From Candidatus Ozemibacter sibiricus (lineage in GTDB: Bacteria; Muiribacteriota; Ozemobacteria; Ozemobacterales; Ozemobacteraceae), in contig QOQW01000003.1 in the NCBI GenBank assembly GCA_003327425.1, positions 62,001 through 126,000 on the forward strand: 64,000 bases of DNA, in the 5' to 3' direction. Below are positions 1-64,000 of the stretch, in pieces. Numbering within the stretch: the first letter of the stretch is position 1; each line of letters starts with the position of its first letter. Made by a program: the position numbers and the translations under genes. The notes below the pieces were generated by a model. That model was not told the DNA's origin, searched no databases, and worked only from the letters and a program-made list of their open reading frames with translations.

Positions 1-2623
1 GGTAGAACTTCAGGTCGGGTTTGAACTGGCTCAACCGGCCATTGTACGGGGGATCGAAGATCGACCGTTCGATCTTCTCGTCCTTGTTGCCGTTCTCATC
101 TTCCAGCAGCTCGTACTTCCCGGTGGGGTTGCCGTTGGCATCGAGTTCCTGGATCTGCATCTTGTAGTAGCTGATGCCGCGGTGCTTGTGGAAGTTGTCG
201 ATGTTGTCCCAGGCGTGGGCCGCGATGTTGAGGCGGGTGTCTTCGTAGATCACCTTGTCGCCGGACAACAGCGAGGAGCCGATCGGCGGTTGCAGACCTT
301 CGCCCGACTTGTTGATGCTGATCTCCTTGGTGGTGAGATCGTTGTCCTGGAGGGAGGAAGCCTGGGCATACTCACTGACCTCCCCCGTCCGGGGATCCTT
401 CACGATCAGTTTGTCACCATAGTCGAGCTGGTCATCGGCCGGCACGCCGACCACATGATCGTTCCCGTTGGCATCCGACAGGGTGCATTCGCAGTTCGGC
501 TTGGAGCCTTCGCCGCTGTCATTGACCTTCAGGAAGCCGACCTGGTTGGTGGTATTGCCGCAGCAGTCCGCCATGTCGACCTTGAACATCAGGTCGGGCA
601 CCTTCTGCATCCATTCGTGACCGTATTTGTTGATGAAGTTGGAGTTGGTGCCAGCCACCTGGAGTTCGAGAGGAACGCCCGCATCGGCCGCGGTGTTGAC
701 CCGGTGCCATTTGCCATCATTGCCGAGGACGAAGTTCTGGCTGTCGGTGGCCATCTGTTCGCCGGAGTGGCGAGTGCCGGCCGTGGAATCCCATTCGATG
801 GAGTTGACCGCGAAGTGCTTGGGCAGCAGAACGCGGGGGCCGGGGATCATCCAGGTTGCCTGCTTGACCTCCTGGCCATCGACCGTGACGTTCTTCTCTT
901 CGTAGATGCCGGCGATCTTTTCGAATTCGATGGGGCCGACGCAGTAGCGGCCGCCATCCTTGAATTCGATATAGGAGAAGCGGTTGTAGTCGGTCTTGCC
1001 GTTGGCCGCCAGGTGGGCCTTGAAGGCGGCGAGGTCGGCTGCCGCTTTCTTGCCGCGTTCCCCCATCTCTTTGTACTCGTTGATCATGGCGTCGATCTCA
1101 GGATTGACATCGATCGGGCGCCCATCCTTGTCTTTCTTGCCGGTGACGTGGCTGTTGAGGGTCTTGATCTTCAACAAGCCGCTGTTGCGCTCATCGAGGA
1201 TGAAGTAGCACAGGCCGCGGGCCCAGGGAGCCAGGCTCTTGGCGCTGTAGGCGTTGGCATACCGGTTGGTGATGTAATCTTCGACCTCTTCGGCGCTGCG
1301 GCGGCTCCAGATCGGATCGATGTTCTTGTAATAGTCGTATTCCTCGGCCTTCTTGGCAGGACCGACGTACGGACCGTAGACCACGGTGTCATCGAACACC
1401 GGCGGATTGTCGGAGATCTTGACCCGCTCCCAGGACGAGCCGTTCCAGGTCATCTTGTAGGTCGGCGGGAGGTAGACGAAATAGATGTACGGCTCGGAGG
1501 TCGGATCATCCGGGTCGTAGGCCGGATTGTCGAGTTTGTACAGGTCCATGTTGCCGCACTCATAGTTCATGCTGGCCTTGAGGCGGTCCGAGGTGACGAC
1601 GGCGTTGGGGTTGTCGTCCTCGGTCTCGAACAGGATGCCCTGAACCTTCTTCCAGGAATTGGTGCTCTTGTCGTAGACGGAATCGACGAAGCCGCCGGCA
1701 TTCCCGCGGTAGATCTTGACATCGGTGGATTTGACGCTGGGCGCCGAATAGTCTTCGACGTACACGCGGTTGACCGCGGTGAAACCGCCCAGGTCGCTCT
1801 TCAGGCCGAACTTCTCGGGAGTGGCATTGATGAGCTTCTTGCTCTCCCAGTTAGTGGGTTCGCTGTTGAGCTGGGCGGGGCTGATGGTGTTGGTGTCGAT
1901 GACGCCATTGTCGGCATTGCCGTAGTAGCCATCGCCCGTCACGCCGGTCGGGGCGACCTCGGCCCGCTCATAGGTCAGGGTCATGCCGACTTCCTGCAGT
2001 ACGGTGGAGCCCTTGGTGTCATCAGTGCCGGAGATGCCCGAGTCGAACGGCTTTTTGTGGGCGTTGGGGTAGACTTTGGGATCCCAGGTCCGGTCGCCGG
2101 TGCCGTTGACGATGTTGCGCATGTAGTTGACGGCCTTTTCGGCGCCAGAAGCCTTGTAGAAGGGAGTCCAGACGTCGCCGCCCGAGGTGCCGTTGACGCC
2201 GCCGCTATGCTCGCCTTCTCCCGCATCTTCGAACACCCAGTGGTATTTGACGTTGCGGTAGACGAACCATTTGCCTGCGTCGGGGCCAGACACCACCTTC
2301 ACCAGGAACGGATATTTGGACGCGGTGGTGCCGGTGTTGCGATAGATGCGCACGTTGTCCTTGATGCGGTTGTCGAAGCCACGGACGACCGGCTCGGGCT
2401 CGACCATGGGAATCCACATGCCGATCTGGGATTCCGGCTTGTCGATCATATCGGGGATGCGCCGGATCTCGTTCTTGGGAATGGACATGATCCCGGTGGG
2501 GTGCTTGGTCGGATCGTTCGTATCAAACCGGGTATCGGTGGCCAACCCGCTCACATCGGCGGCAAAAGACGCGGAAGCCACCACACACAGAACCGCCAGG
2601 GCGAACCAAATCCTTTTCACCAT
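1..2623 (-). CDS. Large secreted protein of unknown function (3' end beyond window)
   Basis: This reading frame is open from ATG at 2623 to the left edge, about 874 residues, and its end lies outside the window. The start has a good ribosome binding site (GGAGGGAAT) directly before ATG. Residues 1-22 (MVKRIWFALAVLCVVASASF and two alanines) are a typical signal peptide, so the product is exported. The mature part is hydrophilic, rich in Asp, Asn, Gly, Tyr and Lys, with a few cysteines (a DCCGN motif and a CEC motif near residues 685-715) and many short Gly-Asn-Asp turns, as expected of an all-beta extracellular or surface protein. No known family was recognised. The opposite strand has a long open frame here that is a shadow, because only the minus frame has a ribosome binding site and signal peptide. 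It follows the FloA/TPR gene group after about 130 bases, so co-transcription is possible but unproven. Confidence 0.8.
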   Translation of the reverse strand, partial: MVKRIWFALAVLCVVASASFAADVSGLATDTRFDTNDPTKHPTGIMSIPKNEIRRIPDMIDKPESQIGMWIPMVEPEPVVRGFDNRIKDNVRIYRNTGTTASKYPFLVKVVSGPDAGKWFVYRNVKYHWVFEDAGEGEHSGGVNGTSGGDVWTPFYKASGAEKAVNYMRNIVNGTGDRTWDPKVYPNAHKKPFDSGISGTDDTKGSTVLQEVGMTLTYERAEVAPTGVTGDGYYGNADNGVIDTNTISPAQLNSEPTNWESKKLINATPEKFGLKSDLGGFTAVNRVYVEDYSAPSVKSTDVKIYRGNAGGFVDSVYDKSTNSWKKVQGILFETEDDNPNAVVTSDRLKASMNYECGNMDLYKLDNPAYDPDDPTSEPYIYFVYLPPTYKMTWNGSSWERVKISDNPPVFDDTVVYGPYVGPAKKAEEYDYYKNIDPIWSRRSAEEVEDYITNRYANAYSAKSLAPWARGLCYFILDERNSGLLKIKTLNSHVTGKKDKDGRPIDVNPEIDAMINEYKEMGERGKKAAADLAAFKAHLAANGKTDYNRFSYIEFKDGGRYCVGPIEFEKIAGIYEEKNVTVDGQEVKQATWMIPGPRVLLPKHFAVNSIEWDSTAGTRHSGEQMATDSQNFVLGNDGKWHRVNTAADAGVPLELQVAGTNSNFINKYGHEWMQKVPDLMFKVDMADCCGNTTNQVGFLKVNDSGEGSKPNCECTLSDANGNDHVVGVPADDQLDYGDKLIVKDPRTGEVSEYAQASSLQDNDLTTKEISINKSGEGLQPPIGSSLLSGDKVIYEDTRLNIAAHAWDNIDNFHKHRGISYYKMQIQELDANGNPTGKYELLEDENGNKDEKIERSIFDPPYNGRLSQFKPDLKFY

Positions 2624-2754
2624 ATTCCCTCCAGTCGTAGGTTGGAGCCGGATATTCCGGTCTCCGCGCATTCCTTCCTCATCCTCATTACGATGCTCTC
2701 TGGGCCGACGTTCACCTCCGATGTTTTTTGTTCAAATTCAATCCCCTGCGGGGA

Positions 2755-4269
2755 TCAGCGCACCGATTTGTTGATCTTGTCGGTCAATTGCCGTTCGATC
2801 CCGAATTTCTCCTCGAGGGTCTCGAGGGCCTCGTTGATCTTGGCGGCATGGACATACTTCGGATTCACGGTCACGATTTCTTTGTAGAGTCGGTAGGCCC
2901 GCTTGAGATCTTTGAACGGAAGATATTCCAGCTGATGGCTGGGATCTTCGTTCGAGAAATTGTTGCCAGGGAAGGAATTCCCGGTAGCGTTGTAGATATT
3001 GGCCAATTGATATTTCACGTCGAGCATTTCGGGCCCGTACTGGGCCGCCAGCTCATACTCGGCGATGGCTTCGTCGATCCGGCGACGCATTTCCAGGTAG
3101 AGGCCCTGATAGAAGTGGCACCAGGGGTTTTCGGGCTCGAGGGCCAGAGCCGCCGACAGATGCTTCTTGGCCGAAAAGTCCATGATGCGCGGCAGGTAGA
3201 TGGCGACCAACCCCAGGTGGTAGCGCGCCTTGGTCGGATCGAGGGCGATCGCCACTTCGTGGAAATGGATCGACTCGTCGAGCCGGTTGACGTTCTTCAA
3301 CCCGGTCGCATATTTGAAGGCCGCTTCGGCGTTCTCGCGATGCATTTCGAAGGCCCGGGCATAGGCATCGAGCGCCTTATGGTATTCCTTCAGACCGGTC
3401 CAGGCGTCGCCGGCTCCCCAGAGGGGTCGCAGGTCTTCGCTATCGATCTTGCTGGCCTTTTCGTACCACTCGATGGCCTTCTGGTAGTTTCCCTGTACCA
3501 GGCAGAGATCGCCGGTGTACAAAGTCGCAAGGAAATCTTTCGGATCGAGTTTGACCGCCCGGCTCAGCGCATCTTCGGCGGCTTTGAAATCGTATTTCCT
3601 GGCATAGGTACAGGCCCGGCCCAGCATCGTCCATTGCGCCTTGGTCATGGCCCCATCGCCGATCGCCTTGCGGACCTTCTCGAGGAGGGCCTTGGCTTGA
3701 TCGAAATAGGACTTGCCCTGGTCTGAGTAGGCGTCGCCATATTCCGCCATGGTGCGACCCGCGATGTCCATCAATTCGACATTGTCGGCTTCGAGCGCCA
3801 ACGCCTTCTCGAATTCGAGGATGGCATAGATGGGCTGTTTTTCCTCGAGATAGGCGGCGCCACGACGATAGTGCTCCTGCGCTTTGTCGTTCTTCAGGCT
3901 GGCCAGGCGATATTTGTCCATGACCGCCGCCGATGGTTCAGCCATGCCGGCCGGCGCGCCCTGGCCGATCTTTTCCCGATGCTTGGCAGCCCGCTTGAAC
4001 GCTTCCTCGGCCGATTTCGTCCGCCCCGCCGCTTTCAGGGAGGTGGCGAAGGCTTCCCAGACCATGGCGGCCTTGGCGGGATCCCCGCGAAGGAGATTCT
4101 GATGCTTGACCAGGATATCATTGAAGGCCTTGGCCGCCGGATCGAACTGTCCGGCTTCGTGCAGCGTCCGGGCCTTCGCCATGTCCTGTTCGAGACTGTC
4201 GGCCAGACCGACCGCCGGCGCAACGAGCACCAGAAGCAAAGCCAAAAACATGCCAGGGAACCGTGTCAT
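2755..4269 (-). CDS. Exported TPR-repeat protein
   Basis: A 504-residue protein starting at ATG 4269 behind GGGAGGAA; the frame is open 17 codons further upstream but that would lose the signal peptide. Residues 1-23 (MTRFPGMFLALLLVLVAPAV, then GLA) are a cleavable signal peptide. The rest is a chain of about eight to ten tetratricopeptide repeats with the usual pattern of small residues and Pro at repeat ends (for example A-x-x-LDPKDF, KIDSEDLRPLW, ALDPTKARYH, ALEPENPWCH). TPR arrays are protein-protein scaffolds, so this is probably a periplasmic or outer-membrane-associated assembly factor. Its start overlaps the stop of the propeller gene upstream by ATGA, which suggests translational coupling. 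The exact partner cannot be read from sequence. Confidence 0.85.
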   Translation of the reverse strand: MTRFPGMFLALLLVLVAPAVGLADSLEQDMAKARTLHEAGQFDPAAKAFNDILVKHQNLLRGDPAKAAMVWEAFATSLKAAGRTKSAEEAFKRAAKHREKIGQGAPAGMAEPSAAVMDKYRLASLKNDKAQEHYRRGAAYLEEKQPIYAILEFEKALALEADNVELMDIAGRTMAEYGDAYSDQGKSYFDQAKALLEKVRKAIGDGAMTKAQWTMLGRACTYARKYDFKAAEDALSRAVKLDPKDFLATLYTGDLCLVQGNYQKAIEWYEKASKIDSEDLRPLWGAGDAWTGLKEYHKALDAYARAFEMHRENAEAAFKYATGLKNVNRLDESIHFHEVAIALDPTKARYHLGLVAIYLPRIMDFSAKKHLSAALALEPENPWCHFYQGLYLEMRRRIDEAIAEYELAAQYGPEMLDVKYQLANIYNATGNSFPGNNFSNEDPSHQLEYLPFKDLKRAYRLYKEIVTVNPKYVHAAKINEALETLEEKFGIERQLTDKINKSVR

Positions 4270-5324
4270 CGAGGGTTTCCTCCCGTATGGATGGTGGAAT
4301 GATCGAAGAGGCATACCCAATTCTTACCATCCACGAGGTACACTTGTCCAACATCGGTGCCAGCGACCACACCCGCGCGGGTGAGCCCAAGACTCTTGAT
4401 GGCCCGCGAAGCGGAAGCGGGCCCCTCTCGCCGTTCCACCGCCCGATCGCTGAGGAGCCGGAACAGCCCCTCCTCGGTTCCGATCCAGAGAGTGTCTCCG
4501 ACCGGAAGGAGGGCATGCACCTGATCAGGAATCCCGGGAATCCGGCGGTAGGTTACCCGCCGGCGCGGTGATCGCTGTGGGGAACCGGCCGGCGTGGAAC
4601 CGGGGAGCGGCTCGAGCCGTTCGACCAGCCCGCCCGAGCCGGTGCCCAGGAAGAGATTGCCTTGAAAGCGCGCCAGCACATTGATGTTGCCGTCGCGCCA
4701 CCCCTGCTCGGGATGTTCGACCCGGGTGACGCGAGTGCCTTCGAGGTAGGCCAGGCCGGCATAGGTGGCCAACCAGGTGCCAGAAGCCTCGGGCAGGGCA
4801 TCATTGATCCAGTCGCTGGGCAGGCCATCGGGTTCCTTGAGGGTAATCCAGCGCCCGCCGGTGGCCAGACACAAGCCATCCCCCACCGATCCTAGCAGAT
4901 ATCCCCCATCGGGCAGGATCGCCAAGGCATGGAAATGCCGCGAGGGCGGCTCTCCGAACGGCGTCAGCGGACTCCAGCGTCCGCTGGGGCGGTGCAGGCG
5001 GGCGGCCCCACCCCCGGCGGTGGCGACCAGCAGGTCTTCCCCTTCCACCAGGAGCTTGCTGAGGCGCTCGTCAGGCAACCCGCCCGGGGTCTGGCGAATC
5101 TGCGCCCAGGTCTCGCCGGTGCGGATCCAGAGGCCGGCCCCGAAGGTACCGAGGTAGAGACGGCCGGCGTCATCCTCGAGAAGAGCACGACACACGCATG
5201 AATACGCGGTTTTCTTCCATACCGACCCTTCTCTTGTCAAAGACCCGAGGCCCAGGGCCACCGAACCGGCGGCGGCCAGGCCGATCAGGACCATCAGGAT
5301 CGAGAGCCGGGACAGAGATCGCAC
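4266..5324 (-). CDS. Exported or anchored beta-propeller protein (Reg_prop-like)
   Basis: 352 residues. An N-terminal hydrophobic segment (about residues 8-27) acts as a signal peptide or membrane anchor. The rest is built of repeated short modules with the pattern G-T-x-G-x-G-L-x-x-x, as in LGTFGAGLWIR, LVATAGGGAARL, LLGSVGDGLCL, FLGTGSGGLVERL and LWIGTEEGLFRL. This is the signature of the two-component-regulator propeller repeats found in extracytoplasmic sensor domains. No kinase or DNA-binding domain follows, so the propeller stands alone. It lies 43 bases after floA and overlaps the downstream TPR gene by ATGA, so the three are probably one operon. A ligand- or protein-binding role outside the membrane is inferred; no substrate can be named. 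Confidence 0.75.
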   Translation of the reverse strand: MRSLSRLSILMVLIGLAAAGSVALGLGSLTREGSVWKKTAYSCVCRALLEDDAGRLYLGTFGAGLWIRTGETWAQIRQTPGGLPDERLSKLLVEGEDLLVATAGGGAARLHRPSGRWSPLTPFGEPPSRHFHALAILPDGGYLLGSVGDGLCLATGGRWITLKEPDGLPSDWINDALPEASGTWLATYAGLAYLEGTRVTRVEHPEQGWRDGNINVLARFQGNLFLGTGSGGLVERLEPLPGSTPAGSPQRSPRRRVTYRRIPGIPDQVHALLPVGDTLWIGTEEGLFRLLSDRAVERREGPASASRAIKSLGLTRAGVVAGTDVGQVYLVDGKNWVCLFDHSTIHTGGNPR

Positions 5325-5367
5325 GAAACCCTTTCGGGCCTCCCACCGAGGAGGCCAGGATGTGGAA

Positions 5368-6318
5368 TCAGGTCGGACCAGCCCCGGTGGTCATGGCGAC
5401 CGCCGGGGTTTTGCGCTTGCGTTGGACGAGAAGCTTGCCGCGCCGGAAGCATTCGGCCAGGGCATGGGGAACCCGCATCTCGGCTTCGACGAGGCGGGCT
5501 TTCATCTCCTGCTCGATCGCCTTGTTCTCCTGCAGCTGGGCCAAGGCCAGCGCGCGACGCCCTTCGGCCTTGGCCTGGGCCACCTTGCGGTCGGCCTCGG
5601 CCTGGTCGTTCTGCAGGATGGCGCCGATGTTGCGCCCGACATCGAGGTCGGCCACCTCGAAGGAGATGATCTGGAACGCCGTTCCGGCGTCGAGCCCCGA
5701 TTTCATGATCTTCTGGGTGATCAACTCGGGACGCTTCAGCACATCGGTGTGGGTGTCGGCCGACCCGATGGCCGACACGATGCCCTCGGAAACCCGCGCC
5801 AGGATGGTTTCTTCCCCCGCTCCGCCGACCATCGTGTCAAGGTTGGCCTTGACGGTGATCTTGGCTTTGGCGATGACCTCGATGCCGTTGCGCGCCATGC
5901 CGGCCACCCCGCCAGTGGAGATGACCCGGGGCTGAACGCTCATGCGAACGGCATCCTGCACATCGCGGCCCGCCAGGTCGATGGCAGCGGCCTTTTCGAA
6001 CGTCAGGTCGAGGTTGGCGCGCCCGGCGCTGATCAGGGCGTTGACCACCCCTTCGACATCACCGCCCGACAGATAGTGGGCTTCGAGGCGATCGAGGTAC
6101 AACGGCAACCCTGCTTTGTTGCCACGAATGAAGGTATCGATGATGACGTCGGTCGGCACTTTTCGCAGGTTCATGGCGATCAGATCGATCGGCCCGACCG
6201 GAACGCCAGCCGAAAGGCATTTGACGAATGTACGAAAGGGGAACAGGGATAGGAGGACGAAAAACCCGAGGACCCCGAGAATCAAGAAAATCCCGAGAAC
6301 GATAGCCCCAGTGGTCAT
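5368..6318 (-). CDS. floA: Flotillin-like protein FloA
   Basis: 316 residues, close to the usual length of FloA (UPF0365/YqfA family). An N-terminal hydrophobic hairpin (about residues 4-26) anchors the protein to the membrane; the following PRFTF-like stretch here reads [17 protein letters not shown], and [12 protein letters not shown] and the [14 protein letters not shown] segment are typical. A coiled-coil region rich in Ala, Glu, Lys and Gln covers about residues 230-290. FloA forms membrane-bound oligomers that organise functional membrane microdomains in Bacillus, where it usually sits beside nfeD; no nfeD is present here. It is the first gene of a minus-strand group with a propeller and a TPR protein, and it has its own promoter (see 6352-6380). 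Confidence 0.93.
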
Positions 6319-6351
6319 ACTCGATCACCCCGGCCAAGTGGAATTTCCCCC

Positions 6352-6380
6352 ACTCTAAACCAGGTAGGAGGGGGTGTCAA
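6352..6380 (-). promoter_or_regulatory. Sigma70-type promoter of the floA group
   Basis: On the minus strand a perfect -35 TTGACA (6375-6380) is followed after 17 bases by TAGAGT (6352-6357). The floA start codon lies 34 bases further on. Spacing and the perfect -35 box make it convincing; the -10 box matches four of six. Confidence 0.65.
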
Positions 6381-6649
6381 ATCAAGGGCGCGAGTGATTG
6401 GGCTTTCCATGTTCGTACTGTTCTATGGAGAGGCCCCTGAAATTGTTTCAAAAAAAATTCGCCGGAGAAAGGCGATCGTTGTGCCCCCTGCGGGCGCAGG
6501 GTCGAAGAATGGCCAAGCTCCCCATCAATTGCCTTTGGCTGGGATGTCGGGGAAGTGTGTCATTCCCCTTTCGGGGGCGCGGAATCGTACAGGCGAATGG
6601 GGATCGGGATCGAGCGCCAAGGCGGGCCGCGGGAAGGAAAGAGGAGGAA

Positions 6650-6693
6650 AAATCCCTCGCGTGCGAAAAAGGCACACGCCTAGGGATTTTTTC
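6650..6693 (-). terminator. Rho-independent terminator after the TPR gene pair
   Basis: Read on the minus strand: AAATCCCT-AG-GCGTG, an 11-base loop, then CACGC-G-AGGGATTTTT. The stem is about 13 pairs with a small bulge and runs into a T tract. It lies about 20 bases after the stop at 6710. Confidence 0.8.
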
Positions 6694-6709
6694 CCTGGGC
6701 CAGGCCTAT

Positions 6710-7294
6710 CTAGTCTGCCATCCGGTATTCGAGTTCACGCAGGCGGGCCGCTGAAATACGGTCTTCGGGGTTCTGGTTGACGGTCTTCTGGAGACGATCG
6801 ATCTCGGTCCGGCAGTAGCGGATGAGGCGCTTCAGGACGTCAAGATCGCGCAGGAGGCTTTGATCGTAGTTGGGAAGCTGGGTGGCACGAGCCCATTCGT
6901 TGAAGGCCTTGCGATACTGGCTGCGTTCGAACTGGATCTGGCCGGACAGCTTGAAAGCCCCGAAGTTATGCGGGTCATACCATTTGGCGCGCTCCAGGCG
7001 GCGGAGGGCTTCGTCGTAGCTGCCGCTGAAGTAATCGCGGGTGGCATGGTTCACATACTGGATGGCTCGAGCCTCGTTCAAATGCTTATCGCGATTGGGA
7101 AACTCGTCTTCAAGGTCGGCGCTGGACGTGGCCAAGGCGACGTCACTACCTTCGCTGACCACTTGGGGCTTGAGCCCCACCTTCAGTGACCCGAAATCGA
7201 CGTAGGCGAAGCGCTGGATGAAAAGGCCGGCCACCGCCAGGAAGAACCCCAGCGCCACCGCCAGAACGATCTTCGCTCCCGTCGACAGCATCAT
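6710..7294 (-). CDS. Membrane-anchored TPR-like protein
   Basis: 194 residues from ATG 7294, which overlaps the upstream stop by ATGA; ATG 7306 is an alternative that adds four residues, and GAGGAGG lies before both. A single hydrophobic segment (about residues 7-26) anchors the protein, leaving a soluble C-terminal part. Residues about 75-150 contain two TPR-like helical hairpins (ARDYFSGSYDEALRRLERA and KLSGQIQFERSQYRKAFNEW). The C-terminus is a charged helix (DLDVLKRLIRYCRTEIDRLQ) that could form a coiled coil. Function is unknown; it follows a second TPR-like exported protein and probably works with it. Confidence 0.75.
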   Translation of the reverse strand: MMLSTGAKIVLAVALGFFLAVAGLFIQRFAYVDFGSLKVGLKPQVVSEGSDVALATSSADLEDEFPNRDKHLNEARAIQYVNHATRDYFSGSYDEALRRLERAKWYDPHNFGAFKLSGQIQFERSQYRKAFNEWARATQLPNYDQSLLRDLDVLKRLIRYCRTEIDRLQKTVNQNPEDRISAARLRELEYRMAD

Positions 7295-8148
7295 CTCGGG
7301 CACCATGCCTCCTCGAAGAAGGTCCCGCGTTCCCGCAGGTAGGCGAGGTATTCCGACGGGCCCGGCCGTCCCTTCCGATGCCGTCTGGCATCCCCCCCGA
7401 GCGCTGAGATGCCGAGGAGGGCGGCTTGCCGTTTGACATCGGGATTGCCTTGCTGGAAGGCGGAGCGGACGAAGCGGGCGAGGGCGGAATCGAGCGGCCA
7501 GCACCCCAGCTGCCGGAGGCGCTCGGCATGCGCCTCCGCGGCCAGGGGCGACAGCCGGATCGCCCACAAGGCGCGGGCCTGCCACAGATCGAGCATTCCT
7601 CGCAGGGTGGCGGGGCTCGCCGCTTCATGGGTTTTCTTCCAGGACTGGATCCATTGGAGGGTACCGATGGGATCGGTCGAAGGCTCCGGAATCAACCCTC
7701 GCTGCAGCAGGTGATTCAGAGCTGGAGGCGCGAGTTGCAACAATTGCGAAGCCGAAGCAGCCTTCTGGCGAAGAGCGGGTTCCTCGACCGCCACTGCCAG
7801 CTCGGTCAGTTCGGAAGCGCTGACCTTGTCTTTGAGCGCTTGGTAGCGAGCCGTCAGGCGAGACAGGTGGTCGGCTTCCTCCTGATCCCGGTCTTGGGGG
7901 CGCGAACGGAAGGCCGAAAGAGCAGCCAGAAGCTGCGCCTCGACGGCCAATCCATGGTCTGGCCAGCTATGCGTGAACCGGTCGAAATGTTCGCGGGCTT
8001 CCCGCCAATGCCCCAGGGCGAACGCACGCCGGCCGTCCTGGAAGACCTCTTCGGGAGTGATGCCGGCGCAGGAGGACGTGCCGGCCAGGACCACCGCCAG
8101 GATCATCACCGGGACCACTGTCGGGAAACCACCGTTTGTGCGCTTCAT
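7291..8148 (-). CDS. Exported TPR-like protein, possible lipoprotein
   Basis: 285 residues. The N-terminus (positive start, hydrophobic VVPVMILAVVLAGTSSC) is a signal sequence ending in Cys 27. The residues before Cys (T-S-S) fit a lipobox only loosely, so lipidation is uncertain. The segment after it (EEVFQDGRRAFALGHWREAREHFDRF) is a TPR-like hairpin of the kind found in outer-membrane assembly lipoproteins; the rest is helical and Gln/Ala/Leu-rich. No family was recognised. It is translationally coupled to the anchored TPR protein that follows. The opposite-strand open frames in this stretch have no start signals and are treated as shadows. Confidence 0.7.
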   Translation of the reverse strand: MKRTNGGFPTVVPVMILAVVLAGTSSCAGITPEEVFQDGRRAFALGHWREAREHFDRFTHSWPDHGLAVEAQLLAALSAFRSRPQDRDQEEADHLSRLTARYQALKDKVSASELTELAVAVEEPALRQKAASASQLLQLAPPALNHLLQRGLIPEPSTDPIGTLQWIQSWKKTHEAASPATLRGMLDLWQARALWAIRLSPLAAEAHAERLRQLGCWPLDSALARFVRSAFQQGNPDVKRQAALLGISALGGDARRHRKGRPGPSEYLAYLRERGTFFEEAWCPR

Positions 8149-8411
8149 TGGCCCCCCACGCTGCTCTAGGCAGAATCATCTGCAAAATTTCTGCCAAATT
8201 CCCGAACACGGGCCACACGATCGTGTACCCTTGCTTTCATCGGCAATTCCGCCGCCAGGCCGAATGGGAAGGTGATGCTGGGCGGGCACGATATGTGCGC
8301 AAACGACACACCCAGAATCTAGAACTCTAAGTATCTGTGTTCAGGAGGGCAGGAAGTGCGAAAATCCCTCGTCGTTAGGAAGGATGATGGAGTCGTTCCT
8401 GGAGGGTGGCT
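8149..8411. other. Gene-free interval upstream of the TPR pair
   Basis: About 260 bases without a credible gene. It contains an inverted repeat GGCAGAA/TTCTGCC (8169-8175 and 8189-8195) just upstream of the minus-strand gene that starts at 8148, a possible operator or leader hairpin. No convincing promoter pair was found by eye. Confidence 0.4.
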
Positions 8412-9584
8412 TCAGTTTTTCTTGCCGTGCAATCGTTCCGCGATCGAGAAGACCAGATTGTTGTACAGGTCGCGGCCCACTCGCAGGGCCTCGCGATTCC
8501 CGGTGACCCGACACGCCCGTTCAAGGGTATCGAGCAGCAGGTATGCCCCTCGGAAAACCTGCGAGGGATCGAAGTTCCAGGCCGAAGCCCACCAATACTG
8601 GCAGCTATAGATCGCCTTATCGAGCAGTTCTCGCACTTCGACGTCAGACCGCGCGGCTTCATGGGCCAGTTGCATGACGTGGTTGGTCAACACCCATTGG
8701 TTGTGGTGAATGGGGTTGAATTTGCTATGCCAGAGCGGGTAGGGATCATCGTTGCAGAGGTCTTCCATCGATGCTGACCAGGTGGAGGGGGGAACGAACT
8801 GGGGGCGGCCCGGAAACCTAGCCGCCAATTCGCTGATCGTCACCAGCTTGATATCAGAATGCCCTCGAAGCGAATAGAGAAGACTTCGCAGGAACTTTTC
8901 TTCGTAATATTTGTGGTGATGACCAAACGTTTCGCCATCCATGGCGATGATGAGGTAGCCATCATTCGCCCCGAACCATTCTCCCAGACGCTCCTGGAGT
9001 TTGGCGACGAAATCCTTGCCCTTCCAGGTGTGGAAGGAGAGATCGTTCGACCAGGTGTTGCTGCGCAGGAAGACCCGCACCTGGTGCATGGTCGGCACGA
9101 AGTCGTAGGGGGGCGTCCCGGTATGGAAGGAATAGGGCAGATCGTCGGTGATGCACCACTGGTACCCCAGCTCGTGGAACAACTGGGCTAGATGGCCAGA
9201 GAAGCACATTTCGGGGGGAAAGACGCCTTTGGGCTGGTAGCTGGGGCCGAAGGCCTCCTGATTCTTGCGCCGATTCAGTTCGAGCTGCCGCCGGACCTCG
9301 GATTCGGGGATCAGCGGGAAAATCGGATGGTAGGCACCTGAATCGACGAATTCGAGGGTGCCGCGCTCGGCGGCGCGCCGCAGGCCGTCGACGACATGCC
9401 GATGACCCCTGGCCAGAAGCTGCTCGGTGAGGCTGTAGTTGATGTTGAGGGTGAAGCGGGGGTCGGAGTCGCTGTTGAAGATGTCGACCAACGGCTCGTA
9501 GCATTGCTTGACGATGTCGTCGACCACAAAGCCCAGCTGGGTGGGGGGTTGATAGAGATGAAGCAGGATGGCGAGGTATTTCAT
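8412..9584 (-). CDS. Glycoside hydrolase family 57 protein
   Basis: 390 residues. The N-terminus has the GH57 hallmark LHLYQP, followed by FTLNINYSLTEQL and GAYHPIFPLIP. The predicted nucleophile is Glu125 in the GVFPPEMCFS region and the predicted acid/base is Asp216 in MDGETFGHH; their spacing matches the catalytic pair of GH57 4-alpha-glucanotransferases. GH57 enzymes act on alpha-1,4 or alpha-1,6 glucans such as glycogen, or on alpha-galactosides. There is no signal peptide, so it should be cytoplasmic. The protein is shorter than amylopullulanases and lacks a recognisable extra C-terminal domain. It is the last gene of an operon with two Mo-hydroxylase-type subunits, overlapping the FAD subunit by ATGA. 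Substrate cannot be assigned from sequence alone. Confidence 0.88.
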   Translation of the reverse strand: MKYLAILLHLYQPPTQLGFVVDDIVKQCYEPLVDIFNSDSDPRFTLNINYSLTEQLLARGHRHVVDGLRRAAERGTLEFVDSGAYHPIFPLIPESEVRRQLELNRRKNQEAFGPSYQPKGVFPPEMCFSGHLAQLFHELGYQWCITDDLPYSFHTGTPPYDFVPTMHQVRVFLRSNTWSNDLSFHTWKGKDFVAKLQERLGEWFGANDGYLIIAMDGETFGHHHKYYEEKFLRSLLYSLRGHSDIKLVTISELAARFPGRPQFVPPSTWSASMEDLCNDDPYPLWHSKFNPIHHNQWVLTNHVMQLAHEAARSDVEVRELLDKAIYSCQYWWASAWNFDPSQVFRGAYLLLDTLERACRVTGNREALRVGRDLYNNLVFSIAERLHGKKN

Positions 9585-10432
9585 GCTCGCACCTGCTCGA
9601 GCGCGCGCTGGAACAACACGCCCGTCATGCGGCGACGGTATTCCTTCTGGGAGCGCAGGTCATCGATGGGGCGGGCCGCCTCGACCACCAGGGCGCGCGC
9701 CTTGTCGACCAACTCAGCCGGAGGAGGCCAGGGAGCGGCCGAAAGCAGCTCCTCGGCTTTGCGACAGCGAATGACGGTGGGGGCGACGGCGCCGAGGGCG
9801 ATGCGCACCTCGCGCCGCCCGGGAGCAGATTCCCAACAGGAGAAGGCAAGAGAAACCTTGGAGATGGCATGGGCGCGCCGCTCGCCGAGCTTGAGGAAGG
9901 CGCCGGCGGTGCGGCGATCGGGCAGCAGGAAGGCCTCGATCAGTTCTCCGGGCTGGAGGACGGTCTTCCCGGGGCCGGTGAAGAACTCGGCGAGGGGAAC
10001 CGTGCGGCGCCCGTCCGGACCGAAGAGGAGGGCCACCGCGTCGAGAGAGACCAGCGGCGGGATCGAATCGCCGGCCGGCGAGGCGTTGCCGACGTTGCCA
10101 CCCAGCGTGGCCGCATTGCGGATCTGGAAGGCGCCCACCTGCATGGCCCCCTGCACCAGGGCGGGGAAGCGCTCGCGCACCAGCGGATGGCCGGCCACCG
10201 CGGTCATCGTGCATCCGCTCCCGATGCGGACCTGCCCGTCGGCCAGGACGATCTCATGCAGGCCCAGGCCGGTCACGTCGATGAAATCGGTGACCTCGGG
10301 GAGCAGGCCATTGCGATGCTTGACCAGCAGGTCGGTGCCGCCGGCGATGAGGCGGGCGCCGGGGCGGGCGCGCAGGATGGCGGCCGCTTCCGACAGGGTG
10401 GCGGGAAAATGCACACGCGCGAGGCTGTCCAT
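9581..10432 (-). CDS. FAD-binding subunit of a molybdenum-hydroxylase-type dehydrogenase (CoxM/XdhB family)
   Basis: 283 residues from ATG 10432, the usual length of the medium subunit. The N-terminal FAD domain shows RLIAGGTDLLVKHRNG (pyrophosphate loop) and then NAATLGGNVGNASPAGDS, the second FAD-binding signature of this family. The C-terminal CO-dehydrogenase-flavoprotein domain follows (GALGAVAPT-like stretch, here IALGAVAPTVIRCRKAEE). In xanthine dehydrogenase, CO dehydrogenase and 4-hydroxybenzoyl-CoA reductase, this subunit passes electrons from the 2Fe-2S subunit to NAD or another acceptor. The 2Fe-2S gene is directly upstream (TGATG overlap), but no molybdopterin subunit lies in the window. 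A longer upstream frame exists but lies inside the neighbouring gene. Confidence 0.9.
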   Translation of the reverse strand: MDSLARVHFPATLSEAAAILRARPGARLIAGGTDLLVKHRNGLLPEVTDFIDVTGLGLHEIVLADGQVRIGSGCTMTAVAGHPLVRERFPALVQGAMQVGAFQIRNAATLGGNVGNASPAGDSIPPLVSLDAVALLFGPDGRRTVPLAEFFTGPGKTVLQPGELIEAFLLPDRRTAGAFLKLGERRAHAISKVSLAFSCWESAPGRREVRIALGAVAPTVIRCRKAEELLSAAPWPPPAELVDKARALVVEAARPIDDLRSQKEYRRRMTGVLFQRALEQVRA

Positions 10433-10968
10433 CAGCGGGTCTCCTTGCGGGGCTCGGGCGCAGGACCACCAGCGGGCTGGCCTGACGTCGCGGCCGCCGC
10501 CGCGGCCTTGGCCACGGCCTTCTCGATCTTGGCGTAACCAGTGCAGCGGCAGAGGTTGCCGGAATGGAACTCCTTGATCTGGGCCGCCGAAGGCTGAGGA
10601 TGAGTGCGCAGGAGGTGGTAGGAAGACATCACCATGCCAGGAATGCAGAACCCGCATTGGACGGCGCCCTCGGCCACATAGGCCTTCTGGATGGTTACCA
10701 TCAGAGGATCGTCGGCCAGTCCTTCGAGCGTGACCACCCGATCGGTGGGACGCAACGAGGCGGCCAGCTTGAGGCAGCTGTTGATCGGCTGGTCGTTGAG
10801 CAGCACGGTGCAGGCGCCGCATTCCCCCTTGCCGCACCCTTCTTTGGCCGCTGTCAAGCGGAATTCGCGCCGAACCAGTTCGAGGAGGGTCATGCCGGGA
10901 GGAACCCGGGCCTCGACCGTGCGGCCATTCAAGGCGAATCGAATGGGGATCAGTTCCTGGGTGGGCAT
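10432..10968 (-). CDS. 2Fe-2S subunit of a molybdenum-hydroxylase-type dehydrogenase (CoxS/XdhC family)
   Basis: 178 residues from ATG 10968, behind GGAGGAG. It has both iron-sulfur domains of the family: an N-terminal plant-ferredoxin-like domain with CGKGECGACTVLLND and a further Cys in NSCLKLA, and a C-terminal helical domain with CGFCIPG and CRCTGY. The length is typical apart from an Ala/Pro-rich tail of about 25 residues (after AVAKAAAAAA). It carries electrons from the molybdenum site to the FAD subunit encoded next. The gene starts 13 bases after the stop of a GGDEF-like sensor gene, so it is in the same transcription unit. The large Mo-binding subunit is missing nearby, so the partner must be elsewhere or absent. 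Confidence 0.92.
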   Translation of the reverse strand: MPTQELIPIRFALNGRTVEARVPPGMTLLELVRREFRLTAAKEGCGKGECGACTVLLNDQPINSCLKLAASLRPTDRVVTLEGLADDPLMVTIQKAYVAEGAVQCGFCIPGMVMSSYHLLRTHPQPSAAQIKEFHSGNLCRCTGYAKIEKAVAKAAAAAATSGQPAGGPAPEPRKETR

Positions 10969-10981
10969 GTCGTCTCCTCCG

Positions 10982-12244
10982 TCAGGGCTTTCCTCGCGCG
11001 GCGCCGTCAGCCTCATCAGGGCCCGTGCTGAGCAGGGCCCCGTAGGCCAGGACAGGCACGTCGCGGGATTTGGCGGCCGCCAGGGCTTCTTCCGCTTTCT
11101 CGAGAAGGCCCGCATCGTGCGTGGCATCGCTGGGGTAGGTGGCAAAGCCGATGTGCAGGCGAGCCCGGTGCTCGCGGGGGGCTTCCTTCCCCTGCATTTG
11201 TTTCTGGAAGGCGCTGAGCACGCGGCCGGCGACCAGACGCGCGATCTCGGCGTTGGTCTCGGTCAGGATGGCCACGAAATGCCCGGGCTCCTTGCCGCAG
11301 AACATGACGTCGAGTCGGCGCAGGGAGGCCCGCAGGGCGGCGGCCACCCCCTTCACGTAGGCCTCGCGGACGGCCTCGGGGTACTCGTCGAAGGGCACCA
11401 GAGCGAGCCGCAGCAGGGTCATGCTCTGATTGTAGCGCTCGGAGCGCTCGATCTCGGTCTCGAACGCCTCGCGGAAGCTGTCGTAGCGAAGCAAACCGGT
11501 GTGCGGATCGAGGAACTTCCCTTCGCCGGCCTGGGCCCGGGTGAAGTGGAGGTCGAGGACCGCCTCGAGGAACAGGGCGACGGTCGCCGGGCCCGGCCTG
11601 GCGTCGTATCGGTTCCCCATCGCCAGATCGTCGACCCGTCGCGGGCCGGCCACGGCCGCCAGCAGCCCGCGACGACCACCGACCAGATGCAGGGGGATGA
11701 GCGTCAGCGCCAGCACGGTGACCGTCGAGCGGAACCGGCGGGGCCCCAGAGCGGCCTCCCAGCCAGGGATCGTTTCTTCGCCCAGATTGCCAGGGTGGCG
11801 CACGATGAGTTCGCCCTTGCGCAATGACCATCGCAGGCCGGCCAGCTGGGGCGGCACGGCCCCGGTCGCGGCCAGCTGGCTGCCGACGCCGCTTTCTTCG
11901 AACAGCACGAGGACCAGGCCGGTCCAGGGGGTGTGGGAGAGCAGCAGGTCGAGGGCCCCGGGCAGCAGCCGGTCATCGGCCAGCCCAGGAGCGGCCAGGA
12001 AGCGACGCCACGGGGCCAGATCGTGGTCGGCACGGCCCCGGCCCCGCCGGGTGCTCCCCCGATCGGGCCAACCCTCGCGAAAGATCATCACCGTGTTCAG
12101 GATGACCAGGATGAGCAGCAGATTGGGCAGGCGAAGGGTGGTGTCCCAGACCGGCTGTCCTCGCCAGAGGCCGAGAAGCAGCAGGCACAGGATCACCAGG
12201 TTGCCGAACAGATAGGCGGTCTGGCTGGGAAGGCGCGATTTCAC
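10982..12244 (-). CDS. Membrane-bound degenerate GGDEF sensor protein
   Basis: 420 residues with a GTG start (12244) preceded by AGGAG. Two hydrophobic segments (about 11-26 and 38-55) form an N-terminal membrane hairpin. The middle (about 90-240) resembles a GAF-type sensory domain. The C-terminal 160 residues align with a diguanylate cyclase domain (FLDPHTGLLRYDSFREAFETEI matches the start, IGFATYPSDATHDAGLLEKAEEAL the end), but the active-site loop that should read GG(D/E)EF reads GKEPGHF and the metal-binding Asp region reads LVPFDEY. Catalysis is therefore unlikely; a receptor or scaffold role is inferred. It heads an operon with Mo-hydroxylase-type subunits and a GH57 enzyme, under the promoter at 12329-12357. 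Confidence 0.8.
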   Translation of the reverse strand: MKSRLPSQTAYLFGNLVILCLLLLGLWRGQPVWDTTLRLPNLLLILVILNTVMIFREGWPDRGSTRRGRGRADHDLAPWRRFLAAPGLADDRLLPGALDLLLSHTPWTGLVLVLFEESGVGSQLAATGAVPPQLAGLRWSLRKGELIVRHPGNLGEETIPGWEAALGPRRFRSTVTVLALTLIPLHLVGGRRGLLAAVAGPRRVDDLAMGNRYDARPGPATVALFLEAVLDLHFTRAQAGEGKFLDPHTGLLRYDSFREAFETEIERSERYNQSMTLLRLALVPFDEYPEAVREAYVKGVAAALRASLRRLDVMFCGKEPGHFVAILTETNAEIARLVAGRVLSAFQKQMQGKEAPREHRARLHIGFATYPSDATHDAGLLEKAEEALAAAKSRDVPVLAYGALLSTGPDEADGAARGKP

Positions 12245-12328
12245 CGGTGCAGTCGGCTCCTGTGCTGGCGGATGGGACGGGCCTGCGAGCTTGACGCCCC
12301 TCCCGTCGGTGGCTTATCTTCGTCGGAC

Positions 12329-12357
12329 ATTATACACGTGCCCCGCCCCCCACGCAA
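12329..12357 (-). promoter_or_regulatory. Promoter of the GGDEF/2Fe-2S/FAD/GH57 operon
   Basis: On the minus strand TTGCGT (12352-12357), 17 bases, then a perfect TATAAT (12329-12334). The GTG start of the first gene lies about 85 bases downstream. Perfect -10 and ideal spacing; the -35 box matches three to four of six. Confidence 0.65.
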
Positions 12358-12452
12358 TTTTCCTGAAGGACGGACAGCCGATGCCAACCCCCCCTCTTCT
12401 CTGATCGGCCGAGTCGCCCTCGCCGATCTCCTCTCGTCTCGGTTCTGAACCC

Positions 12453-16027
<3,575 letters not shown>

Positions 16028-16031
<4 letters not shown>

Positions 16032-16432
16032 ACGAACCCAGCATCAAGCTCCCGCCCACCATTCCCGTCAAATGCCAGAAGGTCTTCCAGAGCAAGATCG
16101 AACTCCTGCCACCCGAGGCGGCCGGCGTGCTGCGCGCCCAGGTCGGGCGCTACCTCAAAGTGGTCAAGGGGAAGGCCGCCGGCGCCCGGCACCTCGACCT
16201 GCCGTTGATCGAACAGATGGCCCAGGCTCTCGAGACACTCCTGGCCAGCTATGCCGACCTGAGCGAGGAGCATCGCGCCCTCGTCGTGGGCGCGGCCCGC
16301 TATTTCATCGAAACCTCTGATGCCAACGACGATCTGACCGACTCACTGGGCTTCGACGACGACCTGGCCGTCATCAATACCGTCTTGCTCGTCCTCGATC
16401 GCCCCGACCTCGTGATCACCAGGACTCCCTGA
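16028..16432 (+). CDS. Small protein with a DUF1232/YkvA-like C-terminus
   Basis: 134 residues, all helical in appearance. The ATG overlaps the mfd stop (ATGA), so translation is coupled. The second half (ALVVGAARYFIETSDANDDL, then TDSLGFDDDLAVINTVLLVL) resembles the YkvA/DUF1232 core, where a short hydrophobic helix is followed by a D-x-[IL]-P/D-D turn and a second helix that starts with a DD-hydrophobic pattern. The resemblance is partial and unverified. Nothing indicates a direct role in repair beyond its position behind mfd. Confidence 0.7.
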
Positions 16433-16741
16433 AACCTCTCCACCAGCGCCCCCTCGCGCGCCGCGGTCGGGCGACAACCCTGCGTGCCTGTTGGTTTTCG
16501 GCAGCGCCGCATGCCGTCCACCGTCGACCGCCATCGCCAGCCTGCCGCCTATCATCGGAGGAATCTGGCCCAGATCGGATCCAAGAGCCGAGCGGCCGAC
16601 CTCGCTGGCAGGAAGGTCGGCCAGGGCATCCTCGGCGATCGGAGAGCGCTGAGCTTTGGGCGGCCGGCCTCGCTGGCAGGAGGGTCTGCCAGGCCCGCCG
16701 CCTTCGGGCCGGCGCCTGCCATGGCCCCGACCGACCGAACG
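16433..16741. other. Gene-free interval between convergent genes, with repeats
   Basis: About 310 bases between the 3' ends of a plus- and a minus-strand gene. It contains two copies of a 35-base palindromic repeat (listed separately) and a GGCCCG/CGGGCC hairpin near 16691-16710. No gene or promoter was seen; it may serve as a two-way termination region. Confidence 0.5.
16593..16695. repeat. Two copies of a 35-base palindromic direct repeat
   Basis: Copy 1 spans 16593-16627 and copy 2 spans 16661-16695; 31 of 35 positions agree. Copy 1 contains a perfect 9-base inverted repeat (GGCCGACCT/AGGTCGGCC) around an 11-base loop. Copy 2 has lost that outer pairing but has an inner one (CTGGCAG/CTGCCAG). 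This looks like a REP-type intergenic element. Only two copies are visible. Confidence 0.6.
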
Positions 16742-17596
16742 CTATTTATTGAGCAGAACCTTCAGGGTGCGGCCGACCGCGTCGAGCAGCAGCGGCACCT
16801 GCTGGGCCGGACAGTCAGGGCGGCTGAGCCGCTGCAGATCCTCGGCCAGCTCGAGCAGCTCGCGCGCCTGGCCGGGATTGAGGCGGCGATGGTACTCGAT
16901 GGCTTCGAGCACCGTCATTGGCTCGCCCAGAGGGCCGCGCAGGAAGCGCACCTCCTTGAGGAAGCCCTTGGCATCGAGAACGAGGTAGTAGGACAGGACC
17001 CGCACCGGATCGTCGGCCAGATCGGTGCCTTCCAGGGCCGGCAGCAAGCGCCGCACCGCCTCGCGCGCCACATCGTCGACGGTACGCCCATCGGCCCCGA
17101 CCGGCCGTCGGCCGAGCTGGCGCAATCCTTCGCGGCGGGCGGCCTGATCGGCATCGGATGAATTTCCGTGCCGCTGCAACCAATCCTGTTTGACCTGCAG
17201 GAGCCGCTCGATGGCACGGTCGGTCAGCCCCGGCTCCTGCAGGGCCTGCAAGGCCTGGCGCGAACGGTCGAGGGCCCAGCGGCCGAGTTCGAGCGTACGC
17301 TGGGCCGCCGATTGCTGAAGACAATAGAAGCAGGTTTCGAATCCCCAGGGGATGGCGCAACCGCACGTTTCACAACAGCGCTCGGCGGCACGCTCCGGCC
17401 TCCCGCCCCCTCGCTCGGGCGGCCGGTCGACCGACGTCGAGGCCACCAGCGGCTGGTCGGCCGCCGCGAGCGGGGCAACCCCATTCGCCGGCCCCAACAG
17501 CCAAATGATCGCCAGCAGCGGCCACACCTGGCCCGTCGGCCAGGCGGCTCGCCGGGCTTGCTTCCAGAGGCGGGCGGGGCGCTCGTTCGGGGTCAT
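16742..17596 (-). CDS. Exported or anchored protein with a zinc-ribbon-like Cys motif
   Basis: 284 residues from ATG 17596, overlapping the nagA stop by ATGA. A hydrophobic segment near residues 22-46 looks like a signal peptide or anchor. It is followed by a disordered stretch and then by CCETCGCAIPWGFETCFYC, a CxxC-x(n)-CxxC arrangement like a zinc ribbon, at about residues 73-91. The remainder is a charged, helical domain (about 105-284) with no recognised family. An exported zinc ribbon is unusual; it may be cytoplasmic if the hydrophobic segment is an anchor with the C-terminus inside. A much longer open frame covers this gene and most of nagA, but it runs out of frame with nagA and is not real beyond 17596. 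Confidence 0.65.
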   Translation of the reverse strand: MTPNERPARLWKQARRAAWPTGQVWPLLAIIWLLGPANGVAPLAAADQPLVASTSVDRPPERGGGRPERAAERCCETCGCAIPWGFETCFYCLQQSAAQRTLELGRWALDRSRQALQALQEPGLTDRAIERLLQVKQDWLQRHGNSSDADQAARREGLRQLGRRPVGADGRTVDDVAREAVRRLLPALEGTDLADDPVRVLSYYLVLDAKGFLKEVRFLRGPLGEPMTVLEAIEYHRRLNPGQARELLELAEDLQRLSRPDCPAQQVPLLLDAVGRTLKVLLNK

Positions 17597-18684
17597 TCGG
17601 CCCAGTACCACTGGTCCCCGAATCGGGTGGCCAGCCACCGGAACTGCCGATCGAGCAGGACGTCGCCGGGCGGCAGGTCGAGCCCGAGGGCGTGGCAGGG
17701 GTGGAAGGACAGGCAGGACGCGATCGTCCGCAGGGGGAGGCGCACCCGCTCGACCAGCAGGGGAATGCACTCGAGCAGCAACCGACCGCCCCCGAACAGG
17801 TGCCCCCCCTGGAAGGTGCAACGCCCGTCCGTCAATTCCAGGGTCGCCCCATAGGCCTGATAGACGCCATCCGGCAGGCCGGCGGGCAGGACGCCATCGG
17901 AGATCAGCGAGATGCGCTCGGGCCCGAGCAGGCTGAACGTCATCTGGATGATCTCCGGGCAGACATGGATGCCGTCGGCGATCAGCTCGACGAGGACGTT
18001 GCGGTGGCGGAGCACCGCCGAGACCGCGGTGGGATCGCGGTGGGTGAACGGCCGCATGGCGTTGTAGAGGTGGGTGACGTGGGTGGCCCCGGCCTCGAAG
18101 GCGGCCACCGCCGTGGCATGATCGGCATCGGTGTGGCCGATGGCGACACGGATCTTGAGTTCGTCCTGGATGGGACGGATGAGGTCGATGGCCCCGGGCC
18201 ATTCCGGCGCGATGGTCACGAACCGGATCATGCCGCGCGCCAGCTCCTGCCAGCGGCGGAGGGCGGCGAGATCGGGCGGGCGCAGCAGATCGGCGGCATG
18301 CGAGCCGCGCCGCGCGGGCGCCAGGAAGGGGCCTTCCAGATAGATGCCCATGATCGCGGGCGGGCGGCGGCGCCGCGCCGCCACGGTCGCGATGTCGACC
18401 AGCGCTCGACACCGCTGTTCCTCGGACGTGGTGATCAACGTCGCCACCACGCCGGTCAGCCCGGCCTGGAGGAATCCGTCGAGCATGGTGTCGAGCCGGT
18501 CGGGATCGCCGAACGAGAAGTCCCAGCCGAACCCGCCGTGCACGTGCAGGTCGACGATGCCTGGCAGGCGAAAGCCCTGCAGATGCGAAGTATCGACGGG
18601 GGGATCGGTCTCGAGGTCCCGGACCGGGCGGCACAGGATGGGTTCGGGGGGCTCCGGTCCCGAGCAGATCCGTCGGATCATCAT
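17593..18684 (-). CDS. nagA: N-acetylglucosamine-6-phosphate deacetylase
   Basis: 363 residues from ATG 18684, chosen because AGGGAGGCGG lies directly before it; the frame is open further upstream without support. It has the amidohydrolase landmarks of NagA in order: LPGIVDLHVHGGFGWD (metal-binding HxH), GIYLEGPFLAPARRGSH (metal Glu), IGHTDAD and GATHVTHLYNAMRPF (metal and substrate His), and LISDGVLPAG (catalytic Asp). The enzyme removes acetate from GlcNAc-6-phosphate in amino-sugar recycling. It is somewhat shorter than E. coli NagA (382). No nagB or transporter is nearby; instead a Cys-rich exported protein follows in an ATGA overlap. Confidence 0.92.
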   Translation of the reverse strand: MMIRRICSGPEPPEPILCRPVRDLETDPPVDTSHLQGFRLPGIVDLHVHGGFGWDFSFGDPDRLDTMLDGFLQAGLTGVVATLITTSEEQRCRALVDIATVAARRRRPPAIMGIYLEGPFLAPARRGSHAADLLRPPDLAALRRWQELARGMIRFVTIAPEWPGAIDLIRPIQDELKIRVAIGHTDADHATAVAAFEAGATHVTHLYNAMRPFTHRDPTAVSAVLRHRNVLVELIADGIHVCPEIIQMTFSLLGPERISLISDGVLPAGLPDGVYQAYGATLELTDGRCTFQGGHLFGGGRLLLECIPLLVERVRLPLRTIASCLSFHPCHALGLDLPPGDVLLDRQFRWLATRFGDQWYWAE

Positions 18685-18733
18685 TCCGCCTCCCTTTCGA
18701 GGTCGAGCGCCACCGGTTCGACCTTCTCCGGAC

Positions 18734-18762
18734 ACCTTACCGAAAAGATCCGACCCTCGCAA
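18734..18762 (-). promoter_or_regulatory. Possible promoter of nagA
   Basis: Minus strand TTGCGA (18757-18762), 17 bases, TAAGGT (18734-18739). It lies about 50 bases before the nagA start. The -10 box is poor, so this is tentative. Confidence 0.35.
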
Positions 18763-18783
18763 GAGGGGGCCGATCGGTTCCCC

Positions 18784-19395
18784 TCAGCGTTCAGGATAGG
18801 TCCGCCAGGGCTGGCGGAAATGGGCGGGAGGGGAGGCATGGCCGGGCGGCGACGACCAGGCGTCGAGATCCTGGTCGCGCACATCCGAGACGATCACGGT
18901 CGGCGGCCGCATCGGCGAGGAGATGAAATTGGAAACGATCACGCCCCGGTCGGTGCGCACGGTGAACCGCAACCAGCGCACCCACCAGTTGCGCAGGGGA
19001 TACCCGGTGACGATCCGTTGCCGCTCGGCCACCCGTCGTACCGAAGCCGGCGGCACCACCACCGGTTGTCCGCCAGGCAGCCATTCCTCGTCCATCTTGA
19101 CGCGGCGGCGACCGACCCAGGAATCGCCTCGCGCCGCCGTGATCACCAGGGGCTGGTTGTAATCGTCGTTGTAGATCTCGAGGAACTCGTAAACGGCGAA
19201 CGAGCCGTTCTTCAGGTCGACGACATCGGCCACCGCCACGGCCCGCATGGGTGGCCGCCAGGGAGGCCGCCAAGGGGGCCGCCAGGGGGGCGGCGCCGCC
19301 CAGGTCGGCCCGACCCCGCTCAGCACCAGCACCGCCAGCAGAGCCATCCCCAGCCCGCACGACGACCGTCCGGGCCACTTCCGCCGTTCAGCCAT
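18784..19395 (-). CDS. Exported protein with a Pro-Trp-Arg repeat
   Basis: 203 residues if ATG 19395 is used; starts at 19431 and 19347 are possible and none has a clear ribosome binding site. A hydrophobic segment (GMALLAVLVLSGVGPTWA) is a signal peptide with a good cleavage site. Directly after it comes a perfect short repeat, PPWRPPWRPPWRPPM, encoded by a 12-base tandem repeat (about 19247-19290). The rest is a beta-rich domain (VVDLKNGSFAVYEFLEIYND through FTVRTDRGVIVSNFISSP) that resembles no family I can name. It is probably periplasmic. The Pro/Trp/Arg segment could bind cell-wall or protein partners. Confidence 0.6.
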   Translation of the reverse strand: MAERRKWPGRSSCGLGMALLAVLVLSGVGPTWAAPPPWRPPWRPPWRPPMRAVAVADVVDLKNGSFAVYEFLEIYNDDYNQPLVITAARGDSWVGRRRVKMDEEWLPGGQPVVVPPASVRRVAERQRIVTGYPLRNWWVRWLRFTVRTDRGVIVSNFISSPMRPPTVIVSDVRDQDLDAWSSPPGHASPPAHFRQPWRTYPER

Positions 19396-19472
19396 CCTCA
19401 CGGCTGTTGACTCCGCCGAGGAGGTGAGCATGGCAGGCGCGTCAGGCGCATCACTTGTCGGCCGAAGAGCAT

Positions 19473-19505
19473 CGCCGCCCGCCTCCGGGCGGGAGACGGG
19501 CGGCG
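19473..19505. other. Inverted repeat after fprA
   Basis: CGCCGCCCG (19473-19481) and CGGGCGGCG (19497-19505) form a perfect 9-base stem, with a competing inner stem CCCGCC/GGCGGG. It lies about 12 bases after the fprA stop and has no T tract, so it may be a weak terminator or an mRNA 3' stabiliser. Confidence 0.45.
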
Positions 19506-19516
19506 ACCGGTGGGGC

Positions 19517-20713
19517 TCACTGGGCGGCAGCCTTGATCTGGCGCGCGAAATCGCGCCCGAAGGTCTCGCAGGTCTTCAGGTCGTCTTCATTCGGACAGAA
19601 CTGCACCTTCAGACCGGGCTGGACCACCTTGATCTGGGCTTTCTCGAGGGCCTCCTCGAGGCGCTTGATGACCTCGCCGCTCCAGCCGAAGGTGCCGAAG
19701 GCCGCGCCGATCTTGTTGGGGAAGCGCAGCCCGCGCATTTCTTCGAGGTATGGCGCGATCGAGGGCATCAGGTTGTTGTTGAGGGTCGGACAGCCGATGG
19801 CCACGCCGCGCGAGAGCAGGATGGCGGTCATGACATCGTTGAGGTCGGCGACGCCGGCATAGAACAGCTTGTAGGGAACCCCCTCGGCCTCGATCCCCCG
19901 GCAGATGGCCTTGGCCATGCGCTCGGTGCCATGCCAGATCGAATCGTAGATGACCACCGCGGACGGCGGCGTCTTGCCGGAGGCCCATTCCAGGTATTTC
20001 TCGACGATCTGCATGGGATTCTTCCGCCAGATGGCCCCATGGCTGGGGCAGATCATCTCGAACGGCCAGTTGAGCGCCGAGTATTCCTGGATCTTCTTGA
20101 TGATCTGCGAACAGAAGGGGGTGAGAATGTTCGCGAAATACTTGACCGCTTCTTCCCAGAGTTCGCACTGGTCGACCTGATCGGCGAACCGGTTGGCATG
20201 GGCATAATGCTGCCCGAAGGCATCGTTCGAGAATAGGATCTTCTCCTCGGGGCAGTAGGAGAACATCGTATCCGGCCAGTGGAGCATCTGGGCCTCGAAG
20301 AACCGCAGCGAGCGCTTGCCCAGCGACAGCACATCGCCGGTCTTGACCACCTGCAGGTCGCGCGCCGCGGGGAAGTGGCGAGCCATCGAGGTCTGCCCGC
20401 CCTTGCTGCAGACGACCTTCAGCCGAGGGTTGCGCGCCAGCAGCGCGGGGATGGCCCCGCTGTGATCGGGCTCGGCATGGTTGACCACAAGATAGTCGAT
20501 CTTCTCGACAGGCACCACGCGGTCGATATCCCGCAAGAAGTCCTCGATGTGGGTGTTCTTGACGGTATCGATGAGGGCGATCTTCTCGTCGAGGATCAGG
20601 TAGGAGTTGTAGGTCGTGCCACGATAGATGGACAGCTCGTGGCCATGGAAGTGCTTCAGCATCCATTCGATGGAACCGACCCAATGGATGCCGGGACGAA
20701 TTTCCGATGACAT
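19517..20713 (-). CDS. fprA: A-type flavoprotein FprA (flavodiiron protein)
   Basis: 398 residues, the normal length for a two-domain flavodiiron protein. The N-terminal metallo-beta-lactamase-like domain carries the diiron ligands: HAEPDH (His79, Glu81, Asp83, His84), QMLHWPDTM, SNDAFGQHYA and CPSHGAIWR. The C-terminal flavodoxin domain (about 250-398) binds FMN, with IYDSIWHGTERMA as the phosphate loop and GTFGWSGE near the flavin. These enzymes reduce O2 to water, or NO to N2O, in anaerobes, fed by rubredoxin or another reductase; no rubredoxin domain or gene is present here. ATG 20713 follows AAAGGAGAT. It is probably monocistronic from the promoter at 20753-20781. Confidence 0.95.
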   Translation of the reverse strand: MSSEIRPGIHWVGSIEWMLKHFHGHELSIYRGTTYNSYLILDEKIALIDTVKNTHIEDFLRDIDRVVPVEKIDYLVVNHAEPDHSGAIPALLARNPRLKVVCSKGGQTSMARHFPAARDLQVVKTGDVLSLGKRSLRFFEAQMLHWPDTMFSYCPEEKILFSNDAFGQHYAHANRFADQVDQCELWEEAVKYFANILTPFCSQIIKKIQEYSALNWPFEMICPSHGAIWRKNPMQIVEKYLEWASGKTPPSAVVIYDSIWHGTERMAKAICRGIEAEGVPYKLFYAGVADLNDVMTAILLSRGVAIGCPTLNNNLMPSIAPYLEEMRGLRFPNKIGAAFGTFGWSGEVIKRLEEALEKAQIKVVQPGLKVQFCPNEDDLKTCETFGRDFARQIKAAAQ

Positions 20714-20752
20714 GGTGGAATCTCCTTTCGTGAGGTTGTAGCCTCATCAAAC

Positions 20753-20781
20753 ATTTTGCGGGATGACGCCCTACAAGTCAA
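20753..20781 (-). promoter_or_regulatory. Promoter of fprA
   Basis: Minus strand TTGACT (20776-20781), 17 bases, CAAAAT (20753-20758), about 40 bases before the fprA start. The -35 box matches five of six, the -10 box four of six. Confidence 0.5.
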
Positions 20782-20859
20782 GACGCTCGCCCCGCCGGCC
20801 AAAAGAGGAGCCCCGACCACCTGGAAGAAACCACCCGAGCACCCGATAAGGTACCCTGC

Positions 20860-21843
20860 ATGCCGACGTACATGGGAACTGTGTGGTGGGCCGCCGCCCT
20901 CGGCGACCTCCCCTCTGAACCGGCCCCAGCGGCCCCGACCATGACCTTCGAGGATCGGTGGTTCGGGCGGCCCGAGGGGAAGGATCTTCCCTGGCCGGAG
21001 AGCTGGCGAGACGCCTTGCTCGACCGCGGCATCCTGCGGGAACGCCTTGCCAAGGCGGGCCTGCCGATTCCACGATGGACCCGGGCCCGATCCTTCGAGG
21101 AAGCCTCACGATGGGCGGTGGCGAGCCAACGCTTTCCTCTGGCCATCAAATCGGCCATCAACGGCTCGGAGGGGCAGGGAGTCTACCGCCTGGAAGGGTT
21201 CCGTGAACTGTCAGGATTCTTCGAGCGGATCAAAGCACAAGCCCCGACCGCCGACGTCATCCTCGAGGATTGGGTCGCAGCCAAGGCCGTCGTGGAAGTG
21301 ACCATGGTGCCGGGCCGACCACCGCTGGTGGCTCAGAAGGGCCTCGCCCGGTCGCTGCAGGCCGGAACGGCCTGGCGGATGTTCCCGATTTCGCTGCCTG
21401 CCCGCGAGGCCGAGGCCATCCGGCACCTGCAGGAAACTCTCCGATTGGCCGAGGCGGGGCCGTTCCCCTTGCTGCGGCTGACCATCGCCCTGACAGGCCA
21501 GGATTGCTTCTTGCTGGCCATCAGCGGGGCCGTCAACCGGCCGGAATACCATGCCGGCTGGTGCGAGGCGGTCGGCCTGGCTCCCCTGCTCGGACCAGGC
21601 CAGCCTTCCGCGGCAAGTCCCCCTGCTTCGACCCCACGATTCGCCCGTTTGCAGTTCCTGGGCCGGCCGGCCCGCCTACCGCCCTTCCCCCCGCAGGCCC
21701 CGGCCACCAAGGAATTTGAAGTGAAGCGGTACTTCGCGGCCGGGCATCGGGCGATGGCGCTGCTGACCGGCAATGACCCCACGGAACTGGCCAGGCAAGC
21801 CGTTCTGCTGGCCCGACTCCTCGAGGAATCGACCGCAGCCTGA
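20860..21843 (+). CDS. ATP-grasp-like protein of unknown substrate
   Basis: 327 residues from ATG 20860; ATG 20941 is an alternative start. The segment about 60-135 has the ATP-grasp layout: LRERLAKAGLPIPRWTRARS, then FPLAIKSAINGSEGQGVYRL (the Lys and glycine-rich loop that hold ATP) and ADVILEDWVAAKAVVEVTMV, as in the biotin-carboxylase/PurK branch. The second half is less typical, and the metal-binding Glu/Asn pair of active enzymes is hard to place (the stretch ISGAVNRPEYHAG may contain the Asn). The last 60 residues (EVKRYFAAGHRAMALLTGND) resemble the C-terminal part of PurK-type ligases. No purine gene is nearby. Substrate is unknown. Confidence 0.65.
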   Translation: MPTYMGTVWWAAALGDLPSEPAPAAPTMTFEDRWFGRPEGKDLPWPESWRDALLDRGILRERLAKAGLPIPRWTRARSFEEASRWAVASQRFPLAIKSAINGSEGQGVYRLEGFRELSGFFERIKAQAPTADVILEDWVAAKAVVEVTMVPGRPPLVAQKGLARSLQAGTAWRMFPISLPAREAEAIRHLQETLRLAEAGPFPLLRLTIALTGQDCFLLAISGAVNRPEYHAGWCEAVGLAPLLGPGQPSAASPPASTPRFARLQFLGRPARLPPFPPQAPATKEFEVKRYFAAGHRAMALLTGNDPTELARQAVLLARLLEESTAA

Positions 21844-21934
21844 CGGCGACGGCCACGCCAGCGGCCAGCCCCGACCGGACCGGCGACTTCCCCCGGCTTC
21901 GCACCCGGTGGCGAGAACGCTGATCTCTCAGGCG

Positions 21935-23095
21935 TCAGGGGGTTTCCCAATCCTTGCGGAAGGCCCGCCAGAGGTCATGGAACAGGGTGTTCCCATGGAA
22001 ATGGGGACATTCCCGATACAGGGCGTAGGTCGCCGCGTTGCGCACCCGCACCGGGTGCCCGTCGATGCTGACGATCAAGCTCTCGCCGCGGGCGAGGCGA
22101 TCCTGGCCCTCGACCCACGCCTTTTGCAAGGTGTGGGCCACCCAATCGAGCTGGCGCTCGAACCCCCGCAGGGCCGGATTGCCGGCATCATGACAGGGGC
22201 TGCCGACCCCCATCGCCCAGTCGAGCGTCAGCGAGGCGACGCGCGGCCGAGTCACCAACCCCTGCGCCGCCTGCAATCGCACCAGCAGGATCTGGGGGTT
22301 GATGCCGTGGCGCCGCGCCACCCGCCCGATGATACGGGCGGGGGAATCTTCGCCTGTCAAGCGAGCCAGCGCCCCGCCCCGCCGTTCGAGAAAGGTCTGG
22401 ATCGCCTGGTCGGACATGGCCTCGGCCTGCATCAGAACGGCATCAGGCAAGAGGAAATCCCGCTGGAACCGCTCGAACCACGCCGATTCGGCCGAGCCAC
22501 CCGGGCCACGGGAGGGCGCAACGGGGCCAGAAGCCGAGGAGGCGACCGCGGGAGAGGCCGGGGGAACGACTGGACCCGGGAGCTTAGGCGGCGACACCGC
22601 AGCCAGGTCTGGCGATCCGGTGGCCACGGCGGCCGACGACGGTGACGGTCCTTCGTGGACCATGGGGGCGGAAGGAGCTATCGACGCCTGGGGCGGCGTC
22701 GCCAGACGAGGGTCGAGCACCCCCAGGCCGGGGGTGTTCAGGGTGATGGCCCGCTCGAGCCGGGCCTTGGCCCGACGCAAGGCGGCCAGCGGCGGGCGCA
22801 GGTCGGCCCCGCGGGCGGCGACGGCCAGATCATAGGCCTGGCGAGCCGCTTGATACTCGCGGAAGGCGTCTTCCAGCTCCTGGGCCGAATTGGCGGGAAG
22901 GTCAGGCTGGACCGTGAAGCTGGCCACCCCCGCCGGCTTCTCTTCAAGGTTTTTGGCCACCTCCGTTCCGACCAGGAGCGTGGCCGCCCCGATGGCTACC
23001 CCCAAAGCCATGGTAACCATGAAGCCGATGATTCCCCGGCGGGGGGAAGGGAAACTCGTAAGTCCTCGCTTAGAGAAGAGTTGTGGGTGAAGCAT
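21935..23095 (-). CDS. Exported or anchored protein with a possible peptidoglycan-hydrolase-like C-terminus
   Basis: 386 residues from ATG 23095; ATG 23020 would also leave the hydrophobic segment. Residues about 21-43 (GIIGFMVTMALGVAIGAATL) form a membrane anchor. Then come a helical stretch (about 65-115) with coiled-coil character, a long Pro/Ala/Ser linker (about 125-200), and a C-terminal domain. That domain has RVARRHGINPQILLVRLQAAQGLVT, a WAMGVGSPC motif, and NAATYALYRECPHFHGNTLF near the end. This order resembles secreted actinobacterial hydrolase-like domains described with peptidoglycan or hemagglutinin names. The match is by eye only, and catalytic residues cannot be assigned. Confidence 0.65.
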   Translation of the reverse strand: MLHPQLFSKRGLTSFPSPRRGIIGFMVTMALGVAIGAATLLVGTEVAKNLEEKPAGVASFTVQPDLPANSAQELEDAFREYQAARQAYDLAVAARGADLRPPLAALRRAKARLERAITLNTPGLGVLDPRLATPPQASIAPSAPMVHEGPSPSSAAVATGSPDLAAVSPPKLPGPVVPPASPAVASSASGPVAPSRGPGGSAESAWFERFQRDFLLPDAVLMQAEAMSDQAIQTFLERRGGALARLTGEDSPARIIGRVARRHGINPQILLVRLQAAQGLVTRPRVASLTLDWAMGVGSPCHDAGNPALRGFERQLDWVAHTLQKAWVEGQDRLARGESLIVSIDGHPVRVRNAATYALYRECPHFHGNTLFHDLWRAFRKDWETP

Positions 23096-23117
23096 ACAAT
23101 CAGGAGTTCTGATCTTG

Positions 23118-23126
23118 AGTATACCA
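23118..23126 (-). promoter_or_regulatory. Extended -10 promoter for the 23095 gene
   Basis: Minus strand TGG-TATACT (23118-23126), an extended -10 element with five of six matches and no clear -35 box. The predicted transcript would start about 15 bases before ATG 23095, which supports that start. Confidence 0.4.
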
Positions 23127-23292
23127 AATACCCCTCTAACTGGCGACGGTGTAGGAAACCATCCCAGGCTCGCGTTCACCCCTCGTCGCAGTCCGCACCT
23201 CGGGTTTCCCTGCCCTCAAGCGGCTTCATTTGGTGTACCAGGTTCACCCCAGAAGTGGCACCTGAATCGCGAGAAATTTTCATGAAGGTTCC

Positions 23293-23322
23293 TTGACACC
23301 AGGTACCAAATCTCCCTACAAT
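23293..23322 (+). promoter_or_regulatory. Promoter of the 23379 gene
   Basis: A perfect -35 TTGACA (23293-23298), 18 bases, TACAAT (23317-23322). The start codon lies about 55 bases downstream behind AGGGAG. Confidence 0.7.
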
Positions 23323-23378
23323 GGAAGATAAGTAGCTAGTAGCGTCCTTTGTCCTCATTCACCCCAGGGAGTATAAGT

Positions 23379-24398
23379 ATGCAGAAGTCGAGAAGGTTCG
23401 CCCTTTGGGTTCTCCTGGCCGGGCTCCTGGCCATTCTCCCCGCGCTGGCCGCCGAGGCCGGCAAGCCCCTCGTCCTGTTCGACGAGGGTCACGCCCAGAC
23501 CGCCGGCAACGCCGACTGGGTCATCAACGGCGGGTATTCCGATTTCGCCGACGTGTTCAAGGCGCAAGGGTGCGAGGTGCGGGCCGTCAAACGCCTCCAC
23601 TGGGATGCCATCAAGGACGCCGACATCCTCGTGCTGCCCGAACCCAATTCGGTCTATTCTCCCGAGGAAGAAACGGCGATCGTTGAGTTCGTCATGAACG
23701 GCGGCGGGTTGTATGCCATCGCCGATCATGACCGCTCCGACCGGAACGGCGACGGCATCGATTCCGTCGGCGTGCTGAACCGGTTCCTGCCCCGCCTCGG
23801 GCTCGAGATCGACAAACGGTATTTCACCGAGGCCCCCGTCGCCGGCAAGTATCACGATACCCCCTTCACGACCGGCGTGAAAGCTGTCGGCACCTGGGGC
23901 GGCACCACCGTCCGCTGCCTGGCCAGCACCGCCATGGCGCACATCACCGTCAGCACCAAGAACGGCGGCGGGGCGTTCATCGCTTCCAACATCGTCGGCA
24001 CCCGGGGCGGCCGCGTGATCGCCATGGGCGACAGCTCCCCCTATGATGACGGCACGGGCAACCCCTCCGACAAGCTGCACGATGGCTTCAACAACCCCGG
24101 CTATTCGCATGCGCGGCTGGCCCAGAACACCGTCAAATGGCTCCTGGCCAGGGCCCCGACCTCTCCCCGCGAGCATCTCTGCCATCTGCTCGCCGATGCC
24201 GCGGCGCCCTGCTCGCCGGAAGACGAAGCCGCTCAACTGCACCAGGAAGAGACCCGGCGCACCATCGAGCGGCTGCTGACCGAAGAGCCCTCGCTCCGCG
24301 AGGAGGCCCGCGCCGCGGTCAGCGCCAATCCGGCGCTGGCCGGCCTGGTCGTCACGCTCAACACCATGGACCGCTTCGACCAGCTGCATCGCCCCTGA
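23379..24398 (+). CDS. Exported DUF4350/ThuA-like protein
   Basis: 339 residues from ATG 23379, which has AGGGAG upstream; an in-frame start at 23349 lacks support. Residues 1-25 are a signal peptide ending in LAAEAG. The mature domain has the class I glutamine-amidotransferase-like fold of DUF4350/ThuA proteins: VLFDEGHAQTAG, ADILVLPEPNSVYSPEEETA and then GGGLYAIADHDRSDRNGDG, with GGRVIAMGDSSP near the end. There is no catalytic Cys in the nucleophile-elbow position, so it is probably a binding domain. The C-terminal 80 residues form an acidic helical tail. A 12-base-pair hairpin follows the gene. Substrate is unknown. Confidence 0.75.
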   Translation: MQKSRRFALWVLLAGLLAILPALAAEAGKPLVLFDEGHAQTAGNADWVINGGYSDFADVFKAQGCEVRAVKRLHWDAIKDADILVLPEPNSVYSPEEETAIVEFVMNGGGLYAIADHDRSDRNGDGIDSVGVLNRFLPRLGLEIDKRYFTEAPVAGKYHDTPFTTGVKAVGTWGGTTVRCLASTAMAHITVSTKNGGGAFIASNIVGTRGGRVIAMGDSSPYDDGTGNPSDKLHDGFNNPGYSHARLAQNTVKWLLARAPTSPREHLCHLLADAAAPCSPEDEAAQLHQEETRRTIERLLTEEPSLREEARAAVSANPALAGLVVTLNTMDRFDQLHRP

Positions 24399-24417
24399 CC
24401 TTCGCTCGTCTCATCGA

Positions 24418-24460
24418 GACGGCCCCGCGCCGACCGATCGGCCGCGGGGCCGTCTTCGTT
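24418..24460 (+). terminator. Terminator after the DUF4350-like gene
   Basis: GACGGCCCCGCG (24418-24429) pairs with CGCGGGGCCGTC (24443-24454), and the loop can extend the stem by CCGA/TCGG. The tail is TTCGTT, only partly T-rich. A strong stem 20 bases after the stop makes termination likely. Confidence 0.65.
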
Positions 24461-24607
24461 CGGCCAGGGTCCGCTTTGCCCACGCACGCTCCGCCGAGCT
24501 TCCTGCCACCTCCATCCAGCGCGAAAGGCCGCCAGCCCTGGCCAACCAGCCGAGCAGCTTGAGCAGGAGAGCCTCCTCCCCCGCAGGCGTTCCCCACCAC
24601 CTGCCTG

Positions 24608-24616
24608 TGGTATAGT
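24608..24616 (+). promoter_or_regulatory. Extended -10 promoter of the PhnD/cyclase operon
   Basis: TGG-TATAGT (24608-24616), with no good -35 box. The start codon ATG 24625 lies only eight bases further on, so the mRNA would have almost no leader. Tentative. Confidence 0.4.
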
Positions 24617-24624
24617 AAAGACGC

Positions 24625-25578
24625 ATGAGCATGCGGCAGATGGCGGCCAACACGTCGCTCTTCTCGGGGATCGTCTTCCTCCTCCTGGCTGGAATCCTCG
24701 CGGCGAGCGGGTTGTTGTGGCGGAATTTCCTGGAGTTCTCCGGCTCAGGAAATGGCGACAGCGAGGTCTTCATCGGGCTTTCCTCCCAACCCTCCCCGCG
24801 GGTGACGCTCGCCCGCGCGATGGAACACCACCTGCGCTTCGGATTCGTGATCCCGCGGGGCGACCTGGTCGAGTTCATCGAGGCCGTGCAACCGGCCCTC
24901 GAGAACATCACCGGATCGTTGGGGTATCACCCGGTGATCGATGTCTCCGATTCGACCACCGAACTGCTGGCCAAGCTGGAGCGCGGCGACGTCCAGATCG
25001 CCGCCGTCACGGCGGTGGCCTACGCCCGGCTCCGGGCGACGAACAAGGTCAGGCCATTGCTGGAACGCACGGGCAGCAACAACAAGCATTCCCTCTTCGT
25101 CGTGCGCCGGGACTCGGCCTTCCGTACCCTGGCCGACCTGCAAGGCACGCGGATCGCCTACAAATCCCGCGACTCGCTCAGCGCCTATGCCATGCCCCGC
25201 CTCGAATTGCGCCGGCAGGGCCATGACCCAGACACGTTCTTCCGCAGCGCGACCTTCACCGGCAATGTGCGGACCTCGGCCCTGGGGGTGCTCAATGGCG
25301 AATTCGAGGTCGCCGTGATGTCCGATACGTTTTTCACCGAACTGGAAGCGGATGTTCGCGACCACCTCCGCATCCTCCATAAGACGGCCCCGATCCCAGG
25401 CGGGGTCTATCTGGCCAAGGCCACCCACCCCCCGGAGCTGTTGGACCGCCTGACCGAGGCCTTCCTGGCCAAAGGCCCGCATCTCGCCACCCGGGAGGAG
25501 TTCGCCGGGTATTTCCGGGTGAAGCGCCCCGATCCTTCGCTCTACGATTTCCTCTCCGAGGTGGAAGACGATGGCTGA
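24625..25578 (+). CDS. PhnD-like periplasmic binding protein, membrane-anchored
   Basis: 317 residues. A single hydrophobic segment (about 11-31) without a lipobox anchors the protein; the following 280 residues form a type II periplasmic-binding fold. The segments RFGFVIPRGDLVEFIEAVQP, SDSTTELLAKLERGDVQIAA, LADLQGTRIAYKSRDSLSAY and GEFEVAVMSD are characteristic of the phosphate/phosphite/phosphonate-binding family (PhnD-like). These proteins either feed ABC transporters or act as ligand sensors. There is no permease or ATPase gene nearby, and its stop overlaps by eight bases the start of a two-transmembrane cyclase-like receptor, so a sensory role is inferred. ATG 24631 and 24640 are alternative starts; the first is nearly leaderless. 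Confidence 0.85.
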   Translation: MSMRQMAANTSLFSGIVFLLLAGILAASGLLWRNFLEFSGSGNGDSEVFIGLSSQPSPRVTLARAMEHHLRFGFVIPRGDLVEFIEAVQPALENITGSLGYHPVIDVSDSTTELLAKLERGDVQIAAVTAVAYARLRATNKVRPLLERTGSNNKHSLFVVRRDSAFRTLADLQGTRIAYKSRDSLSAYAMPRLELRRQGHDPDTFFRSATFTGNVRTSALGVLNGEFEVAVMSDTFFTELEADVRDHLRILHKTAPIPGGVYLAKATHPPELLDRLTEAFLAKGPHLATREEFAGYFRVKRPDPSLYDFLSEVEDDG

Positions 25579-27883
25579 CCCGGCCAGCGGCTCCCCGACT
25601 CCAGGCGCGGCCTCGCCTTCCGCCCGGTTCGCCCTCGGTCTCCGCGCCAAGCTGTCGGTGACCTTCGCCTTGGTGATCATCCTGATCATGCTGTTGACGG
25701 TGCTGCTGGTGACCACCTTCGATCGGGGGGCCAACCTGGAACGCGCGCGTCAGAATGCGGCGATGCTGGGCAATCTCGTCAAGATCGGCATGGGGGAAGA
25801 CATCATCCGCGGCAACTACCGCGGCCTGGAATACGCCCTCGAAGAGTTCGCCCGGATGTCGGTGGTGCGCTATTGCGTGGTCATGAACCCGGAAGGGAAG
25901 ATCATGGCCGCGACCGATCCCGAGCTGGCGGGCCGCTACATGACCGATCCGTGGACCCTGGACCGATTGGCCGCCCCCGACGTCGCCATTCGCAGGGCTT
26001 TCCATAAAGGGCATCCGGTCTCCGATGCCTGCATTCCGGTCCGGGTCGGCACCACCTCCTATGGCATGATCCGGGTCGGCTTCTCGATGCAGCCCGAACT
26101 CCACTATCTGCGCAGCGTGCTGCTGGGCAACCTGGCCCTGGGGTTGGCCTTCATCTTCGTCGGGATCCTGGTCTCGGTCGCGGTGGCCCGCACCATCGCC
26201 GGACCCATCGCCGCCCTGCTCGAGGCCACCGAACACGTCGGTCGCGGCGACTATTCCCATCTGACCTCGCTTCCTCATACCGACGAATTCCAGGCCCTGA
26301 CCGCCTCCTTCCAGAAAATGGCGCTCGAACTCCAGAAACGCGAACTGTTACGCACCTACGTCTCTCCCCACGCCTGGGAGGAAGCGACCGGGACCACCGG
26401 CGACCTCGCCCGCACCGGTCAACGCCAGGAGGTCGTGGTGCTGTTCTGCGGCATCCGCGGCTTCCCTGCCTTCGCCGAGCGGCATCCGCCAGACGAAGTG
26501 ATCGACGTGCTGAATCGCTTCCTCGACGCCATGGTGGAACCGATCGCCCGCTTCGGGGGAATCATCGACAAGTTCCTGGGCGAGCGGATCATGGCGGTCT
26601 TCCTGCCGGCCGGCTCCCAGCCGTGGTCTCCTGAGGTCAGGGCGGTGTTTGCGGCCCTGGGCATGCAACGAGCCCTGTTCGAATTCAATCAACGCCAGGC
26701 CGAACTGGGGCAGGAAGCGCTCCACTTCGGGACAGGCCTGCATGCCGGCACGGTCGTGCTCGGCCATGTGGGAGCGGGCAACCGTCGGGAATTCACTGTC
26801 CTGGGCGATACCGTCCGCCACGCCGCCCATCTCAAAGACCTCCCGGCCGCCCCCGGCGGCACCTCCATCTTCATCAGCGGCCCTCTCCTGGGCCGCATCA
26901 AGGATTTCGTCCTTGCCCGCGAGGTCTCGCCAGCCAGCCCGGCCGCCAGCGCGACCCGCTCCGACCTCGCCTATGAGGTGACCGGCCTGACCAACCTCGG
27001 CTACTTCATCGAAGCCGCTCGCACCGCCGAGCCCCCATGGCTCGACCAGCTCATGGACCTGGTGGCGTGCATCGGCACCCTCGACGCTCGCCAGTATCTG
27101 GAACGAGAAGCCGTCAGCGGTTCGCTCGAACGAGCCATGGCCGCGCTCAAGGCCCTCGGCCGGCTGGTGGCGATCGGCCAGGAAGAAGCCAAGGCCTTCC
27201 TGATGACCTTCCTGGCAAAGGCTTCCGATCCGGGGCTCCGCAGTCAGGCGGTGTCGATGCTGGCCCTGGCCCGCGAGCCTCGCCTGGCCGGCTTTTTCCG
27301 ACAGCTGCTGACCGACCCCGACGGTCGGGTCAGAGCCAATGCCCTGCAAGCGCTGCTTCCCCTGCCCTTCTCCGACAAAGCCGAGGTGCTCCGGGCCCAC
27401 CAGGCTGATGACCATCCCCGCGTCGTCGCCAATGCCCTGCTCGGGCTCTGGCTCCTGGATGACCCTCAGGTGCTCCCCGGCCTGCTCGCTCTCCTCGACT
27501 CCCCTGCACCGGCCCGCCGCACCTCGGGCGCCTTCGCCCTCGCCACCCTGGCCGGTTCGCGAAAGTTCCAGGCCCGGTTCGCCCAAGGCGTGAAAGGCGG
27601 GGAAGAAACCGCCACCCGCCTGCTCGACCACCTCCATCGACTGCTCGACAGCGACGACCCCGGCCCGCGCCGCTATGCCGTCAGGGCTTTGGGCCTGCTC
27701 GGAGATGACCGCTCCTACGACCATCTGGGGGCATTGATCGCCCAGGAGCAGAATCCAGAGATCCTCGACGAAGCAGAGCAGGCCCTCGACCGGCTACGGG
27801 CGCGCTGGGGCGTCCGTCTCTCCCCTCCCCCATCATCGCCGTCGTCGGCTACCGGCCCGGCGGGGGCCCCCAAGCTGCAGTAA
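25571..27883 (+). CDS. Transmembrane class III cyclase-like receptor with HEAT repeats (catalytic site degenerate)
   Basis: 770 residues. Order: TM1 (about 28-48), extracytoplasmic sensor (about 50-178), TM2 (about 182-205), HAMP (about 206-258), class III nucleotide-cyclase domain (about 275-440), and a C-terminal HEAT-like array (about 505-745, repeats such as KASDPGLRSQAVSMLALARE and DPDGRVRANALQALLPL). In the cyclase domain the first metal-binding Asp is Gly294 (LFCGIRGF), the second is Glu338 (KFLGERIMAVF), and the motif that should read GDxVNxAAR reads GDTVRHAAH (413-421), so the transition-state Asn and Arg are Arg416 and His420. Four key positions changed together argue for a pseudo-cyclase. 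Co-transcribed with the PhnD-like protein. Confidence 0.88.
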   Translation: MADPASGSPTPGAASPSARFALGLRAKLSVTFALVIILIMLLTVLLVTTFDRGANLERARQNAAMLGNLVKIGMGEDIIRGNYRGLEYALEEFARMSVVRYCVVMNPEGKIMAATDPELAGRYMTDPWTLDRLAAPDVAIRRAFHKGHPVSDACIPVRVGTTSYGMIRVGFSMQPELHYLRSVLLGNLALGLAFIFVGILVSVAVARTIAGPIAALLEATEHVGRGDYSHLTSLPHTDEFQALTASFQKMALELQKRELLRTYVSPHAWEEATGTTGDLARTGQRQEVVVLFCGIRGFPAFAERHPPDEVIDVLNRFLDAMVEPIARFGGIIDKFLGERIMAVFLPAGSQPWSPEVRAVFAALGMQRALFEFNQRQAELGQEALHFGTGLHAGTVVLGHVGAGNRREFTVLGDTVRHAAHLKDLPAAPGGTSIFISGPLLGRIKDFVLAREVSPASPAASATRSDLAYEVTGLTNLGYFIEAARTAEPPWLDQLMDLVACIGTLDARQYLEREAVSGSLERAMAALKALGRLVAIGQEEAKAFLMTFLAKASDPGLRSQAVSMLALAREPRLAGFFRQLLTDPDGRVRANALQALLPLPFSDKAEVLRAHQADDHPRVVANALLGLWLLDDPQVLPGLLALLDSPAPARRTSGAFALATLAGSRKFQARFAQGVKGGEETATRLLDHLHRLLDSDDPGPRRYAVRALGLLGDDRSYDHLGALIAQEQNPEILDEAEQALDRLRARWGVRLSPPPSSPSSATGPAGAPKLQ

Positions 27884-27942
27884 GCCCGCCCTGCCGTAGG
27901 CAACGGGCGACCCCCTTCGTTTCGGGGGCCGTCATGGCGCGA

Positions 27943-27964
27943 AAACGAGCCGGTCGGCGACCGG
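27943..27964 (-). terminator. Possible terminator of dnaJ
   Basis: Minus strand CCGGTC-GCC-GACCGG, then CTCGTTTT. Short stem and a T tract set back by four bases, about 22 bases after the dnaJ stop. Weak. Confidence 0.4.
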
Positions 27965-27986
27965 GCCCGGCAGCAGGGGGAACGAT

Positions 27987-29673
<1,687 letters not shown>

Positions 29674-29684
29674 ACCGGATCATG

Positions 29685-29693
29685 ATTCTACCA
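29685..29693 (-). promoter_or_regulatory. Extended -10 promoter of the ECF-S-like/dnaJ unit
   Basis: Minus strand TGG-TAGAAT (29685-29693), no clear -35 box. The start codon at 29673 is 11 bases away, which would give an almost leaderless mRNA. Tentative. Confidence 0.35.
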
Positions 29694-29719
29694 CGCCCCT
29701 GTACTTCGTGGAGATCCGC

Positions 29720-29748
29720 TTGACACACCCCCGATCGGTGAATATAAT
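29720..29748 (+). promoter_or_regulatory. Consensus sigma70 promoter of hppA
   Basis: TTGACA (29720-29725), exactly 17 bases, TATAAT (29743-29748): a perfect match to consensus, the strongest promoter in the window. The GTG start is about 53 bases downstream, behind AAGGAGG (29789-29795). It implies high, constitutive expression of the pyrophosphatase. Confidence 0.88.
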
Positions 29749-29801
29749 GTCATGCTTTTCACAAGTGCTCGGAACGATTCCAGTCCTTCCAAGGAGGTCC
29801 T

Positions 29802-32690
29802 GTGGAAAACAGCATCCTGGCGGCCCAGTCCTTATTCTGGTTGGCACCTTTCGGGTCATTGCTCGCCCTCGTGTTCGCCTACATTTTCTATTCGAACATG
29901 ATGGCTTCCGATCCAGGGAGTCAACGCTCCCAGGAGATCGCCAGCTACGTCAAAGAAGGGGCGATGTCCTACCTCTGGAGCCAGTATCGAGTGGTGGGGT
30001 ATTTCTTCCTGTTCGCCTTCGCCTTCTTCGCGTTCCTGGCCTTCGTCCTGCATGTCCAGAGCCCCTGGACCCCGATCGCCTTCCTGACCGGGGGCTTCTT
30101 CAGCGGGCTGGCCGGCTACCTCGGGATGATCACCGCCACCAATGCCAGCAACCGCACGGCCGCGGCCGCCGCCAAGTCCCTCAACCAGGGGCTGCAGGTG
30201 GCGTTCCGCAGCGGCGCCGTCATGGGCTTCGTCGTGGTGGGGCTGGGCCTGCTGGACATCTCGATCTGGTGGAAGATCCTGACCTGGATCATGGAGGCCA
30301 AGGAAACGTTCAAGGACAGCATGTTCCGGGTGAAGGACTACGTCGAGATCACCACCATCATGCTGACCTTCGGCATGGGGGCCAGCTCGCAGGCGTTGTT
30401 CGCGCGCGTCGGGGGCGGCATCTTCACCAAGGCCGCCGATGTCGGCGCCGACCTCGTCGGCAAGACCGAAGCCGGCATTCCCGAGGACGATCCGCGCAAC
30501 CCGGCCGTCATCGCCGATAACGTCGGCGACAACGTCGGCGACGTGGCGGGCATGGGCGCCGACCTCTATGAATCCTACTGCGGCTCGATCCTGGCCACGG
30601 CGGCGCTCGGCGCGACAGCTTTCTCGAGCCAGGCGCTGCTCAAGTACCAGCTCGGGGCGATCATTCTGCCGATGGCCATTTCGGGGGTCGGCATCATCTT
30701 CTCGCTGCTGGGCGTCTACTTCGTCAACACCCAGGAGGACGCCTCCCAGAAAGACCTGGTGGCGGCGCTCGGGAAGGGCATCAACCTCGCGTCGCTGCTG
30801 ACCGCGATCGGCGCGGCGGTTCTGGTCTACGTCCTGCTGCCAGACCATTTCTACATCTACGGGTCGATCCTCAGCGGCCTGATGGCCGGCATCATCATCG
30901 GCTGGGCCACCGAGTACTACACCTCGGCCGACTACGAACCGACCAAGGAGGTGGCCGCCCAGTCGACCACCGGCCCGGCCACTGTGATCATCGAAGGGAT
31001 CGCTTCGGGCATGCTGTCGACCGGCGTGCCGGTCGTGGTGGTCTGCGTGGCCATCCTGTTCGCCTACGGCTTCGCCGGCGGGTTCGAGAACTCGGCCATG
31101 GGTCTGTACGGCATCGGTATCGCCGCGGTCGGCATGCTGGCCACCCTGGGCATCACCCTGGCCACCGACGCCTACGGTCCGATCGCCGACAACGCTGGCG
31201 GCAACGCCGAGATGTCGCACATGGGTCCCGAGGTCCGCAAGCGGACCGACGCGCTCGACTCCCTGGGGAACACGACCGCCGCCACCGGCAAGGGCTACGC
31301 CATCGGCTCGGCGGCGCTGACCGCCATGGCCCTGCTCGGCGCCTACGTCGAAGAGCTGCGCATGGGGCTGATCCGGTTGGCCAACTCGACCGGGGACATC
31401 GTCGACAAATACATCTTCACCGGGCCCAAGACCGCCATTCCGGTGGAGACGGCCTCGCTGCACGACTTCATGGTCTACTTCGACGTCAACCTGATGAACC
31501 CGCAGGTGCTGGTCGGGGTCTTCGTCGGCGCCATGCTCGTCTTCGTGTTCTGCGCCCTGACCATGAAAGCGGTCGGACGGGCGGCCCACAGCATGGTCGT
31601 GGAAGTGCGCCGCCAGTTCAAGGAGATCCCTGGCCTGCTGAAGGGCGAACCCGGCGCCAAGGCCGACTACGCGTCGTGCGTGGCGATCTCGACCAAGGGA
31701 GCCCAGCAGGAGATGGTGTTCCCCAGCCTGCTGGCCATCATCATCCCGGTCGTCATCGGTCTGATCCTCGGCCCCAGCGGGGTGATGGGCCTGCTGATCG
31801 GCGGCCTGGCCTGCGGCTTCGCCGTGGCCATCTTCATGGCCAACGCCGGCGGCACCTGGGACAACGCCAAGAAATACATCGAATCCGGCCAGCACGGCGG
31901 CAAAGGCTCTGATTGCCACAAGGCCGGCGTGGTCGGCGACACGGTCGGCGATCCGTTCAAGGACACCTCCGGCCCCTCGCTGAACATCCTGATCAAGCTG
32001 ATGAGCATGGTGGCGGTCGTCGTCTCCGGACTGACCGTGTCCTATTCGCCCAGCATCCAGTATCTCCTCGGCTTCAATCCGGCCGAGCGGCGGTTGAAGG
32101 AAGAGGCGCGCACGGCCTACAAGGAAGGCGCGCTGAAACTGGTCGACCCCAAGACCGGCGGGGCGGCGGTGCCGACCGAGGAGGGCATCCTCGACGATGA
32201 AGATCCGTTGATGGGCACCGATGACACCATCCTGCCCGAGGATGAAGAAGGGCTCCTCGGCGAGGAAACCGCCTCCGACACGCTCGATGAACCTCTGCCC
32301 GCCACGACCGAGACCTCGACCGGCACCAAGCCGGCAGCGCCCAGCAGCGGCAACGACGGGTTCGGCGGCCTCGATGAACCCACCAAGCCGGCCAAACCGG
32401 CGACCAGCGGCAGCGGAGACGACGGGTTCGGCGGCCTCGATGAGCCGGCCAAGCCCGCCAAACCCGCCACCGGCGGCAGCGTTGGCGATGGCTTCGACGC
32501 GCTCGATGCCCCCGCCAAGCCGGCCGACAAACCCGCCGACAAACCGGCCGACGCCCCCGCGGCGACCGACAAACCCGCCGACAAGCCGGCCGATGCTCCG
32601 GCGGCGGCCACCGACAAACCCGCCGACAAACCGGCTGATAAGCCGGCCGACAAGCCGGCCACGGGTGGTGGTGGCGCCTTCGACGAGTAA
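29802..32690 (+). CDS. hppA: Membrane-bound ion-translocating pyrophosphatase, K+-dependent type, with long C-terminal tail
   Basis: 962 residues with a GTG start behind AAGGAGG. About the first 755 residues are the usual multi-helix membrane pyrophosphatase, with the pyrophosphate/Mg2+ site (DVGADLVGKTEAGIPEDDPR, NVGDNVGDVAGMGADLYESY, and GGTWDNAKKYIE, GDTVGDPFKDTSGPSLN). The protein splits PPi to pump H+ or Na+ across the membrane. At the potassium-site signature it has GNTTAATGKG with Ala493 where K+-independent enzymes have Lys, so K+ dependence is predicted; H+ versus Na+ cannot be decided. After the last helix (about residue 757) comes a hydrophilic tail of about 200 residues, with three 22-residue repeats (GFGGLDEP...KPAKPA) and then Lys-Pro-Ala-Asp repeats. 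Such a tail is not normal for the family. Confidence 0.93.
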   Translation: MENSILAAQSLFWLAPFGSLLALVFAYIFYSNMMASDPGSQRSQEIASYVKEGAMSYLWSQYRVVGYFFLFAFAFFAFLAFVLHVQSPWTPIAFLTGGFFSGLAGYLGMITATNASNRTAAAAAKSLNQGLQVAFRSGAVMGFVVVGLGLLDISIWWKILTWIMEAKETFKDSMFRVKDYVEITTIMLTFGMGASSQALFARVGGGIFTKAADVGADLVGKTEAGIPEDDPRNPAVIADNVGDNVGDVAGMGADLYESYCGSILATAALGATAFSSQALLKYQLGAIILPMAISGVGIIFSLLGVYFVNTQEDASQKDLVAALGKGINLASLLTAIGAAVLVYVLLPDHFYIYGSILSGLMAGIIIGWATEYYTSADYEPTKEVAAQSTTGPATVIIEGIASGMLSTGVPVVVVCVAILFAYGFAGGFENSAMGLYGIGIAAVGMLATLGITLATDAYGPIADNAGGNAEMSHMGPEVRKRTDALDSLGNTTAATGKGYAIGSAALTAMALLGAYVEELRMGLIRLANSTGDIVDKYIFTGPKTAIPVETASLHDFMVYFDVNLMNPQVLVGVFVGAMLVFVFCALTMKAVGRAAHSMVVEVRRQFKEIPGLLKGEPGAKADYASCVAISTKGAQQEMVFPSLLAIIIPVVIGLILGPSGVMGLLIGGLACGFAVAIFMANAGGTWDNAKKYIESGQHGGKGSDCHKAGVVGDTVGDPFKDTSGPSLNILIKLMSMVAVVVSGLTVSYSPSIQYLLGFNPAERRLKEEARTAYKEGALKLVDPKTGGAAVPTEEGILDDEDPLMGTDDTILPEDEEGLLGEETASDTLDEPLPATTETSTGTKPAAPSSGNDGFGGLDEPTKPAKPATSGSGDDGFGGLDEPAKPAKPATGGSVGDGFDALDAPAKPADKPADKPADAPAATDKPADKPADAPAAATDKPADKPADKPADKPATGGGGAFDE
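32355..32665 (+). repeat. Tandem repeats encoding the HppA tail
   Basis: Three imperfect units with a period of about 66 bases (starting near 32355, 32421 and 32487) encode DGFGGLDEP-type modules. They are followed by a 12-base-period array (about 32515-32665) encoding K-P-A-D repeats interrupted by A-P-A-A. Third-position changes between units show that the repeat is maintained at protein level and not just freshly copied. Confidence 0.75.
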
Positions 32691-32712
32691 CCGTTCCTTC
32701 CTGGCCGTTCTG

Positions 32713-32748
32713 GAACGCCCCCGCCCGCGCGGGGGCGTTCTCCTTTTC
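32713..32748 (+). terminator. Rho-independent terminator of hppA
   Basis: GAACGCCCCCGC pairs with GCGGGGGCGTTC (32713-32740), followed by TCCTTTT. It lies 22 bases after the stop codon. Confidence 0.88.
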
Positions 32749-32921
32749 GACGACTCGCTCCGGCCACTCGCCTGGCGGCTTCCACGGTCGCCCCCCCGCC
32801 TGATGGGTCGCTGTCAGCGGGCGAAGAGGGGACGCGAAACACGGAGAGCCTGACCAACCGCTCGCCGCGTCTCTCCTGGCGAAAACCTCGCGCCAGCCGC
32901 CCTGATCACCGCAACGGCCGG

Positions 32922-32951
32922 TTGCGAAGCGGTTCTGTCGCATGCTACAGT
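32922..32951 (+). promoter_or_regulatory. Promoter of cyuA-aroA
   Basis: TTGCGA (32922-32927), 18 bases, TACAGT (32946-32951), 25 bases before the start codon. Each box matches four of six. Confidence 0.45.
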
Positions 32952-32976
32952 TTCCCACAACGACTTGGAGGATCCC

Positions 32977-34278
32977 ATGACCACGCTGGCCTGCCTGGAA
33001 GAGGCTCTTCACCACGATATCAAGCCGGCCTGCGGCTGCACCGAGCCGGCCGCCATCGCCCTGGCGGCCTGCCACGCCACCCGCCTGGCCGGCGGCGAGA
33101 TCGAGCGCCTCGAGGTCCAGGTCTCGACCAACCTGTTCAAGAACGCCGTCGAAGTGGGCATCCCGGGCACGCACGGCGCCCGCGGCATCGAACTGGCGGC
33201 CGCGCTGGGCTGCGTCCTGTCGGACGGGCCGACCGATCTCACCATCCTGAACGCCATCGACGAGGCCCGGCTGGCCAAGGCGCAGAGCCTGGTCCAGGAC
33301 GGTCGGATCGTCCTGCGTCTCGATCAGTCGCGGCAAGGGTTGCACCTCGACTGCACCGCCCGCTCCCGCAGCGGACAAGGCCGGGCGGTGATCAGCGGCA
33401 GCCATGAACACCTCGCCCGCCTGGAACGGAACGGCACCGTCGTCCACGAAGCCCCCGAGCCCGACCCGAAACGCAGCAGCAAGGTGCTCGAGGCGCGGCA
33501 GGCCCTGGCCAACGAACGGGTAGCCGCCCTGCTCGAGGCGCTGCCGGCCCTGCCGGCCGCCACCCGCACGTTCCTGCTGGAAGGCATCGACATGAACCGG
33601 AAGGTGGCCGAGGCCGGCCTGCACAACGGGGGCAGCCTGAAGGTCGGCGGCGCCTACCGCACCCTGATCCAGAAGGGGTGGTTGGCCAACGACGTCATCA
33701 CGCGCGCCAAGATGCTGACCTCGGCGGCGGTCGACGCGCGCATGTCCGGCTGCGAGCTGCCGGTCATGACCTCGGGCGGCTCCGGCAATCAGGGCCTGAC
33801 CATCACCCTGCCGCTCTCCGTGCTGGCCACCGTGCGCAGCCTGCCCGAGGCGCGCCTCACCGAGGCGCTGGCGCTGGCGCATGCCATCACCTCGATCCTG
33901 AAGCATCACACCGGCACCCTGTCGGCCATGTGCGGGTGCGTGGTCTGCGCCGGCACCGGCCTGACCGCCGGCGTCACCTACCTGCTCGGCGGCGGGCTCG
34001 AGGCCATCACCGCCGCTGTCAACACCATGACCGGCGGCATCACCGGCATCATCTGCGACGGCGCCAAGGTCGGGTGCGCCATCAAGCTGATCACGGCGGT
34101 CGATGCGGCCTTCCAGGCCGCCTTCCTGGCCCTGCACGGGATCTGCCTGCCCAGCACCAACGGGGTGGTGGGCGCCACCGTCGAGGAGAGCCTGCGCAAC
34201 ATCGGCCTGGTGGCGGCGCCGGGCATGGTCGGCACCGACGCCCAGATCCTGGCCATCATGACCAGCAAGCCGATGTGA
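32977..34278 (+). CDS. cyuA: L-cysteine desulfidase family protein (CyuA/YhaM, UPF0597)
   Basis: 433 residues from ATG 32977 with GGAGG upstream; the in-frame TTG four codons earlier lies on the ribosome binding site. The length matches E. coli CyuA. Family landmarks: DIKPACGCTEPAAIALA near the N-terminus, NLFKNAVEVGIPGT, SGGSGNQGLTITLPL, and the cysteines of the oxygen-sensitive 4Fe-4S cluster in CGCVVCAGTG and ICDGAKVGCAIK. The enzyme splits cysteine into pyruvate, ammonia and sulfide; the fold is shared with Fe-S serine dehydratases, so serine is a possible substrate. Seven bases separate it from aroA. Confidence 0.92.
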   Translation: MTTLACLEEALHHDIKPACGCTEPAAIALAACHATRLAGGEIERLEVQVSTNLFKNAVEVGIPGTHGARGIELAAALGCVLSDGPTDLTILNAIDEARLAKAQSLVQDGRIVLRLDQSRQGLHLDCTARSRSGQGRAVISGSHEHLARLERNGTVVHEAPEPDPKRSSKVLEARQALANERVAALLEALPALPAATRTFLLEGIDMNRKVAEAGLHNGGSLKVGGAYRTLIQKGWLANDVITRAKMLTSAAVDARMSGCELPVMTSGGSGNQGLTITLPLSVLATVRSLPEARLTEALALAHAITSILKHHTGTLSAMCGCVVCAGTGLTAGVTYLLGGGLEAITAAVNTMTGGITGIICDGAKVGCAIKLITAVDAAFQAAFLALHGICLPSTNGVVGATVEESLRNIGLVAAPGMVGTDAQILAIMTSKPM

Positions 34279-34285
34279 GCCCGCC

Positions 34286-35590
34286 ATGGGCCGCACCCTC
34301 GAGATCGCTCCGTGTCGCACCTTCCAAGGGGAACCGCGCCTGCCCGGCGACAAGTCGATCTCCCATCGCGCCCTTCTGCTGGCGGCCCTGGCTGAGGGCA
34401 CCAGCCGGATCACCGGCCTGGCCACCGGCTGGGACATTTTAGCCACGCGCGAGGCCCTGCGCCGGTTCGGCGTCGCGATCGACCTGGGGTCGGAAACCGC
34501 GGTCACGGTGGGCGGCGTGGGCGGCGCCCGCCATCTCCAGGAGCCGGCGGAACCCATTCCCTGCCTGAACTCCGGCACCACGGCCCGCTTGCTGGCGGGC
34601 ATCGCGACCGGCCTGCCCGGCTTGACCATCCTGACCGGCGACGCGTCGTTGCGCCAGCGCCCGATGCGACGCATCATCGAACCCTTGCGGGAAACCGGGG
34701 CCGGTCTGTGGGGGCGCGCCCAGGACACCCGACTGCCCGTGTGCATCCAGGGCCGGGAGCGGCTGCGACCGCTCCACTACCGCCTGCCGGTCCCATCGGC
34801 TCAGGTCAAATCGGCGCTGCTGCTGGCGGGCCTGGCGGCCGAAGGGATCACGACGATCGAAGAGCCGATCCCGACCCGCGACCATACCGAGACCATGCTG
34901 CGGGCCATGGGCGTCGACTGCCGGCAGGAGGGGACCCGCATCACCCTGAGGGGGCCAGGGGTGCCGCACGCCGGCGACCGGCTCATCCCGAAAGATCCGA
35001 GCGCCGGCGCGGTCTTTGCGGTCGGGGCGGCCATCCATCCCGGCAGCCAGGTGGTGCTGCGGGACCTGGGCTTGAATCCGACCCGCACCGGGTATCTCGG
35101 CATTCTGGCCCGCATGGGCGCCGACATCGAGGTCCTCCATCGCGAAGAAAAGGATGGCGAGCCGATCGGTGACGTGGTCGTGCGCGGCCGGGGGTTGCGC
35201 GGTCTCGACCTGGAACCAGCCGACATTCCCGGTCTGATCGATGAGATTCCCCTGCTGGCCGTCGCCATGGCCCTGGCCGAGGGGCCCTCGTCGGTGCGCG
35301 GCGCCGAGGAGTTGCGCCGGAAGGAATCGGACCGGCTGGCCAGTCTGGCGCAGGAGCTGCAACGCTTCGGCCTGGCGATCACCGAAACTCCCGACGGATT
35401 CAAGCTCCCCGGCGGGGGACGACCCATCGCGCCGGCCTGGGCCGACACCCACGGCGACCACCGGATCGGACTGGCGGTGGCCATCCTGGCCACGGCGGCG
35501 ACCGGCACCACCTTGCTCCGCGAGGCCCAGTGGATCGACGTGTCCTTCCCGGGCTTCGAGGCCGAACTCCGCCGCCTGGCCCGCGCCTGA
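34286..35590 (+). CDS. aroA: 3-phosphoshikimate 1-carboxyvinyltransferase (EPSP synthase)
   Basis: 434 residues. Landmarks: LPGDKSISHRALLLAALAEG at the N-terminus (Lys and Ser bind substrates), LNSGTTARLLAGI (the class II/Gram-positive-like form of the motif), RQRPMRRII, PVPSAQVKSALLLAG, DHTETMLRAMG, IDEIPLLAVAMALAEG, and RRKESDRL, with GDHRIGLAVAI near the C-terminus. It joins PEP to shikimate-3-phosphate in aromatic amino-acid synthesis. It is co-transcribed with cyuA and sits before the cmk-rpsA gene, an order (aroA-cmk-rpsA) seen in many bacteria. Confidence 0.96.
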   Translation: MGRTLEIAPCRTFQGEPRLPGDKSISHRALLLAALAEGTSRITGLATGWDILATREALRRFGVAIDLGSETAVTVGGVGGARHLQEPAEPIPCLNSGTTARLLAGIATGLPGLTILTGDASLRQRPMRRIIEPLRETGAGLWGRAQDTRLPVCIQGRERLRPLHYRLPVPSAQVKSALLLAGLAAEGITTIEEPIPTRDHTETMLRAMGVDCRQEGTRITLRGPGVPHAGDRLIPKDPSAGAVFAVGAAIHPGSQVVLRDLGLNPTRTGYLGILARMGADIEVLHREEKDGEPIGDVVVRGRGLRGLDLEPADIPGLIDEIPLLAVAMALAEGPSSVRGAEELRRKESDRLASLAQELQRFGLAITETPDGFKLPGGGRPIAPAWADTHGDHRIGLAVAILATAATGTTLLREAQWIDVSFPGFEAELRRLARA

Positions 35591-35722
35591 CGGACGCCGG
35601 AAGCAGCCCCAGGACCGACCACGGGGTTTCCTTTCGGCCGCGAACTTTTTCGCTTGCATCTTCCTGTGAAATGTTGTACGTTGTTCGGCACTACTCGCCC
35701 GTATTTCCCTTTTCGGGGGCGA

Positions 35723-38467
35723 ATGTCCGCAGGAGTTGGTCGTTCAGCCTTGGAATCTCATCACCAGACAGAGGGCCCGTCGGCTACCATCATCGCCATC
35801 GACGGTCCCGCCGGAGCCGGAAAGAGCACTGTCGCCAAGAAGGTCGCCGAGAAACTGGGGTATTCCTATCTCGACACCGGGGCCATGTACCGTGCTGTTA
35901 CCCTGAAGGCCCTGCGCGAGGGGGTCGATTTCCATGACCCGAACCAGTTGTATGCCTGCGCCGCGAGTTCGAACCTGCGGTTCGAGGAGCGCCCGGGTTC
36001 CCCCTTGCCCAGCGTGTTTTTGAACGGCACCGACGTCACCGAGGCGATCCGCGACCCCGAGGTGACGCGGCATGTCTCCGATGTAGCCAAAGACGCCAAG
36101 GTGCGGGAGTGCATGACCCGCCTGCAGCAGCAGATCGGCGCGCACGGGCGCTGGGTGGTCGATGGCCGCGACATCGGCACGGTGGTCTTCCCGAACGCGC
36201 GGGTCAAGATCTTCCTGAGCGCCTCGATCCGGGAGCGCGCCGAGCGCCGGTTGAAGGAACTGCGGGCCAAGGGGTTCGCCGTCAGCCTCGAATCGCTGAT
36301 GGAAGAGATCGCGCGCCGCGACCAGATCGACTCGACGCGGGACGTCGCCCCGCTACGCCAGGCCGAAGGGGCCCACTTTTTGGATACCACGGATCTGACC
36401 ATCGAACAGGTGGTCGACCGCATCATCGAAATCGCCACAGCCAAGGCTGCCAATTTCCGGATGGAGGAACGTATGGAAGACGTCGTCAAACCCGCCAACA
36501 CCCCAGTGAAAGATGAATCACAGATGACGATGGAGGACCTCGAGAGAGAAATGAGCGGGGAGTTCCGTACGATCCGGAACGGTGCCATCGTCACCGGCAC
36601 GGTCATCGATCTGACCCCGACCGGCATCTTCGTCGATCTCGGGTACAAGACCGATGGCGTGATCCCGGTCGAAGAATTCGACGGGGAGATGGTGAAATCG
36701 CTGAAGGTCGGCGACAAGATCCGCGTCTACGTCAAGAGCGTCGACGACGGTCGCGGCCAGCTGGTGCTGTCGCATCGCCGGGCCCGCGAACTGGACGCCT
36801 GGGATCAGATCCAGGAAGCGCACAAGAACCACACGCCGATCGAGGGCATCCTGCGCGAGCGGATCAAGGGCGGCTACAACGTCGACATCGGCGGCGTGCG
36901 CGCCTTCCTGCCGCAGAGCCAGCTGTCGCATGGCAAGAATGTGAAGGAGAGCATCGGCAAGTCCTTCCCGATGATGGTGACCGAGTTCGATCGCCGCCGC
37001 AAGAATGTGGTGGTCTCGGAGCGGGCGGTGGTCGAGGAGATGCGCAACAAGCGGCGCAGCGAGATCTTCGAGAAGTACCAGCCGGGCGACCTGATCAAAG
37101 GCGTGGTGTCGCGCCTGGTCGAGTATGGCGCCTTCGTCGACCTGGGCGATGGCGTCGAAGGGCTGATCCACCGCAACGACCTGAGCTGGTCGGTGATCAC
37201 CAACCCCCGCGAAGTCGTCCAGCCCGGCCAGGAGATCGAGGCCAAGATCCTGAAGATCGACCATGAGAAGGGCAAGATCTCGCTGGGCCTGAAGCAGAAG
37301 AAGGAAGACCCCTGGGTCACCGTCGATCAGCGGTACGAGGTCGGCCGGAAGTACCAGGGCAAGGTCAAGAACCTGATGGACTTCGGAGCCTTCGTCGAAC
37401 TCGAGGAAGGCGTGGAGGGACTGGTCCACATCTCCGACCTGTCGTGGGCCCGCAACGTGCGGCACCCGAGCGACATCGTCAAGTCGGGCGACACCATCAC
37501 CGTCCTGGTGAAGGAGATCGACAAGGCGAAGAAACGCATTTCCCTCTCCTACAAAGAGACCCAGCCCCACCCCTGGGAGAACATCGAGCAGCGCTTCAAA
37601 GTCGGCGACCTGGTCAAAGGCCGGGTCAACAACCTGACCGACTTCGGCGCCTTCGTCGAGATCGCGGAAGGCATCGAAGGGCTGCTGCACATCTCCGACA
37701 TGGATTGGGTGAAGAAGGTCAACCACCCCAAAGAGATCCTGGAGAAAGGCCAGGAAGTCGAAGTCAAGATCCTCAACATCGACTCTCACAACCGGCGCCT
37801 GTCGCTGGGCCTGAAGCAGACGACCAACGATCCCTGGACCGATCTCGACAAACTGTTCAAGGTCGGCGACATCGTGACGGGCGTGGTGAAGAACCTGGTC
37901 AGCTACGGCGCGTTCGTCCAGCTCGAGAACGGCCTGGAAGGCCTGCTGCACATTTCCGAGTTCAGCTGGCAGAACGACGTCAAAGATCCGGCCGACGTGC
38001 TGAAGGTCGGCGATCAGGTCACGGTCGCCATCTACGAACTCGACAAGTACAAGCAGAAGATCGGCCTGTCGCTGCGGCGGGTCGGCGAAGACCCCTGGAA
38101 GGGCATCGAGAAGCGCTTCCCGGTCAATTCCCTACAGCAGGGCAAGGTCATCCACATCGAGAACAGCGGCGCCGAGGTCGAACTGGCCGAGAACGTCCGC
38201 GGGTTCATCCATGTCTCCCAGATCGCCCAGGAGCGGGTGCAGCACCCCAGCGAGGCCGTGAAGGAAGGCGACATCGTGACGGTCAAGGTCCTCGAGATCG
38301 ACCGCAAGAACCGCAAGCTGAAGCTGTCGATCAAGGAAGCGGTCCTCGACAGCGAGCAGCGCGAGCTGAAGAAGTTCCAGCAGCAGTCGAACGAAGGGTT
38401 CTCCGACACGATCGGCGACCTGATGCGCGACAAGCTGGCCGCCCTGAAGGAACAACTGAAAGACTGA
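35723..38467 (+). CDS. cmk-rpsA: Cytidylate kinase / ribosomal protein S1 fusion with seven S1 domains
   Basis: 914 residues from ATG 35723, the start closest to the kinase domain; a 23-codon extension is open upstream. Residues about 20-245 are cytidylate kinase (IDGPAGAGKST, DTGAMYRAVTLKAL, RDIGTVVFPNA, and RDQIDSTR), which phosphorylates CMP and dCMP. After a short linker come seven consecutive S1 domains (about 283-876), each with the pattern G-x-V-x-x-[ILV]-x-x-[FY]-G-A-F-V and [EG]-G-L-[IVL]-H. S1 brings mRNA to the ribosome. Domains 1 and 2 look like the ribosome-binding pair of S1. A strong internal Shine-Dalgarno and ATG (36463-36475) at the domain junction could produce free S1 as well. 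Confidence 0.93.
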   Translation: MSAGVGRSALESHHQTEGPSATIIAIDGPAGAGKSTVAKKVAEKLGYSYLDTGAMYRAVTLKALREGVDFHDPNQLYACAASSNLRFEERPGSPLPSVFLNGTDVTEAIRDPEVTRHVSDVAKDAKVRECMTRLQQQIGAHGRWVVDGRDIGTVVFPNARVKIFLSASIRERAERRLKELRAKGFAVSLESLMEEIARRDQIDSTRDVAPLRQAEGAHFLDTTDLTIEQVVDRIIEIATAKAANFRMEERMEDVVKPANTPVKDESQMTMEDLEREMSGEFRTIRNGAIVTGTVIDLTPTGIFVDLGYKTDGVIPVEEFDGEMVKSLKVGDKIRVYVKSVDDGRGQLVLSHRRARELDAWDQIQEAHKNHTPIEGILRERIKGGYNVDIGGVRAFLPQSQLSHGKNVKESIGKSFPMMVTEFDRRRKNVVVSERAVVEEMRNKRRSEIFEKYQPGDLIKGVVSRLVEYGAFVDLGDGVEGLIHRNDLSWSVITNPREVVQPGQEIEAKILKIDHEKGKISLGLKQKKEDPWVTVDQRYEVGRKYQGKVKNLMDFGAFVELEEGVEGLVHISDLSWARNVRHPSDIVKSGDTITVLVKEIDKAKKRISLSYKETQPHPWENIEQRFKVGDLVKGRVNNLTDFGAFVEIAEGIEGLLHISDMDWVKKVNHPKEILEKGQEVEVKILNIDSHNRRLSLGLKQTTNDPWTDLDKLFKVGDIVTGVVKNLVSYGAFVQLENGLEGLLHISEFSWQNDVKDPADVLKVGDQVTVAIYELDKYKQKIGLSLRRVGEDPWKGIEKRFPVNSLQQGKVIHIENSGAEVELAENVRGFIHVSQIAQERVQHPSEAVKEGDIVTVKVLEIDRKNRKLKLSIKEAVLDSEQRELKKFQQQSNEGFSDTIGDLMRDKLAALKEQLKD
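36463..36475 (+). promoter_or_regulatory. Internal ribosome binding site and in-frame start for free S1
   Basis: GGAGG (36463-36467), five bases, ATG (36473-36475), in frame with the fusion, exactly between the kinase domain and the first S1 domain. Translation from here would give a 664-residue, seven-domain S1. Spacing and strength match those of the best starts in the window. Confidence 0.65.
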
Positions 38468-39598
<1,131 letters not shown>

Positions 39599-39615
39599 GC
39601 CTACCGGCGATGCGG

Positions 39616-39649
39616 CGGGCCGGAGCCCGATGACCGCGGCTCCGGCCCG
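39616..39649 (+). other. Perfect 12-base-pair hairpin between gap and pgk
   Basis: CGGGCCGGAGCC (39616-39627) pairs with GGCTCCGGCCCG (39638-39649) around a 10-base loop. There is no T tract, so full termination is unlikely; it may protect or attenuate the mRNA and set gap and pgk expression apart. Confidence 0.7.
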
Positions 39650-39707
39650 TGCCGCCCCGACCGCGACGCCCCCGATTCCGACACTGACAAGGAGGCATTG
39701 ACCACCC

Positions 39708-40916
39708 ATGTTCCGCACCATCCGGGATATCCAGTTCAAAGGCAAACGCGTGCTGGTCCGGGTCGATTTCAACGTGCCGCTCGACAAAACGACCGGCGCC
39801 ATCACCGACGATACCCGCATCCGCGGGGCGATCCCAACGCTCAAGCACATCCTCGACCAGGGCGGCCGGCTGATCGTCATGAGCCACCTGGGCAAAGCCA
39901 AGGGCACTCCCGATCCGAAGTATTCGCTGAAACCGGTCCATCAGCGTCTGCAGGAGCTGCTGGGCCGCCCCGTCACCTTCGCCCCCGATTGCATCGGCGA
40001 GGAAGTGGCGAAGCTGGCCAGGAACCTGAAGGACGGCGAGGTGCTGCTGCTCGAGAACCTGCGGTTCCATGCCGGTGAAGAGAAGAACGATCCGGCCTTC
40101 GCCAAGGCGCTGGCGTCCCTGGGCGACATCTACGTCAGCGACGCCTTCGGCACGGCCCATCGGGCGCATGCCTCGACGGCGGGGATCGCCGACACGCTGC
40201 CAGCCTACGCCGGCTTCCTGATGGAGAAGGAGATCACCTACCTGAACAAGGTGACCCAGAATCCCGAGCGACCGATGGTGGCCATCATGGGCGGCGCCAA
40301 GGTCAGCGACAAGATCCTGGTCATCGAGAACCTGCTGGGCAAGGTCGATACCTTGCTGATCGGCGGCGGCATGGCCTTCACCTTCCTGAAGGCGATGGGC
40401 CACCAGATCGGCAAATCGCTGTGCGAAACCGACCGGCTCGAGGTCGCCAAGAAGATCCTCGACCAGGCCAAGGCCAGCGGCAAGAACCTGGTGCTGCCGG
40501 TCGATGTGGTGACCGCGCCTGAGATCAAGCCCGGCGTCGCCACCAAGACGGTCGACATCACCGCCATGCCCGCCGACGAGATGGGGCTGGATATCGGCCC
40601 GAAGACCGTGGCGAAGTTCACCGCCGAATTGCAGAAGGCCAAGACGGTGCTGTGGAACGGCCCGATGGGCGTGTTCGAGACCAAGCCGTTCGACGCCGGC
40701 ACCCGCAAGATCGCCGAGTGCCTGGCCGGGCTGAAGGCGGTGACCGTGGTCGGCGGCGGCGACTCGGTGGCGGCCATCGAACAGATGGGCGCGGCCGACA
40801 AGGTCTCGCACGTCTCGACCGGCGGTGGCGCCTGCCTCGAGTTCCTCGAAGGGAAGACGCTGCCCGGCATCGAAATCTTCTCGCGCGACATCAAGAACAT
40901 GGTCGGAGGCGCCTGA
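39708..40916 (+). CDS. pgk: Phosphoglycerate kinase
   Basis: 402 residues, normal length, with AAGGAGG 12 bases before ATG. Landmarks: [15 protein letters not shown] at the N-terminus, [56 protein letters not shown], and the ATP-binding [15 protein letters not shown] with [16 protein letters not shown] at the C-terminus. It makes ATP from 1,3-bisphosphoglycerate. One base separates its stop from the tpiA start. Confidence 0.97.
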
Positions 40917-40917
40917 C

Positions 40918-41670
40918 ATGGCCAGACGGCCCCTGATCGCCGCCAACTGGAAGATGCACAAGACGGTGCAGGAGGCGAAGTCGTTCGTCGCCGCCCTGCT
41001 GCCCAAGATCGCTGCGGTGCGCGACCGCGACGTGCTGATCTGCCCGCCCTTCCCCCTGATCCATGCGGTCGATCAGGCGCGGCGCGACACGCCGATCCTG
41101 CTGGGCGCTCAGAACATGTATTTCGCCGACAGTGGCGCCTTCACCGGCGAGGTTTCCGGCCCCATGCTCAAGGACCTGCATTGCGAGTTCGTCATCCTGG
41201 GGCATTCCGAGCGCCGCTGGGTGTTCGGGGAGACCGACGAACTGATCAACAAGAAGGTCCTGGCGGCGATCACGCATGGGCTGATCCCCATCCTGTGCGT
41301 GGGCGAGAAGATCGAAGAACGGGAACAGAACCTGACCGAGCAGGTGATCCTCAACCAGCTCGATCTGGGCATCAAGAATGTGCCGGAGAACGTGATTGGC
41401 ACGATGGTCATCGCCTACGAGCCGGTCTGGGCCATCGGCACCGGGCGCAATGCCTCCGCCAAGGATGCCCATGACGCCATCGCCCTGATCCGCGAGTTCA
41501 TCCACAGCCGGTTCGGCAGCGGCGCGGCCGACAAGCTGCGCATCCTGTACGGCGGCTCGGTCAAACCCGAGAACATGGCGACCTACATGCGCGAAGAGGG
41601 CATCGATGGCGCCCTGGTCGGCGGGGCCAGCCTCGATCCGGAGTCGTTCGCCAAGCTCGTCACCTACTGA
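40918..41670 (+). CDS. tpiA: Triosephosphate isomerase
   Basis: 250 residues from ATG 40918 (MARRPLIAANWKMHKTVQEA). Landmarks: NWKMHKT with the active-site Asn and Lys, VILGHSERRWVFGE with catalytic His96, YEPVWAIGTGRNAS with catalytic Glu168, and ILYGGSVKPEN for phosphate binding. It interconverts dihydroxyacetone phosphate and glyceraldehyde-3-phosphate. Last gene of the glycolytic cluster; a strong terminator follows. The longer open frame upstream overlaps pgk and is not used. Confidence 0.97.
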   Translation: MARRPLIAANWKMHKTVQEAKSFVAALLPKIAAVRDRDVLICPPFPLIHAVDQARRDTPILLGAQNMYFADSGAFTGEVSGPMLKDLHCEFVILGHSERRWVFGETDELINKKVLAAITHGLIPILCVGEKIEEREQNLTEQVILNQLDLGIKNVPENVIGTMVIAYEPVWAIGTGRNASAKDAHDAIALIREFIHSRFGSGAADKLRILYGGSVKPENMATYMREEGIDGALVGGASLDPESFAKLVTY

Positions 41671-41689
41671 GCGGTCCTGCGCTGGCCGG

Positions 41690-41726
41690 CCCGCCCGTCG
41701 CCTCCTCGGCGACGGGCGGGTTTTCC
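41690..41726 (+). terminator. Rho-independent terminator of the gap-pgk-tpiA operon
   Basis: CCCGCCCGTCGCC (41690-41702), five-base loop, GGCGACGGGCGGG (41708-41720), then TTTTCC. A 13-base-pair stem, 20 bases after the tpiA stop. Confidence 0.9.
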
Positions 41727-41847
41727 ATGGCAGCACGGCCCCGTCCGCCAGCGCCCAGGCCGAGGTTTGACGACGTCGCGCCCTCGCTCAGAGGTCGCGG
41801 GCGGCCGGGGACCACCGACCGCCTGCGACCGGGCTGGGCGATCGGTT

Positions 41848-41877
41848 TGTCGGGCGAGGGCCGGGCGCGGTATAGTG
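41848..41877 (+). promoter_or_regulatory. Promoter of the GNAT/two-component operon
   Basis: TTGTCG (41848-41853), 18 bases, TATAGT (41872-41877), 35 bases before the start. The same TTGTC-type -35 box appears before the genes at 48231 and 53333. Confidence 0.55.
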
Positions 41878-41911
41878 GGAAACCAGCGAACTCCAACCAC
41901 CGAGGGGAAGG

Positions 41912-42463
41912 ATGGCGGAGCTGAGCATGAGCGAGCTGAGCGGGCGACCGGCCGAGATCGCGGCGGTCCAGCGGTTGCTCGAGGCGGCGCCCGAGTACCA
42001 TTACCGGGTCTATGGGCGGCCGGCCGACCCGGAGGCAGCGGCACGGCTGTTCGCCTGGCTGCCGGCCGGGCGCTCATGCGCCGATCGCTACGTGTGGGGG
42101 CTGCGGGTCGATGGGGAGCTGATCGGGGTGATCGCGCTGGTGCGCGGCCACCCGTATCCGGACACGGCGTTGATCGATCGGTTCCTGCTGGCCGAGCCCT
42201 GGCAGCATCGCGGCTGGGGCACCCGCGCGGTCGACCTCCTCCTCAAACGGGTGCAGGGCTGGCCCGAACTGCGCGTTCTCCGGATCGAGCTGCCGGTCAC
42301 GAATCAACGGGTGGGGAAGTTCCTGACCCGGGTGGGATTCCACCCGACCGGCGAGCGAGTCCCCGTCCCCTTCTCCGACCAGCGTCTGGCCAGCGAAGTC
42401 TGGGTGCGGCCCCTGGCCCCGCTCGCCGGCGACCTTTCCCCGACCCAGGCCGGCCCGTTCTGA
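41912..42463 (+). CDS. GNAT-family acetyltransferase
   Basis: 183 residues; ATG 41912 directly follows GGGGAAGG, and ATG 41927 is an alternative with better spacing. The GNAT fold is clear: YVWGLRVDGELIGVIALVRG (beta strands 2-4), LIDRFLLAEPWQHRGWGTRA with the acetyl-CoA loop Q-x-x-G-x-G, here QHRGWG, and IELPVTNQRVGKFLTRVGFH for motif B. GNAT enzymes transfer acetyl groups to amines of small molecules or proteins; the substrate is unknown. It lies four bases before a histidine kinase gene and is first of a five-gene unit. Confidence 0.85.
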   Translation: MAELSMSELSGRPAEIAAVQRLLEAAPEYHYRVYGRPADPEAAARLFAWLPAGRSCADRYVWGLRVDGELIGVIALVRGHPYPDTALIDRFLLAEPWQHRGWGTRAVDLLLKRVQGWPELRVLRIELPVTNQRVGKFLTRVGFHPTGERVPVPFSDQRLASEVWVRPLAPLAGDLSPTQAGPF

Positions 42464-42467
42464 TGGC

Positions 42468-44174
42468 ATGAGCATCCAGCTGAAGATCGGCCTGGGATTC
42501 GTCATCCTGATCGTTCTGCTGACCTCGGCCACCTCGTACTGGGCCGCCCAGACGCTGAGCATCTCGCTCGAGGCCTCCGATCTCGAGAAGCTGCAGGGGC
42601 TGCGCGAGCAGGTGCTGCAGTCCTTGGCGGCCGAGCAGGCGGCTCTCGCCTCGATCTCCCAGCAGGTGAGCGCGGCCCTGGGCGTTCTCGATTTCTCGGA
42701 GGCCGGATTGGACGAAGCCCTCAGCGTGGCCGAACAACTGAAGCGCCACCTGACCCTCGACTGGATCGAAGTCTACCGCGAGGGCATCCCCCTGCTGCAT
42801 CCTTCGATCCGCCTGCGCGGGCCGTTCCTGCCGGCCCGGCGGTGGCCGGTGCGCCTGACCGCGGCGGGGCCTCTGTCGGGCACTTCCTACCTGGTGGCCG
42901 CCAGCCGAGTGCCGAAGCGCCCTCTGCTGGTGGTGGTGGCCCGGCGGCCTGGCGAGATCCGGATTCCGTTCTACGCCCTCTGGGACCGCGAAGGCTTGCT
43001 GACCCATTCCCCCGATTGCCCCCCGCCGGCCGATCTGCGGGAGTTCGAACCAGGAGGCGTGACCTTCCAGCGGCTGCACCGGGGCCGGTTTCTGCGACTG
43101 CGCGCCGAACCGCTGGAACCGGGCGGCCCCTTCCTGATGGTCGGCTATGAAGCCGACATGGCCACGCTGTCACGGACGGGAGTCAATGCCCTGATGATTC
43201 GGCTCGCCCTGCTGGAGGTGGGAGGCTTGCTGGTCCTGGGCTACTTCCTCGGCCGGCGGTTGTTCCGACCGTTGCGCCGGTTGCGGAAAGGGATCGAACG
43301 AGTGGCCGAAGGGCATTGGCAGGAGCTACCTCTCGAAGAGGAAGACTTCCGCAGCGAAGGGGACGAGATCGGCGTGCTGGCGCGCAGCTTCAACCGGATG
43401 GTGCGGGAGCTGCGAGCGGCCCAGGAGCGCCTGCTCGAGGTGCAGAACCAGTTGCTGCAGAAGGAGAAGATGGCCGTGCTGGGGCGGTTTTCCGCCAATG
43501 TGGCCCACGAGATCAACAATCCGCTGGGCACGATCCTGGTCAGCGCCGGCTTGATCCAGGAGGCGGTCCGGGCTGGCCAGCCGCCCGATGCCGGCGACCT
43601 GGAGGCGATCGTCGAGGAGACCAAGCGTTGCCGGGCGATCGTCGAATCGCTGCTGCGCTATGCGCACAACCGACCGCCCGACCTGCAGCCCCACTGCCTG
43701 CCCGATCTGGTGACCGGCCTCCTGCACCGCCTGGCGGGCGGGGCCGCCTGGCGCGGCCTGACGATCGAAACCGCGCCGTTCCCGCCGGTGACGGTCCTGG
43801 CCGACGCCACCGGCTTTTCCCAGGTGCTGCGCAATCTGCTCGACAATGCGCGCGATGCGGTGGCGACGGTCGAGAACCCGCGGATCCGGGTGACGGCGGG
43901 GCCGGCCGGGCCCGATGCCGTGCGGATCACGGTGGCCGACAACGGGCCGGGGCTGGCCGGGGAGGTGGCGGCGCACCTGTTCGAACCCCTGATGACCACC
44001 AAGGCCCAGGGGACGGGGCTGGGCCTGGCCATCTGCCAGTCGATCGTCGAAGGACACGGCGGGCGGATCTGGGCTGAACGAACGGCGGACGGCTGGACCG
44101 CCTTCCATTTCACGGTGCGGACCACCTCGCCGGGCTCCTCGCCGCCCGGGGAGGAACCCGCCAAAGGAGCGTGA
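42468..44174 (+). CDS. Sensor histidine kinase (NtrB-like partner of the next gene)
   Basis: 568 residues. TM1 (about 5-26), an extracytoplasmic sensor (about 27-240), TM2 (about 245-264), HAMP (about 265-325), then a dimerisation domain with VAHEINNPLG (phospho-acceptor His347) and a HATPase domain (NLLDNARDAV N box, VADNGPGL, LFEPLMTTKAQGTGLGLAIC). This H box with E-I-N-N-P is typical of kinases that pair with sigma54 activators. The sensor is unlike known PAS or Cache domains by eye. The response regulator gene begins five bases downstream. Confidence 0.93.
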   Translation: MSIQLKIGLGFVILIVLLTSATSYWAAQTLSISLEASDLEKLQGLREQVLQSLAAEQAALASISQQVSAALGVLDFSEAGLDEALSVAEQLKRHLTLDWIEVYREGIPLLHPSIRLRGPFLPARRWPVRLTAAGPLSGTSYLVAASRVPKRPLLVVVARRPGEIRIPFYALWDREGLLTHSPDCPPPADLREFEPGGVTFQRLHRGRFLRLRAEPLEPGGPFLMVGYEADMATLSRTGVNALMIRLALLEVGGLLVLGYFLGRRLFRPLRRLRKGIERVAEGHWQELPLEEEDFRSEGDEIGVLARSFNRMVRELRAAQERLLEVQNQLLQKEKMAVLGRFSANVAHEINNPLGTILVSAGLIQEAVRAGQPPDAGDLEAIVEETKRCRAIVESLLRYAHNRPPDLQPHCLPDLVTGLLHRLAGGAAWRGLTIETAPFPPVTVLADATGFSQVLRNLLDNARDAVATVENPRIRVTAGPAGPDAVRITVADNGPGLAGEVAAHLFEPLMTTKAQGTGLGLAICQSIVEGHGGRIWAERTADGWTAFHFTVRTTSPGSSPPGEEPAKGA

Positions 44175-44178
44175 GCAG

Positions 44179-45524
<1,346 letters not shown>

Positions 45525-45528
<4 letters not shown>

Positions 45529-46772
45529 GCGCCCGCTCGCCTCATCGGGTCGGCCGCCGATTCGTCCTGGTCGTGGTCGCGGGGCTGGTCGGTTGGGTGA
45601 TCGTCGGCCTGGGGACGAGCCCCCCGATCGGCGGCGAGCCCGCCATCCCCTACCGCCTGGATCAGACCGCGGAAGGGGTGGCCATCGTCTTTCCTGAACC
45701 GATGGCCGTCGATCGCCTGCTGGTCTCGGCGACCCATCCGGGCGTCTGGGGCATGGGCCGAGCCGCGCGCCTCGGGGTGGCCAAGACGGCCTCGCAGGCG
45801 GCGGTGGCCGGCTGGCAGACCGAACACGGGGACCTGCTGGTCTTTCCGCTGGCCGATCCGTGGACCGATCGGATCGAACTGATCGCGCTCGCCGCCCTGC
45901 CGGCCCCGGCCAGCCCGTCCTGGGAGCTGCGCATCGAAGGGACGGGGGCCCGTCGTCGGCGGCTGGAACATCGGCTCGCGGCCTTGACGACCGCGGTGGC
46001 GGAGCGGCAGACCCGCCAGGGGTGCTTCTGCTGCCATCAGGTGATGCCGCTGGCGCTGGCCAATCACCTGGCCCGAGAGCGCCAACTGGCGCGGCCGCTC
46101 TCGCCGCTGGCCAGTTGGGCCCTCGAACTGGCCCGCTGGCAACGGCCGGATGGCTCCTTCTCCTTCCCGGCCGCCCCCGAGTTCGGGGTGGTGACTCCGA
46201 CCCTGACCGCGGCGGCGGTGCTGGGATGGGTCCAGGATCTGGATCCGGCCCTGGAGACCGCTCTGTTGAAGGCGGCGTCATTCCTGGTCGCGCAACAGCA
46301 GCCAGATGGCAGTCTGGTGCCTGACTTCACCTTCCCTCCCCTGCTGAACGGGCGACCGGCCATGGGCTGGCTGTTCGTCCATGCCTTGCGCGAGCTGGCC
46401 GCGCTCCTGGAGCGGCGGGGATTCGCCCCCATGCCGCGCTTCGTCTGGGCCCAGCAGCGGGCCGCCACCTGGCTGGAGGAAAACGCCAGGAGCGGGACCG
46501 ACCAGGCCGTCTTCAACTGGCTGGCACGGGGGGAGGCCGGCCCTCCCGACGAGATCGCCAGCTTCCTGAGCACGTTGCATCCCGAGCACGACCCTGAATG
46601 GATCGCCCTGCTGGCGTGCCTTGCTTCCCCCAGGGAACTGCGCGGACGGCTCCCGGCGAGCGCGTCGTCCCCCGTAGCTTCCCCGCCAGAGCCGGTTCTG
46701 AAACCGAGCGGGGCGGGCCGGTTCCGTCAGGAGGCCTGGGGCCTGGTGCGAGACCTGGCGGACGCACCATAG
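45525..46772 (+). CDS. Exported alpha/alpha-toroid (prenyltransferase/squalene-cyclase-like) protein with a CXXCH motif
   Basis: 415 residues with a GTG start that overlaps the preceding stop (GTGA). A hydrophobic N-terminus (about 12-31) is a signal or anchor, followed by a beta-rich part (about 40-140). Residues about 160-330 contain the repeated pattern of alpha/alpha toroids, A-x-x-[LW]-x-x-x-Q-x-x-D-G-S-[FL], seen in LELARWQRPDGSFSF and ASFLVAQQQPDGSLV. In between lies QGCFCCHQVM: Cys-Phe-Cys-Cys-His, which fits the c-type heme motif CXXCH. If exported, a covalently bound heme is possible. The family function is unknown; its place behind a two-component pair suggests it is part of the same envelope response. 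Confidence 0.7.
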
Positions 46773-46798
46773 GGTTCAGGATTCTTCGCAACCTGCCG

Positions 46799-48154
46799 AT
46801 GAAGCCCGGGATGATGCTTCTCTGGCCCTGGCGACGGCTGCTGCGGTGGTGGGCAGGGGTGGTGTTGGTGCTGGTGCTGACCGCTCCACCCATCTTCGGC
46901 TATGGCGCCGATCCCCTCACCCCGCAGGGGATTCGGCAGGAGTTCGCCCTGCTGTCGGCACGGTTGCGACAGACGCCGAACGACGTGACCGTGCTGAACT
47001 CGCTGGGCATCCTGTATGCGCGGGCGGGCCAGCTGAACGACGCCATCCTGCTGTGGAATCGCGCCCTGACGATCAATCCGCGCTACATCCACCTCTACAA
47101 CAACCTGGGTTCGGCCTTGAAAGCCCAGGGGAGAGTGGAAGAAGCGGTCAGGGTCTACCAGGCCGGCCTGGCGATCACCCCCTCGTTCTGGATCTACTAC
47201 AACCTCGGTCTGCTCGAGAAAGATCGCGGCCGCTACCGAGAAGCCGCGCACTATTTCCGGGAATGCCTGCGGCAGAATCCTCGCTTCGAGGCAGCGGCCC
47301 AGAGACTGGAAGACCTCGGGTATGTGCTGGCGTCGCAGCAGGCCGCCCAGGGCATCCCGTACAAGCCCCCGACCGACCTCGAGGCCCTCAGCTTGACCAT
47401 GCTCGAACGCATGGAAGGCGAGGAGGGAGGCGGGGAAGGGGCGGAGCCGCGTCCGGCCGGAGCGCCGAGCGATACGCGCCGACCCTGGCGCGCCGCGGGC
47501 GGCGCCGATCTGCCAGTGACGATGACGGTCGAGACCTGCGCCGCCTATCTCGAGAAGATGGCGCAAGGAGCCCCGACCCGCCTGGTGGCGCTGACCTTCG
47601 ACGATGGACCGCATCCGTCGATCACGCCGCGTCTGCTCGATCTGTTGCAGGCCCACGGCGCCAAAGGCACCTTCTTCGTGCTGGGCAGCCGGGCCGAATC
47701 GTATCCCGAGCTGCTCGAGCGCATGGTGCGGGAGGGTCACGAGGTCGGCAACCACTCCTGGTCGCACAAATCCCTGGTGCGGCTGGGCCCGGCCACCGCG
47801 CGCGCCGATCTGCAGCGCGCCGCCGCCACCATCGAGGCCTGCACCAATCAGCCCTGCCGGCTGGTGCGTCCGCCCTACGGCCATACCAATGCCGAGATCC
47901 GGGCCATGATCCATCGGTCGGGGTGGGCCCACATCATGTGGGACGCCGACAGCCGCGACTGGCAGTTGAGCGATGCCAACCAGATGCTGGCCCGCACTCT
48001 GCGCAAGACGTCCCCAGGCGCGGTCTTGCTGTTCCATGACATCCATCCCGGAGTGTTGCGGGTGCTGCCAGTGCTGCTGCCCGCCCTCCGCCAGTGCGGG
48101 TACCGGTTCGTGACCGTCTCGGAACTGCTCCGATTGCAAGGTTCACGCAGTTGA
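46799..48154 (+). CDS. Exported TPR-polysaccharide deacetylase fusion
   Basis: 451 residues from ATG 46799; ATG 46811 and 46814 are alternatives. A signal/anchor (about 14-34) precedes two to three TPR repeats (about 55-165, ILLWNRALTINPRYIHLYNN and GLLEKDRGRYREAAHYFREC), a low-complexity linker, and a NodB-type carbohydrate esterase family 4 domain (about 245-445). The deacetylase motifs are intact: ALTFDDGPHP (catalytic and metal Asp), VGNHSWSHKSL (metal His pair), and RPPYGHTNAE; LLFHDIHPG is near the end. It probably removes acetyl groups from peptidoglycan or another surface polysaccharide. TPRs may dock it onto a partner. Confidence 0.88.
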   Translation: MKPGMMLLWPWRRLLRWWAGVVLVLVLTAPPIFGYGADPLTPQGIRQEFALLSARLRQTPNDVTVLNSLGILYARAGQLNDAILLWNRALTINPRYIHLYNNLGSALKAQGRVEEAVRVYQAGLAITPSFWIYYNLGLLEKDRGRYREAAHYFRECLRQNPRFEAAAQRLEDLGYVLASQQAAQGIPYKPPTDLEALSLTMLERMEGEEGGGEGAEPRPAGAPSDTRRPWRAAGGADLPVTMTVETCAAYLEKMAQGAPTRLVALTFDDGPHPSITPRLLDLLQAHGAKGTFFVLGSRAESYPELLERMVREGHEVGNHSWSHKSLVRLGPATARADLQRAAATIEACTNQPCRLVRPPYGHTNAEIRAMIHRSGWAHIMWDADSRDWQLSDANQMLARTLRKTSPGAVLLFHDIHPGVLRVLPVLLPALRQCGYRFVTVSELLRLQGSRS

Positions 48155-48183
48155 GACGGGGGGCCTGCCGCGGCCCTCATCGC

Positions 48184-48212
48184 TTGTCTCTCGCCAGCCG
48201 GGCGGGTAGAAT
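48184..48212 (+). promoter_or_regulatory. Promoter of the small membrane protein gene
   Basis: TTGTCT (48184-48189), 17 bases, TAGAAT (48207-48212), 19 bases before ATG 48231. Four and five of six matches. Confidence 0.5.
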
Positions 48213-48230
48213 GCCGCCAGGCCCACCGCC

Positions 48231-48479
48231 ATGTGGATCGCGTTGCTGGATTTCTGCCTGTTCCTGCTGCTGGTCGCCTTCTTCTTCTACGGCCTGAACG
48301 CCTGGGATCGCCTGCTGAGCGATCCCGAGGAAGAGGAGGAGCCGGTCGCCCGGCGACGGGGGGGGCCGCCGCCAGAAACGCCCCCTCCGCCCGGCCGGTT
48401 CTGGGCGCTCTGGGTGCTGGTGGCAGGCGGCGGCATGGTCGCGCTGGTGGGCGACCTGCTGGCGTGGTGGCTGGGCTAG
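48231..48479 (+). CDS. Small two-helix membrane protein
   Basis: 82 residues. Two hydrophobic helices (about 3-22 and 59-80) flank an acidic stretch (DPEEEEEPVARRR) and a Pro-rich linker. No family was recognised. A credible promoter lies just upstream and the frame has the codon bias of its neighbours, which supports a real gene despite its size; there is no strong ribosome binding site. Confidence 0.6.
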   Translation: MWIALLDFCLFLLLVAFFFYGLNAWDRLLSDPEEEEEPVARRRGGPPPETPPPPGRFWALWVLVAGGGMVALVGDLLAWWLG

Positions 48480-48558
48480 GTCACCGCTTTCGACGCCGCG
48501 TGACCCGCTGCGGCGAACCTCTGTCGTTTCGCCAGAACCCTGGCCGCAGGGGGTAGGT

Positions 48559-49515
48559 TCAGGGCTGATCGGCCGGGCCGCCAGGCGCCGGCTCTCCTGG
48601 GGAGGAGGAAGGCGTCGCCTGGTCGGGGGCAGTGGTTTCCTCGCGGGGCATCGCGGTCGGAGGGGTGGCGAGAGGGGAATCCAATATCGGCTGGTCCGCG
48701 ATCGGATCAGAAAGAGGGGGCTGGCCACCGGGCGCGGCCCTTGATGCCCCGTCGTCTCGATCGACCATCGGGGCAAGCGAGGCGACAGCGGACTCAGTTC
48801 CTGCCGAAAGCGTGGTCGCGGTAGTGGCTGGTTCTGCGCCGATCCCGGGCGTGGAGGCGATGCCCGAGGGCGAGGCTCCCTCTCGGGGAGGCGAAGCCAG
48901 AGGGTCCGACGCCGTGGCCAAGGGCGCTTTCGATTCGTCGAGAGGCGACAAGAAGGGGGCAGGGCTGGCAAGAGCGGTCTTTTCAGGAGCGGCAGGGGAA
49001 GAGAGGGGAGACGGGCTCGCCGCGGAGGTCGCCACCTGAGAGGGAGAGGCAGGCGGTTCGGCGACCGCGGCGTGGCCAGGGTTCGCCGGGGCCTGGGCAG
49101 GCGGTTCCTGGGAGGGGGAGCCCGCCGCTGGGGCAGGCGCGGCCTGGCCCGCCACGGCAGCCGCCGCCGCTCGCGCCGGTTCTGTGTTTGCCGATGACAT
49201 GGGCGTGGAGGCAGACGCGGCGGGGGACGAACCGGCCGGGCGGCCTTTCCCCTGCCCTTTGTTCAGGATGGCCAGGAACTCCTGGTAGGCGTCGTTGAAT
49301 TCTTTCAACCGCTGGGGAGCGGCAGGATCGCCGGCCATCTTGGCCCGCAGGTAGGCCTGATAGGTCTCCATGTACCGCCGGGTCATGGCCTCGTAGGACT
49401 GGCCCGCCGGCCCGCCCAGGGCAGGAATGATCTGCCCGATCACGAGGGCGAGGATGAGGCACGGAGCGCCCAGGCGGCCTGACCGCCGGCGCGAACGAAC
49501 GATGTGGTTGGACAT
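48559..49515 (-). CDS. Exported Ala/Pro/Ser-rich low-complexity protein
   Basis: 318 residues from ATG 49515, with AGAGGAG upstream; the frame stays open further but without start signals. A signal peptide (about 17-36, APCLILALVIGQIIPALGG) is followed by a short helical part with repeated Tyr (YEAMTRRYMETYQAYLRAKM, about 40-85) and then about 230 residues of Ala, Pro, Ser, Thr and Gly without fixed structure. Such proteins often span the envelope or are surface linkers. It is transcribed divergently from the next gene, from the promoter at 49550-49578. Confidence 0.7.
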   Translation of the reverse strand: MSNHIVRSRRRSGRLGAPCLILALVIGQIIPALGGPAGQSYEAMTRRYMETYQAYLRAKMAGDPAAPQRLKEFNDAYQEFLAILNKGQGKGRPAGSSPAASASTPMSSANTEPARAAAAAVAGQAAPAPAAGSPSQEPPAQAPANPGHAAVAEPPASPSQVATSAASPSPLSSPAAPEKTALASPAPFLSPLDESKAPLATASDPLASPPREGASPSGIASTPGIGAEPATTATTLSAGTESAVASLAPMVDRDDGASRAAPGGQPPLSDPIADQPILDSPLATPPTAMPREETTAPDQATPSSSPGEPAPGGPADQP

Positions 49516-49549
49516 GGCGGGCTCCTCTTGGTTCGCGTTTCTCTTCGGC

Positions 49550-49578
49550 ATTATAGCGGCGGCCGTCCCGCGGTTCAA
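49550..49578 (-). promoter_or_regulatory. Promoter of the low-complexity protein gene
   Basis: Minus strand TTGAAC (49573-49578), 17 bases, perfect TATAAT (49550-49555), 35 bases before the start. Confidence 0.65.
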
Positions 49579-49685
49579 CGGGGACGCGGACGCGGGCGGC
49601 CGGCACCGGATTCGCATTCTGCCAGGAAATGCGGTAGGATACGAGCCGAAAGCGTTCCAGTGCCCACTGGACAGGAGGTAAGAAC

Positions 49686-50414
49686 ATGGAACATCGTCGT
49701 TGCCATCGATGGACCCGAGGGCTGGCGCTGATGGCGTTCGTGCTGCTGGCACGGCCCGCCCTTCAGGCCGGGAATCCGGCCGAGGAGCTGCTCAAGGCTC
49801 TGCAGGCGACCTTCAAAGAAAAGGTCAAAGAGGTCGTGGCCGATCAGCTGGTCCGGTTCGACGCCCAGCGCGGCATTCTCGAGTTCTCTCCCCTGGTACT
49901 GAAGTTCGTCGGCAAGCTGGCCAAGGATCGAACCACCCTCTTCAAGGAGTTCGACATCGAGCCGGAGGGCAACCAGATCCGGTTCCACCTGGTGACGAAA
50001 GGCGGCACCACTCTGCGGGCCGCGATCGTCCCGCAAGCGCTCGATCTGGATCTGCGCGAGTTCGCGGTCCGCGGCCTGCTGCCGGAAGGGATCGACCTGA
50101 AGACCGATCCTTCCCTGCAGCAGTCGGTGACCTCGTTCCTCGACACCCTGCTGGGGGTGCCGCAGAAGGCGGCCACGCTGCTGAAGCACGTGTCGTTCGA
50201 AGGCAACACCTTCCGGCTGACGCGCCCCGTCAAGATCTCGCCGTTGGGGCGCCTGCTCGAGGGGAAGACCGCTCCCGCCTCGGGCACGCTGATGGCGTTG
50301 CCACTGTCGATGGAGAACGGTCGACTGGCCATCCACCTGGGCAAGGCCGGCGTGTCCGACCAGGTGGCGAAGATGCTGGTCGAACTCCTGCTGCTGAAGC
50401 TCAAGCTGCCTTGA
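49686..50414 (+). CDS. Exported protein of unknown function
   Basis: 242 residues behind ACAGGAGGT. A signal peptide (about 12-28, GLALMAFVLLARPALQAG) precedes a domain of alternating beta strands and helices (FDIEPEGNQIRFHLVTKGGT, ALDLDLREFAVRGLLPEGID, SFEGNTFRLTRPVKISPLGR). The pattern of amphipathic strands suggests a lipid-binding fold of the LmeA/DUF2993 type, but this is a guess. It is followed by a TPR-like membrane protein and a PAP2 phosphatase in the same direction, so the three may form a unit concerned with lipids. Confidence 0.7.
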   Translation: MEHRRCHRWTRGLALMAFVLLARPALQAGNPAEELLKALQATFKEKVKEVVADQLVRFDAQRGILEFSPLVLKFVGKLAKDRTTLFKEFDIEPEGNQIRFHLVTKGGTTLRAAIVPQALDLDLREFAVRGLLPEGIDLKTDPSLQQSVTSFLDTLLGVPQKAATLLKHVSFEGNTFRLTRPVKISPLGRLLEGKTAPASGTLMALPLSMENGRLAIHLGKAGVSDQVAKMLVELLLLKLKLP

Positions 50415-50490
50415 CCCGCAGGCGGCGAGCCGCGACCGCTGGCCCCGGCCCGGCCGTCCTCGCCGCCCGCCGCACCTCGTTTTCGACCTG

Positions 50491-51414
50491 ATGAGCCCAC
50501 TTCCCTGGATCGAAGAAGCCGCCCGATTCGGATTCGCGCTGATCGGGGTGCTGGTGCCTTGCCTGCTGGCTTCGATCCTCGCCCGGATCGCCTGGCGGAA
50601 GAACGGCGCCCGCCGACTGGCCTACGCTCTGGGAGCCGCGTTGACGGCGGCCGCCGGACTGGCCGCCTTCTGGGCGCTGGTGCATGACACCGTGGCCCGC
50701 ATCTATCGTTCCCAGGCCGATCTGGCCTACCGAGAAGGGAACCTGGTATCAGCCCAGGCCCTCTACGTCGAATCCCTGCTCTGGCAGGATGATCTGGCCA
50801 CCCGTGACCGGCTGGCCCGGGCCCTGCTCGCCAACGGCAACCTGCCCGAGGTCCAGGCCATGCTGGCCGATATCCGACGCCGGCGGGCCCCGGCCCCTCC
50901 TTCCCCGCTCGAGAACTACCTGTGGGGCGTGCTCGACTTTTTCGCCGAGCGACCGGCCAGCGCCGTCCACCGCCTGGAACCGGTCGTCGACCACGGCGAG
51001 CTGGGGTGGAACGCCCGCCTGCTGCTGTCGATCCTCTATTTCGAGCAGGGGCGGCCGGCCGCGGCCATGCCCTACATGGCCGCTTTCCAAAGCATCCCGG
51101 CGACCCGGCCCGACCACGCCTACCTGCTGGCCCTGCTGGCCGAGCACGAGCGCCGCAGCGACGAGGCCAGGGCGTTGGTGGCGAAATTCCCGCCCGGCAC
51201 GCTTTCCCCCTTCTGGGAACGGCGACTGGCCCACTGGCGCCCTCCGGCCGTGACCGCGCCGCCCCCCGCGGTCGATCGACCCCTCCCCACCGTTCTCGAC
51301 GCGGAGCCAGGATGGGTGCCGATGACAGCCAGTCTCCCCACGCTCCTGGCCCCATCCACCGCTACGGCCAGCCCCTCGGCCACCGCCCCGATGGTTCAGG
51401 AGGTCGCCCCTTGA
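50491..51414 (+). CDS. Membrane-anchored TPR-like protein
   Basis: 307 residues. Two hydrophobic helices (about 10-32 and 44-64) are followed by a helical domain (about 70-245) with TPR-like repeats (ADLAYREGNLVSAQALYVES, LLLSILYFEQGRPAAAMPYM, LLALLAEHERRSDEARALVA) and a Pro/Ala-rich tail. It probably scaffolds partners at the membrane. Its stop overlaps the TTG start of the PAP2 gene (TTGA), which implies coupling with that enzyme. Confidence 0.75.
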   Translation: MSPLPWIEEAARFGFALIGVLVPCLLASILARIAWRKNGARRLAYALGAALTAAAGLAAFWALVHDTVARIYRSQADLAYREGNLVSAQALYVESLLWQDDLATRDRLARALLANGNLPEVQAMLADIRRRRAPAPPSPLENYLWGVLDFFAERPASAVHRLEPVVDHGELGWNARLLLSILYFEQGRPAAAMPYMAAFQSIPATRPDHAYLLALLAEHERRSDEARALVAKFPPGTLSPFWERRLAHWRPPAVTAPPPAVDRPLPTVLDAEPGWVPMTASLPTLLAPSTATASPSATAPMVQEVAP

Positions 51415-52433
51415 CGGGTCAGCGAAACTGGTGGCAGCGAGTGGTGGCGGCCAGCCGGGTGGAAGATCTGCTGGCGCTGACCGCGACGCTGGCCGCTCTC
51501 GTGCTGCTGGCGGTCACCGATTCCTATCGGCGGTTCCAGCTCGGCCTGCTCGACATCTTCTTCATCCTGTTGCCTTTGCTGCTGCTGCTGTTCAAGATCG
51601 TCATCACCGAGTTCGTCGCCTTTTCCCGCTCCGAGGAAGCCAGCGCCGATCCGGAAAGCTATCTGTGGGATTTTCTCGGAAAACTGGTCCAGCTGTTCCG
51701 TGATTGGTTCCCATTCTTCCTCCTGAGCGCCTTCTACTATTCGCTGTTCACCAATTTCATCCTGCGCGTCAATCCACACACCGCCGATGCCCATCTGGCC
51801 GCCATAGACGCCTGGCTCCTGGGCGATCAGGCCGCCATCTTGCTGCAACCATGGGTGCGACCATGGCTGACGGACCTGCTCAACACCATCTATGTATCCT
51901 ATCTCCTCTACTTTCCAGGAATAGCGTTCTATCTCTACGTCACTGGCCGACACCACACCTTCCGACGGGTGATGTTGGGACTATTGTTATTGATGGGCAT
52001 GGGAGTCGTCAGCTACATCCTGGTGCCGGCGATCGGGCCAGGGAAGTTCTTTTACGACCGTTTCACGGTGCCATTGTGGGAACGCCCCTCCGATCCCATG
52101 GCGATGTTGATCGATCGCTATCGTGTCGTCCACGACTGTTTTCCCTCGCTCCATGTCGGCATTCCCTTGCTGCTCTGCCTGTACGCCTGGGAAGCCCGGG
52201 CCCGTGGGATCGCCACCCTGGCCACCTGCTATGTCCTGCTGATGGCGGCAGCGACCATTTATCTGCGCTACCATTACGTCATCGACGTCCTCGCCGTCCC
52301 CCCTTACGTGGTAACCGCCTGGCGCCTGGCCGATCTGCTTCTGGCCAAGTGGGACAGCTGGCAGGCCTGGTTGATCGGCCCGGCCCCCGATCCCGCCGAT
52401 CGCCCGGGCCCAGCGCCGAGTCAAACGGGCTGA
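51411..52433 (+). CDS. PAP2-family membrane phosphatase (inositolphosphotransferase-like)
   Basis: 340 residues with a TTG start at 51411, chosen because AGGAGG lies six to seven bases before it and because it overlaps the previous stop. About six hydrophobic helices. The PAP2 signature is spread over the second half: GPGKFFYDR region, CFPSLHVGIPL (P-S-L-H with the catalytic His) and RYHYVIDVLAV (the [SR]-x-x-H-x-x-x-D pattern). The large insert and the order of helices resemble the AUR1-like/inositolphosphotransferase branch, which transfers or removes lipid head-group phosphates. The substrate is unknown. A longer in-frame extension runs through the upstream gene and is not real. Confidence 0.85.
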   Translation: MTGQRNWWQRVVAASRVEDLLALTATLAALVLLAVTDSYRRFQLGLLDIFFILLPLLLLLFKIVITEFVAFSRSEEASADPESYLWDFLGKLVQLFRDWFPFFLLSAFYYSLFTNFILRVNPHTADAHLAAIDAWLLGDQAAILLQPWVRPWLTDLLNTIYVSYLLYFPGIAFYLYVTGRHHTFRRVMLGLLLLMGMGVVSYILVPAIGPGKFFYDRFTVPLWERPSDPMAMLIDRYRVVHDCFPSLHVGIPLLLCLYAWEARARGIATLATCYVLLMAAATIYLRYHYVIDVLAVPPYVVTAWRLADLLLAKWDSWQAWLIGPAPDPADRPGPAPSQTG

Positions 52434-52467
52434 CGCCGAGAGATGGCCAGGGGGCCAAGCGGCCCCG

Positions 52468-53205
52468 TCAGGTCGAACCGACGGGCGCCCGCGATGCTGA
52501 GGTCGACTTCAGGTGCAATCGCGGAAGTACCCGCATCAACAGCGTGTAAGCGCGGTTGATTTCGATGAATCGCCCCGCCTCGACCGCCCCCAGATCGGGG
52601 TGATACCGCCGGGCCAGCTCGCGAAACCGCGTCTTGACGGCCGCGAGGTCGACCGTTTCGGGCAGGCCCAGGGTCTGGAAGGCCTGCCGTAGATCGCGGT
52701 GGTGATGCAGGATCTCCCAGGCCCCGCTCAGGAACGCTTCGGCGCTGTCCTCATCGAGCTGGAAGAAATTGTCGGCATCGAGGTAGAACCAACGGGCCGA
52801 CAGGGCGTCAAGCTGCCCATCGGGACATTGCCGGCGATGCAGATCGCACAGGCTCTCCCCGGCGGCGCAAACCGCCGCACAGAAGCGCATCAGCGGTTCT
52901 TCGAAATGCCGGCATCGCCCCGGTTCAGGGTAGGGAACGGGCAGGATGCGCATGCAATGGATGTGCAGGTAGATACCCTCTCGGCCCATCATTTCCTGCA
53001 GGCGGTACAGTTCGTGGAACAGCAGGAAATGGCTGCGATAGAGGGTGAGCGCCGAACAGGACAGCACTTCGAGGCCGGGGAACGCCACTTCGAGCAGCTG
53101 GCTCTCGTAGCAAGGCCGCACCAGCCCCCGCACCATCGCGGCCACCCCGGCGCGGTCCATGCCCGCCAGGGCCCTCTGGAATTCGTGCTGCTGCTCTCGC
53201 TCCAT
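52468..53205 (-). CDS. DnaJ-related protein (J domain at the C-terminus)
   Basis: 245 residues from ATG 53205. The N-terminal two thirds match the pattern of DNAJ_related proteins: ALTLYRSHFLLFHELYRLQE, HCMRILPV, and YLDADNFFQLDEDSAEAFLS. The C-terminal 60 residues form a J domain with RELARRYHPDLGAVEAGRFI (HPD motif intact) and EINRAYTLL. J domains stimulate DnaK; the N-terminal part likely selects the client. Extra cysteines and histidines (RCRHFEEPLMRFCAAVC, LCDLHRRQC) could bind metal. It is transcribed divergently from a receiver-only regulator. No dnaK is near. Confidence 0.8.
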   Translation of the reverse strand: MEREQQHEFQRALAGMDRAGVAAMVRGLVRPCYESQLLEVAFPGLEVLSCSALTLYRSHFLLFHELYRLQEMMGREGIYLHIHCMRILPVPYPEPGRCRHFEEPLMRFCAAVCAAGESLCDLHRRQCPDGQLDALSARWFYLDADNFFQLDEDSAEAFLSGAWEILHHHRDLRQAFQTLGLPETVDLAAVKTRFRELARRYHPDLGAVEAGRFIEINRAYTLLMRVLPRLHLKSTSASRAPVGST

Positions 53206-53270
53206 GCTTCCTATGGTAGGGGAAATCGGTGCGGCCTGCCAGCCCTTCCGTATTTCCACGCTCATCCGGT

Positions 53271-53300
53271 TTGTCGAGCGAAAGGAGAATGGGGTAGATT
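53271..53300 (+). promoter_or_regulatory. Promoter of the receiver-only regulator
   Basis: TTGTCG (53271-53276), 18 bases, TAGATT (53295-53300), 33 bases before the start. Same architecture as the promoter at 41848. Confidence 0.45.
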
Positions 53301-53332
53301 GAAGGCAACCCTGGAATGAGGAGAAAACAGCC

Positions 53333-53731
53333 ATGTGGCGGATCCTGATCGTCGATGACGAAGCCAACAATCGCAAGCTCCTGGTGGAGATCCTGGGAGA
53401 ACGCGCCACCTGCGAGCAGGCCCAGGACGGCCGGGAAGCGCTCGAGATCTATCAAGCGGCCGTCGCGCACGATCGACCCTTCGATGCCATCCTGCTCGAT
53501 GTGGCCATGCCCGACATGGACGGCATCGAGGTCCTGCGCCGGATCCGCGAACTCGAAGAGGCGCGCGGCATCATGTTCGGCAAGGGCATCCCGATCATCA
53601 TGGTGACCGCCTTCAAGCAGCCGTTCATGGCCTCCTTCCGCGAGGGGGCCGACGATTACATCCTCAAGCCGGTCGATCCCGACCAACTGCTGCAGAAACT
53701 CGCCAGCAAGCTGGAGGCCCGACCGGCCTGA
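53333..53731 (+). CDS. Single-domain response regulator
   Basis: 132 residues behind TGAGGAG. A complete receiver domain: RILIVDDEANNRKLL with the acidic pair, Asp56 in ILLDVAMPDMDG as phosphorylation site, MVTAFKQ with the conserved Thr, and ILKPVDPDQL with the conserved Lys. A short insert (EEARGIMFGKG) lies before strand 4. There is no output domain, so it acts by protein contact, like CheY or Spo0F. The hybrid kinase encoded convergently (53834-56731) is a candidate phosphodonor. Confidence 0.92.
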   Translation: MWRILIVDDEANNRKLLVEILGERATCEQAQDGREALEIYQAAVAHDRPFDAILLDVAMPDMDGIEVLRRIRELEEARGIMFGKGIPIIMVTAFKQPFMASFREGADDYILKPVDPDQLLQKLASKLEARPA

Positions 53732-53833
53732 GCCTGCCCAGCCCACTCCGGTGCCATCGGCGAGTCAGGCGCGCGCCATCGGCCGAGGGGGGCAGAGGAC
53801 CGCCTCGCCCTGGCGGGCGGGCGGGGCGGCGCT

Positions 53834-56731
53834 TCAGGAAACGTCGTCCTCAAAACCGGAGGGACCACGGACATCGGGGTCCAGGTGCCGTCGCAGCAGG
53901 TGACGGAAGGTCTCCGGATCCATCGGTTTGGCCAGATAGTCGTTCATGCCGGCGGCCAGGCACCGCTCCCGGTCGCCCATCATCGCCATGGCGGTAACCG
54001 CGATGATCGGCACCTCGGCTTGCCACCCCCCCATGGCCCGAATGGCGCGGGCGGCCGACAGACCATCGAGTTCAGGCAGGTGGATATCCATGAGGATGAG
54101 ATCGAAGCGCTGCTGACGGCAGGCTTCCACCCCCGCCCAGCCATTCCCGACGACGGTCGCCCGGACGGGGAAGCCCTCCATGCAGCCGACCATCAGTTTC
54201 TGCGCGCCAGGATCGTCTTCGACCACCAGCACTTCCAAGCGAGGCGGGCCGTCCTCCCAGGGTGAGACCGGCGCTCGATCGACCGGCGCTCGATCGACCG
54301 GGGCTCGATCGGCCGGCGATACGGCCGACGGCGCCTCGTCTGCCGGCGAAGCCGGATCGCCGTTGATCGCCGGGGGATCGGTCGAGGCCAGAGGGCTTGC
54401 CGTCGGCGCCGGAGAGGCCGACTCGACGACGGTGGGGGCCACGGTCTCCGCTCTGGCCAGCCGCAAGGGCACGAAAAAGAAGAAGTTTGAACCCACGTCA
54501 GGCGTGCTCCAGACCCCGATCGAACCGCCCATCTTCTCGACGAGCTGCTTGGTGATGGCCAGGCCGAGGCCGGTGCCGCCGAACTTGCGCGTGGTCGAGG
54601 CGTCGGCCTGGGTGAACTTCTGGAAGAGCGAGTCGATCTTGTCGGCGGGGATGCCGATACCGGTATCCTCGACCGAGGCCCGCAGCAGGCCGCGGCCAGT
54701 GTCATCCGGCAGGAATTTGGCGATGACGCTGATCCGACCGCGGTTGGTGAATTTGACCGCATTGCCGATCAGGTTCATGAAGATCTGGCGCACCCGGATC
54801 GGATCGCCCACGACCGGCCCGGGGGCGACGGGGTCGTAGGTCAACCGCAATTCGAGGCCCTTCTCGACCGCCTTCGGTCGGAAGAGGGCCACCACCTCGT
54901 CGAGGGCGGCGGCCAGATCGAAGGGTTCCTCTTCGAGGGTGAGCTTGCCCGCCTCGATCTTCGACAGATCGAGCAGGTCATCCAGCAGCGACAGCAGCAG
55001 CTTGCCTGACCCCTGGACCGTCTCGGCATACTCGCGCTGCTTGGGGTTGAGGTCGGAACGCAGCAGCAGCGCGGTGAACCCGAGCACCGAGTTCATCGGC
55101 GTGCGGATCTCGTGACTGATATTGGCCAGGAACTCGCTCTTGGCGCGATTGGCGCGCTCGGCCGCCTCTCTGGCGCGTTCGGCCGCTTCTTTGGCCTGTC
55201 GCAGCTCTTCCTCGAACCGCCGGCGGGCGGCCACCTCCTCCTGGAGGGCGGCGTTGGCGCGGGCCAGCTCGAGCGTGCGCGCCCGCACCGCCTCTTCGAG
55301 CTGGTCGTGGCTGCGACGCAGGATCTCTTCGGCGCGCCGGCGCTGGGTGACATCATTGAGGATGCCCACGCACCGCCGGGGCTCGCCGTCCCGCGCTTCC
55401 GGCAGCACCGTGAAGACGGCATCGAACGTGTAGGCGCGTCCCGAGGGGGCCACCAGGGGCAGTTCGAGCGCGAGGCGCCCCGTTTCGGCGAGCCGGGCGA
55501 ATCCGGCCTGCAACGGCGGCGCGGCCTCGGCGGGGAAGAGCGACCACAGGGGAAGGCCGACGACGGCTTCCTCCTGGGTCTCAAGAACGGCCAGCCCGGC
55601 CGGGTTGATGGTCAGCACCTCGCCGGTCAGGGCGACCAGGCTGATCCAGTGGGGGGACCCCTCGACCACCGCCCGGAACCGCTGCTCGGCGCCAGCGATG
55701 AGCACCGACGAGGTGCCGAGGCGATCGGACAGGGTGCGCTGCAGGGCTTCCTGATGGCGCTGGAACTGGGTGACATCGTGGAAGAGCCCGATGTAGCCAG
55801 GCGGAAACCCGCCTTCTTCCGGCTCGCCGATCGGGCTGAGGAAGACCTCGAAATGCCGCTCTTTCCCGTTGCCCGCCGCGATGGTCATGGGGAAGGTGAC
55901 GCGCCCGACCGCCTGGCCGGGGGGGAACAGACTCCGGAAGTCGGGAATCTCGGCGTGCGGGAAGAGTTCCTTCAGATTGAGACCGAGCACGTCGCTCTCG
56001 AGCCGGCCGATCACCCGCAGGCCGGCGCGATTGATCGAGACGAGCCGCCCGTCGGGAGCGAACAGGCTCATCCAGACAGGCGATTCCGCCATCATGGTCT
56101 GGAAGAACTGCAGCGCGGGGTTGCCCGACGCGAACAGGTTCTTCAGGGCCTCGACCAGGTTCATGGCGGCAATATACCCCGAAGCGCCGGCGCCTTCCAC
56201 CCCCAGGCGGGTCCCGACGGTTTCAGCCCAGAAGGGGCTGGCCGTTTGCGGCGCGGGCGCTCCGGCATCGGCCAGCATGGCCACCTTGAACGAAACCGGG
56301 GGTGGTCGTCGCTTCCACCACACCCATCCCGAGGCTCCGGCCATCGTCAATCCGGCCAGCAGCCAGAGCCAGCCCCGCCAATCGATCGAGGGCCGCGGCA
56401 AAGATGGAGGAAGCATCGGAACAGCAAACGTCCCGGAAGCCACGTCCACGGGTGCGGCCTGAGCCCAGCTAGGAGGAGACAACGCGGGGTCGAGCCGGCG
56501 AATTTCGGCCCATAGCCGCATGGCCTGTGCGCGATCCCCGATCCCCTGCAACCGTTCGGCCTGGGCGACCAGGTGGAGGGCCTTCGCACGCCGAGCCGCC
56601 TCCTCGCGCGCACCGGCGTCTGGTTGAGCCTCGAGTCGGGCAGGGATGCCTGCGATGGCCACCAACCACCATCCCAGGACGATCAACCCTACCCTCCACT
56701 CTCTACGACGGCCCCGGCCCCTGAGCTTCAT
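53834..56731 (-). CDS. Hybrid histidine kinase with two PAS domains and a C-terminal receiver
   Basis: 965 residues. Signal-like hydrophobic segment (about 14-34), a short extracytoplasmic helical part (about 36-115), a TM helix (about 120-140), two PAS domains (about 205-335 and 350-480), a coiled coil (about 480-530), the kinase core with FLANISHEIRTPMNSVLGFT (His540) and HATPase motifs (NLIGNAVKFTNRG, VEDTGIGIP, GGTGLGLAITKQLVEKMGG), a Pro/Ala linker with three A-P-V-D-R repeats, and a receiver with Asp882 (LILMDIHLPELDG). Output must pass to another protein; the single receiver at 53333 is a candidate. Its start is 30 bases after the giant Ig-repeat gene, suggesting co-transcription. Confidence 0.94.
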   Translation of the reverse strand: MKLRGRGRRREWRVGLIVLGWWLVAIAGIPARLEAQPDAGAREEAARRAKALHLVAQAERLQGIGDRAQAMRLWAEIRRLDPALSPPSWAQAAPVDVASGTFAVPMLPPSLPRPSIDWRGWLWLLAGLTMAGASGWVWWKRRPPPVSFKVAMLADAGAPAPQTASPFWAETVGTRLGVEGAGASGYIAAMNLVEALKNLFASGNPALQFFQTMMAESPVWMSLFAPDGRLVSINRAGLRVIGRLESDVLGLNLKELFPHAEIPDFRSLFPPGQAVGRVTFPMTIAAGNGKERHFEVFLSPIGEPEEGGFPPGYIGLFHDVTQFQRHQEALQRTLSDRLGTSSVLIAGAEQRFRAVVEGSPHWISLVALTGEVLTINPAGLAVLETQEEAVVGLPLWSLFPAEAAPPLQAGFARLAETGRLALELPLVAPSGRAYTFDAVFTVLPEARDGEPRRCVGILNDVTQRRRAEEILRRSHDQLEEAVRARTLELARANAALQEEVAARRRFEEELRQAKEAAERAREAAERANRAKSEFLANISHEIRTPMNSVLGFTALLLRSDLNPKQREYAETVQGSGKLLLSLLDDLLDLSKIEAGKLTLEEEPFDLAAALDEVVALFRPKAVEKGLELRLTYDPVAPGPVVGDPIRVRQIFMNLIGNAVKFTNRGRISVIAKFLPDDTGRGLLRASVEDTGIGIPADKIDSLFQKFTQADASTTRKFGGTGLGLAITKQLVEKMGGSIGVWSTPDVGSNFFFFVPLRLARAETVAPTVVESASPAPTASPLASTDPPAINGDPASPADEAPSAVSPADRAPVDRAPVDRAPVSPWEDGPPRLEVLVVEDDPGAQKLMVGCMEGFPVRATVVGNGWAGVEACRQQRFDLILMDIHLPELDGLSAARAIRAMGGWQAEVPIIAVTAMAMMGDRERCLAAGMNDYLAKPMDPETFRHLLRRHLDPDVRGPSGFEDDVS
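54267..54311 (-). repeat. Three 15-base tandem repeats in the kinase linker
   Basis: Three adjacent 15-base units (54267-54281, 54282-54296, 54297-54311), identical except for one base in the third, encode A-P-V-D-R three times in the linker before the receiver. Near identity suggests a recent expansion that may vary between strains. Confidence 0.8.
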
Positions 56732-56761
56732 TCGGCGGGGGACCTCACCTGAGCGGGCATC

Positions 56762-59700
56762 TCACCATTCGGAATACGGCCCCCGGTCGTCCGAAAGTCC
56801 TTGCTGACGATTGGGAGAAACGATCTTCTTGCCTCGATTGAACGTGGTCGGTCGGCGCTGGTCAGGCCAGATGGCTTTTTCGAGCTGAATCCCATCGAAC
56901 CACACAGCATACGAAGCGATGGCAGGCGAGGTGTTGCCGAGCACGATGTAGGTACCGCTGGCGAAGGTCTCATTGAAGGTGTAGTTGAAGACCACGAAGA
57001 CTCTATACCAGGTACTGCTACCAACCTGAATGGCATCGAGAAGCCCATGTTCCTGGACATGGGCGCCGCCAGCAGTCAGGGTGGCATCCGAAGCAATCTC
57101 CACAAGATCGATATTCTTCACCGTTCCATCGGGGAGCGTCTGGAGAAATCCCAGGCGGGCCGCCCCTGACCCAGGGCAGACCAGGGCGGAGAGAATATAC
57201 CGGTTATGCGGCGGGGGCGGTGCGAAAACGCTGGTCGCAACCTCTTGATAGATCGTCCCGGAAGCAAGCTGAGGCCCCACCATGGTCTCGATCACATTCA
57301 CCGAGAGAAGCACCCCATCGGAAGCTCCGGGATAGGCGCCGACCAACGACGTATCAGACAGATACTGCCAGCCTGAATACACACCCAGCTCCTGAGTCAG
57401 CGGAATCGGCCCAATCGAAACCTCGCATTGCGCCGTTTGCCCCGGGCCCAAGGCTGGCAGGCTCCCTCCAGGAAGATTGACCCGCGAGAGGCCAATGATC
57501 GACCCTGTTGCATTGACCAGCTGATTTTTCATCCAGGTCAGGTTCGAAAAGGTGGCATTGCCCAGATTCATGTAGGTGATGGTCCCACTGGCCGACGTCT
57601 GCCCCAGGAGAACGTTGCCCACATTGATCCCGGCCTGCAGAACGTCGAGCACCGCAGAGGTCGCCACCGTCACCGTCAGCAAGAAGGTTTTCGAGGCTTC
57701 ATACCCATTCCAGATGCCATTCCCATCATCGTCATCGAAGACGGTCTGCGTTCCGATATACGTGCCGGGCGGCTGCAAGGCTGGAATGGTCAAGCTGGCC
57801 AGACATGACTGCGATCCCCCAGGGCCGACCGCCCCAACACTGAACCCCGAGGCGGGAAAGAACTGCAGGTGCGAAACCGGCAGCGAATGTGCGCCGCTTA
57901 CCAGCGGCCCCTTCACCCAAGTTACGTTGCTCAGGGGAAGGGAGGTCAGGTTCGTCAGGGTAAATGATTTCGTAGCCAACGTTCCATGCTGGCAAACGCC
58001 CATATCGATGGGATCGGTAATCGCGAAATTCTTCCTGCCGACCAGAAATCGAACCTCGACAAAGGCGATCTCCTCATTGGCCGACCATGTACCATTCTGA
58101 GGGCTGTAGTCGAAGTAGAACCCTTGATTCCCTCGATAATTCACACCCGGTTGGAAAGATGGAATCTGAATAGAGATGGTCACCGGAATCGAAGCCAGGA
58201 TACCCAGGTTGGAGGTGACAGGATTGCTGGGATTGAACGACACATTCCCCGCTGGTATGGGGGTCGGTCCCGCAACCAAGGGCGAGATCTGGGAGGCAAG
58301 GCCTTCTATGCGATCAGGCGAGCCCATGACGGGAACGTTTCCCATGTTCCGCACAAACACGGTGCGCACTCCTGTTTCCCCCGCAGGAATATAGACAAAA
58401 TCCAGGGGATTCGGAACGATTTCCAACACCCGTTTGGAGACGACGGTCACCTGGAGGGAAACGGTATCGCTGGCCTCCCATGGGTCAAGGATGGAGTTGG
58501 CGTTGGAGTCATCCCACACCGTCCCTGTCCCGATGTATGTTCCAGCCACTTGTCCCGCTGGTACAAAGACCTGCCAGGTCATCGTCTTCCCCCCCGCCGG
58601 GACCAGATAGCTTTGCACCGTTGGCGAGAACAAAGAGGAAGTCGCGGGAATGGAATATCCGCCGAACACCAGGGATGAACTGGTGGCAGTGGGTCGAAGG
58701 AGCGTGAGGGTCCCTGGGTTGCGGATATTCATGGTGACACCCGTCGACAGAGTGTAAGGATAAGCCAGCGGGATGGTCAGGACCGTCTCGACAACGTCGA
58801 TGCGCTTGGTCCCGACTTGGCAACTGACCAGGAACGAAGCTTGCGGATCGACGCCCACCGTTCGGCTGGCTGGGGCGGGAGGAGGCGTCATTTCATGGAA
58901 GATCCAGGCGGAACTCCCCAGGTAGTTGCCTGCACTGGCATTCGAGGGAGCCACCAAGGAGAAGGTGGCTGGGAAAACTTTCGCAGGCGGAGCCAGGAAA
59001 AACGCCGGCGGCAGAAACGAATACGCTCCCGCGGGAATCTGGGGAGCCGGCGATTGAGCGGTGTCGATGAGATCGACTTTCTCCCAAGCCAGCCGATCGA
59101 GCTCCATGTTCCCGGTATTCTTGGGGCCGAACCCCGTCACGACCGCTTCGCCCGGCGCGACCCCGCCCGCATCGACGATCGGCACCAGCATCTTCACGGC
59201 ACGATAGGGAACGACGTAGACACTGACGGTCACGGAGGCGGGAGCCTCATTCGGATCACCGATATACGTATTATCACCATCTTCGTCCTCATAGACCACC
59301 TGTATCCCCGTATAGGTACCGACCAATTGCCCAGACGGGACGAAGAGGGAAACCACCGCGGTGGCCATGGATCCGACTGCCACCTGGGAGGGCAACGAAA
59401 AATATATTTCATCGGCCGGGATCGTCGAGGTCGCGCCAACCAGATCATGGTATTCGACTTTCAGCTTTTCGAGCGAGCGCTGGCCGACATTGGCAATGGT
59501 CAGCAAGGCATCGGGAACGACAAACGTCGGCGTTCCATTTCCCAGATGGCGAGGATTGGGCGACAGGGTCATGAGCTGATTGCCGACTCCCACTCGAACG
59601 TGGAAGGTGGCGATTGGTTCTCCCGGGTCGGGAAGGCCGTTGGCGAGCAGATTGTCAGCCCAGACGTTCCAGGGAGTCAGGTATTCCCCAACAACGGCCC

Positions 59701-61690
59701 CGGCAAGATTGGCCGAGACCGACGCCAGCACGGAAGCTGCCGTCCCCAAGCCGGGGAAGGACATCGGCGTCACCGTGATGGGAAACGTGTTCGTACCCGG
59801 TCCGGCCTTGAATTTGAGTTGCGAAAGACTCTGATTCCCCACGCTCAATACCGTCAGGGATCGCGTGGCCACCTGGCTTCCGATCATCCAGTCCCCTAAT
59901 TCCACGATCGCGGGACTGACCGCGAGCGCACCAGCCAGACTTGCCACCACTCGAACCTGGAATTCATCCATCGGTTCATTGGCATCCAAAATGCCATTAT
60001 AGGGCGGCAGGTCTTCGAACAGGGTGAACGTCGCCAGATAGGTGCCAGCGGGTTGATTGAAAGGCATGGTCAGGGTAGCGACCACCAGCGTGGTGGCGCT
60101 GCCGGTCACCGCGATGGTGAATCCCGAAGGGGGCAGGAATGTCACTTGATCGAAATGAATCTGATCATCAGCCGCGTCAGTCGGGTGGGTTTTCTTCCAC
60201 GTCACCCTGGTCAGGTCGACACTGCCCAGGTTGCGTGTAGCGAAGGGTCCCACGGCTTTCGCCTCCCCGCAGACCATTTCCTGAAAATCGAGACCAGGGG
60301 AGGAAGCCACCTCCAGATTCCGGTACCGGATGCGGATCGGGTTGGAAATCGCAGCCACCGACGAGGTGGCATACCCCGGCTGAGTCGACTCGACATTCGA
60401 ATCGATCCCGCTGGCCGTGGCGATCATCTGGAAGGTGCCGCTGATGCCAGTGTGCTGGGTAGCAGTGAAGGTCCAGGTGAAAGTGGCGGGATTGCCCGGG
60501 GATACGGCAACAGAAGCGGGAATGGGACCGGTCTGATAGGATACCTCGCCCGAACTCCCAGGATATTTCAAAGGCATCGTCGCCGTGGCCGGCGAAATCG
60601 TTGAACCCTGATTGACGGTATTCTGGACCGAAAGAACAGCGGTGATCATTTCTCCGAGATCGACATCGGCAGGGAAAAGGGTCAATGAAGCCACCAGATT
60701 CCCGGGACGCTGCACATAGAAAAATTGAGTCCCCACCATCTGTTCCCGGGCCCCACTGCTCTTCTGACATTCCCACAACTCGACACGCCATTTCCCCGGA
60801 GTATAGGGAGCAGCGCCAGAAAGTGGAATGAGAAGCGAGTAATCGACGGCCGCGGCAGCGCCAGAATCCATGCTTCCCGAGTCCGGGCCCAACTGAGTTC
60901 CGCCGGTTTCTGCGTTGTAGAATGCGAAAATGTGGGTCTTGTTCGCCTGGACACCGTAGAACATCGTGAACATGCGCTGACCGAGGTTGAAGGCATACTG
61001 CTCCGGAGAGAAGTTGGAATTGCGCGAGCAGATTCCGACCGCACTCCAGATGTTCCAGGCGCCAGGCAACCCACCAGAGACAAAATAGGTCTTCGACGGC
61101 CAGTTGGCATCGACGGCCCGAAAAGAGCCCGTGATCGAAACGCCCGTGAGCGGGGCCGCCGAGGTAGCGGCTACCTGGACAAGGAAGGTGAAGGTCGCGT
61201 TGGTATTGTTGCCGGTCAACAGGAATGGAAAAGAACTCGGAGAAGCCACGACCTGAAAGTGCGTTCCCAGGGAGAAACTCAAGGAAGCCGCCTCAATCAA
61301 TGCCGAGGCCGACCCGGTATTGCGGATCTGCATGTTGACCACCAGGCCGGTCTGGTTCCGGGAGACGTTGAGGTAGTTCTCAGTGACAGCCACCACCGAC
61401 AAGTTGGGCGGATTCTGCACGATGCACATGTTCGACGTCGTGGTGGCCCCGATCAAGGGTGTCAGGTCATTCGCATCGATCCCATATCCACAGCCCCGAA
61501 CGGTGAATGATCCCAGGGCCGACGCCTGGTATTGCCAGGTCACCGTGGCCTGTCCGAAAGACGGGACCGTCAAAGGAACGGGGACCGGCCCGGACAGGAA
61601 AGTAGCCGCCCCGGTATTCGTGGCCAGGGGCAGAAGAGGGCCAGGATAGCCTGCTTCGATCGCTGCTCCTCCTGAGTTGATGAAGGTCAT
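56762..61690 (-). CDS. C-terminal part of a giant secreted Ig-repeat protein (frameshifted)
   Basis: 1642 residues if read from ATG 61690, but that start has no ribosome binding site and the frame continues the N-terminal part (61467-63686) once one base is removed from the G tract at 61724-61730. It holds two CARDB-like beta domains, then about seven modules of 130-170 residues of the ASPM/HYDIN-like Ig type (DPIDMGVCQHGTLATKSFTL and VELGDWMIGSQVATRSLTVL are typical openings). Each module ends with a G-T-Y-x-G strand followed by an acidic loop such as DDDDGNGIWNGYE. The last 200 residues form a jelly-roll-like domain (FDGIQLEKAIWP). Expected to be extracellular. No catalytic domain is seen. 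Confidence 0.82.
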   Translation of the reverse strand: MTFINSGGAAIEAGYPGPLLPLATNTGAATFLSGPVPVPLTVPSFGQATVTWQYQASALGSFTVRGCGYGIDANDLTPLIGATTTSNMCIVQNPPNLSVVAVTENYLNVSRNQTGLVVNMQIRNTGSASALIEAASLSFSLGTHFQVVASPSSFPFLLTGNNTNATFTFLVQVAATSAAPLTGVSITGSFRAVDANWPSKTYFVSGGLPGAWNIWSAVGICSRNSNFSPEQYAFNLGQRMFTMFYGVQANKTHIFAFYNAETGGTQLGPDSGSMDSGAAAAVDYSLLIPLSGAAPYTPGKWRVELWECQKSSGAREQMVGTQFFYVQRPGNLVASLTLFPADVDLGEMITAVLSVQNTVNQGSTISPATATMPLKYPGSSGEVSYQTGPIPASVAVSPGNPATFTWTFTATQHTGISGTFQMIATASGIDSNVESTQPGYATSSVAAISNPIRIRYRNLEVASSPGLDFQEMVCGEAKAVGPFATRNLGSVDLTRVTWKKTHPTDAADDQIHFDQVTFLPPSGFTIAVTGSATTLVVATLTMPFNQPAGTYLATFTLFEDLPPYNGILDANEPMDEFQVRVVASLAGALAVSPAIVELGDWMIGSQVATRSLTVLSVGNQSLSQLKFKAGPGTNTFPITVTPMSFPGLGTAASVLASVSANLAGAVVGEYLTPWNVWADNLLANGLPDPGEPIATFHVRVGVGNQLMTLSPNPRHLGNGTPTFVVPDALLTIANVGQRSLEKLKVEYHDLVGATSTIPADEIYFSLPSQVAVGSMATAVVSLFVPSGQLVGTYTGIQVVYEDEDGDNTYIGDPNEAPASVTVSVYVVPYRAVKMLVPIVDAGGVAPGEAVVTGFGPKNTGNMELDRLAWEKVDLIDTAQSPAPQIPAGAYSFLPPAFFLAPPAKVFPATFSLVAPSNASAGNYLGSSAWIFHEMTPPPAPASRTVGVDPQASFLVSCQVGTKRIDVVETVLTIPLAYPYTLSTGVTMNIRNPGTLTLLRPTATSSSLVFGGYSIPATSSLFSPTVQSYLVPAGGKTMTWQVFVPAGQVAGTYIGTGTVWDDSNANSILDPWEASDTVSLQVTVVSKRVLEIVPNPLDFVYIPAGETGVRTVFVRNMGNVPVMGSPDRIEGLASQISPLVAGPTPIPAGNVSFNPSNPVTSNLGILASIPVTISIQIPSFQPGVNYRGNQGFYFDYSPQNGTWSANEEIAFVEVRFLVGRKNFAITDPIDMGVCQHGTLATKSFTLTNLTSLPLSNVTWVKGPLVSGAHSLPVSHLQFFPASGFSVGAVGPGGSQSCLASLTIPALQPPGTYIGTQTVFDDDDGNGIWNGYEASKTFLLTVTVATSAVLDVLQAGINVGNVLLGQTSASGTITYMNLGNATFSNLTWMKNQLVNATGSIIGLSRVNLPGGSLPALGPGQTAQCEVSIGPIPLTQELGVYSGWQYLSDTSLVGAYPGASDGVLLSVNVIETMVGPQLASGTIYQEVATSVFAPPPPHNRYILSALVCPGSGAARLGFLQTLPDGTVKNIDLVEIASDATLTAGGAHVQEHGLLDAIQVGSSTWYRVFVVFNYTFNETFASGTYIVLGNTSPAIASYAVWFDGIQLEKAIWPDQRRPTTFNRGKKIVSPNRQQGLSDDRGPYSEW

Positions 61691-63686
61691 GGCTGGAGCG
61701 AAGGGCTGGTTCAGGGTGACCGTGGGGGGGCAGGGTCAGCCTCACGCTCAATGAGGCCGGCACCACCACATCGAAATATTGTTCGCACAGCGGCGTTGTT
61801 CCATGCGTGCGGGTGACGATGACACGCCATTTCCCAAGGGGCGAGAGCGCCGAAAGCTTGTACATTCCATAAAGATTGCCATTGAGATCTGTGGTGTCTG
61901 GGGGGTCGGAATAGGCGACTTGGAATCCATCAGGGTCGAACCATCGAAAACGATACTCCCGATCGGGAATGAGATTGATTCCCTTGGCATAGACGAAGAA
62001 ATCGCCCACATTGAAGCTGGAGGCTTCGGCAACCCAGGCGGGAAACTGCGGCGGCCCCCGGTAGGTTCGGAGAATGCCGGCCAGGATGGTCCAGGTGGGG
62101 GCAGGATGAACACCATCCAGATTGACATCAGCAATGCCCGTGTTGACATCGCGAAAGGCGAGATGGGCATCGATGGTGGTGGTCCCTGTCGCAGACGTGA
62201 CCGCGACATCGAGATCGAACCGCACCGTGGTGGCCAACCCACCTGGCACATAGACGGGGAATGGGACCTGCGGCGTGATGTTCAGATACTCCCCCAATTG
62301 AAAGACCAGCTCGGTATCATCCCACCAGGCATCTGCCTCGCCGTCGTTGAGAATCTCGAGATATAGGGGAACGCCGGTCTGATCGCGATAGACCAGAGAA
62401 GGGGCCGAGATGGCGCGCACGGTAAGATGGGCCGGTTCCTGCACCAACCAGGCAGCTCGCTGATCAGCAGCCATGTCGCTGATCGCCGCCCCGGTCTGGG
62501 CGTTGACGCCTCTCACAGTGGCATCGATGAAATCAAGCCCCGACGCGCTATCGGTGCCCACCCCGACCAGGAATTCGCAGACGATGCTCCCGCCGGGCGG
62601 AATCAAGGTCCCCGAAGCAGGCGTCGGAGTTCGCTGCCAGGAATACACCCCGTTGGCAGGCAGGACGAACGTCAGGCTGGCTCCACCGAACAACGCAGGA
62701 GAATTGCCAGGGTTGGTGATGTACACCTTGACGGGAAGGCCAGTCTGCCCCTTGGTGACCTTGGACGTGAAATTCTCCACCTTGGTGATTTGGAGAGCCG
62801 CTCGCTTGAAGGAAGCGACCGGAGAGAGAGGCGATTGCTCATTGTTGACATCCACGTCGGAAAGGCAGAAGTAGTATTCATCAGCCGGCGGAGAGGCGAT
62901 GAAGAGACCTGGATTGGTCGTGGTCGCCATGTTCGTCCAGGGCCCGGTCGCGGTCGGCCCGCTCCAGACGAGGTACCCATTGGTGGGTTTGAGAGGGGGC
63001 ACTCCTGTGGCCGGCCAGGTACTCGAGGCCCAGGTCAGCAGACATGCTCCGGTGGCCGTCTCGGAAGCCACCAAACCGCAGGGACTGACATTGCAGGTCA
63101 ACACATCGACCCAGGCGGTGAGCGTGTTGCCTTTCCAGCAGGAAAAATCGGCATACACACGATAGACATACGTCGTGCTCGCCGCCAGCACGGTCGTGAC
63201 CGAGGCCGGCTGGTTCCAGGTCAGATGCAGACTGGCATAACTGCTGTGAATCTCTTCGAAGAGGGTCAGCAGAACCGTTTCGGTGGCCAACGCGTTGCGC
63301 AGCGTGCCACTCAAAGTCATGATCCATTCCTGGTTGTTGGGAGCGCTCTCACGGTGAGCGAATCCGAAGACCGCATTCGAGGGAGCCGGTCGCTGATTGG
63401 CCAGGATGACTTGCTGAATGTAGGCATCGGCGGGATAGAACAGGTTGTTCGACCCGCTGTTGTCTTTGACATACTGTAGGATGCACGAATTGCTGGGAAA
63501 GCCTGTGGAGGTATCTCTGGCAATCGAAGAAAAAGCCTGGGCGGAAAGGAAGGGAGTCTTGATCGTCCATCCGCCGAGATCAAGCGTGAAGCTCCCGTTC
63601 TGGATCTGATGAAGTCCTTCCAGGCGAGTCGCCCACAGGCACCACCACACCACGACCAGGCCCAGGATTCTCCCCAGCGATTTCAT
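61467..63686 (-). CDS. N-terminal part of a giant secreted Ig-repeat protein (frameshifted)
   Basis: Starts at ATG 63686 (AAGGGA upstream), overlapping the upstream stop by ATGA. Signal peptide (about 1-25, MKSLGRILGLVVVWWCLWAT), a jelly-roll/carbohydrate-binding-like domain (about 28-200, NGSFTLDLGGWTIKTP), a fibronectin-type-III-like domain (about 205-300), then CARDB-like domains (about 305-650). The real sequence ends near residue 652: after VRLTLPP the frame becomes Pro/His/Arg/Ser-rich nonsense up to the stop at 61467, while the good sequence resumes in the next frame. Removing one G at 61724-61730 joins both parts into 2307 residues. A sequencing error, a recent mutation or slippage could explain it. 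Confidence 0.82.
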   Translation of the reverse strand: MKSLGRILGLVVVWWCLWATRLEGLHQIQNGSFTLDLGGWTIKTPFLSAQAFSSIARDTSTGFPSNSCILQYVKDNSGSNNLFYPADAYIQQVILANQRPAPSNAVFGFAHRESAPNNQEWIMTLSGTLRNALATETVLLTLFEEIHSSYASLHLTWNQPASVTTVLAASTTYVYRVYADFSCWKGNTLTAWVDVLTCNVSPCGLVASETATGACLLTWASSTWPATGVPPLKPTNGYLVWSGPTATGPWTNMATTTNPGLFIASPPADEYYFCLSDVDVNNEQSPLSPVASFKRAALQITKVENFTSKVTKGQTGLPVKVYITNPGNSPALFGGASLTFVLPANGVYSWQRTPTPASGTLIPPGGSIVCEFLVGVGTDSASGLDFIDATVRGVNAQTGAAISDMAADQRAAWLVQEPAHLTVRAISAPSLVYRDQTGVPLYLEILNDGEADAWWDDTELVFQLGEYLNITPQVPFPVYVPGGLATTVRFDLDVAVTSATGTTTIDAHLAFRDVNTGIADVNLDGVHPAPTWTILAGILRTYRGPPQFPAWVAEASSFNVGDFFVYAKGINLIPDREYRFRWFDPDGFQVAYSDPPDTTDLNGNLYGMYKLSALSPLGKWRVIVTRTHGTTPLCEQYFDVVVPASLSVRLTLPPHGHPEPALRSSHDLHQLRRSSDRSRLSWPSSAPGHEYRGGYFPVRAGPRSFDGPVFRTGHGDLAIPGVGPGIIHRSGLWIWDRCE
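61724..61730 (-). other. Frameshift site: tract of seven G (C on the coding strand)
   Basis: Seven G in a row on the plus strand. With six, the two long frames join into one. The coding strand reads CTGCCC CCC CAC with seven C and CTGCCC CCC ACG with six; the latter gives LPPTVTLNQPFAPAMTFINS, which continues the beta pattern. Confidence 0.8.
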
Positions 63687-64000
63687 AGGAATCCCTTTCT
63701 TCCTTCCTCCACCGATCGCTTTGGATCGATGACTCGCTCCACTCGGAACGCCCCGCGACGACGCCAATCGACGAATACCCACCAGCCTTGCCAGATAAGG
63801 AAGACGGCCCCGGCGAAAAACAGCCCGCGACCGACCAGTTCAACCAAGGTAAGCGGAGGAGGTGGCGGCGGCGGATGAGACGCCAGGGTCAGACTGGCCC
63901 CGGCGTGATCGCCCCGTGCCAATTGCAGCATGGCCAGCCGCTCCCGCACCGCCCCATCGTCGGGATACCGCCGAAGGTAGGCTTCGAATTGGTGCCGCAC
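63683..64000 (-). CDS. TPR-like protein with a C-terminal membrane segment (5' end beyond window)
   Basis: Only the last 105 residues are visible; the gene continues past the right edge. The visible part starts with a TPR-like hairpin (FEAYLRRYPDDGAVRERLAM, LQLARGDHAGASLTL), then a run of seven prolines, a hydrophobic helix (about 55-75, VGRGLFFAGAVFLIWQGWWV) and a basic C-terminus. The stop overlaps by ATGA the start of the giant Ig-repeat gene, so the two are translationally coupled. A role in exporting or anchoring that protein is possible. Confidence 0.7.
   Translation of the reverse strand: MRHQFEAYLRRYPDDGAVRERLAMLQLARGDHAGASLTLASHPPPPPPPLTLVELVGRGLFFAGAVFLIWQGWWVFVDWRRRGAFRVERVIDPKRSVEEGRKGFL

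Follow-up and report, generated by a model that had tools for sequence, protein, structure and literature searches.

XAC2383 is reportedly the periplasmic half of a Xanthomonas receptor-diguanylate cyclase pair (2018, J Biol Chem 293:10767; PDB 5ub3-5ub7). In the XAC2383-XAC2382 pair, as in the locus described here, the gene of a PhnD-family substrate-binding protein (SBP) lies beside that of a membrane cyclase receptor. The output of the Xanthomonas pair is a GGDEF diguanylate cyclase, whereas the receptor in our window, the whole 64 kb stretch of a Candidatus Ozemobacteraceae genome that was analyzed, ends in a dead class III cyclase domain and HEAT repeats. The pocket His is absent from both SBPs, but XAC2383 keeps the Ser-Thr-Ser motif, which the window SBP does not, and the window SBP, unlike XAC2383, is membrane-anchored. 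The AioX/ArrX-type SBPs of arsenite/arsenate sensing are likewise PhnD-family signal receptors and rank high among the structural matches to the window SBP; their output, however, is a histidine kinase, which that of the window pair is not. Judged by its sequence, the window pair would fit the XAC2383-XAC2382 kind through the conserved adjacency of SBP and receptor, not through an active output.

Receptors with the order TM-sensor-TM-HAMP-cyclase-HEAT are also found in the same phylum (L022, L024, L028, L029 and L040), some with an adjoining PhnD gene (L023, L025, L027 and L079). They are up to about 30% identical to the window receptor over HAMP, cyclase and HEAT, but their six active-site residues are intact and their sensor is not recognized as sCache_3. 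The SBPs of these intact receptors are 16-21% identical to the window SBP and keep both the Ser-Thr-Ser motif and the His. Family f7 and G001:C107 also have PhnD-paired receptors with intact sites, whose pairing may share descent with the window pair or may have arisen independently; their SBPs are very distant, and the cyclase grouping has only 85% SH-aLRT support. Cya2, CyaB and CyaC have the fold (TM-score 0.75-0.83) and domain-wide sequence similarity in common with the window receptor but carry the metal Asps, Asn and Arg that it is without.

An SBP gene overlapping a receptor gene

Both open reading frames lie on the plus strand and overlap by 8 nt (ATGGCTGA). The pair has the following features:

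24625..25578, plus strand: PhnD-family (Phosphonate-bd, PF12974) SBP, 317 aa (Pfam 8.7e-45)
25174..25182, plus strand: Ser184-Leu185-Ser186 at the PhnD/PtxB Ser-Thr-Ser oxyanion motif (alignment)
25267..25269, plus strand: Val215 at the ligand His (PhnD1 His156; alignment)
25571..27883, plus strand: receptor, 770 aa, with TM1, sCache_3, TM2, HAMP, degenerate class III cyclase and HEAT array in this order
25628..26182, plus strand: TM1, periplasmic sCache_3 and TM2, residues 20-204 (Pfam sCache_3_2 2.2e-9)
26183..26338, plus strand: HAMP, residues 205-256 (Pfam 1.8e-7)
26414..26926, plus strand: class III cyclase homology domain, residues about 282-452 (Pfam Guanylate_cyc 5.6e-11)
27071..27805, plus strand: HEAT-repeat solenoid, residues about 501-745 (Pfam HEAT_2 1.2e-19, 4 stretches)

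The SBP scored 153 bits against PF12974 (Pfam cut-off 27), and hydropathy placed an uncleaved-looking N-terminal membrane anchor at about residues 6-36. Its nearest solved structure is XAC2383, by sequence (phmmer 1.8e-12) as well as by fold (Foldseek 9.2e-20). The receptor has two hydrophobic segments, at about residues 20-50 and 179-218, and its HEAT part is all-helical in the AlphaFold model, with a pLDDT of about 90. A first-pass annotation of this DNA had described overlapping genes for an anchored PhnD-like protein and a two-TM HAMP receptor, with a HEAT array after the cyclase domain; the reading frames, Pfam and hydropathy agree with the former, and the HEAT_2 match with the latter. 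The periplasmic part of the receptor is an sCache_3 domain, which that annotation had missed; nor had it remarked on the changed ligand motif of the SBP or on the variation of the lost residues among orthologues.

Ligand-binding roles of the Ser-Thr-Ser motif and the His have been described for PhnD/PtxB-type SBPs (PMC10284923). These ligand residues of phosphate/phosphonate binders are altered in 11 of 11 orthologues of the window SBP, in which the His column holds V, A, L, Y or F. Because the Thr of the motif and the pocket His have been lost, phosphonate, the type of ligand first suggested, is doubtful.

PF12974 proteins mostly serve transporters, and other PF12974 genes and ABC genes are present in the genome. 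One could envision that the SBP serves an ABC permease encoded elsewhere and that the adjoining receptor is coincidental. We consider this extremely improbable, because the genes overlap, their order is identical in 12 genomes and a membrane anchor replaces the free or lipid-anchored form. Moreover, neither an ABC ATPase (PF00005) nor a BPD permease (PF00528) was found throughout the 64 kb window, just as the first-pass annotation had noted for the vicinity of the pair, and a PhnCDE-type operon was not found there either.

Divergent loss of the cyclase active site

The active-site positions of the receptor were assigned from the corresponding columns of CyaB, OaPAC and Cya2:

26450..26452, plus strand: Gly294 at metal Asp1 (alignment)
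26582..26584, plus strand: Glu338 at metal Asp2 (alignment)
26816..26830, plus strand: Arg416 and His420 at the transition-state Asn and Arg (alignment)

All four substitutions had been called from the window alone, and they sit exactly in the metal-Asp1, Asp2, Asn and Arg columns of the three reference enzymes. The fold had likewise been described as kept; the AlphaFold model matches Cya2 (2w01) with a TM-score of 0.83 in Foldseek, and the Pfam match is above cut-off. The window domain thus has the class III fold and is without the two metal Asps and the transition-state Asn and Arg of a catalytic member, which would make it incapable of catalysis by known class III chemistry, as had been claimed. 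We infer that the receptor output lacks an active cyclase and that the domain would show no activity in the test tube. Chance or sequencing error was rejected as the origin of the losses, as G002, which is 78% identical, shares Glu338 and is also without Asp1.

Alternatively, the domain might still cyclize or hydrolyze a nucleotide with other residues. The base-selecting Lys334 (two residues before the Gly) and Asp413 are retained in the window receptor, and Glu, an occasional substitute for Asp in metal binding, is present as Glu338 and at Asp1 in the g4/g8 orthologues. Such residual or altered catalysis is nevertheless very improbable: genus g1 has Gly or Arg in place of Asp1, the window receptor has lost Asn and Arg along with its metal site, and across the clade all six columns vary.

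The SBP gene lies upstream of the orthologous receptor gene, in conserved synteny, in 12 of 12 genomes from four genera (g1, g3, g4 and g8), as would be expected if the pairing noticed in the window were conserved. A literature search found no instance of the pairing outside the phylum. A complete active site was found in no receptor of the syntenic pair. The idea that relatives had lost the same residues did not hold, however, because the losses vary by lineage (GE..RH, RE..SR, GD..NR and EG..). The G001 orthologue has Gly, Asp, Lys, Glu, Asn and Arg, so that among the metal Asps, Asn and Arg only Asp1 has been lost, whereas the g4/g8 orthologues have lost nearly all six residues, and the base-selecting Lys and Asp columns are not conserved in them. 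The SBP ligand site and the cyclase active site have both changed in one clade.

In G004 (genus g3) the receptor stops after TM2; the SBP, the TM-sCache-TM part and the synteny are intact, and the locus has neither cyclase nor HEAT nor space for either. A contig end behind the short receptor was considered and rejected, as the H-PPase and ECF-like genes come next in their usual order; the short receptor may be an assembly error inside one MAG. In G022, a single TAA interrupts the receptor just before the cyclase domain. G004 and G022 are each a single fragmented assembly. The cyclase-HEAT half, which the first-pass annotation had taken as the output, is therefore not indispensable, since in G004 the SBP and sCache remain without it. 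Because the pair is kept while its enzyme part decays variously or disappears in relatives, the sensor probably no longer makes a messenger itself.

Constraint on the degenerate domain

Since the G004 receptor does without cyclase and HEAT, both may be dispensable relics, with the SBP and an sCache membrane protein as the working part and the cyclase-HEAT half in the course of being lost. The interrupted reading frame in G022 is consistent with such decay, as are the long branches on which the dead cyclase domain lies in the tree. The truncation and the stop codon come, however, from one fragmented assembly each, and the dead cyclase domain gave dN/dS estimates of 0.06-0.10 for g4 pairs and of 0.19 (95% interval 0.12-0.28) for window/G002. 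These values, with 95% intervals far below 1, together with 19% invariant residues, point to a maintained function in g1, g4 and g8, and we regard decay as rather unlikely. The results support purifying selection on the pseudo-cyclase domain.

Within the dead clade, the sCache part has a dN/dS at or near the lowest among the receptor domains, and 25% of its residues are invariant, versus 19% in the cyclase domain. Among seven intact relatives with differing sensors, the corresponding values are 2% for the sensor region versus 25% for the cyclase. The dead clade shows a shift in constraint, with sCache now conserved no less strongly than the cyclase. None of the 32 cyclase positions that are invariant in 10 dead orthologues is among the six substrate/catalytic columns, Lys334 and Asp413 included. 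This result speaks against the suggestion that the domain still binds a nucleotide; if binding persists at all, it would be confined to the genus of the window.

Split-site pairs and the output of the receptor

The same genome encodes 17 cyclase-domain pairs with complementary split active sites, similar to mammalian C1/C2, some of them fused in one chain. Bacterial cyclase pairs with complementary half-sites were called unknown by a 2022 review (PMC9552081), and the split-site pairs are perhaps more important than the dead-cyclase receptor. Derivation of the window receptor from these pairs was rejected, as the tree gives separate clades.

With split-site heterodimers the rule in this genome, the receptor domain might be a C2-like partner of another cyclase, supplying or regulating half of the active site. 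The G001 orthologue has the exact C2-type pattern and, keeping Asp2, Lys, Asn and Arg, could still complement another subunit; the window receptor retains Lys334 and Asp413. The window receptor has, however, lost both half-sites, DD and K-D-N-R (the metal Asps as well as Asn/Arg), and therefore completes neither partner type, nearly all six residues are gone from the g4/g8 orthologues, the receptors stand apart from both the C1 and the C2 clade, and no unpaired C1-type domain of comparable architecture was found in G000. A half-site role is, in our judgment, improbable.

We see about an even chance that the two genes encode a bipartite periplasmic receptor resembling XAC2383-XAC2382, with an output that is now non-catalytic. 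In such a receptor, the anchored SBP would bind a small ligand outside, in a mode other than the canonical phosphonate/phosphate one, and act on the receptor's sCache domain, presumably by contact. The change would travel via TM2 and HAMP to a dimer of cyclase fold in which cAMP is no longer made, and the pseudo-cyclase and HEAT solenoid might relay the state through protein-protein contact, such as the capture or release of a partner. Given the 157 HEAT_2 matches in this genome, the presence of HEAT alone indicates no partner. The ancestral cyclase output would have been lost stepwise, by steps differing between branches, with the SBP and the periplasmic half remaining constrained.

Extended to the relatives, one tentative interpretation, to which we give somewhat less than an even chance, is a family of pseudo-cyclase receptors in which catalysis was lost differently in each genus, a non-catalytic protein-contact output with its HEAT scaffold is under selection, and this output was dropped in one genome with the periplasmic half staying. 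Under this interpretation, Asp2, Asn and Arg would each have been lost independently at least twice.

The pair is a caution that domain names by themselves do not suffice to predict cAMP signaling or phosphonate sensing. Among kinases, pseudo-enzymes are a familiar phenomenon. If the family interpretation is true, a dead class III cyclase would serve as the output of a bacterial transmembrane receptor, preserved by selection and seen at several stages of loss in neighboring genera, and a nucleotide-cyclase receptor would have been rewired into a nucleotide-free signaling pathway. These receptors would then form a natural series for studying the role of the cyclase fold once catalysis is gone.

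Gene pair, binding protein and conservation

The first-pass annotation proposed a PhnD-like protein paired with a catalytically dead cyclase-HEAT receptor, and both genes are supported by open reading frames and domain matches. They overlap by 8 nt and lie, with the window, in contig C29 of the 5.68-Mb genome (G000):

24625–25578, plus strand: gene 1, a 317-aa Phosphonate-bd (PF12974) protein (E = 8.7e-45)
25571–27883, plus strand: gene 2, a 770-aa receptor with sCache_3_2, HAMP, Guanylate_cyc and HEAT_2 matches in that order

Hydropathy indicates a single N-terminal anchor in the gene 1 protein, which is 80% identical to its counterpart in a Candidatus Ozemobacteraceae MAG, and two transmembrane (TM) segments in the receptor. 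As the annotation also stated, no transporter genes are near; neither an ABC ATPase nor a BPD permease occurs in the whole 64-kb window, and it is very improbable that the binding protein (SBP) serves transport. Elsewhere in the window, one 937-aa frame (35654–38467) combines cytidylate kinase with a ribosomal-protein-S1-like array of S1 domains.

The closest solved relative of the SBP is XAC2383 of Xanthomonas citri (sequence phmmer 1.8e-12, fold 9.2e-20), which reportedly forms an SBP-receptor module with XAC2382. PhnD1 contacts its ligand through an STS motif, a His, a Tyr and an Asp (PMC10284923). In all 11 orthologous SBPs the His is lost and the STS motif is altered, with Leu, Met or Pro intruding and the Thr replaced by Leu or Met throughout; XAC2383 likewise lacks the His but, unlike the window SBP, keeps STS. 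These changes make it unlikely that the ligand binds as a phosphate or phosphonate. SBPs adjoining intact cyclases (loci L025, L023 and L079) retain both STS and His.

A search of 57 related genomes identified full-length receptor orthologues in three genera (g1, g4 and g8), while a fourth, g3, has a shortened form. The locus is present in half of the 24 Ozemobacteraceae genomes. The pairing is conserved, in that the SBP gene lies directly upstream of the receptor in 12 of 12 genomes (G000, G001, G002, G004, G005, G009, G012, G016, G017, G021, G022 and G023). On sufficiently long contigs the neighbourhood is conserved as well: an ATP-grasp-like gene, the opposite-strand gene at 21935 and, in g1, g3 and g8, a DUF4350-like gene are followed by the pair, an ECF-like membrane gene and often an H-pyrophosphatase. 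In the window, the latter (29802–32690) carries a low-complexity C-terminal tail of ~220 residues past the Pfam domain, acidic at first and then rich in Ala, Pro, Lys and Asp. Two receptors are shortened:

L168, 1278–2826 (also L026, L089): reduced TM-sCache-TM receptor of G004 beside an intact SBP gene, synteny conserved
L016, 1338–1340: TAA stop of G022, splitting the receptor orthologue ahead of the cyclase domain

The G004 receptor stops ~20 residues past TM2, keeping sCache and lacking cyclase and HEAT, and the next gene follows immediately. The G022 assembly is fragmented, and its stop may reflect either a genuine truncation or a sequencing error.

A cyclase domain retained with its active site lost

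Alignment to the solved class III cyclases Cya2, CyaB and OaPAC places Gly294 and Glu338 at the two metal Asp positions, and Arg416 and His420 at the transition-state Asn and Arg, as first annotated; Lys334 and Asp413, the base-selecting residues, are kept. The fold is also retained, as had been claimed (TM 0.83 to Cya2 in an AlphaFold model of mean pLDDT 80.7), and is followed by a helical solenoid. We infer from these residues that the domain would be unable to catalyse under the accepted class III mechanism, whether paired with itself or supplying one or the other half of a heterodimer; catalysis of an altered kind seems very unlikely.

The expectation that relatives would share the same lost residues did not hold. 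In the order Asp1, Asp2, Lys, Asp, Asn, Arg, the window receptor reads GEKDRH, G002 REKDSR and G001 GDKENR, while g4 and g8 have EG, with K or R in third place and mostly different residues after it (e.g., EGRSAA). Because G001 retains Asp2, Asn and Arg, and G016 retains Asn, the losses of these three in g1 and in g4/g8 were at least partly independent; in g4/g8 the alignment is less certain, as the Gly-Asp at the second metal site lies one residue out of register.

Nei-Gojobori dN/dS values, which are rough because synonymous sites are close to saturated in several comparisons, were 0.187 (95% 0.121–0.284) for the dead cyclase domain between the window and G002, and 0.079 and 0.062 in two g4 pairs; the corresponding sCache values were 0.090, 0.059 and 0.062. 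Among cyclase-HEAT relatives with intact sites, constraint is instead strongest on the cyclase (0.035–0.057) and weaker on the sensor region (0.095–0.155). Across ten orthologues, 32 of 171 cyclase positions are invariant, including Trp352, which in the alignment falls where intact enzymes have their acidic loop, and none is catalytic or base-selecting. Low dN/dS and this pattern together argue that the domain is kept, though not for catalysis; nor, across the clade, does it appear to be kept for nucleotide binding, which the annotation had thought possible. An output domain in decay, in favour of which the shortened receptors of G004 and G022 speak, is an unlikely explanation, if the least unlikely of those we weighed against a retained non-catalytic domain.

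Split-site cyclase pairs

HEAT scaffolds and class III cyclases are unusually numerous in G000 (157 HEAT_2 matches, 53 cyclase domains). Thirty-four of its 53 Guanylate_cyc matches make up 17 pairs, encoded by adjacent genes of ~1000 aa each or by one frame of 2100–2400 aa:

L132–L134, L136–L148 (G000 contigs C2, C5, C13, C15, C17, C18, C27, C28, C29, C36, C43, C47, C55): 17 split-site pairs

All 17 are complementary. Domain A has both metal Asps but is missing either Asn/Arg or the base-selecting residues, and domain B has Lys-Asp-Asn-Arg without Asp1, resembling the complementary half-sites of mammalian C1/C2 pseudoheterodimers, a type reported as unknown in bacteria (PMC9552081). The two kinds form two clades (SH-aLRT 95 and 85) of similar inner branching, as expected from duplication of a pair as a whole. 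Complementary pairs of this type also occur in 12 further Ozemobacteraceae genomes sampled (L173–L177, L180–L185, L190–L192), with the pair fused in G001, G003 and G022; similar long receptors in G006, G008, G009, G013 and G015 have intact sites. That the window domain, with neither metal Asp and neither Asn nor Arg, is the half-site partner of another cyclase is doubtful, more so than decay.

PhnD proteins as signal inputs

HAMP-cyclase-HEAT genes that keep all six active-site residues likewise follow a PhnD gene in family f7 (G029, G034, G037) and at a second G001 locus (C107, L079). The cyclase tree joins these receptors to the window clade with an SH-aLRT of 85 and open branches, but their SBPs are only 16–21% identical to the window SBP, which makes shared ancestry of the pairing no more than a possibility. 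In family f5 genomes a double-PhnD gene is located two genes upstream of a cyclase gene:

L113, L116, L122: tandem double-PhnD protein (566–587 aa), separated by one uncharacterised gene from a CHASE2-cyclase whose site is intact

Immediately upstream there is an ABC ATPase-like frame. Elsewhere PhnD domains occur in fusions with histidine kinases, some of them PAS-histidine kinases, and once with a patatin-like phospholipase (L086, 2173–7515; L120, 1840–4200; L119, 3717–6209). Given the cyclase-paired, double-PhnD and kinase-fused cases, PhnD proteins are usual signal inputs in this phylum.

SBP-stimulated receptors are a known kind of module (PMC9602780). The observation first annotated stands, and its interpretation is supported in part only. 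We give about even chances to a mechanism in which the SBP would act as sensor, sCache would take up the signal, TM2-HAMP would pass it on, and pseudo-cyclase and HEAT solenoid together would produce an output by protein contact. The window pair is best read as a bipartite SBP-cyclase receptor of a kind already known, in which the probably non-catalytic output is the new element.
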